A stretch of DNA of 64,000 bases. Source: Ramlibacter alkalitolerans. GTDB lineage: Bacteria > Pseudomonadota > Gammaproteobacteria > Burkholderiales > Burkholderiaceae_C. The DNA lies in contig NZ_JAEQND010000003.1 in the NCBI RefSeq assembly GCF_016722765.1, positions 372,001-436,000 on the forward strand, given 5' to 3'. The notes under the pieces were generated by a model, which was not told the DNA's origin, did no database searches, and saw only the letters and a program-made list of their open reading frames with translations. This document shows positions 1 to 64,000 of this stretch, piece by piece. The position numbers and the translations under genes were made by a program. How positions within the stretch are numbered: the stretch's first letter is position 1; every line of letters begins with the position of its first letter.

Positions 1-483
1 GGGGTGGAGCAGGGCATCGCGCAGGGTTCCAACGAGCTGGCGCGCTTCCAGGCGCAACGCGCCACCGAGGCCGTGCGCCGCATCCAGCCGCTGGTCGATG
101 GCTTTCGCGACGGGCTGGCCCGGCTGGAGGCCGACGTAGCGGCGGACCTGGTCACCCTGGCGATCGACATCGCGCGCCAGGTGCTGCGGCGCGAGCCCGC
201 CACCGACGCCCAGGCGCTGCTGCCGGCCGCGCGCGAGGCGCTGCGCGGCGTCGCCGAGGGCGCATCGCAGCTGCAACTGCACGTGCACCCGGCCGATGCG
301 GCGATCCTGTCCGAACACCTCGAAGCGGTGCGCTCCGGCAACTGCCAGCTGCGGCCCGATCCGGCGCTGCCGGCGGGCAGCTGCCGCGTCGACGCCGACA
401 CCGGCATCGCGGAGGCGGGCTTCGCGCAGCGCTGGCAGGCCGTGATGGAGACGCTGGGGCGCGGCTGGGAGGCGCCGCCGTGA
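1..483 (+). CDS. fliH: FliH, flagellar export apparatus stator (5' partial)
   Basis: C-terminal part of FliH, the cytoplasmic partner of the FliI ATPase in flagellar type III export. The reading frame is open from base 1, so the true start lies upstream of the window. A GTG at position 4 is probably internal. About 159 residues remain: an alpha-helical, Ala/Arg/Leu-rich stretch, then the FliH C-terminal part that binds the FliI N-terminus ([27 protein letters not shown]). Its stop overlaps the fliI start by 4 bp (GTGA). The assignment rests on the C-terminal motifs and the position directly before fliI. Confidence 0.9.
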
Positions 484-1892
484 GCGCGCCGGCCCTGAAC
501 CTGCAGGAACGCCTCGCGCAACACCTGCGCGCGCACACGCAACTGCTGGTGCCCGATGTCCCGCTGCCGGTGACCGGCCGGCTGGTGCGCGTGTCCGGCC
601 TCGTCATGGAAGCCACCGGCCTGCGGCTGCCCCTGGGCAGCGTGTGCCTGGTGCACGACGGCGCGCACATGACCGAGGCGGAGGTGGTCGGCTTCGCCCG
701 CGGCCGCCTGCACCTGATGCCCACCGGCGACATCCAGGGCCTGGCGCCCGGCGCGCGCGTCGAGCCCCTGGAGTATCCCTTTGACGGCGTGCATTACGGC
801 GCCGCGGTGCCGGCCTCAACGCGGCGCAGCTCGCACCTGCGCCGCTTGCCCATGGGCGATGCCTTGCTCGGACGGGTGGTGGATCCGTCCGGCCAGCCGC
901 TGGACCACGGCGGCCCGCTCGCCGGTGCGCGCGGGGAGCCGCTGGCGCGCGAGCCGATCAACGCGATGGAGCGCGACCCAGTGCGCGCTCCGCTGGACGT
1001 CGGCGTGCGCGCGATCAACGCGCTGCTGACCGTCGGCCGCGGCCAGCGCCTGGGCCTGTTCGCCGGCTCCGGCGTCGGCAAGAGCGTGCTGATGGGGATG
1101 ATGGCCCGCTACACGCAGGCCGACGTGACGGTGGTGGGCCTGATCGGCGAGCGCGGGCGCGAGGTCAAGGAGCTCGTGGAGGACATCCTCGGCCCCGAAG
1201 GGCTGCGGCGGGCCGTGGTGGTCGCGGCGCCGGCCGACCTGCCGCCGCTGATGCGCATGCAGGGCGCGAGCTATGCCACCGCGCTGGCGGAACACTTCCG
1301 CGACCGCGGCCAGCACGTACTGCTGCTGATGGACTCGCTCACGCGCTACGCGATGGCGCACCGCGAGATGGCGCTCGCGCTCGGCGAGCCGCCGGCCACC
1401 AAGGGCTATCCGCCATCCGTGTTCGCGCGCCTGCCGCAACTGGTGGAGCGCACGGGGAACGGCCTGAAGGGCTGCGGCTCGATCACCGCCTTCTACACCG
1501 TGCTGGCGGAGGGCGATGACCAGCAGGACCCGGTGGCCGACAACGCCCGCGCGATCCTGGACGGGCACATCGTGCTGTCGCGCGCGATCGCGGAGCAGGG
1601 CCACTATCCCGCGATCGACATCGAGCAGTCGATCTCGCGGGTGATGCACAACGTGGCGGACGCGGCGCACCTGCGCGAGGCGCGCGCGCTGAAGGCGCTG
1701 TACGCGCGCTGGCAGCGCAATCGCGACCTGGTGGCCGTCGGTGCCTACGTGCCCGGCGCCGATCCCGAAACCGACCTGGCCCTGCGGCTGCAGCCGCAGA
1801 TGGCCGCCTTCCTGCAGCAGGACTTGCGCGAATGCGCGCCGCTGGCGGCCAGCCGCGCCGCGCTGCAGGCCCTGATGGCGCAAGCCCGATGA
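480..1892 (+). CDS. fliI: FliI, flagellum-specific ATPase
   Basis: F1-beta-like ATPase that energises and orders flagellar protein export at the base of the export gate. The protein has 470 aa, a normal length. The N-terminal beta-barrel covers about residues 20-110. Walker A GSGVGKS is at 196-202, Walker B LLLMD at 281-285, followed by [11 protein letters not shown] and the [21 protein letters not shown] region typical of FliI/YscN. It starts at GTG 480 inside the fliH stop and ends in a 4-bp overlap (ATGA) with fliJ, so translational coupling is likely. It belongs to the fliHIJK operon. Confidence 0.97.
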
Positions 1893-2338
1893 TCCAAGCT
1901 CTACCCCTCCTGATCGAAACCGCCGAAGGCGAGCGCGACCACCGGGCCGCCGTGCTCGGGCGCGCGCGGGAGGCGCACGCCCAGGCGCAGGCCACGCTGC
2001 AGCGCCTGCTGGAATTCCGGGCCGACTGCCTGGCGCGCTCGGCGACCGGGCGGCTCGGCCGCGGCGACGGCGGCACGCTGGAGACGTACCAGGTGTTCGT
2101 CGGCCGGCTCGACGAGGCGATCCGGCTTCAGGAAGGCCAGGCCGCGCAGCGCCTGCGCGAGGCCGAGGCCCAGTTGCGGCTGCTGCAGGCGGCGCAGCAG
2201 CGGCTGGCGGCCTTGCAGACCCTGCTGGCGCGCGATGCGCACGCACGGCTGGCGCGCGAGCAGCGGCGCGAGCAGCATGCGGCCGACGAATTCGCGGCCC
2301 GCGCCTTCCTGCGCGCGGCGCAGGAGAACCCGGTGTGA
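1889..2338 (+). CDS. fliJ: FliJ, flagellar export chaperone / central stalk
   Basis: 149-aa, strongly helical protein rich in Arg, Ala, Gln and Glu, predicted to form an antiparallel coiled coil along most of its length. This is the FliJ pattern (the gamma-like stalk of the FliI ring). The start ATG at 1889 overlaps the fliI stop (ATGA), which is preferred over an in-frame ATG at 1832 that would lie inside fliI. The end overlaps the fliK start by 4 bp (GTGA). Sequence identity in this family is always low, so the call rests on size, coiled-coil composition and position between fliI and fliK. Confidence 0.88.
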
Positions 2339-3459
2339 GCGGCGCCGTGCAGCCCGCGGCGGCCCCGGGGCCGGCCGCGCAGGGCAGCAGGCCGGCGCAC
2401 GATGCGGGCACGCAAGGCGCTGGCGCGGCCGACGCCTTCGCGGCACTCCTGGAAGACTTGTTCGCGCCGGTGGCGGCCAGCAGTGAGGCAACGGCGGCGC
2501 CTCTGACGGGCGCTGCTGCGACCGGCCCGGAAGGCGATGTGGAGAAGCGGGGCGGGCCGCACGAAGCCGGCACCGTGCCGGCTGCGCTGCCGGCCTGGAG
2601 CGTGCCCTTGGCGCTGATGGCGCAGCGCGCCGACGGCCCCGGTGCGCGGCCGCCCGCACTGGATCCCCGCCTGCGCGGGAATGACGGTGGGGCAGCTTCT
2701 TCGCCTCCGGTCCTGCATCCGCGCCTGCGCGGGGATGACAGCGGGGCCGCTTCGTCGTTGGAGGTCCTGGATCCGCGCCTGGGCGGGGATGACGATGCGC
2801 GAGCTTCCTCGCTTGCGGTCCTGGATGCCCGCCTGCGCGGGGATGACGGTGTGGGAGCTTCCTCGCCTGCGCTCCTGGATCCACGCCTGCGCGGGGACGA
2901 CGGTAGGGCCGCTTCTTCGCCGATGGAGGCAACGGCTGCCGCAGCTGCGCCGCCTGGTGCCCTGGTGCAGGCGGGCGCCGCGCCCGCAATGCATTCCGCC
3001 GCACCCGCGCCCGCAATGCACCACGCGGCCCTGTCTTCGCGGCCGAGCGAGCCGCAGTTCGCCACGGACCTGGGTGCGCAAGTGCGCTGGATGGTGAGCG
3101 CGGGTGTCCAGGAGGCGCGGCTGGAGCTGAACCCCGCGGACCTCGGCCCGATCCGCGTGCAGCTCACCCTGACGGCGCAGACCGCCGACATCAGCTTCGC
3201 TGCGGTCCACCACGCCACCCGCGAGGGCATCGCGCAGGCCCTGCCGGTGCTGCGCGACATGCTGGCCGCGCAGGGGCTGCAGCTCGGGCAATCGGCGGTG
3301 GGGGGAGGCCAGTCCGGCGGCTCCTTCGGGGCGCCGCCGCAGCAGGGCGCCCGTCCCTCATCGGCACCGCGCCCCGGCCCGGCGGGCGGGGCCGGCGTTG
3401 CGGCGACAGGCTCCGCGCGGCTGGCCGCCGGGCGCGGCATGCTCGATCTCTACGCCTGA
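2335..3459 (+). CDS. fliK: FliK, flagellar hook-length control protein
   Basis: Secreted molecular ruler that ends hook growth and switches export specificity. The 374-aa protein starts at GTG 2335 and has a low-complexity Ala/Gly/Pro-rich ruler region. The conserved C-terminal Flg_hook domain is at about 240-335 (QEARLELNPADLGPIRVQL, then the alternating strand/helix block ending GLQLGQ). Residues 109-198 are an in-frame array of five 18-residue repeats (LDPRLRGDDGxxASSPxV). They are encoded by a 54-bp tandem repeat whose core is a dispersed palindromic repeat (separate entry). This makes the ruler part unusual while the catalytic C-terminus is intact. Confidence 0.9.
   Translation: MSGAVQPAAAPGPAAQGSRPAHDAGTQGAGAADAFAALLEDLFAPVAASSEATAAPLTGAAATGPEGDVEKRGGPHEAGTVPAALPAWSVPLALMAQRADGPGARPPALDPRLRGNDGGAASSPPVLHPRLRGDDSGAASSLEVLDPRLGGDDDARASSLAVLDARLRGDDGVGASSPALLDPRLRGDDGRAASSPMEATAAAAAPPGALVQAGAAPAMHSAAPAPAMHHAALSSRPSEPQFATDLGAQVRWMVSAGVQEARLELNPADLGPIRVQLTLTAQTADISFAAVHHATREGIAQALPVLRDMLAAQGLQLGQSAVGGGQSGGSFGAPPQQGARPSSAPRPGPAGGAGVAATGSARLAAGRGMLDLYA
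2659..2928 (+). repeat. Five-unit 54-bp in-frame tandem repeat inside fliK
   Basis: Five units start at 2659, 2713, 2767, 2821 and 2875, exactly 54 bp (18 codons) apart, with about 75-90 percent identity between units. Each begins with a form of CTGGATCCGCGCCTGCGCGG followed by GATGACGG. This is the reverse complement of the dispersed element CGTCATTCCCGCGCAGGCGG seen at 5917-5947. Each core contains an imperfect CCCGC/GCGGG stem. The period is a multiple of three, so the fliK frame is kept. Confidence 0.92.
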
Positions 3460-3549
3460 AGCGGCGCCGAAAACCGGGCCCTTTGCACCCCTTATCCGGC
3501 CTTCGCCGCGGGGCACGCTGCGGACAATGGCTTCGTGACTGGAGAAACG

Positions 3550-4077
3550 ATGTCCGAAGCCGCCCCCGCCGCACCTGCCCCCACGCGCAAGGCCCGCGCC
3601 CCCCGCGTGCTGGCGCTGGCGCTGGCCGGCGCGCTGCTGTGCGGGGGCAGCGCCGCGGCCGCCTGGTTCTACCTGGGGCGCGACCCGGCCGGCGAGGCGA
3701 AGTCCGCCAAGGCGCCGAAGAAGGCGAAGAAGCCGCTCTTCACCACCCTGGAGCCCTTCACCGCCAACCTGCAGGATCCGCGCGGCGAACGCTTCGCGCA
3801 GATCGGCGTCACGCTGCAGTTCGACGACCCGGAGGTGGAGGTGACGATCAAGGACCGCCTGCCGGCCGTGCGCAACGACATCCTGATGCTGATCTCCTCC
3901 AAGCAGGTGGAGGACCTTCTCAGCATGGACGGCAAGCAGGCGCTGGCGCAGGAGATCCGCTGGCGCGCCGGCCGCGCGCTGGGCCTCGCACTTCCCGCAC
4001 CGGGCCAGCCCGCCCCCGCCAACGCACCGGAGAACCCCATCCACGAGGTGCTGTTCTCCCAGTTCATCGTGCAGTAG
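3550..4077 (+). CDS. fliL: FliL, flagellar basal-body-associated protein
   Basis: Single-pass inner-membrane protein that surrounds and supports the stator units. The 175-aa protein has a short Pro/Ala-rich cytoplasmic tail, one membrane segment at about residues 20-43 (VLALALAGALLCGG), a Lys-rich linker (KAPKKAKK), then the periplasmic FliL domain with FTANL, QIGVTLQF and the C-terminal VLFSQFIVQ. I chose ATG 3550 because GGAGA lies 5 nt upstream. A GTG at 3535 is in frame but has no such site. It follows fliK after a 90-bp gap without a gene and opens the fliLMNOPQR block. Confidence 0.93.
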   Translation: MSEAAPAAPAPTRKARAPRVLALALAGALLCGGSAAAAWFYLGRDPAGEAKSAKAPKKAKKPLFTTLEPFTANLQDPRGERFAQIGVTLQFDDPEVEVTIKDRLPAVRNDILMLISSKQVEDLLSMDGKQALAQEIRWRAGRALGLALPAPGQPAPANAPENPIHEVLFSQFIVQ

Positions 4078-4084
4078 GACGGCC

Positions 4085-5125
4085 ATGGCGCAGCATTCCC
4101 TGTCGCAGGAAGAAGTCGACGCCCTGCTGGCCGGCGTGACGGGCGAGGCCGCCGACAGCGGGGACCTGCCGGAGGACGACGGCTCGGGCGTGCGGCCCTA
4201 CGACCTCTCCAGCCAGGAGCGCATCGTACGCGGGCGCATGCCCACGCTGGAGATCGTCAACGAGCGCTTCGCCCGCAACCTGCGCGTCGGCCTGTTCAAC
4301 TTCATGCGCCGCAACCCGGACGTCTCCATCGGCCCGGTGAAGGTGCAGAAGTTCAGCGCCTTCGTGCGCAACGTGGTGGTGCCGGCCAACATCAACATCA
4401 TGCACGTGCGGCCGCTGCGCGGCTCAGGCCTGCTGGTGTGCGACCCCACGCTGGTGTTCACCGTGATCGACAACCTGTTCGGCGGCGCCGGGCAGACGCC
4501 GGTGCGCATCGAGGGCCGCGAGTTCTCGGCGACCGAGCAGCGCATCATCCTGCGGCTGGTGGAAGTGATCTCCGCCGAGTACGCCAAGGCCTGGTCCACC
4601 ATCTACCCCATCGAGCTGGAGTACGCGCGCTCGGAACTGCACATGCAGTTCGCCAACATCGCCACGCCCTCGGAGATCGTCGTCACCACCACCTTCCAGG
4701 TGGAGTTCGGCGAGACCGGCGGGGCCATGCACATGTGCATCCCATATTCCACCTTCGAGCCGATCCGCGAGATCCTCTATTCGCCGCTGCAGGGCGACCA
4801 GGGCGGCCCCGACCGCCGCTGGGTCGCGCTGCTCACGCAGCAGATCCAGGCCGCCACCGTGGAACTGGCGGCGGAGTTCGCGCACAGCCAGGCCACCGTG
4901 GGCGAGCTGATGGCGCTGAAGGTGGGCGACTTCATCGAACTGGACCGCCAGCCCACCGTCACCGCCAAGGTCGACGGCGTGCCGGTGTTCGAGTGCGACT
5001 ACGGCGCGCTGGGCGCGCACTACGGGCTGCGCATCCGCGAGTTCCTCACCCAGGCCGCAGCCCCTGCGCCGCAGCCGGCAGCGCCCGCGCCGGCCCCCGC
5101 ACAGCCCGCGCTGCCGCGGCCCTGA
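4085..5125 (+). CDS. fliM: FliM, flagellar switch (C-ring) protein
   Basis: C-ring protein that binds phospho-CheY and sets rotor direction. The 346-aa protein carries the N-terminal CheY-binding helix (LSQEEVDALL, residues 5-14), the middle CheC-like domain (GSGLLVCDPTLVFTVIDNLF; GGAGQ) at about 45-230, and the C-terminal SpoA domain that pairs with FliN (about 245-320: LMALKVGDFIELD). A Pro/Ala-rich tail of about 25 residues follows. It lies 7 bp after fliL and 22 bp before fliN. Confidence 0.97.
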   Translation: MAQHSLSQEEVDALLAGVTGEAADSGDLPEDDGSGVRPYDLSSQERIVRGRMPTLEIVNERFARNLRVGLFNFMRRNPDVSIGPVKVQKFSAFVRNVVVPANINIMHVRPLRGSGLLVCDPTLVFTVIDNLFGGAGQTPVRIEGREFSATEQRIILRLVEVISAEYAKAWSTIYPIELEYARSELHMQFANIATPSEIVVTTTFQVEFGETGGAMHMCIPYSTFEPIREILYSPLQGDQGGPDRRWVALLTQQIQAATVELAAEFAHSQATVGELMALKVGDFIELDRQPTVTAKVDGVPVFECDYGALGAHYGLRIREFLTQAAAPAPQPAAPAPAPAQPALPRP

Positions 5126-5147
5126 AGCCGCCACTGACGGAGTTTCC

Positions 5148-5558
5148 ATGAGCACCGAATTCACCCCCGCCGCGGCCGACCAGGCGCATGCCGACGACTG
5201 GGCCGCCGCGCTCGCCGAGGCGGAACGCGCCGCGCCGCCGCCGCAGAACGCGGCCCTGTTCGCGCAGCTGGGCGCGGGCGCGCCCGGCACCCCGCGCGAG
5301 GACATCGACCTGGTCCTCGACATCCCCGTGCAGCTCACGGTGGAACTGGGCCGCACCCGCATCCCGATCAAGCACATCCTGCAGCTCGCGCAAGGCTCCG
5401 TGATCGAGCTCGACGCGCTGGCCGGCGAGCCGATGGACGTGCTGGTCAACGGCTTCCTGATCGCGCAGGGCGAGGTGGTGGTGGTCAACGACCGTTTCGG
5501 CATCCGGCTCACCGACATCGTGACGCCCTCCGAGCGCATGCGGCGCCTGAGCCGCTGA
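5148..5558 (+). CDS. fliN: FliN, flagellar switch (C-ring) protein
   Basis: 136-aa C-ring component that forms the lower ring with FliM and docks FliH. A variable N-terminus of about 50 residues precedes the SpoA domain ([56 protein letters not shown]), which is textbook FliN. The start ATG 5148 is preceded by a GGAG-like site (ACGGAG, 5137-5142). It sits between fliM and fliO in the standard order. Confidence 0.97.
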
Positions 5559-5563
5559 GGGGC

Positions 5564-5908
5564 ATGCGCATGGCTTCTCCCGCCTGGTCGCTGCTGATGC
5601 TGCTCGTGGTGATGGCGCTGATCCCGCTGGTGCTGTGGGCGCTCAAGCGGCTGCAGAACCTTCGCCCCGCCGGCGCGCCGCGGCCGCTGGAGCTTGCCGG
5701 CCAGCTGGCGCTGGGCCCGCGCGAGCGCGTGGTGCTGGTGCGCCTGAACCAGCGCATGCTGGTGCTGGGCGTGACGCCTCAGCAGGTCACGCTGCTGGCC
5801 GAGGACGCCGCCGCGGGCTTCCCGGCGTCGGCGTCGGCTGCGGCGGGCCACGCCTTCGCCGGCGTGCTGGGTGCCCTCACGGCGGCCCGGCCGGGAGCGC
5901 CGCGATGA
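5564..5908 (+). CDS. fliO: FliO, flagellar export gate assembly protein
   Basis: 114-aa protein with one N-terminal membrane helix ([20 protein letters not shown], about residues 6-25) and a short cytoplasmic domain with the FliO-type strand pattern ([33 protein letters not shown]). FliO helps assemble the FliP pentamer. ATG 5564 and ATG 5570 are both possible starts, with GAGGGG just upstream. The stop overlaps fliP by 4 bp (ATGA). Confidence 0.9.
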
Positions 5909-6693
5909 GCACCGGTCCCGTCATTCCCGCGCAGGCGGGAATCCAGGTGGGCGCCGCGCGCGCGCTTGTCGCCGCGGGACTTGCGTTTGCCGCCTGCGCC
6001 GCCTGCGCGCAGGGCAGCCCCCTCGGCCTGGTCGCGCAGACCAGCGGCAACACCACCACGTATTCGGTCCCGGTGCAGACGCTGCTGGTCTTCGGGGCGC
6101 TGTCCTTCCTGCCCGCGGTGCTGCTGCTCATGACCAGCTTCACGCGGCTGATCATCGTGCTGAGCCTGCTGCGCCAGGCGCTCGGCCTGCAGTCCACGCC
6201 GCCCAACCAGGTGCTGGTGGGGCTGTCGCTGTTCCTCACCTTCTTCATCATGGCGCCCACGCTGGAGAAGATTCAGACCGACGCCTACACGCCGTTCAAC
6301 GAGCAGAAGATCGGCTTCGAGGAGGCGGTCGCCCGCGGCAGCGCGCCGCTGCGCGAGTTCATGCTGCGGCAGACGCGCGAACCCGACCTGGCCCTGTTCC
6401 AGCGCATCGCCGGCCAGCCGGGCGCCGGCAAGGCCGCCGACACGCCGCTGCGCATCCTGGTGCCGGCCTTCGTCACCAGCGAGCTGAAGACCGCGTTCCA
6501 GATCGGCTTCATGGTGTTCATCCCCTTCATCGTGATCGACCTGATCGTCGCCAGCGTGCTGATGTCGATGGGGATGATGATGCTGTCGCCCGTGCTGATC
6601 GCGCTGCCCTTCAAGCTGATGCTGTTCGTGCTGGCCGATGGCTGGAACCTGCTGCTCGGATCGCTGGTCGCGAGTTTCGGGGGAGCGGGATGA
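5905..6693 (+). CDS. fliP: FliP, flagellar export gate protein
   Basis: Core membrane component of the FliPQR export gate; 262 aa. Hallmarks are [40 protein letters not shown], the soluble loop ([11 protein letters not shown]), [20 protein letters not shown], then [20 protein letters not shown] and [20 protein letters not shown]. FliP normally has a cleaved signal peptide. Here the hydrophobic segment ([18 protein letters not shown]) is preceded by about 20 residues, [20 protein letters not shown]. The VIPAQAGIQ part is the translation of a dispersed DNA repeat (separate entry). The true start could be further downstream, but no better start with a ribosome site is seen. Confidence 0.95.
5917..5947 (+). 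repeat. Dispersed palindromic repeat unit in the fliP 5' end
   Basis: The repeat CCCGTCATTCCCGCGCAGG continues as CGGGAATCCAGG. It contains a perfect hairpin, ATTCCCGC-GCAG-GCGGGAAT, at 5923-5942. The core is the reverse complement of the unit tandemly repeated in fliK and resembles the hairpin at 42818-42844. It is translated in frame as VIPAQAGIQ. It matches the general ATTCCC-N8-GGGAAT pattern described for the neisserial dRS3 family; any relationship is inference. Confidence 0.88.
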
Positions 6694-6751
6694 GCGCCGC
6701 CCGGCCGCCCGAAGGCGCTCGCACCGCGGCGCGCAGCGCGGAGGTGCTCCC

Positions 6752-7021
6752 GTGACCCCCGAAACGGTGCTCGCCTTCGGCCGCACGGCCATGGAGATGC
6801 TCGTGACCGTCTGCGCGCCGGTGCTGCTGGTTGCGCTGGTGGTCGGCTTGGCCGTGAGCCTGTTCCAGGCCGTCACGCAGATCAACGAGGCCACGCTGTC
6901 CTTCCTGCCCAAGCTGCTGGCCGTGCTGACGGCGCTGGCCATCGCCGGGCCGTGGATGGTGGCGCAGCTGACCGACTGGATCCGGCAGGTGCTGCTGTCG
7001 ATTCCCGCCGCCATCGGCTGA
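6752..7021 (+). CDS. fliQ: FliQ, flagellar export gate protein
   Basis: 89 aa, exactly the usual FliQ length, with two hydrophobic hairpin segments (VTVCAPVLLVALVVGLAVSL and LPKLLAVLTALAIAGPWMV) joined by FQAVTQINEATLSF, the family signature. It starts at GTG 6752 with GAGG 7-8 nt upstream. A 58-bp gap after fliP contains no gene. FliQ joins FliP and FliR in the inner-membrane gate. Confidence 0.96.
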   Translation: MTPETVLAFGRTAMEMLVTVCAPVLLVALVVGLAVSLFQAVTQINEATLSFLPKLLAVLTALAIAGPWMVAQLTDWIRQVLLSIPAAIG

Positions 7022-7025
7022 CGCC

Positions 7026-7784
7026 ATGGTCAGCTTCAGCCAGCTGCAGCTGGACGCCTGGCTGGCGGGACTGCTGCTGCCCTTCGTGCGCATCCTCGCG
7101 CTCTTCACGGCCGCGCCGCTGCTGTCGCACCGCAGCGTGCCGCGGCGCGTGCGCGTGGCCGCCGCGGCGGCGATCGCGTTCGTCGTCGCGCCCTTCGCCA
7201 GCGTGCCGGCGGGCCTGTCGCTGGCGTCGGCGTCGGGCCTGGGCCTCATCGTGCAGCAGGTGCTGATCGGACTGGTGCTGGGATTTGCCGCGCGCCTGCT
7301 GTTCGCGGTGTTCGAGGTCGCGGGCGAGTTCATCGGCCTGCAGATGGGGTTCTCGTTCGCCGGCTTCTTCGATCCGCACGGCGGCACCGAGTCCGCGGTG
7401 GGCAGCTGGCTGCATACTCTCGCGCTCGCGCTGTTCCTGGCCATGAACGGGCACCTGCTGCTGGTCGATGCGTTGGTGGGCACCTTCCGCACGCTGCCAG
7501 TCGCCGGAGATCCCTTCGCCGTGCTCGCGCTGGTGCGGCTGGACCGGCTCGGAGGCGAAGTCTTCCGGCTGGCGCTGGCGCTCGCGCTGCCGGCGGCCAT
7601 CCTGCTGCTGTTCGTCAACCTGGTGCTGGGCTTCGTCTCGCGCATCGCGCCGCAGCTCAATATCTTCGCCGTGGGCTTTCCCGTGACGCTGCTGGCGGGA
7701 CTGGCGGCACTGGCGCTGGGCGTGCAGTCACTGCAGCAGCCGCTGCTGGCTGCGCTGGAAGTGTTCCTCGCCCCGCTGCGCTGA
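7026..7784 (+). CDS. fliR: FliR, flagellar export gate protein
   Basis: 252-aa polytopic membrane protein completing the FliPQR gate. The typical FliR features are LLLPFVRILALFTAAPLLSH, RVRVAAAAAIAFVVAP, VLIGLVLGFAARLLFAVFEV, AGEFIGLQMGFSFAGFFDP and the C-terminal RIAPQLNIFAVGFPVTLLAG. It starts 4 bp after fliQ and ends the flagellar operon. The next gene (cheD) is convergent, with a 26-bp gap and no clear terminator hairpin. Confidence 0.96.
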   Translation: MVSFSQLQLDAWLAGLLLPFVRILALFTAAPLLSHRSVPRRVRVAAAAAIAFVVAPFASVPAGLSLASASGLGLIVQQVLIGLVLGFAARLLFAVFEVAGEFIGLQMGFSFAGFFDPHGGTESAVGSWLHTLALALFLAMNGHLLLVDALVGTFRTLPVAGDPFAVLALVRLDRLGGEVFRLALALALPAAILLLFVNLVLGFVSRIAPQLNIFAVGFPVTLLAGLAALALGVQSLQQPLLAALEVFLAPLR

Positions 7785-7810
7785 CCGTCGGTGCGGCAGG
7801 CGCCGCGTCC

Positions 7811-8461
7811 TCAGAACAGCTCGATCTCGCCGCCGCGGTGCCGCCCCAGTTCGGCCCGGTAGCGGTCCTCCTGCGCCACAAGGGCGCGTCTGCCATCCAG
7901 CGGCAGCCGGCGGCACAGCACGGTGCCCAGGCGCGGCAGCATGCAGACGCGGCGCGGATGCACGTCCAGCACGTCGCCGCCGCGCAGCGGAATGCCTTCC
8001 TGCGCGAGGAAGTTGCGGGCGAAGGCCACGTTCTTCTCGCCGATCTGCGTGGCTGCCAGGCCCTGCACCACCTGGCCGCCGCCGAACAGCCGGGCCTGCA
8101 GTCCGGTGCGGCGCGCGCCGCGCCGCAGCAGTTCGTTGACCAGCAGCTCCATCGCATACAAGCCGAAGCGCGCGCCGCCCGTGGCATCGCTGCCCTCGGG
8201 AAGCATGAAGTGGTTCATGCCGGCCAGGCCCGTTGCCGGGTCGTGCAGGCAGGCCGCGACGCAGGAGCCCAGCGTGGTGGTGATGACGAGGTCCTTGTCG
8301 TGCACGAAGAACTCGCCGGGCAGCACCTTGACCGCCGCACGGCCGAAGGCCGGCTCATGGAAGCACACCGAGGCTTCGTGCGGACGGCGAACGCGCGTCT
8401 TCAGGCCGGCCAGCAGCACGCCGGGGCTGGCCGCGGGCGGGGGCAGCTCAGGGTGCCGCAT
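7811..8461 (-). CDS. cheD: CheD, chemoreceptor glutamine deamidase
   Basis: Deamidates glutamines in methyl-accepting chemoreceptors and can be regulated by CheC or CheY partners. The 216-aa protein has the conserved catalytic Cys in TLGSCVAACLHDP (C67) and His in GMNHFMLPE (H84), 17 residues apart as in characterised CheD. Further CheD motifs are YAMELLVNELLRRGA, ARLFGGGQV and IGEKNVAFARNFL. The N-terminal 35-40 residues are extra and variable. The start overlaps the end of cheW by 14 bp, so it is probably co-transcribed with cheA-cheW. Confidence 0.94.
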   Translation of the reverse strand: MRHPELPPPAASPGVLLAGLKTRVRRPHEASVCFHEPAFGRAAVKVLPGEFFVHDKDLVITTTLGSCVAACLHDPATGLAGMNHFMLPEGSDATGGARFGLYAMELLVNELLRRGARRTGLQARLFGGGQVVQGLAATQIGEKNVAFARNFLAQEGIPLRGGDVLDVHPRRVCMLPRLGTVLCRRLPLDGRRALVAQEDRYRAELGRHRGGEIELF

Positions 8462-8954
8462 CGCCGAGGCTGGCGCCCAGCAGGCGGCCCATGTCCACCA
8501 GCATCAGCATGCGCTGGTCGATGGTGGCGAGGCCGGTGACGAAATCGGGGCCCTGCTCGCCGGCCAGCCCGGGCGGCGGGCGGATCGCATCGGTCGGCAG
8601 GTCGATCACCTCGGAGACCGCATCGACCACCACGCCGGCCAGCCGGCCGCGCGCCGAAAGCACGATCACAACCGTCAGCGGCGTGTACTCGGCCCGCTGC
8701 GCGCCCAGCTTCAGGCGCAGGTCGGCGATCGGCACGATCGCGCCGCGCAGGTTGACCACGCCCTTGATCCAGGGCGGGGCGGCCGGCACGCGCGTGGGCG
8801 GCTCGTAGCAGCGGATCTCCTGCACGGTGTGGATGTCCACGCCGTACTCCTCGTCGCCCAAGCGCCAGGTCAGGTACTCGCCGGCTAGGGGCGATGCGGC
8901 CTCGCGGACCGCCTCGTGGCGCGCGATGTGCGCGCCTTCACTCGTCATCTCCAT
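8448..8954 (-). CDS. cheW: CheW-like chemotaxis coupling protein
   Basis: 168-aa SH3-like coupling protein that links chemoreceptors to CheA. Diagnostic stretches are YLTWRLGDEEYGVDIHTVQE, IRCYEPPTRVPAAPPWIKGV, VNLRGAIVPIADLRLKLG and VVDAVSEVIDL. The family usually has about 150-170 residues; the N-terminal 25 residues here are extra. It lies 4 bp downstream of cheA and overlaps cheD. A paralogue is possible elsewhere in the genome, so the gene number is not implied. Confidence 0.93.
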   Translation of the reverse strand: MEMTSEGAHIARHEAVREAASPLAGEYLTWRLGDEEYGVDIHTVQEIRCYEPPTRVPAAPPWIKGVVNLRGAIVPIADLRLKLGAQRAEYTPLTVVIVLSARGRLAGVVVDAVSEVIDLPTDAIRPPPGLAGEQGPDFVTGLATIDQRMLMLVDMGRLLGASLGDAAP

Positions 8955-8958
8955 GGCA

Positions 8959-11004
8959 TCAGCCTGCGAAGGCGGCTCGGGTCGCGCCCGTTGCGCTCCC
9001 CTGTCCGTCTTGTCGGCGCGTCACGGCGGAACTTGAGGCGGCCTGGTGGGCCCCGCGCACCAGCGCGGCGGCGTCCAGGATCAGCGCCACGCGGCCGTCC
9101 CCCATGATGGTGGCGCCTGAGATGCCCGCGATGCGGCGGTAGTGCGTCTCCAGGTTCTTCACCACCACCTGCTGCTGGCCGACCAAGGCGCCCACCTCCA
9201 GCGCGATGCGGCGTTCGTCGGCCTGCACCAGTACCAGCATCGGCGTGGCCGCCGGCGCGCACTCCAGCCCCACCACGTCGGCGAGCGGGACCACCGGCAG
9301 GTATTCGTTGCGGACCTGCACGACACGCAGGCTCTCGGCCACGGACTTGACCGCGCCGGGGCGGGCCTGGAACGACTCGACCACGCTGGCCAGCGGCAGC
9401 ACGTACAGCTCCTCGCCGAGGCTGACGGTGATGCCGTCCATGATCGCCAGCGTGAGCGGCAGCCGCACGCGCACGCAGGTGCCGCGTCCGGCTTCCGAGT
9501 GCAGCTCCACGGATCCACCGAGGGCCTCGATGTTGCGCCGGACCACGTCCATGCCGACGCCGCGGCCCGAGACGTCGCTCACGGTTTCGGCGGTGGACAG
9601 CCCGGGGGCGAAGATCAGTTGCCAGACCTGGTCGTCGCTCGCCGCCTCCGGCAGCGGCAGGCCCGCGGCCCGCCCCTTCTCCAGGATGCGGGAGCGGTCG
9701 AGGCCGCGCCCGTCATCGCGCACCTCGATCACGACGCAGCCGCCCTCGTGGCGCGCCGCCAGCGTGAGCGTGCCGTGGGCCGGCTTGCCCGCCGCCACGC
9801 GCTGCTGCGGCGGCTCGATGCCGTGGTCCACGGCGTTGCGCACCAGGTGGGTGAGCGGATCGGTGATCTTCTCGATCATGCCCTTGTCCAGCTCGGTGGC
9901 CTCGCCGGCGGTGTGCAGTTCCACCTGCTTGCCCAGGCGCGCACCCAGGTCGCGCAGCATGCGCGGGAAGCGCTGGAACACCTCGCCCATGGGTACCATG
10001 CGGATGGCCATCACGGAATCCTGCAGCTGCCGCGTGGTGCGTTCCAGGTCCCCAAGCCCGCCTTCGAGGTGCTGCCGCTCGCCGGCGTCGATGCGCGCCG
10101 CGCGCTCGGCCAGCATCGCCTGGTTGATCACGAGTTCGCCGACCAGGTTGATCAGCTGGTCGATCTTGGCGACGGCGACGCGCAAGGTCTCGCCGGCTGC
10201 GGATGCCCGGTGGGGCACCGGATGCGTCGGCGGTGCAGGGGGCGCCGCGGCTGCTTCGCTCGTCGCCTGCGCAGGGGCGGGCCCGGCTTCGGGCCAGGGC
10301 GCCAGCCGCAGGCATTCACGCGGGACGTGGAAGCTGCACAGGTCCAGGACTTCGTCGTCCGTGGCGCCCGTGCGCAGGCGAAAGCGCGCCGTCGTGGCCG
10401 GCTGCCCCGGCAGGGCGTCGGCCGGCTGCAGCTCACCGGCGCCGCTGACTTCGCGGAACAGCTCCAGCAGGTCCTGCGCCATGGCGGCATCCGGCAGCGG
10501 GCCGGCCAGCACCTCAAGCTCGCGCGCTTCACCCCGGCCCGGCGAGCCGGCCCCCGGCTGCAGCCCTGCCGGATGCGCCCCCTGGCTCGCCAGCGCCGCC
10601 AGCCGTGCCAGCAGCGGCGCCGCGTCGGGCGGCGCGTCGGCCGCATCGCGTCGGTGGGCGAGCATGGCGCGCAGCAGGTCGCCGGCCTCCAGCAGCGTGT
10701 CGACCATCGCGGCGCTGACGCGCTGCTCGTGCCGGCGCAGCTGGTCCAGCAGCGTTTCCATCGCGTGCGTGAGGCTCGCCACCTCGCCGAAGCCGAAAGC
10801 CGCGGCGCCGCCCTTGACCGAGTGGGCGCAGCGGAAGATGGCATGCAGCGTCTCGTCCTGCGGCGCCGCCGGATCGAGGGCCAGCAGCAGCTGCTCGAGG
10901 CGGCGCAGGTTGTCCTCGGCCTCGTCGTGGAAGGCCTGGTGCAGGTCGCCCGGACCCATTCCCGTGGCGGGGCCGGCGGAAGAGGGTGCGAAGGGTAATG
11001 TCAT
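8959..11004 (-). CDS. cheA: CheA, chemotaxis sensor histidine kinase
   Basis: 681-aa class-II histidine kinase. The P1 Hpt domain carries the phosphorylated His61 (FRCAHSVKGGAAAFGF). A variable middle at about 155-270 may be a P2-like domain. The P3 dimerisation helices follow (VAKIDQLINLVGELVINQAM), then the P4 kinase with the N box (LTHLVRNAVDHGIE), G1 (EVRDDGRGLD) and G2 (DVSGRGVGMDVVRRN), and the P5 CheW-like domain (PLTLAIMDGITV; ALEVGALVGQQQVVVKNLE). It heads the cheA-cheW-cheD minus-strand cluster, next to the flagellar operon, and phosphorylates CheY/CheB-type receivers. Confidence 0.97.
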   Translation of the reverse strand: MTLPFAPSSAGPATGMGPGDLHQAFHDEAEDNLRRLEQLLLALDPAAPQDETLHAIFRCAHSVKGGAAAFGFGEVASLTHAMETLLDQLRRHEQRVSAAMVDTLLEAGDLLRAMLAHRRDAADAPPDAAPLLARLAALASQGAHPAGLQPGAGSPGRGEARELEVLAGPLPDAAMAQDLLELFREVSGAGELQPADALPGQPATTARFRLRTGATDDEVLDLCSFHVPRECLRLAPWPEAGPAPAQATSEAAAAPPAPPTHPVPHRASAAGETLRVAVAKIDQLINLVGELVINQAMLAERAARIDAGERQHLEGGLGDLERTTRQLQDSVMAIRMVPMGEVFQRFPRMLRDLGARLGKQVELHTAGEATELDKGMIEKITDPLTHLVRNAVDHGIEPPQQRVAAGKPAHGTLTLAARHEGGCVVIEVRDDGRGLDRSRILEKGRAAGLPLPEAASDDQVWQLIFAPGLSTAETVSDVSGRGVGMDVVRRNIEALGGSVELHSEAGRGTCVRVRLPLTLAIMDGITVSLGEELYVLPLASVVESFQARPGAVKSVAESLRVVQVRNEYLPVVPLADVVGLECAPAATPMLVLVQADERRIALEVGALVGQQQVVVKNLETHYRRIAGISGATIMGDGRVALILDAAALVRGAHQAASSSAVTRRQDGQGSATGATRAAFAG

Positions 11005-11112
11005 GGGTCCTCCTGCGCCAGCCGGCGAGGCTGCCGCGATGGACGATTCTGGACCGGCGGCACCCTGCGCGTGGCCGCCGAAAGAGGCACGAGGAGCCCT
11101 CTTTTCGCGCGA

Positions 11113-11775
11113 TCAGGCCGCCGTCGCGAGCAGCCCCGCGCGCATGGCATAGCGCGTCAGTGCCGCGACGTTGTGGACGCCCAGGCGCTGCATCACGCGC
11201 GCGCGATGGACGTTGACCGTGTTGGCGCTCAGGCCCAGGGCATGGCCAATTTCCTTCGAGCTGCGGCCCTTGGCCGTCAGGGTCAGGATCTCGCGCTGCC
11301 GCTCGGTGAGCGTCCCTGCGGGCTGCTCTTCGTCGCTTGCCAGCAGCGCCTGCGTCACCGCGCCGGCGAAATAGGAGCCGGTCGTCGCGACCGCGCGCAG
11401 CGCGTATTCGAGTTCCACCGGCGCGGCGTCCTTCATCAGGTAGCCGCTGGCGCCGTTCTGCAGTGCCCGCCGGACGTACGCGGCGCCGTCGTGCATCGAC
11501 AGCATGACGACCCGCACCGAAGGGTGGCGGGCCCGGAGCTGCTGCAGGGACTGCATGCCGTCCATGCGCGGCATGCTGATGTCGCACAGCACGATGTCCG
11601 GTGTCCACGATGCGAGCACGCCCAGGAGCTCCTCGCCATCGCGCGCCTGCGCCAGCACGCGCATTCCGGCCATCCGGGAGATCAGGGCCACCAGGCCGGC
11701 GCGGACCATGTCATGGTCGTCGGCGACCACGATCGTGATGGCGGTGGAAGAGGGCGGCGGCGGCGGTGTGCTCAT
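11113..11775 (-). CDS. NarL/FixJ-family response regulator
   Basis: 220-aa two-domain regulator. The receiver domain at about 13-130 has acidic DD19-20, phospho-acceptor D65 (IVLCDISMPRMDG) and K115 (SGYLMKDA). The C-terminal LuxR-type HTH at about 152-215 has LTERQREILTLTAKGRSSKE and LSANTVNVHRARVMQRLGV. It lies upstream of cheA on the same strand with a 108-bp gap. No dedicated histidine kinase is adjacent, so its phosphodonor is unknown; CheA is one possibility by position only. Confidence 0.92.
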   Translation of the reverse strand: MSTPPPPPSSTAITIVVADDHDMVRAGLVALISRMAGMRVLAQARDGEELLGVLASWTPDIVLCDISMPRMDGMQSLQQLRARHPSVRVVMLSMHDGAAYVRRALQNGASGYLMKDAAPVELEYALRAVATTGSYFAGAVTQALLASDEEQPAGTLTERQREILTLTAKGRSSKEIGHALGLSANTVNVHRARVMQRLGVHNVAALTRYAMRAGLLATAA

Positions 11776-12421
11776 GACTTCAGGTTCGCATCTCGTTCGG
11801 CTCGAAGGCGATTTCAGCGAACTCGGCGTGGCAGGGGCTTGAGCGGAATCAAACGGATCAAGGGCAGCGCGCCTGCGCGTCAGCGTCGTGTCGGATTTGC
11901 CACGATCGTAGCCGGCTGCATGGATGTCGCCGCGGGGGCACGGTTCTGCGATTTGCCGCTTCGCGCATCAGGGGTGTCTCGCGGCCGCCCGCAACGCGTC
12001 CTGGCCTTGGGGACGCAAAACTGCTTGAGCCTGCCTCGGCGAGCACTCGCGCGAACTGCGGCCAACGAGGCGTCGGGCACCCGATTGGGCAGGCTGGCTT
12101 CCTCCGGGCTGGGGTGAACCTGATGGGCTCCGGCGCCCGGGGGTCAACGCGCGAGCGTCACCATCCGCGCGATCGGTCCTGTCGATCGTGCACCAAGTCA
12201 TGCTGAGCAGAAGCGGGCTGCCGTGCGTCTGCATACACGCCGTCGCGGCGGTGCTTTCGTCCCACGAGTTCCGCCTCGGCCGATGAGGTACTTTCATCCG
12301 CAGCCATACCGTGTCCCCAAAGGTTGACGTCGCTTCCGCCCTGTGCGCGATCTCGCAATCTCAGGTCAAGGCGATGAAGCGCCGGCCGCACGGGTTGGTC
12401 GCACAGGCCGCCCCACCGTGA
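11776..12421 (+). other. 646-bp gap, nothing recognised
   Basis: This stretch separates the chemotaxis genes from the island remnant. Short open frames exist on both strands, but none has a convincing ribosome site, family motif or codon pattern like the neighbours. I see no tRNA, IS end or clear terminator. It may be decayed island DNA. Confidence 0.5.
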
Positions 12422-12925
12422 TCAGGCTGCTGTCGGCAGCGGCACCTGCTGCGCCGCGTCAGCAGCGCCGTGAGCGTACAGGTCGTGGGCAGGAAGCCGG
12501 ATCAGCGCCGCCGCTTCCTCGCGTGTACCTTCCAGCCATTGCTCCAAGTCGTTGCGCTCCAGAGCGACGATCGTGCGCTTGTCCTGCTGCTCCGCCGGCA
12601 AAGACTGCTTGTCCGGCCCCACGTCCGGCCGGTGCATCAGGGACAAGACCGGATGCGCATTGCAGTTGATCGTGAGCATGGCGTAACTCGGGATCACTTC
12701 TCCGGTCGCTGGGTCGGTCCACTCGTTCCACAGCCCGGCGATCGCGAGTGGAGCGCCGTCTGCCCTCCGGAAGCGCCACCAGATGTTCTTGCCCGTCCCC
12801 CAGTACGGCTCGTCGAAGTCCTCCAGCGGAACGATGCAGCGCTGGCCGCGATCCCACGGCCCCCAGAAGCTGCGAGCCTCTGGCTCTCGTCTCTCCGGGT
12901 CCCAACGGGCGTTGTTCGTGCTCAT
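12422..12925 (-). pseudogene. SRAP/YedK-like (SOS-response-associated peptidase) remnant, N-terminus missing
   Basis: From ATG 12925 the 167 codons resemble the C-terminal two thirds of an SRAP (YedK/HMCES) protein: NNARWDPERR, QRCIVPLEDFDEPYW, PLAIAGLWNEWTDPATGEVI, SYAMLTINCNAHPVLSLMH and the end block IRLPAHDLYAHG. SRAP proteins form a DNA-protein crosslink at abasic sites through Cys2, which follows the start Met. That N-terminal part, with its Met-Cys start, is absent here. The frame continues upstream to 13141, but that sequence is Arg/Pro-rich and does not look like SRAP. I infer a truncated, probably inactive gene in the island. Confidence 0.6.
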
Positions 12926-13151
12926 TGGTGCCGCAGGCGGTGGAGGTCCACCTCGTGCCGCGTCCAGGCGAACCCTCCCTCGCGTCGGGCGAGGCCGCCC
13001 AGGGCCCATGGCCGCAGCTGTGGCCAACCCCGTGGCGGACGCGACCGGTGCGCGCATCCGGCAACTGCCGCTGTCGCGCGAACGCCTGGGCGCGACGCTG
13101 GCGTTTAACGGGGCAGGCTGGCGGCGCACCAGGCGTCGCATCCACCAGCTG

Positions 13152-13724
13152 CTACGGCACCTGAGGCACCTTAGATCGTTGTGCGGCGAGCATGACCCAG
13201 CGGTTCAGGGTGTCTCCGGCACCTACAAGCGCCGTTCTCGTGTGCGCTGCAACGACCTTGTCACCCGGGTCGAAGAGGACCACGCAGTCCTGTCCATGCT
13301 GCTGTGCGGAGCGATAGATGAGGCCTTCCAGGCCGGCGGCATGCGCATCGCTGGCAAGCTCCTGCGTCTCCCCAAAGCGCAGTGACTGCAGCACTGGCCA
13401 GTTCGCCGCGTGCGGACGCAGGTCCCCCAGCTCCAGGTTGCGCCGGACTTGAACCGTCAGCAGTTCTCGCCTGCGCAGCTCGTGGAGCGAGAGCAGCGGA
13501 GCCTCGCGGCGGAACAGCGCTTCGTACAACGCGGTGTCCGGCGCCTCTCCGAAATAGGCGCATGGCACGCTGGGCAGATCGAAGCGTCCGGAGAGCAGTC
13601 CGACTGGCGCGAGTTTCAGCGGGCCGCGGCGGACGGCGCTGCCGCGGGCGCGCTGCACCCGAAAGAGTGACTGTCCCGACGCCAGGGAGTAGGTGGTGAT
13701 GACTTCGAGATCGGAAAGCTTCAT
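13152..13724 (-). CDS. RES-domain toxin of a RES-Xre toxin-antitoxin pair
   Basis: 190-aa protein with the RES fold features: an early Arg (SLFRVQRARGSAV, R22), GRFDLPSVPCAYFGE (47-60), ALYEALFR (E69) and a later Ser in LIYRSAQQHGQD. Characterised RES toxins are ADP-ribosyltransferase-like enzymes that modify or degrade NAD+. It lies 9 bp downstream of an antitoxin-like gene, the normal RES-Xre order (antitoxin first). It is part of the island remnant between the chemotaxis and LysR genes. Assignment to the family is firm; activity is inferred. Confidence 0.85.
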   Translation of the reverse strand: MKLSDLEVITTYSLASGQSLFRVQRARGSAVRRGPLKLAPVGLLSGRFDLPSVPCAYFGEAPDTALYEALFRREAPLLSLHELRRRELLTVQVRRNLELGDLRPHAANWPVLQSLRFGETQELASDAHAAGLEGLIYRSAQQHGQDCVVLFDPGDKVVAAHTRTALVGAGDTLNRWVMLAAQRSKVPQVP

Positions 13725-13733
13725 GGGCGGGGC

Positions 13734-14204
13734 TTAACTGCCCCGCGCTGCCAGTTCGACGACCCGGGCTCCAGCTCCTCGCTCGATCGCCTCTCTCGGC
13801 GTGGTGCCATCGAGGCCACCCAAGGGCGTTTCGAGGAAAGCCAGGAGAGCCCAACCTTCTTCCGTTCCAAGGGCATTCGACAGCTTCGGCAGCACGTCCC
13901 ACATGGGGCTGTCGAACTGCCACCGGGGCATCCGGTAGCCGCGCTTGGCCTGCGTGAGGCCGATGGCGCGTCCCTTGGCGATCCAGGAGTTCACGGTGAC
14001 CCGTGTCGTTCCGGTCATTTCGGCGGCTTCATCGGTTGAGATCATGTCGCCCGCCTCCAGGCGCTTCTGGCGCGCCAGCAGACTGCCGGCCAGAAGAGCA
14101 CGTGATTCGGAAGGCGACGTGAAATCATCGGACGAAAGGGCTTTGGATCGACTCCTGGCATTCGCGCGGGAGTTCGTTGCAATGGAGGGTGAAGGTGACT
14201 TCAT
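13734..14204 (-). CDS. Xre/MbcA/ParS-type antitoxin of the RES pair
   Basis: 156-aa protein. After a Ser-rich N-terminus of about 45 residues comes a helix-turn-helix/excisionase-like DNA-binding part (MISTDEAAEMTGTTRVTVNS, about 54-73). The C-terminal toxin-binding domain typical of Xre/MbcA/ParS antitoxins follows (EEGWALLAFLETPLGGLDGT; TPREAIERGAGARVVELAA). It neutralises the downstream RES toxin and probably autoregulates the operon. The N-terminal DNA-binding part looks MerR/AlpA-like rather than classic Xre, which is a little unusual. Confidence 0.8.
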   Translation of the reverse strand: MKSPSPSIATNSRANARSRSKALSSDDFTSPSESRALLAGSLLARQKRLEAGDMISTDEAAEMTGTTRVTVNSWIAKGRAIGLTQAKRGYRMPRWQFDSPMWDVLPKLSNALGTEEGWALLAFLETPLGGLDGTTPREAIERGAGARVVELAARGS

Positions 14205-14213
14205 GGCAACGAT

Positions 14214-14813
14214 TCAGGGCAGGTTGCGCCCATCCACCTTGAGCGCGTGGAAGAAGGCCCCTCCATGACGTTCGACACGCCCCGCCTTGCGCACAGCGCC
14301 GTCGACGGCCCGCTGGACACGGTTAACGAACTTGCGCAGCTGCTTCAAGGTCTCAGCCATGCGCCGGCAAGCTTCACGATAGCGGCAGTCGAACCCGTCG
14401 TCGTCGTCGAAGGCCAGCAGACCCCTCGCATAGATCTCGTCGACGAGTTCAAGATACCTGTCGAGAAGCCTCTTGCCGGCTGCATCCACCTGCTCATAGG
14501 CAAACTGGCCAAGGCCGCCGACCACGACCAGAGCTTTGGCCTTCGATCGCTCCGCCCGCTTCGCGGTGTCCGCCTTCACGAGAGTAATGCGCTTCCGTTC
14601 GGCGGTGCTCGTTCCGTGTGCGGCTTGCAGGAAACCCAGCAACTGGCACTTGTCGGCATCAGAGAGGCGGTCGGATGCGGCAGCCTTCTCGACGCCAGCT
14701 TGTCGCAATTGCTCCAGCAGGGCGTCCGGTGACTTCCGGAGTTCAGCAGCGAAGGCGCCGACTGTGCCAGGTGCGTACTGGTCTGAAGCGGCATCGACGG
14801 CAAGCGATGGCAT
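14214..14813 (-). CDS. Stand-alone IF-2 N-terminal-like domain protein
   Basis: 199-aa protein of unknown function. Residues about 18-80 closely resemble the N-terminal domain of bacterial initiation factor IF-2 (VGAFAAELRKSPDALLEQLR, QAGVEKAAASDRLSDADKCQ, then GFLQAAHGTS and KRITLVKADT). The GTPase and later domains of IF-2 are absent. The rest is helical and charged (LVDEIYARGLLAFDDDDGFD; FVNRVQRAVDGAVRKAG). It lies between the toxin-antitoxin pair and the integrase remnant, on the same strand, 9 bp upstream of the antitoxin, so it may be co-transcribed with the pair. A role in the island (regulatory or anti-host) is speculation. Confidence 0.7.
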   Translation of the reverse strand: MPSLAVDAASDQYAPGTVGAFAAELRKSPDALLEQLRQAGVEKAAASDRLSDADKCQLLGFLQAAHGTSTAERKRITLVKADTAKRAERSKAKALVVVGGLGQFAYEQVDAAGKRLLDRYLELVDEIYARGLLAFDDDDGFDCRYREACRRMAETLKQLRKFVNRVQRAVDGAVRKAGRVERHGGAFFHALKVDGRNLP

Positions 14814-14832
14814 GTTAATTCGGGTTAGTTCG

Positions 14833-15606
14833 TTAAGTTGGTAATGTAGAGGGCAAGCATCCGACTGTCAAGGTGCCCCTCCGCAGCAGCAGGTCGAGCG
14901 CCTTCCGCTTTTCGGGCAGGTACTCGTGCGCGTCGTAGTGCTGGTCTTGGACGCCCCCGATGCCGTGCGACTGCAGCTGCCCGCGAACGTGCTTGGTGAC
15001 GCCAGCCGCGGCAAGCATCGTCTCGATGCCGCTGCGGACCCGCTTCAACTGGAAGTCTTCTATGCCCGCGTGCTCAGCGACGTCGCTGGCCCATTTCGAA
15101 ATGCTGGTGGGGTGCATGGGAGTCTTGCCACCGTCGGTAGAGAACAGGTACCCACCCGCCGGGAGAGCGGCAAGTTCAACGCGCATGCGCTTCGTGACCG
15201 GCAGCAGGTGTTCCCGGGCTTCGGTGCGCTTGCCCTTCGGGTCCATCAAGGGCAGGGTGCCTCCGGCCAGCGCAGAGCGCTGTACTCGCACGAGTTGCGC
15301 CGCCCGCTGGCCGCCGGTCAATACATGCAGGCGCAAAGCTGCACCGATCACTCCCGGCTCGTCTTGCAGCGCGCCCCAGTACTTCCGCAGCTCCGCAGCC
15401 GCCAGCGGGTTCTTGTCGGCTTGCACCTTGCCGGCCGCGATGCTTTCCACAGGGTTTGTGTTGACCTGGAAATCCGCGAACGCCTTGGGCAGGTTCGGAT
15501 CCGAATCCGCCCTGATGGCGCATGCGTACGCCGCGCGCAAGTACGCCCGCAAGTTGCGCGCTGTGGTCTTCTTGCCAGCCTCGTGCGGCCGCCGCAATGC
15601 GGCCAC
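14833..15606 (-). pseudogene. Tyrosine recombinase/integrase, N-terminally truncated
   Basis: 257 codons that correspond to the core-binding end and catalytic domain of a tyrosine integrase. Visible are the first Arg box (LRLHVLTGGQRAAQLVR, R101), a Lys in the beta-hairpin (DPKGKRTE), the second Arg box (FQLKRVRSGIETML, probably R191, with no His at the usual place), a His in LQSHGIGGVQ (H214) and the nucleophile Tyr in DQHYDAHEYL (Y224). About 100-150 N-terminal residues (arm-binding region) are missing. The frame ends within 35 bp of the 3' end of the lysR gene, which suggests that deletion removed the 5' part. Confidence 0.75.
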
Positions 15607-15636
15607 GATGCACGTCCTACCACCAGCCTGCTACCC

Positions 15637-16563
15637 CTATGAAGAAGCGCATCGGCCCTGGCGTTGCCGTGTCCCCTTCAAGTCTCCGAACAGGTCGTAC
15701 AGCTGTTGCGCCGCGGGCGAGAGCGTGCGGCCCCTGCGCCGGATCAAGCCCACCTTGCGGTGCACGATGGGATCCACCAACGGCACGCTGACCAGGATCG
15801 GGTGGTCCTTGGCGGGCATGGCCATCGAGGGCACCGCTGCCACGCCGAGGCCCGCTTCGACGAGGCCCAGGGCCGTGGTGACGTGCTCCGCCTCGTAGAT
15901 CGCCTGCGGACGCCTCGCCACCCCGGCGAGCGCCTGGTCCAGCACGACCCGGTTGCCTGAAGACCGGCCGACAGACACGTAGTCGTACTCGCTCAGCTGC
16001 GCCCAGCTCACGCGGCGTTGCTTCGCCAGCGGGTGATCACGGCGGCACGCGGCCACGAAGCGTTCCTCCACCAGCGGCTTGAATTCGAGCTCGCCTTCCT
16101 GTGCGCCGATGAAGTTCAGGCCGAAGTCCGCCTCGCTGCGGGCGACCGCCGCCAGCACCTCGTTGGCGCTCGCGTCGAGCACCTTCACGCGCACGCGCGG
16201 CGACTGCTGGTGGTAGAGGCGGATCACGTGCGAGAGGTAGTAGTACACGGTGGAGGGCACGCACGCCACGGTGACCTCTCCCATCCGCGTCGCCGTGCCG
16301 CCGCGGATGCCGACCAGCGTGGCATCGAGCTCGTCCAGCAGTTCACGCACCTTGCGCTCGAAATCCCGACCCACTGCAGTGAGCGTGACGCGTCGCGTGT
16401 TGCGTTCCAGCAGCCGCACGCCGAGCGCCTGCTCCAGCTTCTCGATGCGGCGGCTGAAGGCCGGCTGCGACAGGTGCACGGCCTCGGCCGCCTTGCGGAA
16501 ATTGCTGAGCTCGGCAACGGTGCGGAAGGCCACGAGGTCGTTCAGGTCGAAGTTCATCGCCAC
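15637..16563 (-). CDS. LysR-family transcriptional regulator
   Basis: 308-aa regulator. The winged HTH is at residues 6-65 (FRKAAEAVHLSQPAFSRRIE; LEQALGVRLLERNTRRVTLT) and a LysR substrate-binding domain is at about 92-295 (EVTVACVPSTVYYYLSHVIR; YEAEHVTTALGLVEAGLGVA). It is divergent from the GalD-Bug-hydratase-CoA-transferase-lyase operon, with about 90 bp between the starts, and probably controls it. Its own 3' end borders the island remnant. Confidence 0.93.
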   Translation of the reverse strand: MAMNFDLNDLVAFRTVAELSNFRKAAEAVHLSQPAFSRRIEKLEQALGVRLLERNTRRVTLTAVGRDFERKVRELLDELDATLVGIRGGTATRMGEVTVACVPSTVYYYLSHVIRLYHQQSPRVRVKVLDASANEVLAAVARSEADFGLNFIGAQEGELEFKPLVEERFVAACRRDHPLAKQRRVSWAQLSEYDYVSVGRSSGNRVVLDQALAGVARRPQAIYEAEHVTTALGLVEAGLGVAAVPSMAMPAKDHPILVSVPLVDPIVHRKVGLIRRRGRTLSPAAQQLYDLFGDLKGTRQRQGRCASS

Positions 16564-16604
16564 GGTGCACCCGCCTTTCAGTGATGTGCGTGGAACATCA
16601 GTTG

Positions 16605-16615
16605 ATCTTAAAGAT
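16605..16615 (+). promoter_or_regulatory. Candidate LysR operator between lysR and galD-like operon
   Basis: ATCTT-A-AAGAT is a perfect short inverted repeat in the 92-bp divergent spacer. It sits about 40 bp from each start codon, in the place expected for a LysR-type site. The surrounding bases do not clearly extend the symmetry, so this is a candidate only. Confidence 0.4.
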
Positions 16616-16655
16616 GCAATTCACTTTGGCAATGCCGGAATGGATCATCCGCTCC

Positions 16656-17753
16656 ATGCAACGAGTCATCCCCTGCGTCCTGATGCGTGCCGGCACGTCG
16701 AGAGGGCCCTTCTTCCTGCGCGAGTGGCTGCCGGCCGACGAGACCGCCCGCGACGAAGCGCTGATCGGCGCGATCGGCGCGTCGGACCTGCTGCAGGTCG
16801 ACGGCGTGGGCGGCGGCAGCACGCTCACCAGCAAGGTGGCCATCGTCTCGCGGTCCTCGCAGGCCGGGTGCGACGTCGACTACCTCTTCGCCCAGGTGGG
16901 CGTGGGCCAGAAGTCGGTCGACACGCGGCCGAACTGCGGCAACATGCTGTCGGGCGTGGCCCCCTTCGCGATCGAGCAGGGGCTCGTCCAGGCGCGGGAG
17001 GGAGAGACGACCGTCCGCGTGTTCAACGTGAACACACGCTCGCGCATCGACGTCACCGTCCAGACGCCCGGCCGGCGCGTGCGCTACGACGGCCAGACCG
17101 GCATCGACGGGGTGGCCGGCACGGCAGCGCCCATCCGGCTGGACTTTCTGGACGCCTGGGGTGCGGTGACGGGCTCGCTGTTCCCCACGGGCAACCGCAT
17201 CGACACCATCGATGGGATCGAGGTGAGCTGCATCGACGCCGCGATGCCGCTGGTGATCCTGCGCGCCCGCGACCTGGGGCTGGGCGGCCGCGAGCAGCCC
17301 GCCGAACTTGACGCCGACACCGCGCTGCTGGCCCGCATCGAGGCGATCCGCCGCGCCGCCGGCGAGGCCATGGGCCTCGGCGACGTCTCGGGCAGCGTCA
17401 TCCCGAAGCTGGTGATCGCCAGCGACGGCGACGACGCCGACAGCGTCACCTCCCGCTATTTCACGCCCCGCCGCTGCCACGCATCCCATGCGGTCACGGG
17501 GGCGATCGGCGTTGCTACGGCCTTCGCGCTGCCCGGCACCGTCATCAGCGGTGCCGCGCGACGCGGTGGCGTCCGCTCCATCGCCGTCCTGCATCCGCAG
17601 GGACGGATCGAAATCGAAGTGGCCGTCGAAGGCGACCGCGACCACGCCCGCGTGCAGCGCGCCGCCCTCGTGCGCACCGCGCGAAAGATCCTGCAGGGCG
17701 ACCTGCACCTCCCACCCCATGTGTTCTCGAGAATTCCCGAAGGAGACAAGCCC
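16656..17753 (+). CDS. PrpF/GalD-family isomerase (4-oxalomesaconate tautomerase-like), in frame with next gene
   Basis: About 366 codons of the PrpF fold: CVLMRAGTSRGPFFLREWLP, VDGVGGGSTLTSKVAIVSRS, the catalytic-loop Cys in DTRPNCGNMLSGVAPFAIEQ, IDAAMPLVILRA and a C-terminal half with CHASHAVTGAIGVATAF. The family moves double bonds in unsaturated di- and tricarboxylates (PrpF, 2-methylaconitate; GalD, 4-oxalomesaconate). I prefer ATG 16656 because family members begin close to the IPCVLMR motif; ATG 16632 is also possible. There is no stop codon before the Bug gene, so the frame reads straight into it (see finding). The natural end is probably near 17750. Confidence 0.85.
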
Positions 17754-18713
17754 ATGAACCGCCTGATCGCTCCCGCCGTCGCCGCCGTCCTGGCCACGGC
17801 AGCTCCGCTCGCCCTGGCTTACCCGGACAAGCCGATCACGATCGTGGTCCCCACTGCGCCGGGAGGCGGCAACGACGCCATGGCGCGGGTGATCGGCCAG
17901 AAGCTCGGCCCGCTGCTCGGCCAGACCGTGATCGTGGACAACCGCGCCGGAGCGAACGGCGCGATCGCGAGCGAGTTCGCCGCGCGGGCGCCCGCCGACG
18001 GCCACACGCTCATGTTCGGCTACGTGGCGACCCACGCGATGAACCCGGCGCTGCAGAAGCTTCGCTATGACCCGGTGGCGGATTTCGCCCCCGTGGGACT
18101 GGTGGGCTACTCCCCCACGCTCATGGTCGCGAACACCAGTGTGCAGGTGAAGGACGTCAAGGACCTGGTCGCCCAGCTCAAGGCCAAGCCTGACAAGTTC
18201 ACGTACGCGTCGGCGGGCAACGGCACGGCACCGCACTTCGCGGCGGAACTGTTCAAGCTGAATGCCGGCGTCGTCATGCTGGGCGCCCCGTACAAGGGTT
18301 CCGCGCCGGCGATCACGGACACCATCGGCGGGCAGACGCAGTTCATGTTCCCGAGCCTGTACACGGCGCTGCTGCACGTGAAGGCCGGCAAGCTGCGTGC
18401 ACTGGCCGTGGCTGGGCCCCAGCGTTCGCCCCTGCTGCCCGACGTTCCGACGCTGAAGGAGGCCGGGGTGGACGGCGTCGATGTCCGCCAGTGGTATGGG
18501 TTCTTCGTGCCCGCCAAGACACCCAGGCCCATCGTGGATCAGATCAACAAGGCCTTGAACCAGGTCCTTTCCGACAAGGAGGTGGTGAAGCGCCTGGCCG
18601 AACACGGGGCAGACGTCGAAACGAGCACGCCGGAGCAGTTCGGCGCCCTGGTGAAGAGCGAGCTCGTGAAGTGGAAGAGCGTGGTGCAGCGCGGGAAGCT
18701 GACCGCCGACTGA
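17754..18713 (+). CDS. Bug/TctC-family periplasmic solute-binding protein
   Basis: 319-aa tripartite-tricarboxylate-type binding protein. A signal peptide (MNRLIAPAVAAVLATAAPLA, cleavage after ALAY or nearby) is followed by YPDKPITIVVPTAPGGGNDA, the first Bug motif, and FAARAPADGHTLMFG, the second. The C-terminal motif is LRALAVAGPQRSPLLPDVPT. The start ATG 17754 has a strong AAGGAG site 8-9 nt upstream, so it can be translated alone even though the upstream isomerase frame runs into it. It would bind a carboxylate for uptake or sensing. No tctAB genes are adjacent. Confidence 0.93.
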   Translation: MNRLIAPAVAAVLATAAPLALAYPDKPITIVVPTAPGGGNDAMARVIGQKLGPLLGQTVIVDNRAGANGAIASEFAARAPADGHTLMFGYVATHAMNPALQKLRYDPVADFAPVGLVGYSPTLMVANTSVQVKDVKDLVAQLKAKPDKFTYASAGNGTAPHFAAELFKLNAGVVMLGAPYKGSAPAITDTIGGQTQFMFPSLYTALLHVKAGKLRALAVAGPQRSPLLPDVPTLKEAGVDGVDVRQWYGFFVPAKTPRPIVDQINKALNQVLSDKEVVKRLAEHGADVETSTPEQFGALVKSELVKWKSVVQRGKLTAD

Positions 18714-18730
18714 TGGACAGGAGCGCGAAC

Positions 18731-19588
18731 ATGGAAACGTCCCTGGACGAACTGCAGGCCTGGATCAGCCGGACCGAAACCGTCCGCGACACCATCGGTG
18801 CGACGCCCGTCAGGGCACTCGATGCGACCCTGGACCATCCGGCGCGGCCGGTGGAGCAGGGAACGGCGCTTCCTCCCTTGTGGCACTGGCTGTACTTCCT
18901 GCCCCTGCACCGGCAAAGCGAGATCGGCCCCGATGGGCACGCCAGGCGCGGCGGTTTCCTGCCGCCGGTGCCGCTGCCCCGGCGCATGTGGGCCGGCAGC
19001 CAGTTCGAGTTCCGCTCCCCGGTCCGGGTGGGCGACGCGGTGGAGCGGACGTCGACCATAGCCGACGTGACGCTGAAGGAAGGCCGCACCGGCAAGCTGG
19101 TGTTCGTCAAGGTGCGGCACGAGCTGCGCTGCAACGGGGCCGCCGATCCGGCCATCGTGGAGTTCCACGACATCGTCTACCGCGAGGCGAAGCGGCCCGG
19201 CGACGTCGAGCCGCCGCCGCAGCGCGCCGAGACCGGCAGCTGGCGTCGCGAGATCGTGCCCGACGACGTGCTGCTCTTCCGCTACTCGGCGCTCACCTTC
19301 AACGGCCACCGCATCCACTACGACCGCAAGTACGTGACCGAGGTCGAAGGCTACCCCGGGCTGGTCGTGCATGGGCCCCTGATCGCCACGCTGCTGATGG
19401 ATCTGCTGCGCCGGCAGGCACCCGGGGCCGAGGTCGCCCGCTTCGTCTTCAAGGCGGTGCGTCCGACCTTCGACCTGCACCCGTTCCACGTGAATGGCGA
19501 GCCTGCGGCGGACGGCAAGTCCGTTCGCCTGTGGGCCTCCGACCACGCGGGCTGGCTCACGATGGACGCGAGCGCCGTCCTGCGCTGA
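18731..19588 (+). CDS. MaoC/HTD2-type hydratase (FAS1-like dehydratase; mesaconyl-C4-CoA hydratase-like)
   Basis: 285-aa double hot-dog protein. The N-terminal half has PPLWHWLYFLPLHRQSEIGP and PRRMWAGSQFEFRSPVRVGD. The C-terminal half has the hydratase motif LTFNGHRIHYDRKYVTEVEG followed by YPGLVVHGPLIATLLMDLL. Relatives hydrate mesaconyl-C4-CoA or beta-unsaturated acyl thioesters. ATG 18731 is chosen for the AGGAG 8 nt upstream; ATG 18713 overlapping the Bug stop is also possible. It lies in an operon with a CoA-transferase, which would supply its CoA thioester substrate. Confidence 0.82.
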   Translation: METSLDELQAWISRTETVRDTIGATPVRALDATLDHPARPVEQGTALPPLWHWLYFLPLHRQSEIGPDGHARRGGFLPPVPLPRRMWAGSQFEFRSPVRVGDAVERTSTIADVTLKEGRTGKLVFVKVRHELRCNGAADPAIVEFHDIVYREAKRPGDVEPPPQRAETGSWRREIVPDDVLLFRYSALTFNGHRIHYDRKYVTEVEGYPGLVVHGPLIATLLMDLLRRQAPGAEVARFVFKAVRPTFDLHPFHVNGEPAADGKSVRLWASDHAGWLTMDASAVLR

Positions 19589-19622
19589 AGCGCTGCCACC
19601 ACTTCCTGAAAGGCAATCCACC

Positions 19623-20813
19623 ATGCAGCCGCTGAAGGGCCTGACCGTCGTCACCCTGGAACACGCCATCGCCGCGCCCTTCGCCACCCGCCAGCTGGCC
19701 GACCTCGGCGCCCGCGTCATCAAGATCGAGCGCCCCGGCTCGGGTGACTTCGCGCGCGGCTACGACCAGCGGGTGCGAGGCCTGGCTTCGCACTTCGTCT
19801 GGACCAACCGCTCCAAGGAAAGCCTGACGCTCGACGTCAAGAACCCCGAGGCCGCCAAGGTGCTCCAGCGGCTCGTGATCGAGAAGGCCGATGTCGTGGT
19901 GCAGAACCTGGCCCCCGGGGCCGCTGCGCGCCTGGGCCTGGGCTACGAGCAGCTCGCGCCGCGCAAGCCGGGACTGATCGTGTGCGACATCTCGGGCTAT
20001 GGCGACGACCCGCGGAACCCGGGCCCGTACCGCGACAGGAAGGCGTATGACCTGCTGATCCAGAGCGAGGCCGGCTTCGTGTCGGTCACGGGCACGGCCG
20101 AAGAGCCGTGCAAGGCGGGCCCGTCGATCGCGGACATCGCTGCGGGCATGTACGCCTACACCAACATCCTGGCGGCCCTGTTGCAGCGCGCACAGACCGG
20201 CAAGGGCCAGCGGATCGACATCTCGATGCTGGAATCGCTCGCCGAGTGGACCAGCTACCCGCTCTACTACGCCTTCGACGGTGCCGAGCCGCCGCCGCGC
20301 ACCGGCGCCAGCCACGCCACGATCTACCCCTATGGCCCGTTTCCCGCCGGAGACGGCGGTGTGGTGATGCTGGGGCTGCAGAACGAGCGGGAGTGGGGCG
20401 CGTTCTGCGAGAAGGTCCTGCTGCAACCCGGGCTGGCCACGGACCCGCGCTTCACCGCCAACTACAAGCGGGTGGCGGAGCGCGAGGCGCTGCGCGCGAT
20501 CATCGTCGAGGCGTTTGCATCGCTGTCGCTTGCGCAGGTGCTCGAACGGCTGGAAGCGGCACAGATCGCGAACGCGCAGGTCAACACGATGCGCGACGTG
20601 TGGGCGCATCCGCAGATGAAGGCGCGCGGCCGCTGGACGGAGGTCGGGTCGCCGCAGGGCCCCTTGCCCGCCATGCTGCCGCCCGGGAGCTGGGACGTGG
20701 GGCCCCGCATGGATCCGGTTCCCGCGCTCGGCGAACACACCGAGGCGATCCTCGCGGAGCTGGGCTACAACGCCACCCAGATCGCGGCGCTGCGCGCAGT
20801 GCAGGCGGTCTGA
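19623..20813 (+). CDS. CaiB/BaiF family (class III) CoA-transferase
   Basis: 396-aa CoA-transferase. Motifs are LKGLTVVTLEHAIAAPFATR, LADLGARVIKIERPGSGDFA, the catalytic Asp region (FVWTNRSKESLTLDVKNPEA; PSIADIAAGMYAYTNILAAL) and the C-terminal AQIANAQVNTMRDVWAHPQM. Class III enzymes move CoA between acids such as succinyl-CoA and a dicarboxylate. The start ATG 19623 follows an AAGG site. It sits 34 bp after the hydratase and 63 bp before the lyase, which fits a catabolic operon that activates an organic acid to its CoA ester. Confidence 0.9.
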   Translation: MQPLKGLTVVTLEHAIAAPFATRQLADLGARVIKIERPGSGDFARGYDQRVRGLASHFVWTNRSKESLTLDVKNPEAAKVLQRLVIEKADVVVQNLAPGAAARLGLGYEQLAPRKPGLIVCDISGYGDDPRNPGPYRDRKAYDLLIQSEAGFVSVTGTAEEPCKAGPSIADIAAGMYAYTNILAALLQRAQTGKGQRIDISMLESLAEWTSYPLYYAFDGAEPPPRTGASHATIYPYGPFPAGDGGVVMLGLQNEREWGAFCEKVLLQPGLATDPRFTANYKRVAEREALRAIIVEAFASLSLAQVLERLEAAQIANAQVNTMRDVWAHPQMKARGRWTEVGSPQGPLPAMLPPGSWDVGPRMDPVPALGEHTEAILAELGYNATQIAALRAVQAV

Positions 20814-20876
20814 AGCGAAGGCACCCTGGCGCGACCGATTTTCCTTCTTCGACGACTTCACCGAGAGACAAGCACC

Positions 20877-22223
20877 ATGGCCTCAGCCATCATCGACTCG
20901 CGCATCTTCGGCGACATGTTCAGCGACGCGCGCATGCGCGAGGTGTGGTCCGACGAGAACCGGACTTCGAAGTACCTCGACATCGAGCGCGCCCTGGCCA
21001 AGGTGCAGGGGGCGCTCGGCATCATCCCGAAGGAAGCCGCCGCCGAGATCGTGAAGAACTGCGAGCTGTCGCAGATCGACTGGGTCAAGCTCAAGGCGAA
21101 AACCGAGCAGATCGGCTACCCCATCATCGCCGTCGTCAACCAGATCAACGCCAACTGCAGGGACGGGCTGGGCGAGTTCTGCCACTGGGGCGCCACCACC
21201 CAGGACATCACCGACACCGCGACCGTGCTGCAGATCCGCGAAAGCCTGGCGCTCGTGGAGCAGGACCTCGACGAGATCGGCGACGCGCTGGCAACGCTGG
21301 CGCGCAAGTACCGCGACACGCCCATCATCGGACGCTCCAACCTGCAGCAGGCCACGCCCATCACCTTCGGCTACAAGATGGCATCCATCCTGGCGGGCAT
21401 CGACCGGCACCGGGAGCGACTGCAGCAGCTCAAGCCGCGGGTGCTCGTGGGCGAGTTCGGGGGCGCCTCGGGAACGCTCTCCTCGCTGGAACGGGGCGCG
21501 ATGGAGACCCAGGCGGCGCTGATGAAGGAGCTGGGCCTCGCGCAGCCCCTGATCTCCTGGCACACGGTGCGGGACACCATCGCCGAAGTGGGCGCCTTCC
21601 TGGGGCTGGTGGGCGGCTCGCTCGGCAAGATCGCGATGGACGTCAAGCTGTTGATGCAGACCGAAGTCGCGGAAGTGTTCGAACCCTTCGCGCCCGGGCG
21701 CGGCTCGTCCTCCACGATGCCGCAGAAGCGCAACCCCATTTCGTGCCTGTACATCCACGCCAACATCTCCGTCGCGCGCCAGCACGCCGCCGCGCTGATG
21801 GACGCCATGGTGGCCGACCACGAGCGGTCCACCGGGCCCTGGGAGATCGAATGGGTGGCGCTGCCGGAGATCTTCTGCCTGATGTCCGGGGCGCTGAAGC
21901 AGGCGAAGTTCGTGCTCAAGGGACTGGAAGTCGACGCCACGCGCATGCGCGCGAACATCGACATGACGAACGGCCTCGTCATGTCGGAGGCGGTCATGAT
22001 GGGCCTGGGTCCCTACATCGGCCGTGAGTACGCCCACGACTTGGTCTACGACCTCTGCCGCCAGGCCCTCACAGAGAACCGGCCGCTCATCGAGATCCTG
22101 GCCGCCCACCCAGAAATTTCGAAGCACGTCACCCGGGCCCAGCTCGACGGGTTCTGCGATCCCGGCAAGAACCTGGGCCAGGCCGGCGTGATGGTCGACC
22201 GCGTGCTTGCCCACCGCGGCTGA
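20877..22223 (+). CDS. Adenylosuccinate lyase / 3-carboxymuconate cycloisomerase (PcaB)-like lyase
   Basis: 448-aa member of the fumarase/aspartase superfamily. It carries the signature GSSSTMPQKRNPIS, the upstream helix motif HWGATTQDITDTATVLQIRE, and WHTVRDTIAEVGAFLGLVGG. It resembles PcaB and adenylosuccinate lyases more than fumarase, but no purine or protocatechuate genes are nearby. In this operon it more likely cleaves or cyclises a dicarboxylate substrate shared with the isomerase, hydratase and CoA-transferase. The exact reaction is unknown. Confidence 0.82.
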   Translation: MASAIIDSRIFGDMFSDARMREVWSDENRTSKYLDIERALAKVQGALGIIPKEAAAEIVKNCELSQIDWVKLKAKTEQIGYPIIAVVNQINANCRDGLGEFCHWGATTQDITDTATVLQIRESLALVEQDLDEIGDALATLARKYRDTPIIGRSNLQQATPITFGYKMASILAGIDRHRERLQQLKPRVLVGEFGGASGTLSSLERGAMETQAALMKELGLAQPLISWHTVRDTIAEVGAFLGLVGGSLGKIAMDVKLLMQTEVAEVFEPFAPGRGSSSTMPQKRNPISCLYIHANISVARQHAAALMDAMVADHERSTGPWEIEWVALPEIFCLMSGALKQAKFVLKGLEVDATRMRANIDMTNGLVMSEAVMMGLGPYIGREYAHDLVYDLCRQALTENRPLIEILAAHPEISKHVTRAQLDGFCDPGKNLGQAGVMVDRVLAHRG

Positions 22224-22545
22224 CGACGCCGACGATCCGAAATGCCATGAAGGCGCGCGCCCGCCGCGGCGCGCCGCCTTCGTGCGCGCCATCGACCGAG
22301 GAGACCCATCGTGAGAATCGCCAAGCCCTTCAAGCTGCTGTACGTCCGGGACTGTTCTTCGCGCTGACGATCCTGGCGCGGTCAGTGAGTCCCGATCGAG
22401 GCTGTGTCCGCAGTCCGTGTCTCCGAAACCGTTCTACCCCGTCGAAGGCATTGACGCACCCTGCCCACGGGAATACAAGAATTTGCGGGCAGGCGCGTGT
22501 TCGCCTGCCGCTGCATCCCTTCAACCCCTGGCGATGGAGGTAGCG
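22224..22545 (+). other. 322-bp gap with GC-rich hairpin and a truncated-looking mini-ORF
   Basis: Just after the lyase there is an imperfect GC-rich hairpin (GGCGCGC ... GCGCGCC, around 22252-22277) without a T-run. Then comes a good ribosome site, GAGGAG (22299-22304), followed by GTG 22311 opening an 18-codon frame (MRIAKPFKLLYVRDCSSR, stop at 22367). This looks like the start of a lost gene. Nothing else is recognised up to the next gene. Confidence 0.4.
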
Positions 22546-22896
22546 ATGAGCGCAAATGCAGTCCTTTTCGGCTGGAACCGGTCTCTCCCCGGGCGCGAGC
22601 AGTTCAGCGCAGCCCACTTCCAGGATTTCAGCGCCTACCTGCAGCAGCAGGTTGCCGCCGGCACCGTGGAGTCTTTCGAGCCCGTGCTCATCGAACCCCA
22701 TGGGGGTGCGTTCAACGGCTTCTTCCTGATCAAGGGGACGCCCCATCAATTGAGCACGCTCACCGGCTCACCGGACTGGGTGCAGCACCTCATTCGCGCC
22801 GACCTTCACCTGCAAGGCGCATCCGTCCTGCGGGGGGTCGTGGGCACGGCGGTGACCGAGCGCATGGGGATGTGGGTCCAGGCCCTGCCCAAGTAG
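22546..22896 (+). CDS. Conserved small hypothetical protein (116 aa)
   Basis: Unknown function. The start ATG 22546 has an excellent GGAGG 5-6 nt upstream. Visible are MSANAVLFGWNRSLPGREQF, LQQQVAAGTVESFEPVLIEP, GAFNGFFLIKGTPHQL and a C-terminal VTERMGMWVQALPK. The alternation of strands and helices is like small alpha-beta ferredoxin-fold (YCII/antibiotic monooxygenase-like) proteins, which is a guess from pattern. The last 129 bp overlap the 3' end of the convergent helicase gene. I see no signal peptide or membrane helix. Confidence 0.65.
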   Translation: MSANAVLFGWNRSLPGREQFSAAHFQDFSAYLQQQVAAGTVESFEPVLIEPHGGAFNGFFLIKGTPHQLSTLTGSPDWVQHLIRADLHLQGASVLRGVVGTAVTERMGMWVQALPK

Positions 22897-25173
22897 GCGG
22901 GCCTGCTGGGGCGCCTCCGGATCCATCCGCCACCACGCAGGCAGGAGCTCGCGGACGGCGCGCCGCGAAAAGCGGTCGTCGATCAGGACCACGATGCCAC
23001 GATCCTCGTGCGTGCGGATCACCCGGCCGGCGGCCTGCACCACCTTCTGCAAGCCCGGGACGAGGTACGCATAGTCGTAGCCTGCGCCGAAGAGCGTGTC
23101 CAGGCACGCCCGCAGCTGCTCGTTGCGGGCGTTCACCTGTGGCAGTCCGAGCGTCGCGACGAACGCGCCGACCAGCCGGTCGCCGCGCAGGTCGATGCCT
23201 TCGCCGAAGCTGCCCCCGAGCACGGCGAAGCCGACGCCGGCGCCGCCAGGAACGAATCGCTCCAGGAACTCCCGGCGCTGGCCCTCGTCCATGCCCCGGG
23301 CCTGCTCCCACACGGGAACGTCTGGGTGGCGGCGGCGGAATTCGGATGCGACCAGCGCCAGGTAGTCGAAGCTGCTGAAGAACGCGAGGTAGTTGCCCGG
23401 AGCGGCGTGGTATTGCCGCCCGATGAGACCTGCAATCGGTTCGGCAGATGCTTGCCGGTGGCGATAACGCGTGGAGATCGAGCTCACCACCTGCACCTGC
23501 AGCTGATCGGGCCTGAAGGGGGACTCCACGTCCATCCACACCGTGTCCGCGGGCAGGCCCAGCAGGTCGATGGCGTAGCGCGGCGGACTGAGCGTGGCGG
23601 AAAAGAGGGTGACGGTGCGCGCGGCCGCCAGGTGCGGCCGCAGGAACGGGGCGGGCACCAGGTTCTGGATGCGCAGGGTGCCCGATGGCCGGCCGCGCGG
23701 CACGACCTCCTCCTCCAGCTCCAGCACGGAATGCGAGCCGAAGCTCTCGGCGCGCCGGACGAACGCGAGCAGGTCGAAATAGAACTGCTGCAGCCCGCTG
23801 GTGTCGCCCCCCTGGTGGGGCGTCGCCTCGGCGAAGTGCGCCTCCAGGGCCTCGGCCGCGTGTTGCAGCGCCGCGACCAGGGCGGAGGGCAGCGCGGCCA
23901 CCGGTGCGGCGGCCTGCACCCGCCGCATTGCGTTCCAGTGCCGGTTGACGCGGTCGAAAGCGGTGCGCACAGGCGCCGGCGCGCCGATGCGCGCGCTGCG
24001 CAGTGCCGACTGCGTCAGCGAAGCCGAGTACATGGCCCGCGCGCGCTCGACCAGGTTGTGCGCTTCGTCCGCGAGCACGCCGACGTTCCACTCGTTGGCC
24101 ACCGTCAGCGCGTGCAGCAGGGCGCTGCCGTCGAAGTAGTAGTTGTAGTCTCCCACGACGAGGTCTGCCCACTGCACCAGTTCCTGCGCCAGGTAGTACG
24201 GGCAGACCTCGTGCGCGAGCGCGATGCGGCGCAGCGTCGCCGTGTCCATCGGGCCGGCGATGGCTTGCGCGCGTGCCGCAGGCAGGCGGTCATAGAAGCC
24301 GCGGGCCAGGGGACACGATTCCCCGTGGCAGGCCTTGTCGCGATGCTCGCAGGCCTTGTCGCGCGCCGTGATTTCGACGACGCGCAAGCGCGCGGGCCCT
24401 GCGCCGCGCACCAGCAGCGCAGCGGCGTCGAGCGCCAGCTGCCGGCCCGTCGACTTCGCCGTCAGGTAGAAGACCTTGTGCAGCCCGTACCGCGGCGCCG
24501 CGCGCAGCATGGCGAACAGCGTGGCCACCGTCTTGCCGATGCCGGTGGGGGCCTGGGCCAGCACGCAGCGGCGGGTGGCAGCCCCCTTGTAGACGGCCTC
24601 GGCGAGCTCGCGCTGGCCCTGGCGGAAGGATGCGTGAGGGAAGGGCAGCGTGGACAGGAGCTGGTCGCGTGCTTCGCGGTGCGCCAGTTCCTGCCCCGCC
24701 CAGGCGAGGAATGCGGCGCACCGCGCCTCGAAGAAGCCGCGCAGTTCTTCCGCCGAGTGCGTCTCCACCAGGATCGTCTCCTGGCCGGAGCGCAGGTCGA
24801 AGTAGACCAGTGCGACTTCCAGGCTCGCCAGCCCGCGTTCCCGGCACAGCAGCCAGCCGTAGACCTTGGCCTGCGCCCAGTGCAGTGCACGATGATTCGC
24901 CGGCTGCCGCGCCAGGTCGCCCCGGTGCGTCTTGATCTCCTCGAGGCGGTTGCGTGCCGGGTCGTAGCCGTCCGCCCGTCCGCGGACCGTGAGCTGCTCG
25001 AACTCGCCGCGCAGGGGGATCTCGGTCTCATAGCCGCTGCCGCGCCGTGCGGCCACTTGCTGGTGCCCCGCGATGCCTTCCTGCGCCGTCGGTGCCGGGG
25101 TGAACCGCAGGTCCAGGTCCCCGGCCTTGGCAGTGAATGCGCACAAGCTGCGGACCGCCACTGAATACTGCAT
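22768..25173 (-). CDS. PD-(D/E)XK nuclease-fused Rad3/DinG-type DNA helicase
   Basis: 801 aa from ATG 25173. The N-terminal part carries a Cas4/RecB-like nuclease motif set: TVRGRADGYDP (D68), LEEIKTHRGD (E79, K81) and HWAQAKVYGWLL (Q101, Y105). The helicase part has Walker A AQAPTGIGKT (207-215 region), four cysteines for an Fe-S cluster (C275, C282, C287, C324), DEAH at 369-372, and the C-terminal VPGLQKVVQAAGRVIRTHED of XPD/DinG helicases. The family unwinds 5'-to-3' at damage or R-loops. ATG 25173 is chosen because codons further upstream are Arg/Pro-rich and do not resemble the family. Its 3' end overlaps the convergent gene by 129 bp. Confidence 0.88.
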   Translation of the reverse strand: MQYSVAVRSLCAFTAKAGDLDLRFTPAPTAQEGIAGHQQVAARRGSGYETEIPLRGEFEQLTVRGRADGYDPARNRLEEIKTHRGDLARQPANHRALHWAQAKVYGWLLCRERGLASLEVALVYFDLRSGQETILVETHSAEELRGFFEARCAAFLAWAGQELAHREARDQLLSTLPFPHASFRQGQRELAEAVYKGAATRRCVLAQAPTGIGKTVATLFAMLRAAPRYGLHKVFYLTAKSTGRQLALDAAALLVRGAGPARLRVVEITARDKACEHRDKACHGESCPLARGFYDRLPAARAQAIAGPMDTATLRRIALAHEVCPYYLAQELVQWADLVVGDYNYYFDGSALLHALTVANEWNVGVLADEAHNLVERARAMYSASLTQSALRSARIGAPAPVRTAFDRVNRHWNAMRRVQAAAPVAALPSALVAALQHAAEALEAHFAEATPHQGGDTSGLQQFYFDLLAFVRRAESFGSHSVLELEEEVVPRGRPSGTLRIQNLVPAPFLRPHLAAARTVTLFSATLSPPRYAIDLLGLPADTVWMDVESPFRPDQLQVQVVSSISTRYRHRQASAEPIAGLIGRQYHAAPGNYLAFFSSFDYLALVASEFRRRHPDVPVWEQARGMDEGQRREFLERFVPGGAGVGFAVLGGSFGEGIDLRGDRLVGAFVATLGLPQVNARNEQLRACLDTLFGAGYDYAYLVPGLQKVVQAAGRVIRTHEDRGIVVLIDDRFSRRAVRELLPAWWRMDPEAPQQARLLGQGLDPHPHALGHRRAHDPPQDGCALQVKVGANEVLHPVR

Positions 25174-25464
25174 CGGCCGATCGTAACTGGTGGCCGGCGC
25201 TCCTTGTCCAGACGGCTTTCGCGCCCTGGATGCCGGCGCGTTGCGCGTCAATCGTCGAGCCGCATGCCGCACGCGGTGAGACGCTCCAGTCGGCCGTCGG
25301 CGGGGGCGCAACGTCCTGGCTCTGGCGTCAGGGGTATTCGCCCAAGGCCAGGTGGGCGGCGTTTTGCGGCGGTGATGCAGCAGGCGTGATTGCTTCTCCT
25401 GCAGGGCGGATGTCTGCTTGCGGACAAAAGCGCAGTGACGGCGAAAGGCCCGCCCCGAAATGAC

Positions 25465-25498
25465 GCGGGCGCTGTCCACGAAGAGTGGAAGCGCCCGC
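25465..25498. terminator. Strong stem-loop downstream of the 15-codon ORF
   Basis: GCGGGCGCT pairs with AGCGCCCGC, and TCCAC pairs with GTGGA inside it, with a one-base bulge and the loop GAAGA. The total stem is 14 bp. On the minus strand the hairpin begins 20 nt after the stop of the small ORF and is followed by a short T-run (CATTT), so it is a plausible terminator for that unit. It is symmetric and could act for either strand. Confidence 0.65.
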
Positions 25499-25518
25499 GG
25501 GTCTGGTCGAGACCTTGG

Positions 25519-25566
25519 CTACATCACGTAGGGAAGATCCCTCTCGGACCAAGAGAATGAAGACAT
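25519..25566 (-). CDS. Candidate 15-aa small protein with near-perfect Shine-Dalgarno
   Basis: On the minus strand AAGGAGGTGAT (25567-25577) directly precedes ATG 25566. The 15 codons read MSSFSWSERDLPYVM and end in TAG. The ribosome site is complementary to essentially the whole 16S 3' tail, which is rare in this GC-rich genome. A hairpin follows 20 nt after the stop, so the unit looks like a self-contained small gene or a dual-function small RNA. No family is recognised. It might be a regulatory leader, but the next gene on that strand (helicase) begins about 350 bp away beyond the hairpin. Confidence 0.5.
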   Translation of the reverse strand: MSSFSWSERDLPYVM

Positions 25567-25646
25567 ATCACCTCCTTTCGTAGCTGCCAATGGACCTCCA
25601 TCCTACCTGAAGACAAAGGGGGCGAAGATCGCCGGGCGGTTCGCGC

Positions 25647-25692
25647 CTGTCACACCTGCTGTCACAGCCGCGTCCCGCAGTGACGCGGTGAC
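25647..25692 (+). promoter_or_regulatory. Candidate AcoR upstream activator sites
   Basis: CTGTCACA occurs twice (25647-25654 and 25659-25666, 12 bp apart). It is followed by two inverted copies of its core, GTGAC, at 25680-25684 and 25688-25692. The cluster is about 75-120 bp upstream of the candidate sigma-54 promoter, the usual distance for an enhancer-binding protein such as AcoR. The link to AcoR is inferred. Confidence 0.45.
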
Positions 25693-25763
25693 CAGACCGG
25701 TCCTGCGCCGCTCCCCCACCCGGCACGCGCCGCCGCGTGGGGCCGGCCTTCCGGGGCACCCGG

Positions 25764-25779
25764 TGGCATGGCTCTTGCG
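25764..25779 (+). promoter_or_regulatory. Candidate sigma-54 (-24/-12) promoter of acoXABC
   Basis: TGGCATGGCTCTTGCG matches the sigma-54 consensus TGGCAC-N5-TTGCW, with GG and GC spaced exactly 10 nt apart. Transcription would begin near 25790. A sigma-54 promoter is expected because the regulator AcoR encoded downstream is a sigma-54 activator. It overlaps the most upstream possible acoX start codon (25768), which argues for a later start. Confidence 0.6.
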
Positions 25780-25791
25780 CCGATGCCGCCC

Positions 25792-26850
25792 ATGTCACCG
25801 CCTGCCCTCGGCGTGATCGCGAATCCCGTGTCCGCACGCGACATCCGCCGGGTCGTCGCGCACGCGGGCAACCTGCAGATCAGCGAGCGGGTGAACATCC
25901 TCATTCGCGTGCTGCAGGCCGCGCGCGCTGCCGGCGTGGAACGCGCGCTGCTGATGCCCGATCGCGCCGGCATCCACGCGCTGCTCGAGCGGCACCTCCG
26001 GCGCGGCGACACGCAGTTGCCCTGCATCGAACTCCTCGACATGGAGCCGACGTCGACGGTGGAAGACACGTTCACGGCCACGCGCCTGCTGCAGCGCGCC
26101 GGCGTGGCTGCCATCGTCGTGCTGGGCGGCGACGGCACGCACCGCGCCGTGGTGCGCGAACTCGTGGCCAGCGCCGCCGCCGCCGCGTCGCTGCCGATTG
26201 CCGGCCTCTCCACCGGCACCAACAACGCCTTCCCCGAGATGCGCGAGCCCACGATCACCGGACTGGCGGCCGGCCTCTACGCCACCGGCCGGCTCGACGC
26301 GGGCGAGGCGCTGGTGCGGAACAAGCTCATCGAGGTGAGCATCCTGAACGGCAGGCGCACGCCGCGGCGCGACATCGCCATCGTCGACGCGGTGGTCACG
26401 CGGGACCGCACGGTCGGCGCCCGTGCGCTGTGGAAGCCCCAGTCGCTGGCCGCCGCCTACTTCGCCTTCGCGGAGCCCGAGGCGATCGGGCTGTCGTCCA
26501 TCGGCGGGCTGCTGGAGCCGGTGGGCCGGCACGAGCGCGGCGGCCTGTCGGTGCAACTGGCGACCGATGCGCGCCATGCGCTGCTGCACCTGAACGCGCC
26601 GATCGCGCCCGGCCTCGTGTGCCCCGTGGCCGTGGCGAGCTGGGAGCGCATGGTGGCCGGCGAGCCGCTGGCCGTGGGCGTCGAGGCCGGCAGCGTCGCG
26701 CTCGATGGCGAACGCGAACTGACCTTCGCTCCCGGCGACCGCGTGACGATGACCCTGCGCGAGGACGCCTTCCACACGCTCGACGTGAAGCGCTGCATGG
26801 CCGCAGCCGCGCGCGACGGGCTGCTGAGGACCCGCCTTTCCACCCCCTGA
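25792..26850 (+). CDS. acoX: AcoX, acetoin catabolism protein (NAD-kinase-like fold)
   Basis: About 352-aa protein of the ATP-NAD kinase-like AcoX family, first gene of aco operons in Cupriavidus-type bacteria. Motifs are GVIANPVSARDIRRVVAHAG, the nucleotide-binding GGDGTHRAVV, LSTGTNNAFPEMREPTITG and GLSSIGGLLEPVGRHERGG. Its biochemical role in acetoin use is not settled. ATG 25768, 25783, 25792 and GTG 25813 are all in frame and none has a good ribosome site. I give 25792 because a sigma-54 promoter at 25764-25779 would start transcription near 25790. It lies 18 bp before acoA. Confidence 0.85.
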   Translation: MSPPALGVIANPVSARDIRRVVAHAGNLQISERVNILIRVLQAARAAGVERALLMPDRAGIHALLERHLRRGDTQLPCIELLDMEPTSTVEDTFTATRLLQRAGVAAIVVLGGDGTHRAVVRELVASAAAAASLPIAGLSTGTNNAFPEMREPTITGLAAGLYATGRLDAGEALVRNKLIEVSILNGRRTPRRDIAIVDAVVTRDRTVGARALWKPQSLAAAYFAFAEPEAIGLSSIGGLLEPVGRHERGGLSVQLATDARHALLHLNAPIAPGLVCPVAVASWERMVAGEPLAVGVEAGSVALDGERELTFAPGDRVTMTLREDAFHTLDVKRCMAAAARDGLLRTRLSTP

Positions 26851-26868
26851 CGACGAGGAGATCCCCCC

Positions 26869-27852
26869 ATGGCTGCCAATCCGTTCCCGCTGCCCCGGGA
26901 GCAACTGCTCCAGGCCTATCGAACCATGCGCACGATCCGCGAATTCGAGGAACGGCTGCACGTGGACTTCGGCCGCGGCGACATCCCGGGCTTCGTGCAC
27001 CTGTATGCCGGCGAGGAGGCGGCAGGCACCGGAATCATGATGCACCTGGGTGCCGCGGACCGCATCGCCAGCACCCACCGCGGCCACGGCCACTGCATCG
27101 CCAAGGGGGTGGACGTGCGCTCGATGATGAAGGAGATCTACGGCCGCAAGGGCGGGGCCTGCGAAGGCAAGGGCGGCTCGATGCACATCGCCGACCTCGA
27201 CAAGGGCATGATGGGCGCCAACGGCATCCTCGGCGCCGGGGCGCCGCTGGTGTGCGGCGCGGCACTGGCCGCGAAGTTCCGCGGCAAGGGCGAGGTCGCG
27301 GTGAGCTTCGTCGGCGACGGCGCCAGCAACCAGGGGACCTTCCTCGAAAGCCTGAACCTGGCGGCGGTGTGGAACCTGCCGGCGCTGTTCGTCGTCGAGA
27401 ACAACGGCTATGCCGAGAGCACCTCGCGCGATTACGGCGTGGCGGTGGACAGCTATGTCGACCGGGCCGCGGGCTTCGGCCTGCCGGGCGTCACCGTCGA
27501 CGGCACCGACTTCTTCGCCGTGCACGAGGCGGCCGGCGAGATCATCGCGCGCGCCCGCAAGGGCGGCGGCCCGGCGCTGCTGGAGTGCAAGATGGTCCGC
27601 TTCCACGGCCACTTCGAGGGCGATGCGCAGACCTACCGCGCGCCCGGTGAACTGGAACAGAACCGCGCAGAGCGCGACTGCCTGAAGAAGTTCGCCGCCG
27701 CCGTGACGACGGCCGGCGTCCTCACGCCGGCCGAACTGCAGGCGATCGACCACGAGGTGCTGGACCTCATCGAGAGCGCCGTCGTGGCAGCGAAGGCCGC
27801 ACCCCTGCCCACCGCAGCCGACCTCACCACCGACGTGTACGTCTCTTATTGA
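26869..27852 (+). CDS. acoA: AcoA, acetoin dehydrogenase E1 alpha subunit
   Basis: 327-aa thiamine-diphosphate-dependent E1 alpha subunit. It has YRTMRTIREFEERLHVDFGR, the THRGHGHCIAKG loop, GKGGSMHIADLDKGMMGANG, and the TPP motif GDGASNQGTFLESLN ending in VENNGYAES (GDG at 149-151, NN at 178-179). It cleaves acetoin to acetaldehyde and passes an acetyl group to the lipoyl domain of AcoC. GAGGAG precedes ATG 26869. It is part of acoXABC. Confidence 0.95.
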   Translation: MAANPFPLPREQLLQAYRTMRTIREFEERLHVDFGRGDIPGFVHLYAGEEAAGTGIMMHLGAADRIASTHRGHGHCIAKGVDVRSMMKEIYGRKGGACEGKGGSMHIADLDKGMMGANGILGAGAPLVCGAALAAKFRGKGEVAVSFVGDGASNQGTFLESLNLAAVWNLPALFVVENNGYAESTSRDYGVAVDSYVDRAAGFGLPGVTVDGTDFFAVHEAAGEIIARARKGGGPALLECKMVRFHGHFEGDAQTYRAPGELEQNRAERDCLKKFAAAVTTAGVLTPAELQAIDHEVLDLIESAVVAAKAAPLPTAADLTTDVYVSY

Positions 27853-27869
27853 CCATCGAGGAGGACGCC

Positions 27870-28886
27870 ATGGCACGCAAGATCAGCATGAAGCAGGCGA
27901 TCAACGAGGCGCTGGACCAGGAATTGACGCGTGACCCCACGGTCATCCTGATGGGCGAGGACATCGTCGGCGGTGCCGGCGGCAACGGCGAGCGCGACGC
28001 CTGGGGCGGGGTGCTCGGCGTCACCAAGGGCCTGTACGCGAAGCACGGCGACCGGCTGCTCGATACGCCGCTGTCCGAGTCGGCCTATGTGGGCGCCGCC
28101 ATCGGCGCCGCCGCCTGCGGCATGCGCCCGGTGGCCGAACTGATGTTCATCGACTTCATGGGCGTGTGCTTCGACCAGATCTACAACCAGGCCGCGAAGT
28201 TCAAGTACATGTTCGGCGGCAAGGCGCAGACGCCGGTGGTGATCCGCACCATGGTCGGCGCCGGCTTCCGGGCCGCTGCGCAGCACTCGCAGATGCTCAC
28301 GCCGCTGTTCACCCACATTCCCGGGCTGAAGGTGGTGTGCCCGAGCACGCCCTACGACACCAAGGGCCTGCTGATCCAGGCCATCCGCGACAACGACCCG
28401 GTGATCTTCTGCGAGCACAAGAACCTCTACGGCTTCGAAGGCGAGGTGCCCGAAGCCAGCTACACGATCCCCTTCGGCGAGGCCAGCGTGGTGCGCGAGG
28501 GCAGGGACGTCACCCTCGTGAGCTACGGCCTCATGGTGCACCGGGCGCTCGACGCGGCCGCGGCCCTCGCCAAGGACGGGATCGAGGCGGAGGTGATCGA
28601 TCTGCGCACCCTGAGCCCGCTCGACCTCGACACCGTGCTCGAGAGCGTCGGGAAGACCGGCCGGCTGGTCTGCGTCGACGAGGCCAGTCCGCGCTGCAGC
28701 ATCGCTGCCGACATCTCGGCGCAGGTGGCGCAGCAGGCCTTCGCGGCGCTGAAGGGCCCGATCGAGATGGTGACGCCGCCGCATGCGCCGGTGCCGTTCT
28801 CGCCTGCGCTGGAAGACCTGTACCTGCCGGCCGCGGCGCAGGTGGTCGCGGCGGTCCGGCGCACGATCGAGGGAGGAAGGCACTGA
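27870..28886 (+). CDS. acoB: AcoB, acetoin dehydrogenase E1 beta subunit
   Basis: 338-aa transketolase-like beta subunit that pairs with AcoA. Motifs are ISMKQAINEALDQELTRDPT, LMGEDIVGGAGGNGERDAWG, DTPLSESAYVGAAIGAAACG, PVAELMFIDFMGVCFDQIYN and a C-terminal transketolase domain with VSYGLMVHRALDAA and EVIDLRTLSPLDLDTV. ATG 27870 has GAGGAGGA just upstream; an in-frame ATG at 27849 is less well placed. Its stop overlaps the acoC start (ATGA-type overlap at 28884-28886). Confidence 0.95.
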   Translation: MARKISMKQAINEALDQELTRDPTVILMGEDIVGGAGGNGERDAWGGVLGVTKGLYAKHGDRLLDTPLSESAYVGAAIGAAACGMRPVAELMFIDFMGVCFDQIYNQAAKFKYMFGGKAQTPVVIRTMVGAGFRAAAQHSQMLTPLFTHIPGLKVVCPSTPYDTKGLLIQAIRDNDPVIFCEHKNLYGFEGEVPEASYTIPFGEASVVREGRDVTLVSYGLMVHRALDAAAALAKDGIEAEVIDLRTLSPLDLDTVLESVGKTGRLVCVDEASPRCSIAADISAQVAQQAFAALKGPIEMVTPPHAPVPFSPALEDLYLPAAAQVVAAVRRTIEGGRH

Positions 28887-30001
28887 TGGCCGGGCGGATC
28901 ACGGCGCTCGTGATGCCCAAGTGGGGCCTCGAGATGCGCGAGGGCCGGGTCGCCGGCTGGCTGGTCGAGGAAGGTGCCCGCCTCGAGGTGGGCACCCCGG
29001 TCATCGACGTCGAGACCGACAAGATCTCGAACGCGGTCGAGGCGCCGGACCCCGGCCTGCTGCGGCGCAAGGTCGCACGGGATGGCGAGATGCTGCCCGT
29101 CAAGGCGCTGCTCGGTGTGCTGGCCGAGGCCGACGTGCCGGATGCGGAGGTCGATGCCTTTGTCGCCGCGTACGAAGTGCCGCCGGCGGACGATGCGGGC
29201 GAGGACGAGGGCCCGGCCTACGCGTGGGCCGAAGTGGACGGCATCCGCGTGCGCTACGCGCGGCGCGGTCCGCCGGCCGGCGTGCCGGTGCTGTTCCTGC
29301 ACGGCTACGGCGGCGACCTGGGCAACTGGCTGTTCAACCTCGATGCGGTGGCGGCGGTGGCGCCGGTGATCGCGCTGGACCTGCCCGGGCACGGGCAGTC
29401 CGACGCCAGGTTGCCGGGGGCATCGCTGGCGGACTTCGCCGCCTTCGTCGCGGCCTTCCTGGCGAAGATCGGCGTCGATCGCGTGCACGTGGTCGGGCAC
29501 TCGATGGGAGGTGCGATCGGCGCGCAGCTGGCGCTCGATCATCCCGCGCGGGTGGTGTCGCTCGCCCTGATCGACGCGGCCGGCCTGGGCGCGGAGATCA
29601 ACGGCGACTACACCGGAGGGTTCGCCCGGGCGACCTCGCGCCGGGAGCTGAAGCCGGTGGTCGAGCAGCTGTTCGCCGATCCCACGCTGGCCAGCCGCCG
29701 GATGGTGGAAGACCTGCTCAGGTACAAGCGGGTGGACGGCGTGGGCGCGCTGCTCGATGCGCTCCAAGGCACGCTGTTCCCCAACGGACGCCAGGCCGAC
29801 ACGCCGGGCCTGCGGCTGGGAGAAAGCGATGCGCCCCTGCTGGTGGTGTGGGGCGCGCAGGACCGGGTCATCCCGGCGGCGCATGCCGCCCAGGCGCCGC
29901 GGCGCGCGCTGGTGGAGGTGCTGCAGGGGGCAGGGCACATGGCGATGATGGAGAAGCCCGGCGAGGTGAACACGCTGCTGAAGCGGCACATCGGCGCGTG
30001 A
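28886..30001 (+). CDS. acoC: AcoC, acetoin dehydrogenase E2 (lipoyl domain plus alpha/beta hydrolase)
   Basis: 371-aa E2 component of the atypical aco kind. A single lipoyl domain (residues 1-80) has the modification site DVETDKISNAVEAP (K46). It is followed, after an acidic linker (DDAGEDEGP), by an alpha/beta-hydrolase domain: FLHGYGGDLGNW, the nucleophile elbow GHSMGGAIGAQLALDHPA (S206) and a C-terminal GAGHMAMMEKPGEVNTLL. It transfers the acetyl group to CoA. The lipoate ligase-like gene follows 11 bp later. No E3 (acoL) gene is in the cluster. Confidence 0.93.
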   Translation: MAGRITALVMPKWGLEMREGRVAGWLVEEGARLEVGTPVIDVETDKISNAVEAPDPGLLRRKVARDGEMLPVKALLGVLAEADVPDAEVDAFVAAYEVPPADDAGEDEGPAYAWAEVDGIRVRYARRGPPAGVPVLFLHGYGGDLGNWLFNLDAVAAVAPVIALDLPGHGQSDARLPGASLADFAAFVAAFLAKIGVDRVHVVGHSMGGAIGAQLALDHPARVVSLALIDAAGLGAEINGDYTGGFARATSRRELKPVVEQLFADPTLASRRMVEDLLRYKRVDGVGALLDALQGTLFPNGRQADTPGLRLGESDAPLLVVWGAQDRVIPAAHAAQAPRRALVEVLQGAGHMAMMEKPGEVNTLLKRHIGA

Positions 30002-30011
30002 CAATGCGGGC

Positions 30012-30713
30012 GTGCGCCTTCCAGCCTTCGAATCCGTCACCGTCCACGAGCAGCCGCTCGCAGGCGGCGTAGCGTGCGAGTCCGCGTGGATGGAGCGCTG
30101 CGCCACCACCGGCCGCGCGGAGGCGCACCTGTGGCAGGCGCCGGTCGGCCTCGTCGTGCCGCGTCGCTACACGCTCCTGCCCGGGTGGCAGGCAGCGCGC
30201 GATGCGGCGACCGGCGAAGTCCAGGTGCGCTCTTCGGGCGGCGGCCTCGTGCCGCAGGGGCCGGGGATGTGGAACCTGAGCCTCATCTGGCCGGCGCCCG
30301 GCGCGTCCCCCGTCGACACGACTGCGGTGTACCTCGCGCTGTGCGCGGAGCTCGCCGCGGCGTTCGCGCAACTGGGCATCACCGCCACGGCGCAGCCGGT
30401 GACGGGTTCCTTCTGCGACGGCCGCTTCAACCTCGCGGTCGACGGGCGCAAGCTGGTCGGCACGGCGCAGGCCTGGCGCCGGGTGGCGGGACGGCCGCTC
30501 GTGCTGGCGCATGCGGTGATCGTGGTCGATGCCGATCCCGCGCGGCTGACGGCGCAGGCCAACGACTTCGAGGCCGCGCTCGGCAGCGACACGCGCTACC
30601 GTGCCGATGCGCTCACGAGCGTCGCGATCGAGGCCGCCGATGCGGAGGTGGCGCGCCGCGCGCTGCAGGCGATCGCGGGCCGGTTCGCACATGTTCTTAC
30701 GCCGCGCGGCTGA
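30012..30713 (+). CDS. Lipoate-protein ligase A-like protein
   Basis: 233-aa biotin/lipoate ligase-fold protein with the RRxGGG-type motif in altered form (VRSSGGGLVPQGPGMWNLSL), the active-site block VTGSFCDGRFNLAVDGRKLV then GTAQAW, and VLAHAVIVVDAD. It starts at GTG 30012, 11 bp after acoC. It probably attaches or transfers lipoyl groups to AcoC K46, inferred from adjacency. The motif RSSGGG replaces the usual RR-GGG Arg pair, so it might be an amidotransferase or a specialised ligase. Confidence 0.8.
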   Translation: MRLPAFESVTVHEQPLAGGVACESAWMERCATTGRAEAHLWQAPVGLVVPRRYTLLPGWQAARDAATGEVQVRSSGGGLVPQGPGMWNLSLIWPAPGASPVDTTAVYLALCAELAAAFAQLGITATAQPVTGSFCDGRFNLAVDGRKLVGTAQAWRRVAGRPLVLAHAVIVVDADPARLTAQANDFEAALGSDTRYRADALTSVAIEAADAEVARRALQAIAGRFAHVLTPRG

Positions 30714-30759
30714 GCCGGCGGTACATTGCTGTTTTCTCCGGCGCGTCGGAGGTTCCGGG

Positions 30760-32715
30760 ATGGAAACGCTGCAGCGCGAACACATTCATGCCGTCATGCG
30801 GCTGGCCGGAGAGGGCATGCCGCTCGCGGACGCCCCCGCGCCGGACGCCGTCATCCGCGAGAGCTGGACGCGCTGCGTGCACGAGCACCACCTCGACCCT
30901 GCCCGCATGCAGGAGGCGATCATCCTGCCTTCGCACCAGCTGCGCGAGCACCAGGAACGGCTGGAGGAACTGCTGCACATCGCCCGCCATGGCGTCGAAG
31001 CGCTGTACCGCCAGGTCGCGGGCCTGGGCTATTGCGTGCTGCTCACCGATGCCCGCGGCGTGACGGTGGACTTCCTGGGCGACCTGCAGCTGGATGCAAC
31101 GCTGCGCCATGCGGGCCTGTACCTCGGCAGCGACTGGAACGAGCGGCATGCCGGCACCTGCGGCGTGGGCACCGTGATCGCGACGGGACAGGCGCTCACC
31201 GTGCACCAGGGCGACCACTTCGACGCGACCCACATCCCGCTCACGTGCACGGCGGCCCCCGTGTACGACCCGCTGGGCCAGCTGAAGGCGGTGCTCGACA
31301 TCTCCGCCCTCACCTCGCCGCAGGCCAAGAGCAGCCAGCAGCTCGCGCTGCAACTGGTGAGGGTGTTCGCGCAACGGGTGGAGAACGCGAACTTCCTGCG
31401 CTGGTTCCGCAACCACTGGGTGCTGAAGCTGCATCCTTCGCCGGAGTTCGTGGAGATCAGCCCGGACCACCTGCTGGCGCTGGACGCCGCCGGGCGCATC
31501 GCCGGCCACAACCGCGCCGCGCAGCTGCTGCTCGAAGGCGAGCGGGGCGGCCCCGTGCTGGGCCTGCCCTTCGACTGCCTGTTCAATGCCCGTTTCGAGG
31601 AACTGGGGCGCTACCTGCGCGCCGCGCACCCGGCCGGCCAGCGTGCCGTGACGCTGGCGCCCAGCGGCCGCGTGCTGTTCCTGCACGCGGCCCCGCCGCC
31701 CATGGGGTGGAGCACCACGCCGGCGGCGAAGGTGGCGCCGCTGCCGCAGGCCTGCGTGCCTGCGCCGCTGGCGCGGCTGTCGGGCGGCGACCCGGCGCTC
31801 GACCGGCAGATCCAGCGGGCGGCACGCCTGGTCGACACCACGATGAGCGTGCTGCTCACGGGCGAAACGGGCAGCGGCAAGGAGTACTTCGCCCAGGCCA
31901 TGCACGCGGCGAGCCAGCGTCGCGGCAAGCCCTTCATCGCCGTCAATTGCGCGGCCATTCCCGAGACGCTGATCGAGAGCGAGCTGTTCGGTCACCTGCC
32001 CGGCAGCTTCAGCGGCGCATCGCCCAAGGGCAAGCGCGGGTTGATCCAGGAGGCCGATGGCGGCACCCTGTTCCTGGACGAGATCGGCGACATGCCGCTC
32101 CCGCTGCAGCCGCGCCTGCTGCGCGTGCTGGCGGAGCGCGAGGTCACGCCCATCGGCGGCACGCGGGCGCAGAAGGTGGACCTGCGCGTGATCTCGGCCA
32201 CCCATGCCGACCTCGCCGCGCTCGCGTGCGAGGGGCGCTTCCGCGATGACCTGTACTTCCGCCTGGCGGGCGCGCAACTCGCCCTGCCGCCGCTGCGCCA
32301 GCGCCGCGACCTGCCATGGCTTGCGCACCGGATGCTCGACGAGCATCCCGCGCCGCCGCGGCTCGGCCCCGAGGTGGAGGCGTGGCTGCGCGCCTATCCC
32401 TGGCCGGGCAACCTGCGGGAACTGAAGAACGTGATTGCGTACGCCTGCGCGATGGCCGGCCCGGGTGGGGTGGTCGGCCTCGCCGAACTGCCCGATGCGC
32501 TGCTCGGTGGCGAAGCGGGCAACGCCGCCCCGGGCGCGGCGCCGTCTTCCATGCCGCCGGAGGCGCAACTGCTGCTGCAGTACCTGCGCGCGGCAGGCTG
32601 GAGCGTCAGTGCGGTCGCCCACCAGCTCGGCGTGGCGCGCATGACGGTGTACCGGCGCATGCAGCGCTGGGGCATTCGGCAGCCGGATCGCCTGCCGGGC
32701 GAAGCCGGCCGGTGA
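30760..32715 (+). CDS. acoR: AcoR, sigma-54-dependent transcriptional activator of acetoin catabolism
   Basis: 651-aa enhancer-binding protein. A GAF-like sensor covers about 75-215 (ERHAGTCGVGTVIATGQALT; APVYDPLGQLKAVLDISALT). A PAS-like middle segment is followed by the AAA+ domain with Walker A GETGSGKE (368-375) and Walker B GGTLFLDEIGDM. A C-terminal Fis-type HTH (VSAVAHQLGVARMTVYRRMQ) completes it. The sigma-54-contact loop reads GSFSGA (415-420) instead of GAFTGA. ATG 30760 has GGAGG 8-9 nt upstream. It probably drives the sigma-54 promoter upstream of acoX and, by gene order, closes the operon. Confidence 0.93.
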   Translation: METLQREHIHAVMRLAGEGMPLADAPAPDAVIRESWTRCVHEHHLDPARMQEAIILPSHQLREHQERLEELLHIARHGVEALYRQVAGLGYCVLLTDARGVTVDFLGDLQLDATLRHAGLYLGSDWNERHAGTCGVGTVIATGQALTVHQGDHFDATHIPLTCTAAPVYDPLGQLKAVLDISALTSPQAKSSQQLALQLVRVFAQRVENANFLRWFRNHWVLKLHPSPEFVEISPDHLLALDAAGRIAGHNRAAQLLLEGERGGPVLGLPFDCLFNARFEELGRYLRAAHPAGQRAVTLAPSGRVLFLHAAPPPMGWSTTPAAKVAPLPQACVPAPLARLSGGDPALDRQIQRAARLVDTTMSVLLTGETGSGKEYFAQAMHAASQRRGKPFIAVNCAAIPETLIESELFGHLPGSFSGASPKGKRGLIQEADGGTLFLDEIGDMPLPLQPRLLRVLAEREVTPIGGTRAQKVDLRVISATHADLAALACEGRFRDDLYFRLAGAQLALPPLRQRRDLPWLAHRMLDEHPAPPRLGPEVEAWLRAYPWPGNLRELKNVIAYACAMAGPGGVVGLAELPDALLGGEAGNAAPGAAPSSMPPEAQLLLQYLRAAGWSVSAVAHQLGVARMTVYRRMQRWGIRQPDRLPGEAGR

Positions 32716-32737
32716 GCAAACTGCAAGGAGACATGCG

Positions 32738-33493
32738 ATGGACCTCGGACTCAAGGGCAAGCGGGCACTCGTCACGGGCGGCACCAAGGGCATCGGCCGC
32801 GCGATCGCGGAGACCTTCGCCGACGAAGGTGCGGGCGTCTCGGTGTGCGCGCGCAACCACGGCGATGTCGAAACCACGGTGGCGGCGCTGAAGAAGAAGG
32901 GCGTGCGGGCCTTCGGCCGGGCCGTGGACGTGACCGACGCCAGCGGCCTGCAGGCCTGGATCGAGGCCAGCGCCAGGTCGCTCGGCGGCGTCGACGTGCT
33001 GGTGTGCAACGTCAGCGCGCTGGCCGTCGGCGATTCGCCGGAGACGTGGGCGAAGTCCTTCGCCACCGACATGATGCACACGGTCAACGCCGTGGCCGCC
33101 GCGCTGCCCTTCCTCGAGAAGTCCGATGGCGCGTCGATCGTGCTAATCTCCAGCGTCTCGGGTTTCGAGGTCGACTTCGCCGCGGGCTCGTACGGCGCCA
33201 CCAAGGCGGCGCTGATCCACTACGCCAAGGGCCTGAGCCGCAAGCTGGTGGAGCAGGGCATCCGCGTCAACTGCGTGTCGCCGGGCAACACCTACTTCGA
33301 AGGCGGCATCTGGCAGAACATCGAGAAGAACATGCCCGAGCTGTTCGCGTCCACGCTGAAGGTCAACCCCACGCACAAGTTCGGCACGGCGCAGGAGGTG
33401 GCCAACGGCGTGGTGTTCCTCGCCAGTCCCGCCGCCAGCCGCATCTCCGGCGCCAACCTGGTGATCGACGGCGCGCTGACCGTGGCCGTGTGA
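32738..33493 (+). CDS. SDR-family oxidoreductase
   Basis: 251-aa short-chain dehydrogenase with the cofactor motif TGGTKGIGRAIAETFADEGA, NVSALAVGD in place of NNAG, and catalytic Ser/Tyr/Lys (SSVSGFE ... SYGATKAALIHYAKG). It starts at ATG 32738 with AAGGAG 7 nt upstream and lies 22 bp after acoR and 10 bp before the acetamidase. Substrate unknown. A diacetyl/acetoin-type reductase is possible from context, but nothing in the sequence proves it. Confidence 0.88.
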   Translation: MDLGLKGKRALVTGGTKGIGRAIAETFADEGAGVSVCARNHGDVETTVAALKKKGVRAFGRAVDVTDASGLQAWIEASARSLGGVDVLVCNVSALAVGDSPETWAKSFATDMMHTVNAVAAALPFLEKSDGASIVLISSVSGFEVDFAAGSYGATKAALIHYAKGLSRKLVEQGIRVNCVSPGNTYFEGGIWQNIEKNMPELFASTLKVNPTHKFGTAQEVANGVVFLASPAASRISGANLVIDGALTVAV

Positions 33494-33503
33494 AGGAGCA
33501 GCC

Positions 33504-34451
33504 ATGGGCGCACCCGGCCACACGATCCACACCATCCACAGGGACCACATCCATCACGGCTGGAACAACGAATTCGAGCCGTGCCTGCGCATCGCGCCGG
33601 GCGAGACCATCGAGTTCCAGACCGTCGATGCATCCTCCGGGCAGCTGACGCGCGAATCGACGGCGAGCGACCTCGAGCGGCTCGACCTCGCGCGCGTCAA
33701 CCCCGTCACCGGCCCGGTCTACATCGAAGGGGCGCAGCCGGGCGATGCGCTGAAGGTGACGGTGCTGTCGCTGCGGCCCTCGGGCTGGGGCTGGACCGGC
33801 AACATCCCCGGCTTCGGACTGCTGACCGACCAGTTCCCCAAGGCGCGCCTGCACCACTGGAACTACGACCCCGGCCTCGCGCCCGCGATGTACGGGCCGG
33901 GCGGACGCGTGCCGCTGCGGCCGTTCACGGGAACCATCGGCGTCGCGCCCGCGGCGCCCGGGCTGCACAGCATCATTCCGCCGCGCAACGTGGGCGGCAA
34001 CATGGATGCGCGGGACATTGCCGAGGGCGCCGAGCTGTACCTGCCGGTCGAAGTGCCGGGCGCGCTGTTCTCGGTGGGCGACACGCATGCGGCACAGGGC
34101 GACGGCGAGGTCTGCGGCACGGCGATCGAAAGCCCGATCGACGTCGTGCTGAAGTTCGACCTGGTCAAGGATGCGCGACTGCGCATGCCGCGCTACGTGG
34201 TGCCCGGCCCGGTGACGAACCACTTCGACCGCAAGGGGTACGAGGTGACGACCGGCATCGGCCCCGACCTGATGCAGGGCGCCCGCGTCGCCGTGTCCGA
34301 AATGGTGGAACTTCTCAGCAAGCGCCACGGCTACGACCCGGTCGACGCGTACATGCTGTGCAGCGTCTGCGCGGACCTTCGCATCAGCTCGATCGTCGAC
34401 GTGCCCCACTGGGTGGTGTCGTATTACTTTCCGCGGGTGGTGATCGAGTGA
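33504..34451 (+). CDS. Acetamidase/formamidase family protein
   Basis: 315-aa FmdA/AmdA-type amidohydrolase that releases ammonia from short amides. It has HGWNNEFEPCLRIAPGETIE, PVYIEGAQPGDALKVTVLSL, the GTIGVAPAAPG loop, PPRNVGGNMDARDIAEGAEL, LFSVGDTHAAQGDGEVCGTA and CSVCADLRISSIVDVPHWVV. It starts at ATG 33504 with AAGGAG in front, 10 bp after the SDR, and so is probably co-transcribed with it. A role connected to acetoin is not obvious. Confidence 0.93.
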   Translation: MGAPGHTIHTIHRDHIHHGWNNEFEPCLRIAPGETIEFQTVDASSGQLTRESTASDLERLDLARVNPVTGPVYIEGAQPGDALKVTVLSLRPSGWGWTGNIPGFGLLTDQFPKARLHHWNYDPGLAPAMYGPGGRVPLRPFTGTIGVAPAAPGLHSIIPPRNVGGNMDARDIAEGAELYLPVEVPGALFSVGDTHAAQGDGEVCGTAIESPIDVVLKFDLVKDARLRMPRYVVPGPVTNHFDRKGYEVTTGIGPDLMQGARVAVSEMVELLSKRHGYDPVDAYMLCSVCADLRISSIVDVPHWVVSYYFPRVVIE

Positions 34452-34532
34452 AAGGTCTGCCGGCGGATGGGCCCGGTCGGCGGTGCTGATCGCGGCGCCT
34501 GACCGGCGCCTGCCGCGGCCGCGTCGAACCAC

Positions 34533-34748
34533 TCAATGCAGCACGGGCGGCTCACCGAGTTGCTCGCGCAACCTGCGGGCGCTCTCCTGCAGGCGGCTGC
34601 TCTCGGCCAGGGCAGCTTCGACGCGATCCTCAGGCGCACCGGCCTGCTGGAGGTCGAACGCGCGCTCGAACGCACGCTCGGCATTCCTGCTGATCGCCGT
34701 GAGCTGCGATCGAAGGTGGGCAACGTTGGCGATGGTTTCGATGGTCAT
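34533..34748 (-). CDS. Small coiled-coil hypothetical protein (71 aa)
   Basis: MTIETIANVAHLRSQLTAIS and the following RNAERAFERAFDLQQAG and VEAALAESSRLQESARRLRE give an Ala/Arg/Glu-rich helical protein with heptad-like hydrophobics, probably a short coiled coil. ATG 34748 is preceded by GGGAGATTCCG, a fair ribosome site. No family recognised. It sits between the acetamidase and the MFS pseudogene. Confidence 0.5.
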   Translation of the reverse strand: MTIETIANVAHLRSQLTAISRNAERAFERAFDLQQAGAPEDRVEAALAESSRLQESARRLREQLGEPPVLH

Positions 34749-34911
34749 CGGAATCTCCCGGCTGAAGCGCGATGCGCGCAGTGTCGGCTCCACCGGCTGG
34801 CCGGCCTTGTAGGTGGCGGCGGACCGCTGGCGTGATCCACCGCCGGCCCACGATGTCGCCGCAATGCGGCCGCCCGTGATCCAGCTGGACGGTCGAACCG
34901 GCCGCTGCCCC

Positions 34912-35305
34912 TCAGCGAACGCCCATGCCGGTGGCGGGCACCGCCGGGATGTTCGTGGCCTCCGTGCTGGTCGACCCTTGCTGCGCCGAGGCGGAGCGCG
35001 AGTGGTCGATCATCGCGACCGCCAGCGCGGCGATCACCGCAGGAATGGCGATCGCGACGAAGTTCTGCTGCAGGGGCAACTGCATCGCGACCAGCACGCC
35101 GATGACGATCGGCGCGAGGATGGCACCGCTGCGCCCCACGCCCGAAGTGAAGCCGATCCCGGTGGAGCGGACCGACATCGGGTAGAACGACGGCCAGGTC
35201 GTAGCCGTCGAACACGATGATGAGCGTGCACCAGAGGAGCACGATGCCGTGGAAGCGGTTGAACCGCGCGGTGTCGGCGACCTGGTGGATGTCGATCTGT
35301 CGCAT
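34912..35305 (-). pseudogene. Aromatic acid:H+ symporter (AAHS, BenK/PcaK-like MFS) pseudogene with internal deletion
   Basis: The N-terminal 40 codons from ATG 35305 read MRQIDIHQVADTARFNRFHG and then IVLLWCTLIIVFDGYDLAVV, the start and first membrane helix of an aromatic acid/H+ symporter. Near 35185 the frame changes and the sequence jumps to the C-terminal end: SFYPMSVRSTGIGFTSGVGR, SGAILAPIVIGVLVAMQLPL, NFVAIAIPAVIAALAVAMI. The middle (about 330 residues, including the other helices) is gone. This is a deletion-plus-frameshift relic. It lies 30 bp downstream of bclA, where a benzoate uptake gene would be expected. Confidence 0.8.
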
Positions 35306-35335
35306 GGAAGGAATGTCTCCGGCAGGTGGGGGATG

Positions 35336-36925
<1,590 letters not shown>

Positions 36926-36934
36926 GGCGGTCTT

Positions 36935-38482
36935 TCAGGCGAGGGTGGACTGGACGCCCGCGCCGGCCTGCACGGCCGCGCGCCGGTGGTAGAAGTTCAG
37001 CGCACGCGCCCCGCCCAGTTCCTCGCCGCCGCCGGCGCGGCCCGGGCCGCCGTGCAGCGACTGCGGCATGACGTTGCCGTGGCCGGTGTGGGAGGCGGCG
37101 ACTTCGGGCGCGACCACGTGCACGCGGCCGTGGCTGTCGGCGAGCTCGCGTGCCGCGGCGCCGAGCGCCGCGGGGTCGCTGCCGTAGACGGAGCACACCA
37201 GCGAGCCCTGGCCGCGCCGCACGAGCGCCAGGGCATGCGCGGCATCGCGATAGGGCAGCAGCGTGGCGACGGGGCCGAACACCTCCACGTCGTGCACCGC
37301 GCGCGTGGAGTCCGGATCGCGCGCCCCCAGCAGCGTGGGCCCGACGCAGCAGGCGACGGCGGGATCGGCGTCGACCAGGGCATGCGCCGCGCCCTCGTGC
37401 AGCACCTGCGCGTGCCGTTGCAGCATGGCCAAGCCCTCACGCACGGCCGCGAGCTGCGCCCGGCTCACGAGCGAACCCATGCGCACGCCTTCGTTGCGCG
37501 GGTTGCCGACGGTGGTTTTCGCCAGGCGCGCGCTGATGGCCTCCGCGGCGGCGCCGTACAGCGCCTCCGGGACGAAGATGCGGCGGATGGCGGTGCATTT
37601 CTGGCCCGCCTTCTGCGTCATCTCGCGCGCGGCCTCCTTCACCAGCAGCTCGAACGCGTCGCTGCCGGGCGCCTCGCCGGGCAGGAGCAGGGCGCTGTTG
37701 ACGCTGTCGGCCTCGATGTTGATGCGCGTCGCGCCGCGCACGATGGCGGGGTGCGAGCGCAGGATCGCGGCCGTGTCCGCGGAGCCCGTGAAGGAGACCA
37801 CGTCGAAGGGCTGCAGCGCGTCCAGCAGGCCTGCCGAGGAGCCGCAGACGACCGAGAGCGCGCCCGCGGGCAGGATGCCGGCGTCGATCACGTCCATCAC
37901 CATGCGCTGGGTGAGCCAGGCCGTCGCGGTGGCCGGCTTCACGATCACCGGCACGCCGGAGAGCAGCGCGGGGCCTGCCTTCTCCCACAGGCCCCAGGCG
38001 GGGAAGTTGAAGGCGTTGATGAACAGCGCGACGCCGCGCGTGGGCACCAGCAGGTGCTGCGACTGGAAGCTGCCGTCGCGGGCGAGCGCGACGGCCTCGC
38101 CATCGAGCAGGTGCCGGCGCTCGCCGAGGCCGGCGCCGAGCTTCGCGTAGAAGCCGAGGGTGTAGATGCCGCCGTCGACGTCGATGGCAGTGTCGTTCTT
38201 CACCGTGCCGCTGTTGGCCGTGGAGATCTCGAAGTAGCGGTCGCGGTTGGCCTGCAGCACCTTCACGATGGAGGCCAGCAGCGCGGCGCGCTGCGCGTAC
38301 GTCATGGCGCGCAGGGCCGCACCGGCCTGCTCGCGAACGAACGCGAAGCCTTCGCGCAGGTCGAGGCCCGTCGCGTCGACGCGGGCGAGTTCGGTGCCCA
38401 GCACCGGGTCGGACAGCGCAGTGCCAGGCCCGCTGCCTGCCTGCGGGCGGCCGGCGAGGTGGTTCAGGAGGAGTTCGCTCAT
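36935..38482 (-). CDS. boxD: BoxD, 3,4-dehydroadipyl-CoA semialdehyde dehydrogenase
   Basis: 515-aa aldehyde dehydrogenase of the box pathway. Motifs are STANSGTVKNDTAIDVDGGI, FINAFNFPAWGLWEKAGPAL, VIVKPATATAWLTQRM, VSFTGSADTA, INIEADSVNSALLLPGE (general-base Glu region) and the catalytic Cys in QKAGQKCTAIRRI. It oxidises the semialdehyde made by BoxC using NADP+. It is transcribed away from boxR, with a candidate promoter and BoxR site in the shared spacer. Confidence 0.95.
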   Translation of the reverse strand: MSELLLNHLAGRPQAGSGPGTALSDPVLGTELARVDATGLDLREGFAFVREQAGAALRAMTYAQRAALLASIVKVLQANRDRYFEISTANSGTVKNDTAIDVDGGIYTLGFYAKLGAGLGERRHLLDGEAVALARDGSFQSQHLLVPTRGVALFINAFNFPAWGLWEKAGPALLSGVPVIVKPATATAWLTQRMVMDVIDAGILPAGALSVVCGSSAGLLDALQPFDVVSFTGSADTAAILRSHPAIVRGATRINIEADSVNSALLLPGEAPGSDAFELLVKEAAREMTQKAGQKCTAIRRIFVPEALYGAAAEAISARLAKTTVGNPRNEGVRMGSLVSRAQLAAVREGLAMLQRHAQVLHEGAAHALVDADPAVACCVGPTLLGARDPDSTRAVHDVEVFGPVATLLPYRDAAHALALVRRGQGSLVCSVYGSDPAALGAAARELADSHGRVHVVAPEVAASHTGHGNVMPQSLHGGPGRAGGGEELGGARALNFYHRRAAVQAGAGVQSTLA

Positions 38483-38565
38483 GGAGAAGGGGGCGGCCGG
38501 GCCGCGGCTCAGGGGGTGGATCGGACCGTCATCGACCAGGAGGCGGCTTGCAGGCGGGCGGCTGA

Positions 38566-38583
38566 TGCACTATCGTGCGTGCA
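38566..38583. promoter_or_regulatory. Candidate BoxR operator in the boxD/boxR spacer
   Basis: TGCACTATCGTGCGTGCA holds TGCA-N6-TGCG (38566-38579) plus a further TGCA at 38580-38583. The published BoxR site in Azoarcus is TGCA-N6-TGCA. The plus-strand element covers TATCGT (38571-38576), a possible -10 with TTGCAG 17 bp upstream, and it is also just downstream of the boxD promoter on the other strand. Confidence 0.7.
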
Positions 38584-38584
38584 G

Positions 38585-38614
38585 ACTGTAAAAGCACATC
38601 AAAATTCATGTCAA
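38585..38614 (-). promoter_or_regulatory. Candidate sigma-70 promoter of boxD-bclA
   Basis: On the minus strand a perfect TTGACA (38609-38614) is followed after 18 bp by TACAGT (38585-38590, four of six matches to TATAAT). The BoxR-like operator starts right after the -10, so a bound BoxR would block transcription of boxD and bclA. Confidence 0.55.
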
Positions 38615-38655
38615 GCAGGATATTGCATTCAACAGGGTTAACCCTGAGCAAAGAA

Positions 38656-39594
38656 ATGCCGGAAGGCCGTGGCGAGCCCGAAGGGGGGGCTGCGCCGCCG
38701 CCGCAGCCGGCGGAGTTCACCGAGAAGCACCCTTTCCTCGTCCGGCTCGGCGAGCGGGTGCGCTCGCTGCGCAGCGGCCGCGGCATGACGCGCCGGGAAC
38801 TGGCTGCGGCCGCCGGCGTGTCCGAACGGCACCTGGCGAACCTGGAGCTCGGGGTCGGCAACGCCTCCGTGCTGATCCTGCTGCAGGTCGCGCAGGCGCT
38901 GAAGTCCACGCCCTCCGACCTGCTGCGCGACGAGGCACGCTCGCCGGAATGGCTCCTCATCCGCGAACTGCTGGAAAACCAGGACGAGGCCAAGCTGCGC
39001 CAGGTGCGCGAGGCGATCGCCACCCTCGTCGGCGCCGCGAGCCCCGATGCGGCGGGGCGCCCGCCGCGCATCGCGCTCATCGGCCTGCGTGGCGCCGGCA
39101 AGAGCACGCTGGGCGCCATGCTGGCGGAGGACCTGGGCTTCCCCTTCCTCGAGCTCAGTCGCGAGATCGAGAAGTTCGCCGGCTGCTCCATCGCCGAGAT
39201 CCAGTCGCTGTACGGGCAGAACGCCTACCGGCGCTACGAGCGGCGCGCGGTCGAGGAAACCATCCAGATCTACCCGGAGGCCGTGATCGCGGTGCCCGGC
39301 GGGCTGGTGGCGGAGCCGGCCACCTTCAACCTGCTGCTGTCCCACTGCACCACGGTGTGGCTCAAGGCGCATCCCGAGGACCACATGAATCGTGTCGCGT
39401 CGCAGGGCGACCTGCGCCCGATGGCGGGCAACACGGAGGCCATGGAAGACCTGAAGGGCATCCTGGCGCACCGCGCGCCGTTCTATGCCAAGGCCGAAAT
39501 GCACCTCGACACGAGCGCGCGCCCGCTCGCCGAGACGTTCGTCGCACTCCGCACCATGGTCCGGAAAGCGCTGCAGACCAAGGGAAAACCCTAG
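38656..39594 (+). CDS. boxR: BoxR, benzoyl-CoA-responsive repressor of the box genes
   Basis: 312-aa regulator with the BoxR architecture: an Xre-type HTH at about 20-80 (LVRLGERVRSLRSGRGMTRR, LAAAAGVSERHLANLELGVG) fused to a shikimate-kinase-like domain at about 135-310 (IALIGLRGAGKSTLGAMLAE; SREIEKFAGCSIAEIQSLYG; RRAVEETIQIYPEAVIAVPG). The latter binds benzoyl-CoA to relieve repression. I use ATG 38656, with a weak GAG upstream; ATG 38608 is in frame but lies in the promoter zone. Autoregulation is suggested by the operator at 38566-38583. Confidence 0.93.
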   Translation: MPEGRGEPEGGAAPPPQPAEFTEKHPFLVRLGERVRSLRSGRGMTRRELAAAAGVSERHLANLELGVGNASVLILLQVAQALKSTPSDLLRDEARSPEWLLIRELLENQDEAKLRQVREAIATLVGAASPDAAGRPPRIALIGLRGAGKSTLGAMLAEDLGFPFLELSREIEKFAGCSIAEIQSLYGQNAYRRYERRAVEETIQIYPEAVIAVPGGLVAEPATFNLLLSHCTTVWLKAHPEDHMNRVASQGDLRPMAGNTEAMEDLKGILAHRAPFYAKAEMHLDTSARPLAETFVALRTMVRKALQTKGKP

Positions 39595-39606
39595 GCAAGA
39601 AAATGC

Positions 39607-39639
39607 TTGCGACCTTCGCCAGATATGCATTATGATGCG
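39607..39639 (+). promoter_or_regulatory. Candidate boxCBA promoter with overlapping BoxR operator
   Basis: TTGCGA (39607-39612) and TATGAT (39631-39636) are separated by 18 bp. TGCATTATGATGCG (39626-39639) is a TGCA-N6-TGCG site covering the -10, the same arrangement as at the boxR promoter. The boxC start lies about 50 bp downstream. Repression by BoxR without benzoyl-CoA is inferred from the family. Confidence 0.7.
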
Positions 39640-39689
39640 TATCACTGACGCAGGTCAAACGCAGTTTAGTGCATTCACCGGAGTACCCC

Positions 39690-41357
39690 TTGAACCAGAC
39701 CGCCACGCCCTCGCCCGTCGACTACCAGACGCATCCCAGCCGGTACCGGCACTGGAAAATCGGTTTCGACGGCCCGGTCGCCCGGCTCGTCGCCGATTTC
39801 GACGAGAACGGCGGCCTGCGCCCCGGCTACAAGCTCAAGCTCAATAGCTACGACCTCGGCGTCGACATCGAGCTGAACGACGCGGTGAACCGCATCCGCT
39901 TCGAGCACCCCGAGGTGCGGACGGTGATCGTGACGAGTGCCAGGGAAAAGGTGTTCTGCTCCGGCGCCAACATCTTCATGCTGGGCGTCTCCAGCCACGC
40001 TTGGAAGGTGAACTTCTGCAAGTTCACCAACGAGACGCGCAACGGCCTGGAAGACTCCTCGCGCAACAGCGGCCTGAAGTTCCTCGCCGCGGTGAACGGT
40101 GCCTGCGCCGGCGGCGGCTACGAACTGGCCCTGGCCTGTGACGAGATCATCCTGGTCGACGACCGCAACAGCGCGGTGAGCCTGCCCGAGGTGCCGCTGC
40201 TCGGCGTGCTGCCCGGCACCGGCGGCCTCACCCGCGTGACGGACAAGCGCCACGTGCGCCACGACCTCGCCGATATCTTCTGCACCACCGCCGAAGGGGT
40301 ACGGGGGCAGAAGGCCGTCGACTGGCGCCTGGTCGACGAGATCGTGAAGCCGAACCGGTTCGCCGCCCGCGTCCAGGAGCGGGCGCTCGAACTCGCGGCC
40401 GGCAGCGACCGGCCCGCGAACGCGAAGGGCGTGACGCTCACGCCCCTGCAGCGCACGCTCGAAGCCGACGCGCTGCGCTATCCCTGCGTGACGGTGGAGA
40501 TCGACCGGGCCAGGCGCGTGGCGACCTTCACCGTGCAGGCGCCGCAGGCGCCGGTGGAGAGCGACGCCGCCGCGATCGAGGCAGCCGGCGACCAGTGGTA
40601 CCCGCTGGCGCTCGCGCGCCAGCTCGAGGACGCGATCCTCTCCATGCGCACCAACGAACTGGACATCGGCACCTGGCTGCTGAAGACGCAGGGCGACGCC
40701 TCCGCCGTGAAAGCGATGGACGCGGCGCTGCTGGCGAACCAGGGGCACTGGCTGGTGCGCGAGACCATCGGCTACCTGCGCCGCACCTTCAGCCGCCTCG
40801 ACGTCTCCAGCCGCAGCCTGTTCGCGCTGGTCGAGCCGGGCTCCTGCTTCGTCGGCAGCTTCCTGGAACTGGCGCTCGCCTGCGACCGCAGCTACCAGCT
40901 CACGCTGCCGTCGGATCCTTCGGCGGCCCCGCGCATCGACGTGGGCGAAGCGAACTTCGGCCTCTATCCGATGGTCACGGGCCAGAGCCGCCTGGGCCGC
41001 CGCTTCTACGACGAGACCGCGCCGATGGACGCCGTGCGCGAGCGCGCCGGCCAGCCGCTGGACGGCAACGAGGCGCTCGCCCTCGGCCTCGTGACCAGCG
41101 CGCCGGACGACATCGACTGGCCCGACGAGACCCGCCTCGCCATCGAGGAGCGCGTCGCGATGAACCCCGATGCGCTCACCGGCATGGAGGCCAACCTGCG
41201 CTTCAACGGCCCGGAGAACATGTTCACCCGCATCTTCGGCCGGCTCACTGCCTGGCAGAACTGGATCTTCCAGCGCCCCAACGCCGTCGGCGACAAGGGC
41301 GCCCTGAAGGTGTACGGCAAGGGCGAGCGCGCCGCCTTCGACTTCAACCGCGTCTGA
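39690..41357 (+). CDS. boxC: BoxC, benzoyl-CoA-dihydrodiol lyase (dihydrolyase)
   Basis: About 555-aa crotonase-superfamily enzyme with two enoyl-CoA-hydratase-like halves. Motifs are EKVFCSGANIFMLGVSSHAW, FLAAVNGACAGGGYELALAC, SAVSLPEVPLLGVLPGTGG in the first half and VEPGSCFVGSFLELALACDR in the second. It hydrolytically opens the ring of the 2,3-epoxide, giving 3,4-dehydroadipyl-CoA semialdehyde and formate. I prefer TTG 39690 because GGAG lies 6 nt upstream and homologues begin close to VDYQTHPS; GTG 39669 is also in frame. First gene of boxCBA. Confidence 0.95.
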   Translation: MNQTATPSPVDYQTHPSRYRHWKIGFDGPVARLVADFDENGGLRPGYKLKLNSYDLGVDIELNDAVNRIRFEHPEVRTVIVTSAREKVFCSGANIFMLGVSSHAWKVNFCKFTNETRNGLEDSSRNSGLKFLAAVNGACAGGGYELALACDEIILVDDRNSAVSLPEVPLLGVLPGTGGLTRVTDKRHVRHDLADIFCTTAEGVRGQKAVDWRLVDEIVKPNRFAARVQERALELAAGSDRPANAKGVTLTPLQRTLEADALRYPCVTVEIDRARRVATFTVQAPQAPVESDAAAIEAAGDQWYPLALARQLEDAILSMRTNELDIGTWLLKTQGDASAVKAMDAALLANQGHWLVRETIGYLRRTFSRLDVSSRSLFALVEPGSCFVGSFLELALACDRSYQLTLPSDPSAAPRIDVGEANFGLYPMVTGQSRLGRRFYDETAPMDAVRERAGQPLDGNEALALGLVTSAPDDIDWPDETRLAIEERVAMNPDALTGMEANLRFNGPENMFTRIFGRLTAWQNWIFQRPNAVGDKGALKVYGKGERAAFDFNRV

Positions 41358-41376
41358 TTCCCCGAGGAGAGTGGCC

Positions 41377-42804
<1,428 letters not shown>

Positions 42805-42817
42805 TCGCCCCCATCCC

Positions 42818-42844
42818 CGTCATCCCCGCCGCGGCGGGGTGACG
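42818..42844. repeat. Palindromic hairpin repeat between boxB and boxA
   Basis: CGTCATCCCCGCC and GGCGGGGTGACG form a nearly perfect palindrome of 27 bp centred on CCGCGG, similar to the dispersed element at 5917-5947 (CGTCATTCCCGC). In an mRNA it would be a strong stem right before the boxA ribosome site (GAGGAG, 42851-42856 region), so it may affect boxA expression or message stability. Confidence 0.8.
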
Positions 42845-42863
42845 GAACGCAGAGGAGCCCCCC

Positions 42864-44147
42864 ATGGATGCATCCGACGTCATCTTCCTCAAGCAGCACC
42901 TGATCGATCCGGAGATCTGCATCCGCTGCAACACGTGCGAGGCGACCTGCCCGGTCGCGGCGATCACGCACGATTCGAACAACTACGTGGTGGACGCGGC
43001 CAAGTGCAACCTGTGCATGGCCTGCGTGCCGCCGTGTCCCACCGGCAGCATCGACAACTGGCACACGGTGCCGAAGGCGCGCCCCTACACGCTCGAGGAG
43101 CAGTTCGGCTGGGACGCGCTGCCCGCGCCGCTGAGCGACGCGGAACTGGCCGAGGCCGCCGGCGGCGCCGACCTCGCGATCCTGCCGGTGGCCGAGCCCG
43201 GCGCGCCCATGGCGGACCTCGACCCGCAGGCCTCCACCTTCCGCAGCGCGGACTGGGGTTCCAGCGTGCCCCCGTGGTCTGCGGCCCACGCCTTCACCAA
43301 CCTGTACGGGCCGAAGGCCCCCGTGAAGACGGTGCTCGCCACCGTGACCGGCAACCATCGCGTCACCGCGGTCGGCAAGGAGTACGACACGCACCACGTC
43401 GTGCTGGACTTCGGCACGACGCCGTTTCCGGTGCTGGAGGGGCAGAGCATCGCGATCGTGCCTCCGGGCACCGATGCGATGGGCCGGGCCCATCACCCGC
43501 GCCAGTACAGCATCGCCAGCGCGCGCAACGGCGAGCGCCCCGGCTACAACAACGTCTCGCTGACGATCAAGCGCGTGCTGGAGGACCACGAGGGCCGGCC
43601 GGTGCGCGGGGTGGCGAGCAACTACATGTGCGACCTGAAGGTGGGCGACAAGGTGGAGGTGATCGGGCCGTTCGGTGCCAGCTTCCTCATGCCGAACCAC
43701 CCCCGCAGCCACGTCGTGATGATCTGCACCGGCACCGGCAGCGCGCCGATGCGGGCGATGACCGAGTGGCGCCGGCGCCTGCGCAACTCCGGCAAGTTCG
43801 AAGGCGGCAAGCTGCTGCTGTTCTTCGGCGCGCGCACGCCGGAGGAACTGCCCTACTTCGGCCCGTTGCAGAAGCTGCCGAAGGACTTCATCGACCTGAA
43901 CCTGGCGTTCAGCCGCGTGCCGGGCCAGCCCAGGCGCTACGTGCAGGACCTGATGCGCGAGCGCGCCGCCGACCTGGCGCCGCTGCTCGCCGACCCCAAC
44001 GCGTACTTCTTCGTCTGCGGCCTGAAATCGATGGAGGAAGGGGTGGTGATGACCTTGCGCGAGGTCGCGACGCACGTCGGGCTGGACTGGGAGACGGTCG
44101 GCACGGCCTTGCGCCGCGACGGCCGCCTGCACCTGGAGACGTACTGA
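42864..44147 (+). CDS. boxA: BoxA, benzoyl-CoA 2,3-epoxidase reductase component
   Basis: 427-aa iron-sulfur flavoprotein. The N-terminal two-[4Fe-4S] ferredoxin has [16 protein letters not shown] (C19, C22, C25, C29) and [16 protein letters not shown] (C48, C51, C54, C58). The C-terminal ferredoxin-NADP+ reductase domain has [39 protein letters not shown] and [14 protein letters not shown]. It transfers electrons from NADPH to BoxB. It ends the boxCBA operon, 45 bp before the convergent amidohydrolase gene. Confidence 0.96.
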
Positions 44148-44192
44148 TCATGCGGCTGGCCGTGAACGGACCGGCCGCGCCTTCGAGTGCCT

Positions 44193-45437
44193 TCAACGCG
44201 GCGCTTGTGGCTCGCCCCGCAGGTCCTGCCGCGCAAGGAACGCCCCCACCAGCTTCACCCAGTACGTGGACCCGATCGGCAGCAGCGCGTCGTTGAAATC
44301 GTAGTTGGGGTTGTGCAGCTCGCAGGGCCCCATGCCGACATACTTTTCCTCGCGGTGCGCGCCTTCTCCGTTGCCCATGAAAAGGTAGCAGCCGGGGACT
44401 TCCTGCAGGTAGAACGAGAAGTCCTCGGCGCCGCCGTGTTGTGGTGTGTTGCCGTCCACGTTCTCCGCGCCGAACGCGTCCTGCGCCACCTTCATCGCGA
44501 ACTCGGTCTGCGCGTCCCAGTTCACCAGCGGCGGGTAGGCGCGGTGGAACTTCAATTCGCCCGAGCCGCCATGGGCCTGCGGCAGCATCTCGGCCATCCG
44601 GCGCATGTTGCTTTCGATGTCGTCCAGCACCTCGGTGCTGAAGGTGCGCACGGTGCCCTTGATCACGGCCTCTTCGGGCAGCACGTTGTAGGCGTCGCCG
44701 GCATGGATCTGCGTCACGCTGACCACGGCCACGTCGATCGGGTTCTTGTGGCGCGAGATCAGCGTCTGCAGCGCGCCCACCATCTCTGCCGCGATGACGA
44801 TGGTGTCCACCGCCTTGTGCGGCTGCGCGGCGTGGCCGCCCGTGCCGCGCACGATGATGTCAAAGCGGTTGCTCGACGCCATGGTCGGCCCCTTGCGGAA
44901 GGCGAAGTGCCCCACGGCCATGCCGGGCATGTTGTGGATGCCGTAGATCTCGTCGCAAGGGAATTTCTCGAACAGGCCGTCCTGCATCATGGCCTTGGCG
45001 CCGGCGTTGCCGCCTTCTTCCGCCGGCTGGAAGATGAAGTTGACGATGCCGTCGAAGTCGCGGTGCCTGGCCAGGTACTTGGCGGCGCCGAGCAGCATGG
45101 CGGTGTGGCCGTCGTGGCCGCAGCCGTGCATGCGGCCTGCGTTCCTGGATGCATGCGCGAAGCGGTTGTGCTCGGGCATGGGGAGTGCGTCCATGTCGGC
45201 GCGCAGGCCGATGGCGCGCGGCTTGCGGCCTGCTGCGGTCTTGCTGCCGCGCAGCACGCCGACGACGCCGGTCCTGCCCAGGCCGCGGTGCACCTCGATG
45301 CCGTAGCTGGCCAGGCGCTCGGCCACCACGTCGGAGGTGCGGTTCTCCTGGAAGGCCAGCTCCGGGTGGGCATGGATGTCGCGCCTGAGGATGGTGAACT
45401 CTTCGTGCGTGGTCTCGATCTCGGCGATGGTGCTCAT
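44193..45437 (-). CDS. M20-family amidohydrolase (hippurate/N-acyl-amino-acid hydrolase-like)
   Basis: 414-aa metallopeptidase. RRDIHAHPELAFQENRTSDV, RADMDALPMPEHNRFAHASR, the metal-binding GCGHDGHTAMLLGAAKYLA, FIFQPAEEGGNAGAKAMMQD (catalytic Glu), dimerisation domain with TGGHAAQPHKAVD, and HGGAEDFSFYLQEVPG. Such enzymes cleave N-acyl or hippurate-like amides. ATG 45437 has AAAGGA upstream. It is the last gene of the dpp-type minus-strand operon. Hippurate hydrolysis next to a benzoate pathway is tempting but is only inference. Confidence 0.9.
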   Translation of the reverse strand: MSTIAEIETTHEEFTILRRDIHAHPELAFQENRTSDVVAERLASYGIEVHRGLGRTGVVGVLRGSKTAAGRKPRAIGLRADMDALPMPEHNRFAHASRNAGRMHGCGHDGHTAMLLGAAKYLARHRDFDGIVNFIFQPAEEGGNAGAKAMMQDGLFEKFPCDEIYGIHNMPGMAVGHFAFRKGPTMASSNRFDIIVRGTGGHAAQPHKAVDTIVIAAEMVGALQTLISRHKNPIDVAVVSVTQIHAGDAYNVLPEEAVIKGTVRTFSTEVLDDIESNMRRMAEMLPQAHGGSGELKFHRAYPPLVNWDAQTEFAMKVAQDAFGAENVDGNTPQHGGAEDFSFYLQEVPGCYLFMGNGEGAHREEKYVGMGPCELHNPNYDFNDALLPIGSTYWVKLVGAFLARQDLRGEPQAPR

Positions 45438-45466
45438 GGTGCGGGTCCTTTGTTCTGCGACAGCGT

Positions 45467-46354
45467 TTACTTCACCTGGGTGCGGACGTAGTCGGCGATG
45501 TCCCGTGCCACACCCGCCAGTGCCGATTGCAGGGCGCCGAAGCCGGCGTTGCGCTCGCACGTGGCTTCGTCCAGGTACAGGCCCCGATGCAGTTCGATCT
45601 GCAGGCTGTGGCGGCGCTCCGCCGGCCGGCCCAGGCGGGAGATCAGCGCCACGCCCTTGTAGGGGTCGTTGATGGCCACGCTGAATCCGCGGCTGCGCAG
45701 CGCCTGCGCCACCACCTGGGTGAATTCCGGCGCGGCCGTGGTGCCGTCGCGGTCGCCCAGGACGAAGTCCGCCAGCTTCTTGTCCGTCTGGATGCCCAGC
45801 CCCTGGTAAGCGTTGGCGGGCATGGAATGCAGGTTCAGGTGCCACACCGCGCCGTGCTGCGCATACGCCGCTTCGATGGCCTGCCGCATGGCGGCGTGGT
45901 AGGGCGCATGGTAGGTGGCGATGCGGTGCTGCACCTCGGTCACGCCGAGCTTGCGGCTGTAGATGGGCGTGCGGCCGCCTTGTCCCGCATCGCGCCAGAT
46001 GAGGCCAATGCCCAGGCGCGTTTTCTCGCCGGGGTTCACGGGCCCGGGCCAGGGTGCGTCCAGCATTGCCGGATCGATGTCGTCGGCGTCGCGGTTGGGA
46101 TCGATGTAGGCCCGCGGGAACTCCGCCGCCAACAGGGTGGCGCCCACCGACGGCAGCGATTCCCAGAGCACGTGCACGTCGGTGTCCTCGCCCGCGCGCA
46201 AGCGCTCGAACGGGATGCTGTAGCCGAAGTCGGCCGGGTACAGGGTGCCGCTGTGCGGCGAATCGCAGACCAGGGGCAGGGCTTCGCCCTCGGGTAGGCG
46301 CAGCGTGTAGGGTGCGAAGGGTGTCGGGACGCTGGGAAGGACGGGTGTACTCAT
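45467..46354 (-). CDS. N-formylglutamate amidohydrolase family protein
   Basis: 295-aa HutG-type amidohydrolase: LPLVCDSPHSGTLYPADFGY, AGEDTDVHVLWESLPSVGAT, AYIDPNRDADDIDP, WHLNLHSMPANAYQGLGIQT and SLQIELHRGLYLDEATCE. It hydrolyses N-formylated or related N-acyl amino acids. The start (46354) overlaps the transporter ATPase stop by 4 bp, so it is translationally coupled to the uptake genes. No histidine-degradation genes are nearby. Confidence 0.88.
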   Translation of the reverse strand: MSTPVLPSVPTPFAPYTLRLPEGEALPLVCDSPHSGTLYPADFGYSIPFERLRAGEDTDVHVLWESLPSVGATLLAAEFPRAYIDPNRDADDIDPAMLDAPWPGPVNPGEKTRLGIGLIWRDAGQGGRTPIYSRKLGVTEVQHRIATYHAPYHAAMRQAIEAAYAQHGAVWHLNLHSMPANAYQGLGIQTDKKLADFVLGDRDGTTAAPEFTQVVAQALRSRGFSVAINDPYKGVALISRLGRPAERRHSLQIELHRGLYLDEATCERNAGFGALQSALAGVARDIADYVRTQVK

Positions 46355-47388
46355 TCGGGAACGGAGGGAGCCAGGTCGTTCAAGTGGCAGGCGCTCGTGT
46401 GACCGGATGCCAGCGTGCGCAGGGCAGGCCGCTCCACGCTGCAGCGCGGCATGGCGTGCGGGCAGCGGGGGTGGAAGGCGCAACCGGTGGGCGGCCGCAG
46501 CGGCGACGGCAGTTCGCCCTTGATCGGCTGGTAGTCGCGGCGCTGCGTGTCCAGCGACGGCAGCTCCGACAGCAGGGCCTGGGTATAAGGATGGTTGGGG
46601 CGGCTGAAGATGGTCTGCGTGGGCGCGACCTCGACCACGCGGCCCAGGTACATGATGACCACGCGGTCCGAAACATGGCCGACCACGCCCAGGTTGTGGC
46701 TGATGAACAGGTAGGTCAGGCCCAGGGCGCGGCGCAGTTCCAGGAACAGGTTGAGCACCTGGGCCTGGATGGAGACGTCCAGCGCCGCCACGGCCTCGTC
46801 GCAGACGATCAGTTGCGGCTTGAGCGCCAGCGCCCGCGCGATGCCGATGCGCTGGCGCTGCCCGCCCGAAAACTGGTGCGGGTAGCGCTGGCCGTAGTCC
46901 GGGTCCAGGCCCACCTGGCGCATCAGGCCAGCGACGTAGTCGGCTTTGCCGGACGCAGGGACCAGGCCGTGCACCACGGGCGCTTCGCCGATGATGTCCA
47001 GCACCCGCATGCGCGGGTTGAGCGAGGCCATCGGGTTCTGGAAGATCATCTGCACGCCCAGCACGTAGGCCTTGTGCTCGGCGGAGGTCATCCCGTGCAG
47101 GGGCTTGCCCTGGTAGCTGACCTCGCCGGCGGTGGGCGGGCTGATGCCGGCGATGACGCGGCCCAGCGTGGACTTGCCACAACCCGATTCACCGACGACG
47201 CCGATCACTTCGCCCGCGGTGATGTCGAGGTCGACTCCGGCGACCGCATGCACCACCGACGGTGCATTGCGTGCACCCAGCAGGTTGGCGATCCTGCCGG
47301 CCAGGTCCACCGGCTGCACGAAGCGCTTGTCGATCCCGCGCAGTTGCAGCAGCGGCGTGGCGACCTGCGACGGGCTGGATGCGTCCAT
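46351..47388 (-). CDS. Dipeptide/oligopeptide ABC transporter ATP-binding protein (DppF-like)
   Basis: 345-aa ATPase with [14 protein letters not shown], Walker [12 protein letters not shown], the signature [15 protein letters not shown], Walker [13 protein letters not shown], and the oligopeptide-type C-terminal cysteine box [19 protein letters not shown]. It pairs with the DppD-like ATPase upstream. Part of the dppABCDF-type minus-strand operon with 3-bp spacing. Confidence 0.92.
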
Positions 47389-47391
47389 GCC

Positions 47392-48372
47392 TCAGGCCAG
47401 CGCGTGCCAGCAGCGCACGGTTTTCTGCGGTGGCACGTCGACCGCCTGTGGAACGGTGAGGCAGGCGCTGGAGGCGTAGCCGCAGCGCGGGCGGAAGGCG
47501 CAGCCTTGTGGCAACTGCAGCAGCGATGGGGTCATGCCCGGGATCTGCCGCAGCAGCGAGCCGTGCGTGGCCCGCGTGGGAATCGAATCGACCAGCCCCT
47601 GCGTGTAGGGGTGCGAAGGCCGGTGCACCACGTCGGCGGCGGCGCCGCTTTCGACGATGCGGCCGGCATACATCACGGCGATGCGGTCGGCCAGGCCGGA
47701 CACGACGGCCAGGTCGTGCGTGATCCAGATCATGGCGGTGCCCGTTTCCCGGCAGAGCTTCTGCACTTCGTACAGGATCTGGGCCTGGATGGTCACGTCC
47801 AGCGCCGTGGTGGGCTCGTCCGCGATGATCAGCCGGGGTTTGTTGAGCAGCGCGATGGCGATCGCCACGCGCTGGCGCATGCCGCCCGACAGCTGGTGCG
47901 GATAGGACAGCAGCCGCTCCTGCGGCGAAGGGATGCCGACCATGGCGAGCGTGTCGCGGGCGCGCGCCAGCGCCGCCGCCGCGCCCACCTTCTCGTGCGC
48001 GTGGATGGCCTCGACCATCTGCGTGTCCACCCGCAGCACCGGGTTGAGCGTCATCATCGGGTCCTGGAAGATCATCGCGATCTCCTTGCCGCGCAGCTGC
48101 TGCAGGCGCCGCTCGCCCGCGCCCACCAGCTCTTCGCCCAGGTAGCGGATGCTGCCGCCGACGATGCGTCCCGGCGCATCGATCAGGCCGATGACCGAGA
48201 AGCCGGTGATGCTCTTGCCCGAGCCCGATTCACCGACCAGGCCGAGGATTTCGCCGCCGCCCACGCGCAGGTCGACACCGTCCACCGCCTTGACCACGCC
48301 GCCGTGGGTGAAGAAGTGGGTCTGCAGGCCCCGCACCTCGAGGACGGGTGCGCTCACGCTCTCAGTGGGCAT
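47392..48372 (-). CDS. Dipeptide/oligopeptide ABC transporter ATP-binding protein (DppD-like)
   Basis: 326-aa ATPase: [20 protein letters not shown], Walker [12 protein letters not shown], signature [15 protein letters not shown], Walker [13 protein letters not shown], and the C-terminal cysteine-rich motif [14 protein letters not shown]. Its start overlaps the permease gene end by 11 bp. It is one of two ATPases powering peptide uptake. Confidence 0.93.
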
Positions 48373-49294
48373 TGTGCGGGTTGAGGATGTCGCGCAGGTG
48401 GTCGCCCACCAGGTTGATGCCGACGATGGCCAGCGCCAGCGCGATGCCGGGGAAGAACGAGATCCAGTAGTGGCCGCTGAGCATGAACTCGAAGCCGTTG
48501 GCGATCAGCATGCCCAGGGAGGGCTCGGTCACCGGCACGCCGACACCGAGGAAGGACAGCGTCGACTCGAGCGCGATGGCGTGCGCCAGGTCGATGGTGG
48601 CGATGACGATCAGCGGCGGCATGCAGTTGGGCAGCATGTGCCGCAGCAGCACGCGCGGCGAACTGAGGGCCATGCATTGCGCCGCTTCCACGTATTCCTT
48701 GGCGCGCTCGACCAGCGCGGCGCCGCGGGCCGCCCGCGCGAAGTAGGCCCATTGCACGATGACCAGCGCGATGATCACCTTGTCGACGCCCTTGCCCAGG
48801 ATCGCCAGCAGGATCAGCGCGACCAGGATGGAGGGGAAGGACAGCTGGATGTCGACGATGCGCATCAGCAGCGCGTCGACCCAGCGGCCGAAATAGGCGG
48901 CCGTGAGACCGACGATGGTGCCGATGGCCAGTGCCGCCGCCACCGAGACGCCGCCGACCATCAGGCTGGTGCGCAGGCCATAGAAGATGGCCGAGAGCAG
49001 GTCGCGTGCCTGGCCATCGGTGCCCAGCCAGTAGTGCATGCCGCCATCGGCCGTCTTGCTGCCGGGCGGCAGCTTGGAGTCGAGGATGTCGAGCTTGCCG
49101 ATGTCGTACGGGTTCTGCGGCGAGATCCAGGGCGCGAACACGGCGACGGCGACGGCCAGCAGCAACAGCACCAACCCGGCGACAGCCAGTTTGTTGGCAA
49201 GGAACTCGCGCCGCAGGCGCCGCCACGGCGTCTCGGGCGGCGGCAGGGCCACCGGCTCCTGTTCGATCCCGACGGGGGTGAGGACCGCGCTCAT
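48362..49294 (-). CDS. ABC transporter permease (DppC-like)
   Basis: 310-aa permease. N-terminal membrane helix LAVAGLVLLLLAVAVAVFAP, periplasmic loop (PQNPYDIGKLDILDS; HYWLGTDGQARDLLSAIFYG), then five more helices with the EAA-type loop (EYVEAAQCMALSSPRVLLRH; TLSFLGVGVPVTEPSLGML). It starts at ATG 49294, overlapping dppB by 4 bp. Confidence 0.93.
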   Translation of the reverse strand: MSAVLTPVGIEQEPVALPPPETPWRRLRREFLANKLAVAGLVLLLLAVAVAVFAPWISPQNPYDIGKLDILDSKLPPGSKTADGGMHYWLGTDGQARDLLSAIFYGLRTSLMVGGVSVAAALAIGTIVGLTAAYFGRWVDALLMRIVDIQLSFPSILVALILLAILGKGVDKVIIALVIVQWAYFARAARGAALVERAKEYVEAAQCMALSSPRVLLRHMLPNCMPPLIVIATIDLAHAIALESTLSFLGVGVPVTEPSLGMLIANGFEFMLSGHYWISFFPGIALALAIVGINLVGDHLRDILNPHNAH

Positions 49295-50268
49295 GCTTTC
49301 GCCTCCTGCAACCGGACCCGGGGGTCCAGGACGGAATAGAAGATGTCGGTCACCAGGTTCAGCATCACCAGGAAGAACACGATGAGGATCAGGTAGGCCA
49401 CGACCACCGGCCGGTCCAGCGTGATGATCGAGTCGAGCAGCAGCTTGCCCATGCCGGGCCAGGCGAAGACGGTTTCGGTCACCACCGCGAAGGCCACGAC
49501 CTGCCCGAACTCCAGGCCGAACACGGTGACGATCGGGATCATGATGTTCTTGAGCAGGTGCACCCGCAGGATGCGGCTCCAGGCCAGGCCCTTGGCGCGC
49601 GCGAACTTGATGTAGTCCGTGGGCAGCGCTTCGCGCGTGGCGGCGCGCGTCACGCGGATGATGAGCGCGGCCTTGGCGGTGGCGATGGTCAGGGCCGGCA
49701 GGATCAGCCGCTTCCAGCCGTCCAGCGTGAGCACGCTCAGGTCGAGCGGGCCCACCAGCACGGTCTTGCCGCGGCCACTGGCCGGCACCCAGCCCAGGTA
49801 GACGGCGAACACCATGATCAGCATCAGGCCGACCCAGAAGTTGGGCAGCGAAAAGCCCAGCACCGAGCCGGTCATGATGCCGCGCGTGCTGAGGGCCTGC
49901 GGCTTGAGCCCGGCCCAGATCCCCAGGGGGATGCCGACGATCGCCGCCAGCAGCATGGCGACACAGGCCAGCTCCAATGTGGCGGGCATGCGCTCCAGGA
50001 TCAGGCCCATGGCCGACTGGCCGGTCAGGAAGCTCTTGCCGAAATCCAGCTGCAACGCGTGGGACATGAAGATGGCGTACTGCTGCCACAGCGGCTTGTC
50101 GAGGCCGAAGTTCTGGCGGATCGCCTCCCGGTCCAGTTCGGTGGCGTCCGGGCTGGCCATCATCGAAACCGGGTCGCCCACGACGTAGAGGCCGACGAAG
50201 ACGAGCGCCGACATGACGGCCATGACGAGCACGGCCTGCAGCAGGCGGCGGATGATGTAGGCGAGCAT
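49291..50268 (-). CDS. ABC transporter permease (DppB-like)
   Basis: 325-aa permease with six membrane segments: MLAYIIRRLLQAVLVMAVMS, LELACVAMLLAAIVGIPLGI, GLMLIMVFAVYLGWVPASG, the EAA loop (TDYIKFARAKGLAWSRILRV), VVAFAVVTETVFAWPGMGKL and VVAYLILIVFFLVMLNLVTD. Typical of peptide/nickel uptake systems. It lies 24 bp downstream of the binding-protein gene. Confidence 0.93.
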   Translation of the reverse strand: MLAYIIRRLLQAVLVMAVMSALVFVGLYVVGDPVSMMASPDATELDREAIRQNFGLDKPLWQQYAIFMSHALQLDFGKSFLTGQSAMGLILERMPATLELACVAMLLAAIVGIPLGIWAGLKPQALSTRGIMTGSVLGFSLPNFWVGLMLIMVFAVYLGWVPASGRGKTVLVGPLDLSVLTLDGWKRLILPALTIATAKAALIIRVTRAATREALPTDYIKFARAKGLAWSRILRVHLLKNIMIPIVTVFGLEFGQVVAFAVVTETVFAWPGMGKLLLDSIITLDRPVVVAYLILIVFFLVMLNLVTDIFYSVLDPRVRLQEAKA

Positions 50269-50292
50269 GCGCAGACGCTCAGCGACGCAGGC

Positions 50293-51867
50293 TCACTTGC
50301 CGAGCGTCACGTACTGCACCATGGTTTGCTGGTCGGCGCGGCCGGCGAACTCGATGCCCTTCTTCATGGCCCAGACCGAGTGCTCGAAGTGGATCGGGAG
50401 CATCGCGAAATCGGCCATGGCCATCTCGCTCGCCTTGGCCAGCATGTCGCTGCGCTGGGCCGGGTCCATCAGGTCGGCCGAATCTTCCACCAGCTTGTCC
50501 ATGGCCTTGTTGGAGTAGCGGCTGCGGTTGGTGGTGCCCACCCCCTTTTCCTTGTTGGGGGTCACCAGCAGGGAGTTGAGGGTGTTGGACATCTCTCCGG
50601 TCGCGGTGCCCCAGCCGGCCATGTAGGCGCTGAAGGCGTAGCTGTCGCGCTTCTTGAAGAACACCGGCGGCGCGGTGGCATCCACCGTGGTCTTGATGCC
50701 GATGCGCGTCCACATCGCGGCCAGCGTCTGCGCCACCTTGCTGTCGTTGATGTAGCGGCCGTTGGGCGAACCCAGCACCAGGGTGAAGCCGTCGGGATAG
50801 CCCGCCGCCTTGAGCAATGCCTTGGCTTTCTCGGGGTCGGCCTTGGCGGCCGTTGCCAGCTTCTTGCTGGCACCCAGCATCGGCAGCGGCAGCAGTTGCG
50901 CGGCTGGCGTGGCGATGCCGCCCATGACGCGATCTACCAGCGCTTCGCGGTCGATGGCGAGCGACATGGCTTCACGCACCCGCTTGTCCAGGAGGGGGTT
51001 CTTGCCGTTGGTGCCCTGGATGCCCGGCGTCTGCTCGCCGTTCTGGTCCAGCGCGACGTAGATGATGCGGTTGGATGCCTTGGCCACCACGTTCAGCTTG
51101 GGGTCCTTCTTGAGGCGTTCCAGGTCGTCCGTCGGCGGGTCTTCCACCAGGTCGACGTCACCGGCCAGCAGCGCCGCCACGCGCGCCGCCGGGTTGCTGA
51201 TCGGACGGTAGATGACCCTGTCCCAGGCCGGCTTGGGGCCCCAGTAGTACGGGTTGCGCTCGAACACGATCTCGGAGCCGCGCTTCCAGGACACGAACCG
51301 GTAGGGGCCGGCACCCACCAGGCCGTTGCCGGCGTTCAGCTCGGTGGTGGTCTTGCCCTCCGGCGCGGTGCCCGACGCGGCCTTGGCCGACATGATGGGC
51401 AGGGAGGCCATGTTGGTCGGCAGCAGCGGATATGGCTTTTCGGTGGTGATGCGCACCGTGAGCGGGTCCACCGCTTCGACCTTGGTGATCTGCTGGAGGT
51501 AGATCTTGTACGAGGACGGGCTGTTGGGAACCTTGGGCACGCGGTCGAAGGTGAACAGCACGTCGGCCGCGGTGAAGGGCGAGCCGTCGGAGAACTTCAC
51601 GTTAGGCCGCAGCTTGAAGGTCCAGGTGTTGCCCTGCGCGGTCCACGACTCGGCAAGGCATGGCTTGGGCAGCATCTCGGCGTCGGCACAGACCAGCGGG
51701 TCGAACAGCGTCTGCGACAGCTGGATGTTGGGCGTGAGCGCGTGGTATTGCGGGTCCATCGACGATGGCTCGGTCTTGATGGCGACGACCAGGTCACGCG
51801 CCGTGGCGTTGCCTACCAGCCCGGCCGCGGCGGCGGTGACCGCGCAGGCAAACAGTTTTCCTCGCAT
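50293..51867 (-). CDS. Peptide ABC transporter substrate-binding protein (DppA/SBP_bac_5-like)
   Basis: 524-aa periplasmic binding protein. Signal peptide MRGKLFACAVTAAAAGLVGN (cleaved near TARD), then DLVVAIKTEPSSMDPQYHAL, the family signature AESWTAQGNTWTFKLRPNVK and FSDGSPFTAADVLFTFDRV, and later LLDKRVREAMSLAIDREAL. ATG 51867 has GGAG about 10 nt upstream. It heads the dpp-type operon that continues into two deacylases, suggesting uptake of N-acyl peptides or amino acids. Confidence 0.93.
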   Translation of the reverse strand: MRGKLFACAVTAAAAGLVGNATARDLVVAIKTEPSSMDPQYHALTPNIQLSQTLFDPLVCADAEMLPKPCLAESWTAQGNTWTFKLRPNVKFSDGSPFTAADVLFTFDRVPKVPNSPSSYKIYLQQITKVEAVDPLTVRITTEKPYPLLPTNMASLPIMSAKAASGTAPEGKTTTELNAGNGLVGAGPYRFVSWKRGSEIVFERNPYYWGPKPAWDRVIYRPISNPAARVAALLAGDVDLVEDPPTDDLERLKKDPKLNVVAKASNRIIYVALDQNGEQTPGIQGTNGKNPLLDKRVREAMSLAIDREALVDRVMGGIATPAAQLLPLPMLGASKKLATAAKADPEKAKALLKAAGYPDGFTLVLGSPNGRYINDSKVAQTLAAMWTRIGIKTTVDATAPPVFFKKRDSYAFSAYMAGWGTATGEMSNTLNSLLVTPNKEKGVGTTNRSRYSNKAMDKLVEDSADLMDPAQRSDMLAKASEMAMADFAMLPIHFEHSVWAMKKGIEFAGRADQQTMVQYVTLGK

Positions 51868-52547
51868 TGGCAGTGGCTCCGGAAATATTGGAGGGAGGCG
51901 GGACCCGGCACTACGCGCGCCCGCGTGCATTCTTGCGCTGGCACAGCATACAGGCGGCGCCATGGGCCGCAGCACCCGTGATAACCCGGCTGGCGGCTGG
52001 ATGTGAGGCTCAGCCACGCCCACGGAACTGGCGGACAGGCGCTCGCGTTGCTGCATGGCTGCAGCGAGTGCGGCAGCGAGTGCGGCAGCGCCCGCACCTT
52101 CAGCGACGTTGTGCGTATCGGCGAAGAGCACGCGCATCGCTTCCGCGACCTCGTCGTCGCTGGCCTTTCGAAGAACTCAACGAGCGTGACGCCAAGCGCG
52201 CGCATGGCAGCGTTCTTCTCCACCGAGTGGCTCGGCGAGGCGAGGACCAAGGCGTCGAACCAGGTCAGTCCGCCAAGCCGGTACGAAAAACGCATTCGAC
52301 CCGAGCCCGCCACGCTGCGCTCACGAAGCAATCGCAAGCGACTTTCCACGTTCTGTAACGCTCGGAGCGCATTGATCGCACAAGTCCAACCGAGTGGGGC
52401 AGGGCTTCAGCACCATCGGGCCTGTCTCGCATGTTGTGCGAGACATAGGATTTCTCCGAAGCCCTCATGCGAGCAATCAGCACCACGCAAAACCACGTGG
52501 AGATTGCCCCCGTAGCGCGACCTTTACAGAAACCTTGGAGCCACACG
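51868..52547. other. 680-bp region between the dpp-type operon and the delta-60 gene
   Basis: Apart from the promoter side of the dpp-type operon and a threonine-dehydratase-like remnant (52014-52235, separate entry), no gene is supported. Short open frames lack ribosome sites or family motifs. Confidence 0.5.
52014..52235 (-). pseudogene. Remnant of a threonine dehydratase / serine-threonine ammonia-lyase gene
   Basis: On the minus strand SHSVEKNAAMRALGVTLVE (from about 52235) matches the early substrate-side motif of PLP-dependent threonine dehydratases (NSVEKNAAMRALGA). After a change of frame near 52170 comes ASDDEVAEAMRVLFADTHNV then AEGAGAAALAAAL, the C-terminal part of the catalytic domain. 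The middle of the gene (roughly 150-180 codons) and both ends are missing. The residual protein cannot be functional. Confidence 0.65.
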
Positions 52548-54542
52548 ATGAGATCCCCTCAGCTATCAAACACCGGTGTTGCATATTGGGTGAAGGTCAT
52601 GGCGCTCGCCATCCTCACCGCCTCCCGAGCAGCTGCCATGGCGTTCCTGGGCACTGGCGCCCTCTTTCTCGCTTGTGCAAGCAGTGCGTGGGCTGCGCCC
52701 GGCGACCTGGATCCCACATTCGGCAGCGTTGGCAAGGTGACGACGCCGATCTTCGCGCAAGCCAGCGACGGCGCGACCGTGTATGCGGTTACGGTGCAGT
52801 CCAACGGCAAGATCGTCGCGGCGGGCAGCGCTTTCCGCGCTCCACAGAACGGCGCCAGCAGTGGCAGCGACTTCGTGCTCGCCCGCTACAACACCAATGG
52901 CAGCCTGGACACCAGCTTCGGCGGCAGTGGCAAGGTGACCAAGGACATCGGCGGCGGCCAGGACTACGCGTACGCCGTCGTCGTGCAGCCTGACGGCAAG
53001 ATCGTTGCAGCGGGCTCGGCCGAAGTGAACGCAGCGAACGCGAACACCCGTTTCACGCTGGTTCGCTACAACCCCGACGGCAGCCTGGACAGCGGCTTCG
53101 GCACCGCCGGCGTCGTGAGCACCGATTTCTTCGGCACGGAAAACATGGCCGCCGCGGTAGCGATCCAGGCCGACGGCCGGATCGTCGTCGCGGGGCGCAC
53201 CCACGACGGGATCTTCAGGCGCTTCGCGCTGGCGCGGTACAGCGCCGACGGCAGCCTCGACGCCAGCTTCGGCACAGGCGGCAAGGTGACCACGAGCTTC
53301 TTCGGCTTCGATAACGGCGCTACCGGGGTTGTGGTGCAGGCGGACGGCAAGATCGTGGCGAGCGGCTGGGCCGACCCCGGCGGCCCCAACGTTCAATTTG
53401 CGATGGCGCGCTACAACGCCGATGGCAGCCTGGATGCGGGCTTCGGGACCGGCGGCAAGGTGACGACCGACTTCTTCGGCGCGAACGACGTTGGCTGGTC
53501 GCTCCTCCTGCAGGGCGACGGCAAGCTCGTGATCGCGGGCCTGGTGCTTCCTTCCGGATTCGGGAGCGACGTCTTCGGGCTGGTCCGTTACAACACCGAT
53601 GGCAGCCTGGATACCAGCTTCGGCGCTGGCGGCAAGACAACCCTGTCCTTTTCGTTCAGTCGTCAAAGGCGCCTGGCAGCCGCTCTCCAGCCCGATGGGA
53701 AGATCCTCGCGGTGAGTTGGGGCGTCGATGGGTCGACCGGCTTCGACGTCTTCTCGCTCGCACGCTTCAACGGCAATGGCGCGGTCGACCTGGGCTTCGG
53801 GAACGGAGGCAAGGTGATCACCAACGTCCTGGGGTCCCAGAGCCAGGCGTATGCGCTCGCGGTACAGGGTGACGGCAGGATCCTGGCCGCAGGCTCTGCA
53901 TTCGATTCCAGCCGTTCCCTGGGAGTCCTCGCGCTGACCCGCTACGACGCCGGCGCCATGAATTCATCCGCGGTGCTCTCGTCGGTCCTGTTCAATGCGG
54001 CCAGCGTGGTGGGTGGCTCGTCGGCGACCGGGATCGTGACGCTGACCGCGGCAGCGCCGGTGGGTGGGGCCCTCGTGAGCCTTCTGAACAACTCCCTGGC
54101 GATCAGCGTACCCGCCAGCGTGACGGTGCCGCAAGGTGCCACGACGGCGACCTTCAGCGTGTCGACCACGCCCGTGGGCGCCAATACCACCGCGACGGTG
54201 ACCGGGAGCTACAACGGGGTGAGCGGGGCCGGGTTGTTGACCATCACGACGGCGGCGACGACGACGACTGCGCCGCCGCCGCCGCCGCCCGCCGGCGTGA
54301 CGCTGACGGTGAAGGCCACGGGCCGCAGTGGGGAGAGCGTGGTATCGAGCCCGGCGGGAATCAATGCGAAGGTCGGGACGCTCAGCGCCGCCAGTTTTGC
54401 GGCGAACACCGTGATCACGCTGAGCACAAGCAGCAAGCGCGACGTGGTCTGGTCCGGCAGCTGCTCGAGCGGCGGCAACAAGGCGAAGAGCTGCACGTTC
54501 ACGATCAAGGCCAATGCATCGGTGACGGGCAGCGTGCAGTAG
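52548..54542 (+). CDS. Secreted delta-60-repeat protein with C-terminal Pro/Thr-rich linker
   Basis: 664-aa exported protein. After an N-terminal signal region (MALAILTASRAAAMAFLGTG, ending near ASSAWAAPG) come about seven delta-60-type repeats of 55-65 residues, each of the form Gly-Lys-Val-x-T ... VQxDGKIVAAG ... ARYNxDGSLDxSFGxGGKV. They cover about residues 50-470. Such repeats are thought to form a beta-propeller-like array. A second segment (475-580) is Ig-like, then ATTTTAPPPPPPAG leads to a C-terminal domain (KATGRSGESVVSS; SSGGNKAKSCTFTI). GGAG lies 7 nt before ATG 52548. Function unknown; probably surface or secreted. Confidence 0.8.
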   Translation: MRSPQLSNTGVAYWVKVMALAILTASRAAAMAFLGTGALFLACASSAWAAPGDLDPTFGSVGKVTTPIFAQASDGATVYAVTVQSNGKIVAAGSAFRAPQNGASSGSDFVLARYNTNGSLDTSFGGSGKVTKDIGGGQDYAYAVVVQPDGKIVAAGSAEVNAANANTRFTLVRYNPDGSLDSGFGTAGVVSTDFFGTENMAAAVAIQADGRIVVAGRTHDGIFRRFALARYSADGSLDASFGTGGKVTTSFFGFDNGATGVVVQADGKIVASGWADPGGPNVQFAMARYNADGSLDAGFGTGGKVTTDFFGANDVGWSLLLQGDGKLVIAGLVLPSGFGSDVFGLVRYNTDGSLDTSFGAGGKTTLSFSFSRQRRLAAALQPDGKILAVSWGVDGSTGFDVFSLARFNGNGAVDLGFGNGGKVITNVLGSQSQAYALAVQGDGRILAAGSAFDSSRSLGVLALTRYDAGAMNSSAVLSSVLFNAASVVGGSSATGIVTLTAAAPVGGALVSLLNNSLAISVPASVTVPQGATTATFSVSTTPVGANTTATVTGSYNGVSGAGLLTITTAATTTTAPPPPPPAGVTLTVKATGRSGESVVSSPAGINAKVGTLSAASFAANTVITLSTSSKRDVVWSGSCSSGGNKAKSCTFTIKANASVTGSVQ

Positions 54543-54583
54543 GGCGGCGTTGTGGCGTGGCGGGCACCGTTTCGGCGGGCCCG

Positions 54584-55465
54584 CTATCGGGAGCTGTGAA
54601 GCATTGCGACCAGCTCCCCGAGCACTGGCGGCATCTTGCGTTCGTTCCAGACCATGTAGACGTCGGAGCGGATCGGCGTTTCGGGAATGGCCGTGAAGCG
54701 AACTCCCGAAAGTCCGCTCTCTGTCAGTGCCTTCGGAACGAGCGCGTATCCCATCCCTTTCGAGACGAGTGCCACCACGCTGAGCCAGTGCCGCACCTCG
54801 TGGCGCACCGGCGGGTCCAGGCCTAGTTGAGCGCAGAGCGAAAGCACGCGCTCGTAGTAGTCCGGCGAAGCGCCGCGCGAAAACAGCACCAGTGGCTCAC
54901 GCGAGAAGTGCTCCAGCCGTGGCGCGCGCCGTGCCGCCCCTGCCCGCGTCGGCGTGCAGAGCACGAAGGGCTCGGTCATGTAGAGCGCCTTGTTCAGGTC
55001 CGCCGGCACGCGCGGCGTATGCACGAAACCGAGATCGATCTGGGCCCGGGCGAGGGCTTCCAGCTGCTCCGCCGAATTGAGCTCCACCAGCTCCGTCTGC
55101 ACCTGCGGATGCGAGGCATTGAAGCGGCCCAGCTGCTCGGGCAGCCGCCGGAAGAGCATCGAACCGACGAATCCGATCCGGACACGAACCGTGACGCCGG
55201 CTGCCACGTCCCGGGCGCGCCGGGCAGCCGTGTCGACTTCGGCGAGAACCTGCTGCGCGGACCGCCGGAATGACTCACCGGCCGGCGTGAGCTTCACGCC
55301 GCGGCTGTTCCTCTCCAGCAGCTTCAGTCCCAGCGCGCCCTCCAGCTGCTTGATGTTGAAGCTCAGGGGCGGCTGGGACATGTGCAGGCGCTTGGCCGCC
55401 CTCCCGAAATGCAGTTCATCCGCCAGCACGAGGAAATAGCGAAGGTGGCGCAGCTCGAAGGCCAT
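54584..55465 (-). CDS. LysR-family transcriptional regulator
   Basis: 293-aa LysR regulator: HTH at 3-62 (LRYFLVLADELHFGRAAKRL; HMSQPPLSFNIKQLEGALGL) and a substrate-binding domain at about 92-290 (VRVRIGFVGSMLFRRLPEQL; FVLCTPTRAG). It resembles the CbnR/BenM-like group that controls aromatic or acyl-CoA catabolism. It is divergent from the acyl-CoA dehydrogenase operon, with a 93-bp spacer holding palindromes. Confidence 0.93.
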   Translation of the reverse strand: MAFELRHLRYFLVLADELHFGRAAKRLHMSQPPLSFNIKQLEGALGLKLLERNSRGVKLTPAGESFRRSAQQVLAEVDTAARRARDVAAGVTVRVRIGFVGSMLFRRLPEQLGRFNASHPQVQTELVELNSAEQLEALARAQIDLGFVHTPRVPADLNKALYMTEPFVLCTPTRAGAARRAPRLEHFSREPLVLFSRGASPDYYERVLSLCAQLGLDPPVRHEVRHWLSVVALVSKGMGYALVPKALTESGLSGVRFTAIPETPIRSDVYMVWNERKMPPVLGELVAMLHSSR

Positions 55466-55473
55466 ACAAGGTT

Positions 55474-55503
55474 TGGATCGATCCAGCCGAATTCAATATT
55501 GGA
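55474..55503. promoter_or_regulatory. Candidate LysR operator region upstream of the acyl-CoA dehydrogenase gene
   Basis: TGGATCGATCCA (55474-55485) is a perfect 12-bp palindrome and TTCAATATTGGA (55492-55503) is a second near-palindrome. Both lie in the 93-bp divergent spacer, where LysR regulators bind. Confidence 0.4.
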
Positions 55504-55558
55504 CATTGTCTCGCCGGATCCGAAGAATGCAATCCAGCACCCTGCGAGGAGACCCTTG

Positions 55559-57310
55559 ATGAACGCACGCTTGCCGACTTTCGCCACCGAGCCGCAGCAG
55601 CACCCGATCCCGGATCGCACCGGCACCAACGCCTGGCTGGACGATGAGGAAGGCCAGTCCCTGCTGCCGCTGTACCTGCCCGCGGATCTGCTCGCGCACT
55701 TGCAGCCGCACCTGTGCCGACTGGGGGAGCGCGCCGGCGGCGAGCTGGACCGCCTGGCGTACGAAGCCGACCAGAACCCGCCGACGCTGCAGCATCGATC
55801 GCGTGCCGGACTGGACGACCAGCGCGTCCTCAAGCATCCGTCGTACGTCGCACTGGAGAAGGTGGCGTTCAGCGACTACGGCCTGGCCGCGATGTCGCAC
55901 CGCGCCGGCGTGCTCGGCTGGCCTGCACCCATGCCGGCGGCGGCGAAATATGCCTTGACGTACCTGCTGGTGCAAGCCGAGTTCGGCCTGTGCTGCCCCT
56001 TGTCGATGACCGACTCGCTGACGCGAACGCTGCGCAAGTACGGCGACCCGGAACTGGTCCGGCGCTATCTGGCCGACCTCACGACGCAGGACCTCGACGC
56101 GCTCACCCAGGGCTCGATGTTCATGACCGAGCAGGGTGCCGGCTCCGACGTCGCGGCGACCGCCACGATGGCCATCCCTGACGAGCAGGAGCCGGGCCGC
56201 GCATGGCGGCTGCACGGCGAGAAGTGGTTCTGCTCGAACCCCGACGCCGGGCTGGGCATGATCCTCGCGCGCACCCAGGGCGCGCCGGAAGGCATGAAGG
56301 GCGTCTCGCTGTTCCTCGTGCCCAAGGTGCTCCCCGACGGCACCCGCAATGCCTACCGGATCGTCCGCCTGAAGGACAAGATGGGATCGCGCTCCATGGC
56401 CAGCGGGGAGATCCGCTTCGAGGGGGCCAAGGCCTGGCTGGTCGGCGAGCTGGGGCGCGGCTTCGCGCAGATGGCGGACATGGTGAACAACTCGCGCCTG
56501 TCCAACGGCATGCGCTCGGCGGGCATGATGCGGCGCGCCATCGCAGAGGCGCTGTACATCGGCCGGAACCGCCGCGCCTTCGGCCAGCGCCTGATCGACA
56601 TGCCGCTGATGCAGCGGCAGCTCGCCAAGATCATGCTGCCCGCCGAACAGTCGCGCACGATGATGTTCCAGACCGCCGAGGCGCTGCGCCGTTCCGATGC
56701 GGGCGAGGAGGGTGCCTATGCCCTGACGCGCCTGCTCACGCCCCTCATCAAGTTCCGGGCCTGCCGCGATGCGCGGGCGGCCACCGGCGATGCCATGGAG
56801 GTGCGGGGCGGCTGCGGCTACATCGAGGAGTGGGGCGATCCGCGCTTCGTGCGCGATGCGCATCTCGGTTCGATCTGGGAAGGCACCAGCAACATCGTCG
56901 CGCTGGACGTCATCCGCGCGATCCGCCGCGAAGCGTCCCTGCCGGTGTGGCGCGCCCATGTGCAGGCGCTGCTGGCGAAGTCGTCGTGGCACGCACAGCC
57001 GCGGGCGCACGTGGATGCGCTCATCGAACGCGTGGAATCGCTCGCCGAAAAGGCGGCGGAGAAGGGGCAGGAGGCGCTCGCCCGGCAGGCGGCGACGGCG
57101 CTCTACCGGCTCACCGCCGCCATCGCGATGGGATGGGAAGCCAGCCAGACCGGATCCATGCGCCGCATGCTGCTCGCCCAACTGGCAGTGCGACACCAAC
57201 TGCTGCCGGCTGATCCCTTGCAGGGTGAGGCCGCGACGAACCTCTCGCCGCTGTTCGAGCAAGCGCCGCCGCGCGGGGATGTCGGCGTCGTGAATATCTT
57301 CGCCGACTGA
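55559..57310 (+). CDS. AidB-like acyl-CoA dehydrogenase
   Basis: 583-aa flavoenzyme. GSMFMTEQGAGSDVAATATM, RLHGEKWFCSNPDAG, GVSLFLVPKVLPDGTRNAYR, NNSRLSNGMRSAGMMRRAIA, MEVRGGCGYIEEWGDPRFVR and a catalytic-region motif GSIWEGTSNIVALDVIRAIR like that of AidB. The N-terminal part is longer than in short-chain enzymes. It probably oxidises an acyl-CoA made by the CaiB-type enzyme further along. ATG 55559 has GAGGAG upstream. Substrate unknown. Confidence 0.88.
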   Translation: MNARLPTFATEPQQHPIPDRTGTNAWLDDEEGQSLLPLYLPADLLAHLQPHLCRLGERAGGELDRLAYEADQNPPTLQHRSRAGLDDQRVLKHPSYVALEKVAFSDYGLAAMSHRAGVLGWPAPMPAAAKYALTYLLVQAEFGLCCPLSMTDSLTRTLRKYGDPELVRRYLADLTTQDLDALTQGSMFMTEQGAGSDVAATATMAIPDEQEPGRAWRLHGEKWFCSNPDAGLGMILARTQGAPEGMKGVSLFLVPKVLPDGTRNAYRIVRLKDKMGSRSMASGEIRFEGAKAWLVGELGRGFAQMADMVNNSRLSNGMRSAGMMRRAIAEALYIGRNRRAFGQRLIDMPLMQRQLAKIMLPAEQSRTMMFQTAEALRRSDAGEEGAYALTRLLTPLIKFRACRDARAATGDAMEVRGGCGYIEEWGDPRFVRDAHLGSIWEGTSNIVALDVIRAIRREASLPVWRAHVQALLAKSSWHAQPRAHVDALIERVESLAEKAAEKGQEALARQAATALYRLTAAIAMGWEASQTGSMRRMLLAQLAVRHQLLPADPLQGEAATNLSPLFEQAPPRGDVGVVNIFAD

Positions 57311-57339
57311 TTCCCGCAGAGCATCCAAGGAGACAAGAC

Positions 57340-58323
57340 ATGCATCCGATCTCTAGGCGAGCTTTCGCCATCTACACCGGTGCTGCCACGCTGGGCCTTG
57401 CCCATGCGCAGACCACCTTCCCGAGCAAGCCCGTGATCCTGGTGGTGCCCTATGCGCCCGGTGGCCCCACGGACGCCATGGCGCGTACGCTCGCGACAGC
57501 GCTCAAGCCGAAGCTGGGTGACAAGGAACCCGTGCTGGTCGAGAACAAGGCCGGCGCCGGCGCCAACATCGGTGCCGAGTATGTCGCCCGCGCAGAGCCC
57601 GATGGGCACACCATCATGTTCGGCACTTCGGCGCCGCTCGCGATCAACGTGAGCCTGTACCAGAAGATCGGCTACGACCCCGTGAGCAGCTTCACGCCGA
57701 TCATCTACCTGGGCTATCTTCCCAACGTGCTGGTCGTCCACCCGTCGTTGCCGGTCAGGAACGTGCAGGAACTCATCGCGTACGGCAAGGCCCACCCCAG
57801 GAAGCTGAGCTTCGCGTCTTCCGGGAGCGGGGCTTCGTCGCACCTCGCGGGCGTGCAGTTCAACCAGCGTGCCGGCACCGACTTCCAGCATGTTCCCTAT
57901 AAAGGGACTGGCCCGGCGCTCAACGACCTGCTGGGGGGCCAGGTGTCCATGGCCTTCACCGACGTGCTCACCGCACTGCCGCACATCAAGGCCGGCAAGC
58001 TACGGGTGCTGGGTGTCACGACTGCCGCGCGCTCGCGCAGCTTGCCGGACGTCCCCACCGTGATGGAACAGGGCGTGCCGGATTACGACGTGAGCGTCTT
58101 CTTCGGGATCGTCGGCCCGGCCGGCATGCCACGCGACGTCGTGCAGAAGCTGAACACCGCGTTCGTGGGCATCCTGCAGCAGCCCGAGGTGCGGCAGCGC
58201 CTGGAGGCCCAGGGGCTGGCGATCTCCAATGAGCAGAAGCCGGAGCAACTGGGCGCCTTCATCCAGTCCGAGGTGAAGAAGTGGCGCGAAGTGGTGCGGA
58301 TCTCCGGTGCCCGCGCCGATTGA
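57340..58323 (+). CDS. Bug/TctC-family periplasmic solute-binding protein
   Basis: 327-aa binding protein. A short signal peptide (AIYTGAATLGLAHAQ) precedes FPSKPVILVVPYAPGGPTDA, the first Bug motif, then ARAEPDGHTIMFGTSAPLAI, LGGQVSMAFTDVLTALPHIK, and LRVLGVTTAARSRSLPDVPT. It lies between the dehydrogenase and CoA-transferase genes and probably binds the organic acid that they use. No transporter subunits are adjacent. AAGGAG lies before ATG 57340. Confidence 0.92.
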   Translation: MHPISRRAFAIYTGAATLGLAHAQTTFPSKPVILVVPYAPGGPTDAMARTLATALKPKLGDKEPVLVENKAGAGANIGAEYVARAEPDGHTIMFGTSAPLAINVSLYQKIGYDPVSSFTPIIYLGYLPNVLVVHPSLPVRNVQELIAYGKAHPRKLSFASSGSGASSHLAGVQFNQRAGTDFQHVPYKGTGPALNDLLGGQVSMAFTDVLTALPHIKAGKLRVLGVTTAARSRSLPDVPTVMEQGVPDYDVSVFFGIVGPAGMPRDVVQKLNTAFVGILQQPEVRQRLEAQGLAISNEQKPEQLGAFIQSEVKKWREVVRISGARAD

Positions 58324-58335
58324 TCGGGACACACC

Positions 58336-59430
58336 ATGAACCCTTCCATTCACGGCGCCTTGCACGGGCTGCGCGTCGTCGATCTCTCGCGCGTCCTCGG
58401 CGGGCCGTACTGCGGCCAGATCCTCGGCGACCACGGCGCCGAGGTGCTGAAGATCGAGCCTCCGCAGGGTGACGAAACGCGCACGTGGGGGCCGCCGTTC
58501 GAGCATGGCGTCGCTTCCTACTACATGGGGCTGAACCGCAACAAGCGCGGGCTGCGGCTGGACCTCGCCGGCGAGGCCGGCCGCGAGCAGCTGCTGGGAC
58601 TGCTGGCAGGCGCCGACGTGCTGATCGAGAACTTCAAGACGGGCACCATGGAGCGCTGGGGGATCGGCTACGAGGCGCTCGCCGCGCGGTTCCCGCGCCT
58701 GGTGCATTGCCGTGTGAGCGGCTACGGGGCCGACGGTCCGCTGGGGGGGCTGCCGGGTTACGACGCGGCGCTGCAGGCACTGTGCGGCCTCATGAGCGTG
58801 AACGGCGAGACGGGGGGCGAGCCGCTGCGCGTCGGCCTGCCAGTGGTGGACATGGTCACGGGCCTGAACGCAACGATCGGTATCCTGCTCGCATTGCAGG
58901 AACGGGCGCGCAGCGGGCGCGGACAGTTCGTGGAGGCGGCGCTGTTCGATTGCGGCCTGTCGTTGCTGCACCCCCATGCGGCCAACCTGTTCGGCGGCGG
59001 AAAGGCTCCCACCCGTACGGGCAACGCGCATCCGAACATCTACCCGTATGACGCATTCCCGACGCGGACGATCCCGATCTTCCTGGCCGTGGGCAACAAC
59101 GGGCAGTTCGGCAGGCTTTGCGAACTGCTGCGGGCACCGGAACTCGCAACGCAGCCCGAGTTCGAATCGGCAGGCGCGCGATCCGTGAACCGCGATGCAC
59201 TGCGAAGCGAGCTGGTGGAACGGCTCGCCTCGGTGGACGGCGAAGCTTTCGTGGAGACGCTCTCGGCGGCCGGAGTGCCGTGCGCCCCCATCTTGTCGGT
59301 GGAGCAGGCGATCGCACATCCACATACCGCTCACCGCGGCATGACGGTGAGCCTGGACAACTATCGCGGCATCGCCTCGCCGATCAAGCTTGGACGCACA
59401 CCAGCCACGTACCGGCTGCCGCCGCCCTGA
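58336..59430 (+). CDS. CaiB/BaiF family CoA-transferase
   Basis: 364-aa class III CoA-transferase: LHGLRVVDLSRVLGGPYCGQ, LGDHGAEVLKIEPPQGDETR, YYMGLNRNKRGLRLDLAGEA, GLPVVDMVTGLNATIGILLA (catalytic Asp region) and a C-terminal VPCAPILSVEQAIAHPHTAH. It starts 12 bp after the Bug gene and completes the operon. The substrate pair is unknown; the second CaiB gene of the window (19623) is only moderately similar. Confidence 0.9.
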   Translation: MNPSIHGALHGLRVVDLSRVLGGPYCGQILGDHGAEVLKIEPPQGDETRTWGPPFEHGVASYYMGLNRNKRGLRLDLAGEAGREQLLGLLAGADVLIENFKTGTMERWGIGYEALAARFPRLVHCRVSGYGADGPLGGLPGYDAALQALCGLMSVNGETGGEPLRVGLPVVDMVTGLNATIGILLALQERARSGRGQFVEAALFDCGLSLLHPHAANLFGGGKAPTRTGNAHPNIYPYDAFPTRTIPIFLAVGNNGQFGRLCELLRAPELATQPEFESAGARSVNRDALRSELVERLASVDGEAFVETLSAAGVPCAPILSVEQAIAHPHTAHRGMTVSLDNYRGIASPIKLGRTPATYRLPPP

Positions 59431-59528
59431 GGTGCAGTTGCCCGGCGGTGCCGTCCGTGCTGCCGTCGACCACGACCCACACCGGGTTCCAATGGTGGCG
59501 CGCCTCCCGCACGGTCGAAAGCACCTTC

Positions 59529-59900
59529 TCAGGCGAGCTTGCGGGAGCGGGCAGTCCGCTGCGGCGCAACGCCGGCGAACAGCCGGCCGTGTTCCGCCGT
59601 GCGTTCGTGGTTCCGGGCGATGCTGCCGCAAACCAGGTCGCACAGCGCATACACGGATTCGTCCGCCATGCTGTAGTAGGCCGCCGTTCCGCGGGCGTCC
59701 CGGCGCACCAGCCCCTGCTGCGTGAGCACGGCCAGGTGCCGCGACACATTGGCCGCGGTGTAGCCCGTGGCCTCGGCCAGTTCGCCGACGTTGCGTTCCC
59801 CGCTGCGCAGCAGGTTCAGGATCTGGAGCCGGGTCGGCTCCGAGAGGGCGCGGAAGTATTCGGCAACCTTCTGGAGTGCTTCGGGAGGCAGGTTCTTCAT
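59529..59900 (-). CDS. ArsR/SmtB-family repressor
   Basis: About 123-aa winged-helix regulator: VAEYFRALSEPTRLQILNLL, RSGERNVGELAEATGYTAAN, VSRHLAVLTQQGLVRRDARG and TAAYYSMADESVYALCDLVC. The classic ELCVCDL metal site is not present, although Cys occurs in YALCDLVCGS. ATG 59900 begins at MKNLPPEALQK; a longer start at 59936 is possible. It is divergent from an RND efflux pair and probably represses it. Confidence 0.88.
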   Translation of the reverse strand: MKNLPPEALQKVAEYFRALSEPTRLQILNLLRSGERNVGELAEATGYTAANVSRHLAVLTQQGLVRRDARGTAAYYSMADESVYALCDLVCGSIARNHERTAEHGRLFAGVAPQRTARSRKLA

Positions 59901-59966
59901 GCGTGAACGGGTGCTGGTGAGGCCTGGACGCATCATGCCCCACCGCGGCCGCCTTTGAAAATGATT

Positions 59967-59996
59967 TGGCTACTTGCAATGTTAGCTGTGTGGCTA
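59967..59996. promoter_or_regulatory. Candidate operator between arsR-like gene and the RND pump
   Basis: TGGCTA occurs twice as a direct repeat (59967-59972 and 59991-59996), with TTAGC in between. The AT-rich stretch stands out in the GC-rich divergent spacer and could hold the promoters and the repressor site. Candidate only. Confidence 0.35.
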
Positions 59997-60036
59997 AATA
60001 ATGCATCAACGACCAAAGAAACGAAGGGGGAGGGCC

Positions 60037-61131
60037 ATGGAACGATCTGCCGTGAACCGCCGCGCCCGCGCCACCGCGGCCTGGGTGGCCAGCGCGGTGC
60101 TCGCCATGCTGCTGGCCCTGCTCCAGTGCGTGGCTGCGGCGCAGGTCCCGGTCGCCGACCGGGCGGGGAGCCACGAACTGCGCACCGTCGCGGCGAGTGG
60201 AGGTGGCGGCAGGCAGAGCGTTGCCTTCGATGGCGTGGTCGAGGCCGTCCGGCAGACGGCGATCGCTGCCCAGGTCTCCGGTGCCGTGGTCGCCCTGGAG
60301 GTCCGCGCGGGCGACCGGGTGCGCAGCGGCCAGGTGCTGCTGCGCCTGGATTCCCGCGCCGCCGAACAGGCTGCCGCCGCCAGCGCGGCGCAGGTGGGCG
60401 CGGCCAGCGCGGAGCGGGAAGCCGCCACGCGTGACTTCGAGCGGCAGCAGCAACTCTTTGCGAAGAACTACATCAGCCGCGCCGCCCTCGACCGCGCCGA
60501 AGCGCAGTACCGGGCGGCGCAGGCGGGCACCGCCGCACAAGTGGCGATGGCGGGCGCGGCCCGCACCCAGTCCAGCTTCTACGTGGTCCGGGCTCCGTAC
60601 GGCGGGATCGTCGCTGACGTGGCCGTGGTTCTCGGCGACATGGCGCTGCCGGGACGCCCGCTGCTGACCGTCTACGACCCGGGCGCGCTGCGGGTGAGGG
60701 CAGCGGTACCGCAGACGGTGGCGCTGCAACTTGCGACCGACATGCGCCCGCAGGCGGAGATCCCCGGGCTGGGGCAGCGGATCGCGCCTGCACGCTGGCA
60801 GCTCCTGCCCACGGTGGACCCCGCGACGCACACCCTCGAACTCCGGCTCGATCTTCCGGCCGTCGCTCCCGGCGTCACGCCGGGCATGTTCGCGCGCGCC
60901 TGGCTGCCGCTGCCGGGCGGAGCTGCCGGGAGCCGCGTCTACGTGCCGCAGGGCGCCGTGCTGCGGCGCGCCCAGCTGGATGCCGTGTATGTCGTCGGTC
61001 CGGACGACAGGCCGCTGCTGCGGCAGGTGCGGCTCGGCCGCGCCGACGCCGACCGCATCGAGATCCTCAGCGGGCTCGATGCCGGCGAGCGGGTCGCGCT
61101 GGACCCGCAGGTCGCCGCGCGCGTGCGCTGA
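60037..61131 (+). CDS. RND efflux periplasmic adaptor (membrane fusion protein)
   Basis: 364-aa HlyD/AcrA-type adaptor. N-terminal membrane anchor/signal (AWVASAVLAMLLALLQCVAA), lipoyl-like half (IAAQVSGAVVALEVRAGDRV; RSGQVLLRLDSRAAEQ), a helical hairpin of about 60 residues (AATRDFERQQQLFAKNYISR), then the second lipoyl half (FYVVRAPYGGIVADVAVVLG; DMALPGRPLLTVYDP) and a beta-barrel. GGGGGAGG precedes ATG 60037. It is linked to the permease gene by a 15-bp gap. No outer-membrane channel gene is in the window. Confidence 0.9.
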   Translation: MERSAVNRRARATAAWVASAVLAMLLALLQCVAAAQVPVADRAGSHELRTVAASGGGGRQSVAFDGVVEAVRQTAIAAQVSGAVVALEVRAGDRVRSGQVLLRLDSRAAEQAAAASAAQVGAASAEREAATRDFERQQQLFAKNYISRAALDRAEAQYRAAQAGTAAQVAMAGAARTQSSFYVVRAPYGGIVADVAVVLGDMALPGRPLLTVYDPGALRVRAAVPQTVALQLATDMRPQAEIPGLGQRIAPARWQLLPTVDPATHTLELRLDLPAVAPGVTPGMFARAWLPLPGGAAGSRVYVPQGAVLRRAQLDAVYVVGPDDRPLLRQVRLGRADADRIEILSGLDAGERVALDPQVAARVR

Positions 61132-61146
61132 ACGAAGGCACGCACG

Positions 61147-64000
61147 ATGAGCCTGCGTACCGGCATCTCCGGCCGCATCGCCGGTTACTTCCAGTCGGCG
61201 CAGATCACGCCGCTGCTCGCGCTCGTCGCCTTGCTGCTCGGCGTCTTCGCCGTGCTGGTCACGCCACGCGAGGAGGAGCCGCAGATCAACGTCACGATGG
61301 CCAACGTGCTGGTGCCCTTCCCGGGCGCTTCCGTGCGCGACGTGGAACAGATGGTCGCCACCCCGGCCGAACAGGTGCTGGCGCAGATCGCGGGGATCGA
61401 GCACGTGACGTCGCTGTCCCGGCCGGGGCTTGCCGTGCTGACGGTGCAGTTCAAGGTGGGCGTGCCGCGCACCGAGGCGCTCGTGCGCCTGTACGATGCC
61501 CTCGCGACGCATGCCGACTGGCTGCCGCGCGGGCTCGGCGTGGGCGAGCCTATCGTCAAGCCGAAGGGAATCGACGATGTGCCCGTGCTGGCCGTGACGC
61601 TGTACGCGCGCGACGAGCGCATGGGCGCCTACGAGCTCGAGCAGGTCGCCCACAGCGTGGAGGCGGACCTCAAGCGCGTGCCCGGCACGCGCGAGGTCGT
61701 CACGATCGGCGGCCCGGGCCGCGGCATCGTGGTGGAGCTCGACCCGGCGCGCATGGCCGGCGCGGGCGTCACGGTGGCCGAACTGCGGCAGGCGCTGCAG
61801 TCCGCCAACCTCGGCTCACCGGTGGGCGAACTCCTGGGCGGCAACCGCTCGGTGGCGCTGGAGGCCGGCCCGTTCCTGCGCGACGCGCGCGATGTCGGCG
61901 AACTGATCGTGGCGGTGCGCGACGGCCGCCCGGTGTTCCTGCAGGAACTCGCGACCGTGCGCGATGGCGCGCTGCCGGCCCGGCGCTACGTGTGGCACGG
62001 CATCGTGGGCCCCGGCGGCGGCGAGTTCCCGGCGGTGACGCTGTCGATCACGAAGAAGCCGGGGGAAAACGCGATCGACGTGGCCGCGGCGGTCCTGCGG
62101 CGCATCGGCGAGCTGCGCAACACCGTGATCCCGCAAGGCGTGGAGCTGGCCGAAACGCGCAACTACGGCGCGACGGCGAACGACAAGGCGCACAAGCTGA
62201 TCCAGAAGCTGCTGTTCGCGACGGCTTGCGTGGTGGCGCTCGTGTTCGTCGCCCTCGGGCGGCGCGAGGCCGCCATCGTGGGGAGCGTCGTGGTGCTGAC
62301 GCTCACGGCGACGCTGTTCGCCTCCTGGGCCTGGGGGTTCACCCTCAACCGGGTGTCGCTGTTCGCGCTGATCTTCTCCATCGGCATCCTGGTCGATGAC
62401 GCCATCGTGGTGGTGGAAAACATCCATCGCCACCAGGCCCTGGAGCCGCACAAGACCCTGCTGGAGCTGATCCCGGGCGCCGTCGACGAGGTGGGAGGAC
62501 CCACGATCCTGGCGACGCTCACGGTCATCGCCGCCCTGCTGCCGATGGCCTTCGTGAGCGGGCTGATGGGCCCCTACATGAGCCCGATCCCCATCAATGC
62601 CAGCATGGGCATGCTGCTGTCGTTGGCCATCGCCTTCGTCGTCACGCCGTGGCTGGCCCGCCTCTGGATGCGGGACACGCAGCACCTGCAGCCGGCTGCG
62701 CCCAAGGGCCTGGGCGCCAGGCTGGGGCCGCTGTTCGAGCGCCTGTTCCGGCCCCTGCTGGACGACCGCAGCGGTGGCCGCAACCGCACGCTCCTGGCCG
62801 CCGCCGTCGCCGCGCTGATCGGGCTCTCGCTGGCCTTGCCGGCTGTCGGCCTCGTCGTGCTGAAGATGCTGCCCTTCGACAACAAGTCGGAACTCCAGGT
62901 GGTGGTGGACATGCCGGCAGGCACGCCGGTGGAAAAGACGGCGGCCGTGCTGCGCGAACTGGGCGACTTCCTGGCACGCCAGCCGGAGGTGGTGAACTAC
63001 CAGGCCTATGCCGGCACGGCCGCGCCGATCAACTTCAACGGCCTGGTGCGCCAGTACGACCTGCGCACCGGTGGCGAGGTGGGCGACCTGCAGGTGAACC
63101 TCGCCGGCAAGACGCAGCGCCGGGAACAGAGCCATGCGTTCGCGACGCGGTTGCGGCCGCCGCTGCAGGCCATCGGGCTTCGCCACGGCGCGAACGTCAA
63201 GGTGGTGGAGGTCCCGCCGGGGCCGCCCGTGCTCGCTCCCATCGTCGCCGAGATCTACGGGCCTGACGCGGCGGGGCGCCAGCAGGTTGCCGAAGCCGTG
63301 CGCGCCGTGTTCGCCGGCGCGCCCGGCGTGGTCGACGTGGACGACAGCAGCATCGCGGCGGCACCGCGCAAGCTGCTCCTCGTCGATCGCCGCAAGGCAG
63401 CCCTCCAGGGCGTGCCACAGCAGGCGATCGTGAGCACGCTGCGCGCCGGCCTTGCGGGCGAGGCAGTGGCCTGGCTGCACGACGCCAGCAAGTATCCCGC
63501 GGCCGCCGTGCTCCAGCTTCCAGCCGAAGCGCAGGGCGATCTGGACACGCTGCTGCAGCTCTCTGTCCGCGGCGCGCGCGGCCAGCTGGTGCCGATCCGC
63601 GAACTGGTGACGGTGAGCGACACGCTGCGCGAGCAGCCCGTGCACCACAAGGACCTGCTGCCGGTGAACTACGTCACCGGCGACATGGCAGGCGCGGTGG
63701 ACAGCCCGCTGTACGGCATGTTCCGCATGGGCGAGGCCCTGCGCGCGATCCGCACCCCCACTGGCGCCACGCTGGCCGAATCCTTCATCCGCCAGCCCTC
63801 CGATCCCTACCGCGAGTACACGCTCAAGTGGGACGGCGAATGGCAGGTCACGTACGAAACGTTCCGCGACATGGGGGCCGCCTATGCAGTCGGCCTGGTG
63901 CTGATCTACCTGCTGGTCGTGGCGCACTTCGGCTCCTACCTGACGCCGCTGATCATCATGGTGCCGATCCCGCTGACGATCGTCGGGGTGCTGCCGGGGC
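61147..64000 (+). CDS. RND efflux transporter permease (3' partial)
   Basis: AcrB-like permease, open from ATG 61147 to the window edge (about 951 codons seen; the family usually has about 1,030). N-terminal helix SAQITPLLALVALLLGVFAV, porter part VTMANVLVPFPGASVRDVEQ, the proton-relay TM4 block FSIGILVDDAIVVVENIHRH, and TM11 region GLVLIYLLVVAHFGSYLTPL. The two Asp of the relay are present. Divergence from typical AcrB and the lack of a multidrug context suggest a metal or organic-acid exporter, but this is uncertain. Confidence 0.93.
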   Translation, partial: MSLRTGISGRIAGYFQSAQITPLLALVALLLGVFAVLVTPREEEPQINVTMANVLVPFPGASVRDVEQMVATPAEQVLAQIAGIEHVTSLSRPGLAVLTVQFKVGVPRTEALVRLYDALATHADWLPRGLGVGEPIVKPKGIDDVPVLAVTLYARDERMGAYELEQVAHSVEADLKRVPGTREVVTIGGPGRGIVVELDPARMAGAGVTVAELRQALQSANLGSPVGELLGGNRSVALEAGPFLRDARDVGELIVAVRDGRPVFLQELATVRDGALPARRYVWHGIVGPGGGEFPAVTLSITKKPGENAIDVAAAVLRRIGELRNTVIPQGVELAETRNYGATANDKAHKLIQKLLFATACVVALVFVALGRREAAIVGSVVVLTLTATLFASWAWGFTLNRVSLFALIFSIGILVDDAIVVVENIHRHQALEPHKTLLELIPGAVDEVGGPTILATLTVIAALLPMAFVSGLMGPYMSPIPINASMGMLLSLAIAFVVTPWLARLWMRDTQHLQPAAPKGLGARLGPLFERLFRPLLDDRSGGRNRTLLAAAVAALIGLSLALPAVGLVVLKMLPFDNKSELQVVVDMPAGTPVEKTAAVLRELGDFLARQPEVVNYQAYAGTAAPINFNGLVRQYDLRTGGEVGDLQVNLAGKTQRREQSHAFATRLRPPLQAIGLRHGANVKVVEVPPGPPVLAPIVAEIYGPDAAGRQQVAEAVRAVFAGAPGVVDVDDSSIAAAPRKLLLVDRRKAALQGVPQQAIVSTLRAGLAGEAVAWLHDASKYPAAAVLQLPAEAQGDLDTLLQLSVRGARGQLVPIRELVTVSDTLREQPVHHKDLLPVNYVTGDMAGAVDSPLYGMFRMGEALRAIRTPTGATLAESFIRQPSDPYREYTLKWDGEWQVTYETFRDMGAAYAVGLVLIYLLVVAHFGSYLTPLIIMVPIPLTIVGVLPG

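Follow-up and report, generated by a model that had tools for sequence, protein, structure and literature searches.

A minus-strand unit with an extended ribosome-binding site

The window, a 64,000-nucleotide stretch of the Ramlibacter alkalitolerans genome, carries on its minus strand a compact unit made up of an extended Shine-Dalgarno (SD) sequence, a 15-codon open reading frame (ORF), and a terminator-like hairpin. The unit lies between a helicase gene and the gene for a protein that we take to be acoX-like, and a lyase gene lies beyond the helicase gene (Table 1). The best named relative of one neighboring gene, at 95% identity, also places the genome close to Ramlibacter.

Table 1. Features at the small-RNA locus and flanking genes, in window coordinates
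Feature	Position	Strand	Remarks
Lyase gene	20877..22223		All listed NCBIfam matches (models for pcaB, purB, and related proteins) below cut-off
Rad3/YoaA/DinG-like helicase gene	22768..25173	(-)	Below the cut-off of every NCBIfam model matched
Small RNA matched by covariance model R1	25463..25587	(-)	135.6 bits in window
Terminator-like hairpin, 9+5 bp with one bulged base	25464..25498	(-)	Followed by GTCATTT
Imperfect hairpin segment GGTC...GACC with apical CTAC/GTAG stem	25500..25550	(-)	Overlaps second half of ORF
15-codon ORF	25519..25566	(-)	Start ATG at 25566; peptide MSSFSWSERDLPYVM; stop TAG ending at 25519
Extended SD sequence AAAGGAGGTGAT	25567..25578	(-)	Complementary to 12 nt of the 16S gene, at its 3′ end
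-10-like box TAGGAT	25600..25605	(-)	TACGCT or TACCCT in most relatives
acoX-like gene	25768..26850		No NCBIfam match; next two genes match E1 alpha/beta subunit models

A preliminary description of this DNA had noted an ORF, 20 nt, and a 14-bp stem. We found that arrangement on the minus strand, with 20 nt between the stop codon and the terminator-like stem; a bulge divides the stem. The T run that follows the stem is weak here and in several members of the family described below, and a terminator scan did not score the stem as a terminator. No -35 motif was found upstream of the TANNNT box. Judging from the position of that box, the transcript probably starts ~5 to 8 nt 5′ of the R1 match. 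The 151-nt region folds with a z score of -2.6, and equally good folds were obtained in 2 of 200 shuffles. Overall, the unit looks like a small RNA gene that stands alone, its transcript predicted to measure ~130 nt.

The SD sequence (25578-25567) is complementary, over an unbroken stretch of 12 bases, to the 3′ end of the organism's own 16S gene (...GGATCACCTCCTTT; L194), where the position of the mature rRNA end is inferred from known 16S ends. A near-complete match to the anti-SD sequence had been described previously, and the site proved to be one base longer than was then thought. Allowing up to one mismatch, we found the 11-mer at 3 sites in the window, compared to 0.38 expected (0 of 100 shuffles reached 3); the only exact copy among these is the small-RNA site. 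The 12-mer occurs three times in the whole 5.7-Mb genome: in the 16S antisense, at the small-RNA site, and at one other position. The energy of the duplex with the 16S tail is -18.5 kcal/mol at the small-RNA site versus -3.0 to -13.9 kcal/mol at six nearby gene starts, in agreement with the earlier remark that neighboring genes have weaker ribosome sites.

Relatives of the element and the features they keep

A DNA search of 41 genomes returned two copies, a near-identical one in G023 (96%) and a partial one in G007 (77%). A pattern search (AAAGGAGGTGAT, 0 to 4 bases, TGTC) had matches in 8 of 299 family genomes, the organism's own included. From those 10 sequences we built alignment A1 and covariance model R1; the R1 score of the window locus is by construction, since the locus is among the model-building sequences. 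Searches with R1 used strict filters, which lose weak matches, and some of the genomes are incomplete. At the family level, 19 of 399 genomes matched at an E value of ≤0.01 and 17 were accepted, again including the organism's own; at the genus level, 5 of 60 matched and 4 were accepted. Matches were also obtained in 3 of 300 genomes of the order and 6 of 369 genomes of the class, with only the organism's own genome accepted in each case. The accepted set comprises 20 members from 9 genera (17 family genomes and 3 others of the genus); a 19-member alignment leaves out G712. Weak R1 matches without the combination of site, hairpin, and terminator-like stem were dropped by eye (G351 and G356 in the family, G720 in the genus, G537 and G557 in the order, and five at the class level), and opposite-strand matches to the palindromic terminator stem were disregarded. 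Because the element was found in few relatives (4/60 in the genus and 17/399 in the family), it is dispensable.

Plasmids and phages gave no match to the small RNA. One exact 18-mer in viral contigs was rejected; it opens a longer reading frame in DNA that is AT rich and phage-like. Also rejected was L112 (13 bits), the sole weak R1 match among 80 named loci of the upstream lyase gene.

All 20 members have a start codon (19 ATG and 1 GTG), preceded by a spacer that varies in both letters and length. With G-U pairs allowed, the site forms 12 of 12 pairs with the 16S tail in 16 members and 11 of 12 in the other 4; in three members an A-U pair has become G-U, and the anti-SD pairing is still kept. 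Since the R1 seeds were picked by their SD pattern, conservation of the SD sequence is partly ascertained. The 10 members found by the model alone form 12 pairs with the 16S tail in 6 cases and 11 in 4. In the folded free RNA, the SD sequence is mostly paired in most members (mean unpaired probability, 0.14 to 0.67 [n = 20]; 0.18 here), and the internal SD hairpin, at -6.6 kcal/mol, falls far short of the stability of the 16S duplex, at about -19 kcal/mol. Farther upstream, a TANNNT box lies 25 to 28 nt before AAGG in 19 of 20 members, compared to 0.33 expected from shuffles, and TAC[GC]CT is found in 14 of 20, compared to 0.01 expected, both patterns having been picked after the sequences were viewed. 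A short leader, often CAAC, separates the box from the site.

We compared the genes at the 20 loci using simple ORF calling in flanks of up to ~5 kb. No gene of the window locus recurs at any of the 19 other loci, which fits the earlier description of the element as its own unit. Three two-locus clusters were detected: two are same-genus pairs (G236/G373 and G374/G432), and the third consists of spurious frames across the RNA. The earlier suggestion of a translation-coupled sensor for a downstream gene is unsupported, because the window locus and the others have no neighbor in common.

A small protein had likewise been suggested. This fared poorly: pN/pS for codons 2 to 10 of 16 distinct strings was 0.98 (1.07 and 0.75 in the other frames), and indels have put the C-termini out of frame with one another (MSSFSWSERDLPYVM, MSSFSWSERDLPT, MSSISRSGTDPYVM, MSKTSRFGAEPYLL, and others). 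The N-terminal residues are often MS..S(R/W)S. The first in-frame stop falls at codon 12 to 23 in all 20 members, and at codon 12 to 15 in 18 of them. First stops in frames 1 and 2 are scattered from 0 to >90 codons, and those in frame 0 are far more tightly grouped (500 draws of one member from each of 9 genera; median Levene P = 0.0012). The stop lies within the hairpin segment in every member, and part of the constraint on it may come from a shared GTGATGTAG, which has stops in two frames. The preliminary description had made its case depend in part on conservation of the peptide in relatives; the peptide is not conserved, and the element is conserved as an RNA. Judged by these comparisons, the small-RNA locus is not a small-protein gene, and it is the translation of the short ORF, rather than its product, that seems to be under selection.

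When folded alone, the GGTC...GACC segment closes into a hairpin in 18 of 20 members (not in G373 or G391), with z scores from +0.2 to -4.2. The hairpin is present in only 10 of 20 full-length minimum free energy (MFE) folds and is absent from that of the window RNA, in which the closing pairs have a probability of 0.14 and the leader pairs with the apical region instead. In six members of equal length, all 11 hairpin pairs are 100% paired and 3 are changed on both sides (0 of 500 shuffles did as well), with the tested structure derived from those same six sequences and all three compensatory pairs coming from G382. Paired changes were also seen by eye in the apical stem (CTAC/GTAG, CCGAC/GTCGG, and CGACT/AGTCG). 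The RNAalifold consensus pairs the leader and SD sequence with the apical region, and the full-length fold of the window RNA partly agrees with it; we set this consensus aside because the middle of the alignment is poor. In one member (L144, from G373), a 32-nt tandem duplication of the ORF/hairpin start changes the reading frame, but a stop is still reached after 23 codons.

Comparison with CC2171 and with CU-rich small RNAs

Rfam 15 gave no matches in the window at the gathering score and only four unrelated families at relaxed E values. A relaxed Rfam scan of the G007 relative matched RF01867 (CC2171) with 24.2 bits (gathering score, 75; E = 0.069 over all families), and the 5′ ends of the G007 RNA and CC2171 are nearly identical. 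The full RF01867 model gave 6 matches of 12.9 to 18.1 bits in the organism's own genome, none of them at the small-RNA locus. At an E value of 0.001, RF01867 was found in 85 of 398 Pseudomonadota genomes, 13 of them above the cut-off, and in Caulobacter only among 14 controls. The 85 genomes are presumed to be alphaproteobacterial, since all lie outside the class of the window. No function is stated for CC2171/RF01867 in the accessible portions of the literature found.

We examined 30 of 90 CC2171 matches, most of them below the Rfam cut-off. In all 30 loci the site is present and the start codon (21 GTG and 9 ATG) lies 7 nt downstream of GGAGG. The first stop falls at codon 14 to 27 in the 30 loci and is scattered in the other frames (median P = 0.0014; one locus per family, n = 9), and pN/pS for codons 2 to 7 is 0.97. 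This constraint on ORF length was found here, in 30 loci, and lies outside Rfam's definition. Neighboring genes are common to at most 5 of the 30 loci. A sequence-only model, R2, built from the 30 CC2171 5′ ends, had the small-RNA site as its sole match in the window (E = 0.0015; model positions 8 to 31 of 46). R2 matched 15 of the 20 small-RNA members and, in a control set of 654 kb taken from 53 of the 80 lyase loci, gave no match at E values up to 10. Because the R2 match covers about half of the model, mostly the SD sequence, convergence is possible; the likeness of the two RNAs could reflect either common descent or convergence on the 16S tail, with the site carrying much of the score.

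Both RNAs have 5′ CAAC..GAAAGGAGGTGAT, a start codon, and then mostly TCT; in both, a short ORF that is constrained in length and free in peptide is followed by downstream sequence ending in a hairpin. They differ in that the start codon of CC2171 is mostly GTG and lies 7 nt after GGAGG, whereas that of the window family is mostly ATG and lies 4 to 6 nt after it. Moreover, the middle and 3′ parts of CC2171, in consensus sequence and structure, are not matched by the window RNA, and CC2171 is found in 85/398 Pseudomonadota genomes, compared to scattered members of one family for the window RNA. We read the window family, from these sequence features, as an undescribed betaproteobacterial counterpart of CC2171. 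It is unusual for two RNA families to conserve a start codon and an ORF length without the peptide. In both, the act of translation appears to be the function, and this signature suggests a testable function for CC2171. For small-protein annotation, the lesson is that a superb ribosome site in front of a tiny ORF does not necessarily signal a small protein.

RF02278 and Bordetella S17 resemble the window RNA in being small, intergenic betaproteobacterial RNAs with a terminator stem and a ribosome-binding-site (RBS) theme. They differ from it in carrying a CU-rich complement of the RBS, which is of the opposite sense. The RF02278 covariance model is not among the 4 matches obtained for positions 25400 to 25700 at E values up to 10. 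Elsewhere in the organism's own genome there is an RF02278 toxic-type sRNA above the cut-off (L121, G000:C3:193736-193800; 55.6 bits), along with two weaker relatives (L122 and L123; 34.6 and 28.7 bits). All three start with UGUCUCCUC, and the DNA upstream of them is not obviously alike. For S17, repression has been shown for one target, and matching sites lie close to the RBS in 70 affected genes (PMC11722255). Pairing of this type between sRNA and RBS is predicted in Burkholderia (PMC5688073), and a sponge for an sRNA family is known in Caulobacter (PMC12559287). ncS35 of Burkholderia is reported to be absent from other lineages. Further literature was drawn upon (PMC4603805, PMC5596092, PMC11701678, and PMC5760752). 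In the literature searched, outside which most subscription papers lie, we found no sRNA that pairs with the 16S end or bears a perfect SD sequence; the window family has no description in that literature or in Rfam.

Proposed ribosome capture and its rivals

Among the possibilities raised in the preliminary description was a small RNA that titrates ribosomes. Of the readings offered there, this one and that of a separate unit fit best, in that relatives retain the RNA rather than the peptide, along with its pairing to the anti-SD sequence; titration itself is a prediction. The conservation of ORF position and length without that of the peptide suggests that the catching of ribosomes matters. 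Capture by a decoy ORF is the mechanism that we prefer, as a tentative reading. In this mechanism, 30S subunits would bind the small RNA via an over-long SD:anti-SD duplex whose stability suffices to melt the weak internal SD hairpin. They would initiate on the start codon and leave at the stop 12 to 23 codons on, the peptide being a by-product. Whenever the RNA is induced, this capture would lower initiation on other mRNAs; alternatively, a captured 30S subunit might be a signal read by the RNA. Over-long SD duplexes slow the release of 30S subunits, and we consider slow release to fit capture better than it fits peptide output. The preferred reading is independent of the hairpin segment. A point against it is that titration requires many copies per cell. 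A fixed-length ORF would, moreover, be unneeded if capture alone mattered; therefore, translation may have another role.

If ribosomes are captured in this way, the window family and CC2171 may be two branches of one RNA kind. More doubtful, though conceivable, is the broader proposal that two proteobacterial groups have an ancient ribosome-capturing RNA, with an extended SD sequence and an ORF translated regardless of its peptide. Such an RNA would act as a decoy or as a gauge of ribosome availability, a translational counterpart of 6S RNA. 6S RNA is a decoy that mimics a promoter, and its target is RNA polymerase. The likeness is one of mode only, a decoy mimicking a substrate, which is a promoter for 6S RNA and would be a ribosome site for the window RNA; no sequence relation is claimed.

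It is also possible, if rather unlikely, that the element is a dual-purpose sRNA, in which a ribosome held on the 5′ end would shield the RNA from decay or control folding of the hairpin, and the 3′ part would regulate mRNAs. The retained ORF length, the stop inside the hairpin segment in 20/20 members, the competitive folding of the leader and hairpin segment, and the conservation of much of the 3′ half are all consistent with such a protective ribosome; a normal SD sequence would suffice for it, yet near-complete complementarity to the 16S tail is kept. We consider it unlikely that the GGAGGUG of the RNA serves as a sponge, soaking up CU-rich anti-SD sRNAs of the RF02278/S17 type that block the ribosome sites of mRNAs. 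Candidate partners are present, namely the RF02278 sRNA of the organism's own genome and its two weaker relatives. When the SD region was paired with the 5′ ends of these three sRNAs, however, the longest run was 8 nt, with energies of -13.6 to -15.2 kcal/mol, and the 16S tail pairs better (12 nt, -19.2 kcal/mol). The sponge retains some probability because longer stretches gave duplexes of -27.4 to -36.0 kcal/mol with six candidates (first 60 nt against whole sRNAs, internal folds ignored). A sponge could, on the other hand, dispense with both a start codon and an ORF of constant length.

A gene for a small peptide of 12 to 23 residues is improbable, given the pN/pS of 0.98 and the frame-shifting indels that alter the C-termini, even though the ribosome site is complete, the start codon is present, the ORF length is constrained, and the first residues often conform to MS..S(R/W)S. 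In outline, the combination of a short ORF and hairpins with competing folds is similar to a cis-acting leader or an attenuator controlling the gene downstream, which at this locus would be the helicase gene ~290 nt away. This we regard as very unlikely: a terminator-like stem follows the ORF, no gene of the window locus stands beside the RNA at the 19 other loci, and a flanking gene is common to two same-genus pairs only. Least credible of all is a chance ribosome site in an intergenic region. The element is short and the small-RNA gene is single copy in the organism's own genome, but 20 members from 9 genera keep the site, the start codon, and the ORF length, and 19 have the box.

In a DNA comparison of the 80 lyase loci, none had the helicase side in common with the window, and inspection of three close relatives by eye revealed no terminal inverted repeats or target duplications flanking the unit. 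G023, a near relative, has the helicase gene, acoX, and the small RNA on three separate contigs. With the helicase gene and acoX on different contigs there, the intergenic region at 25173-25768 may be a rearrangement junction.
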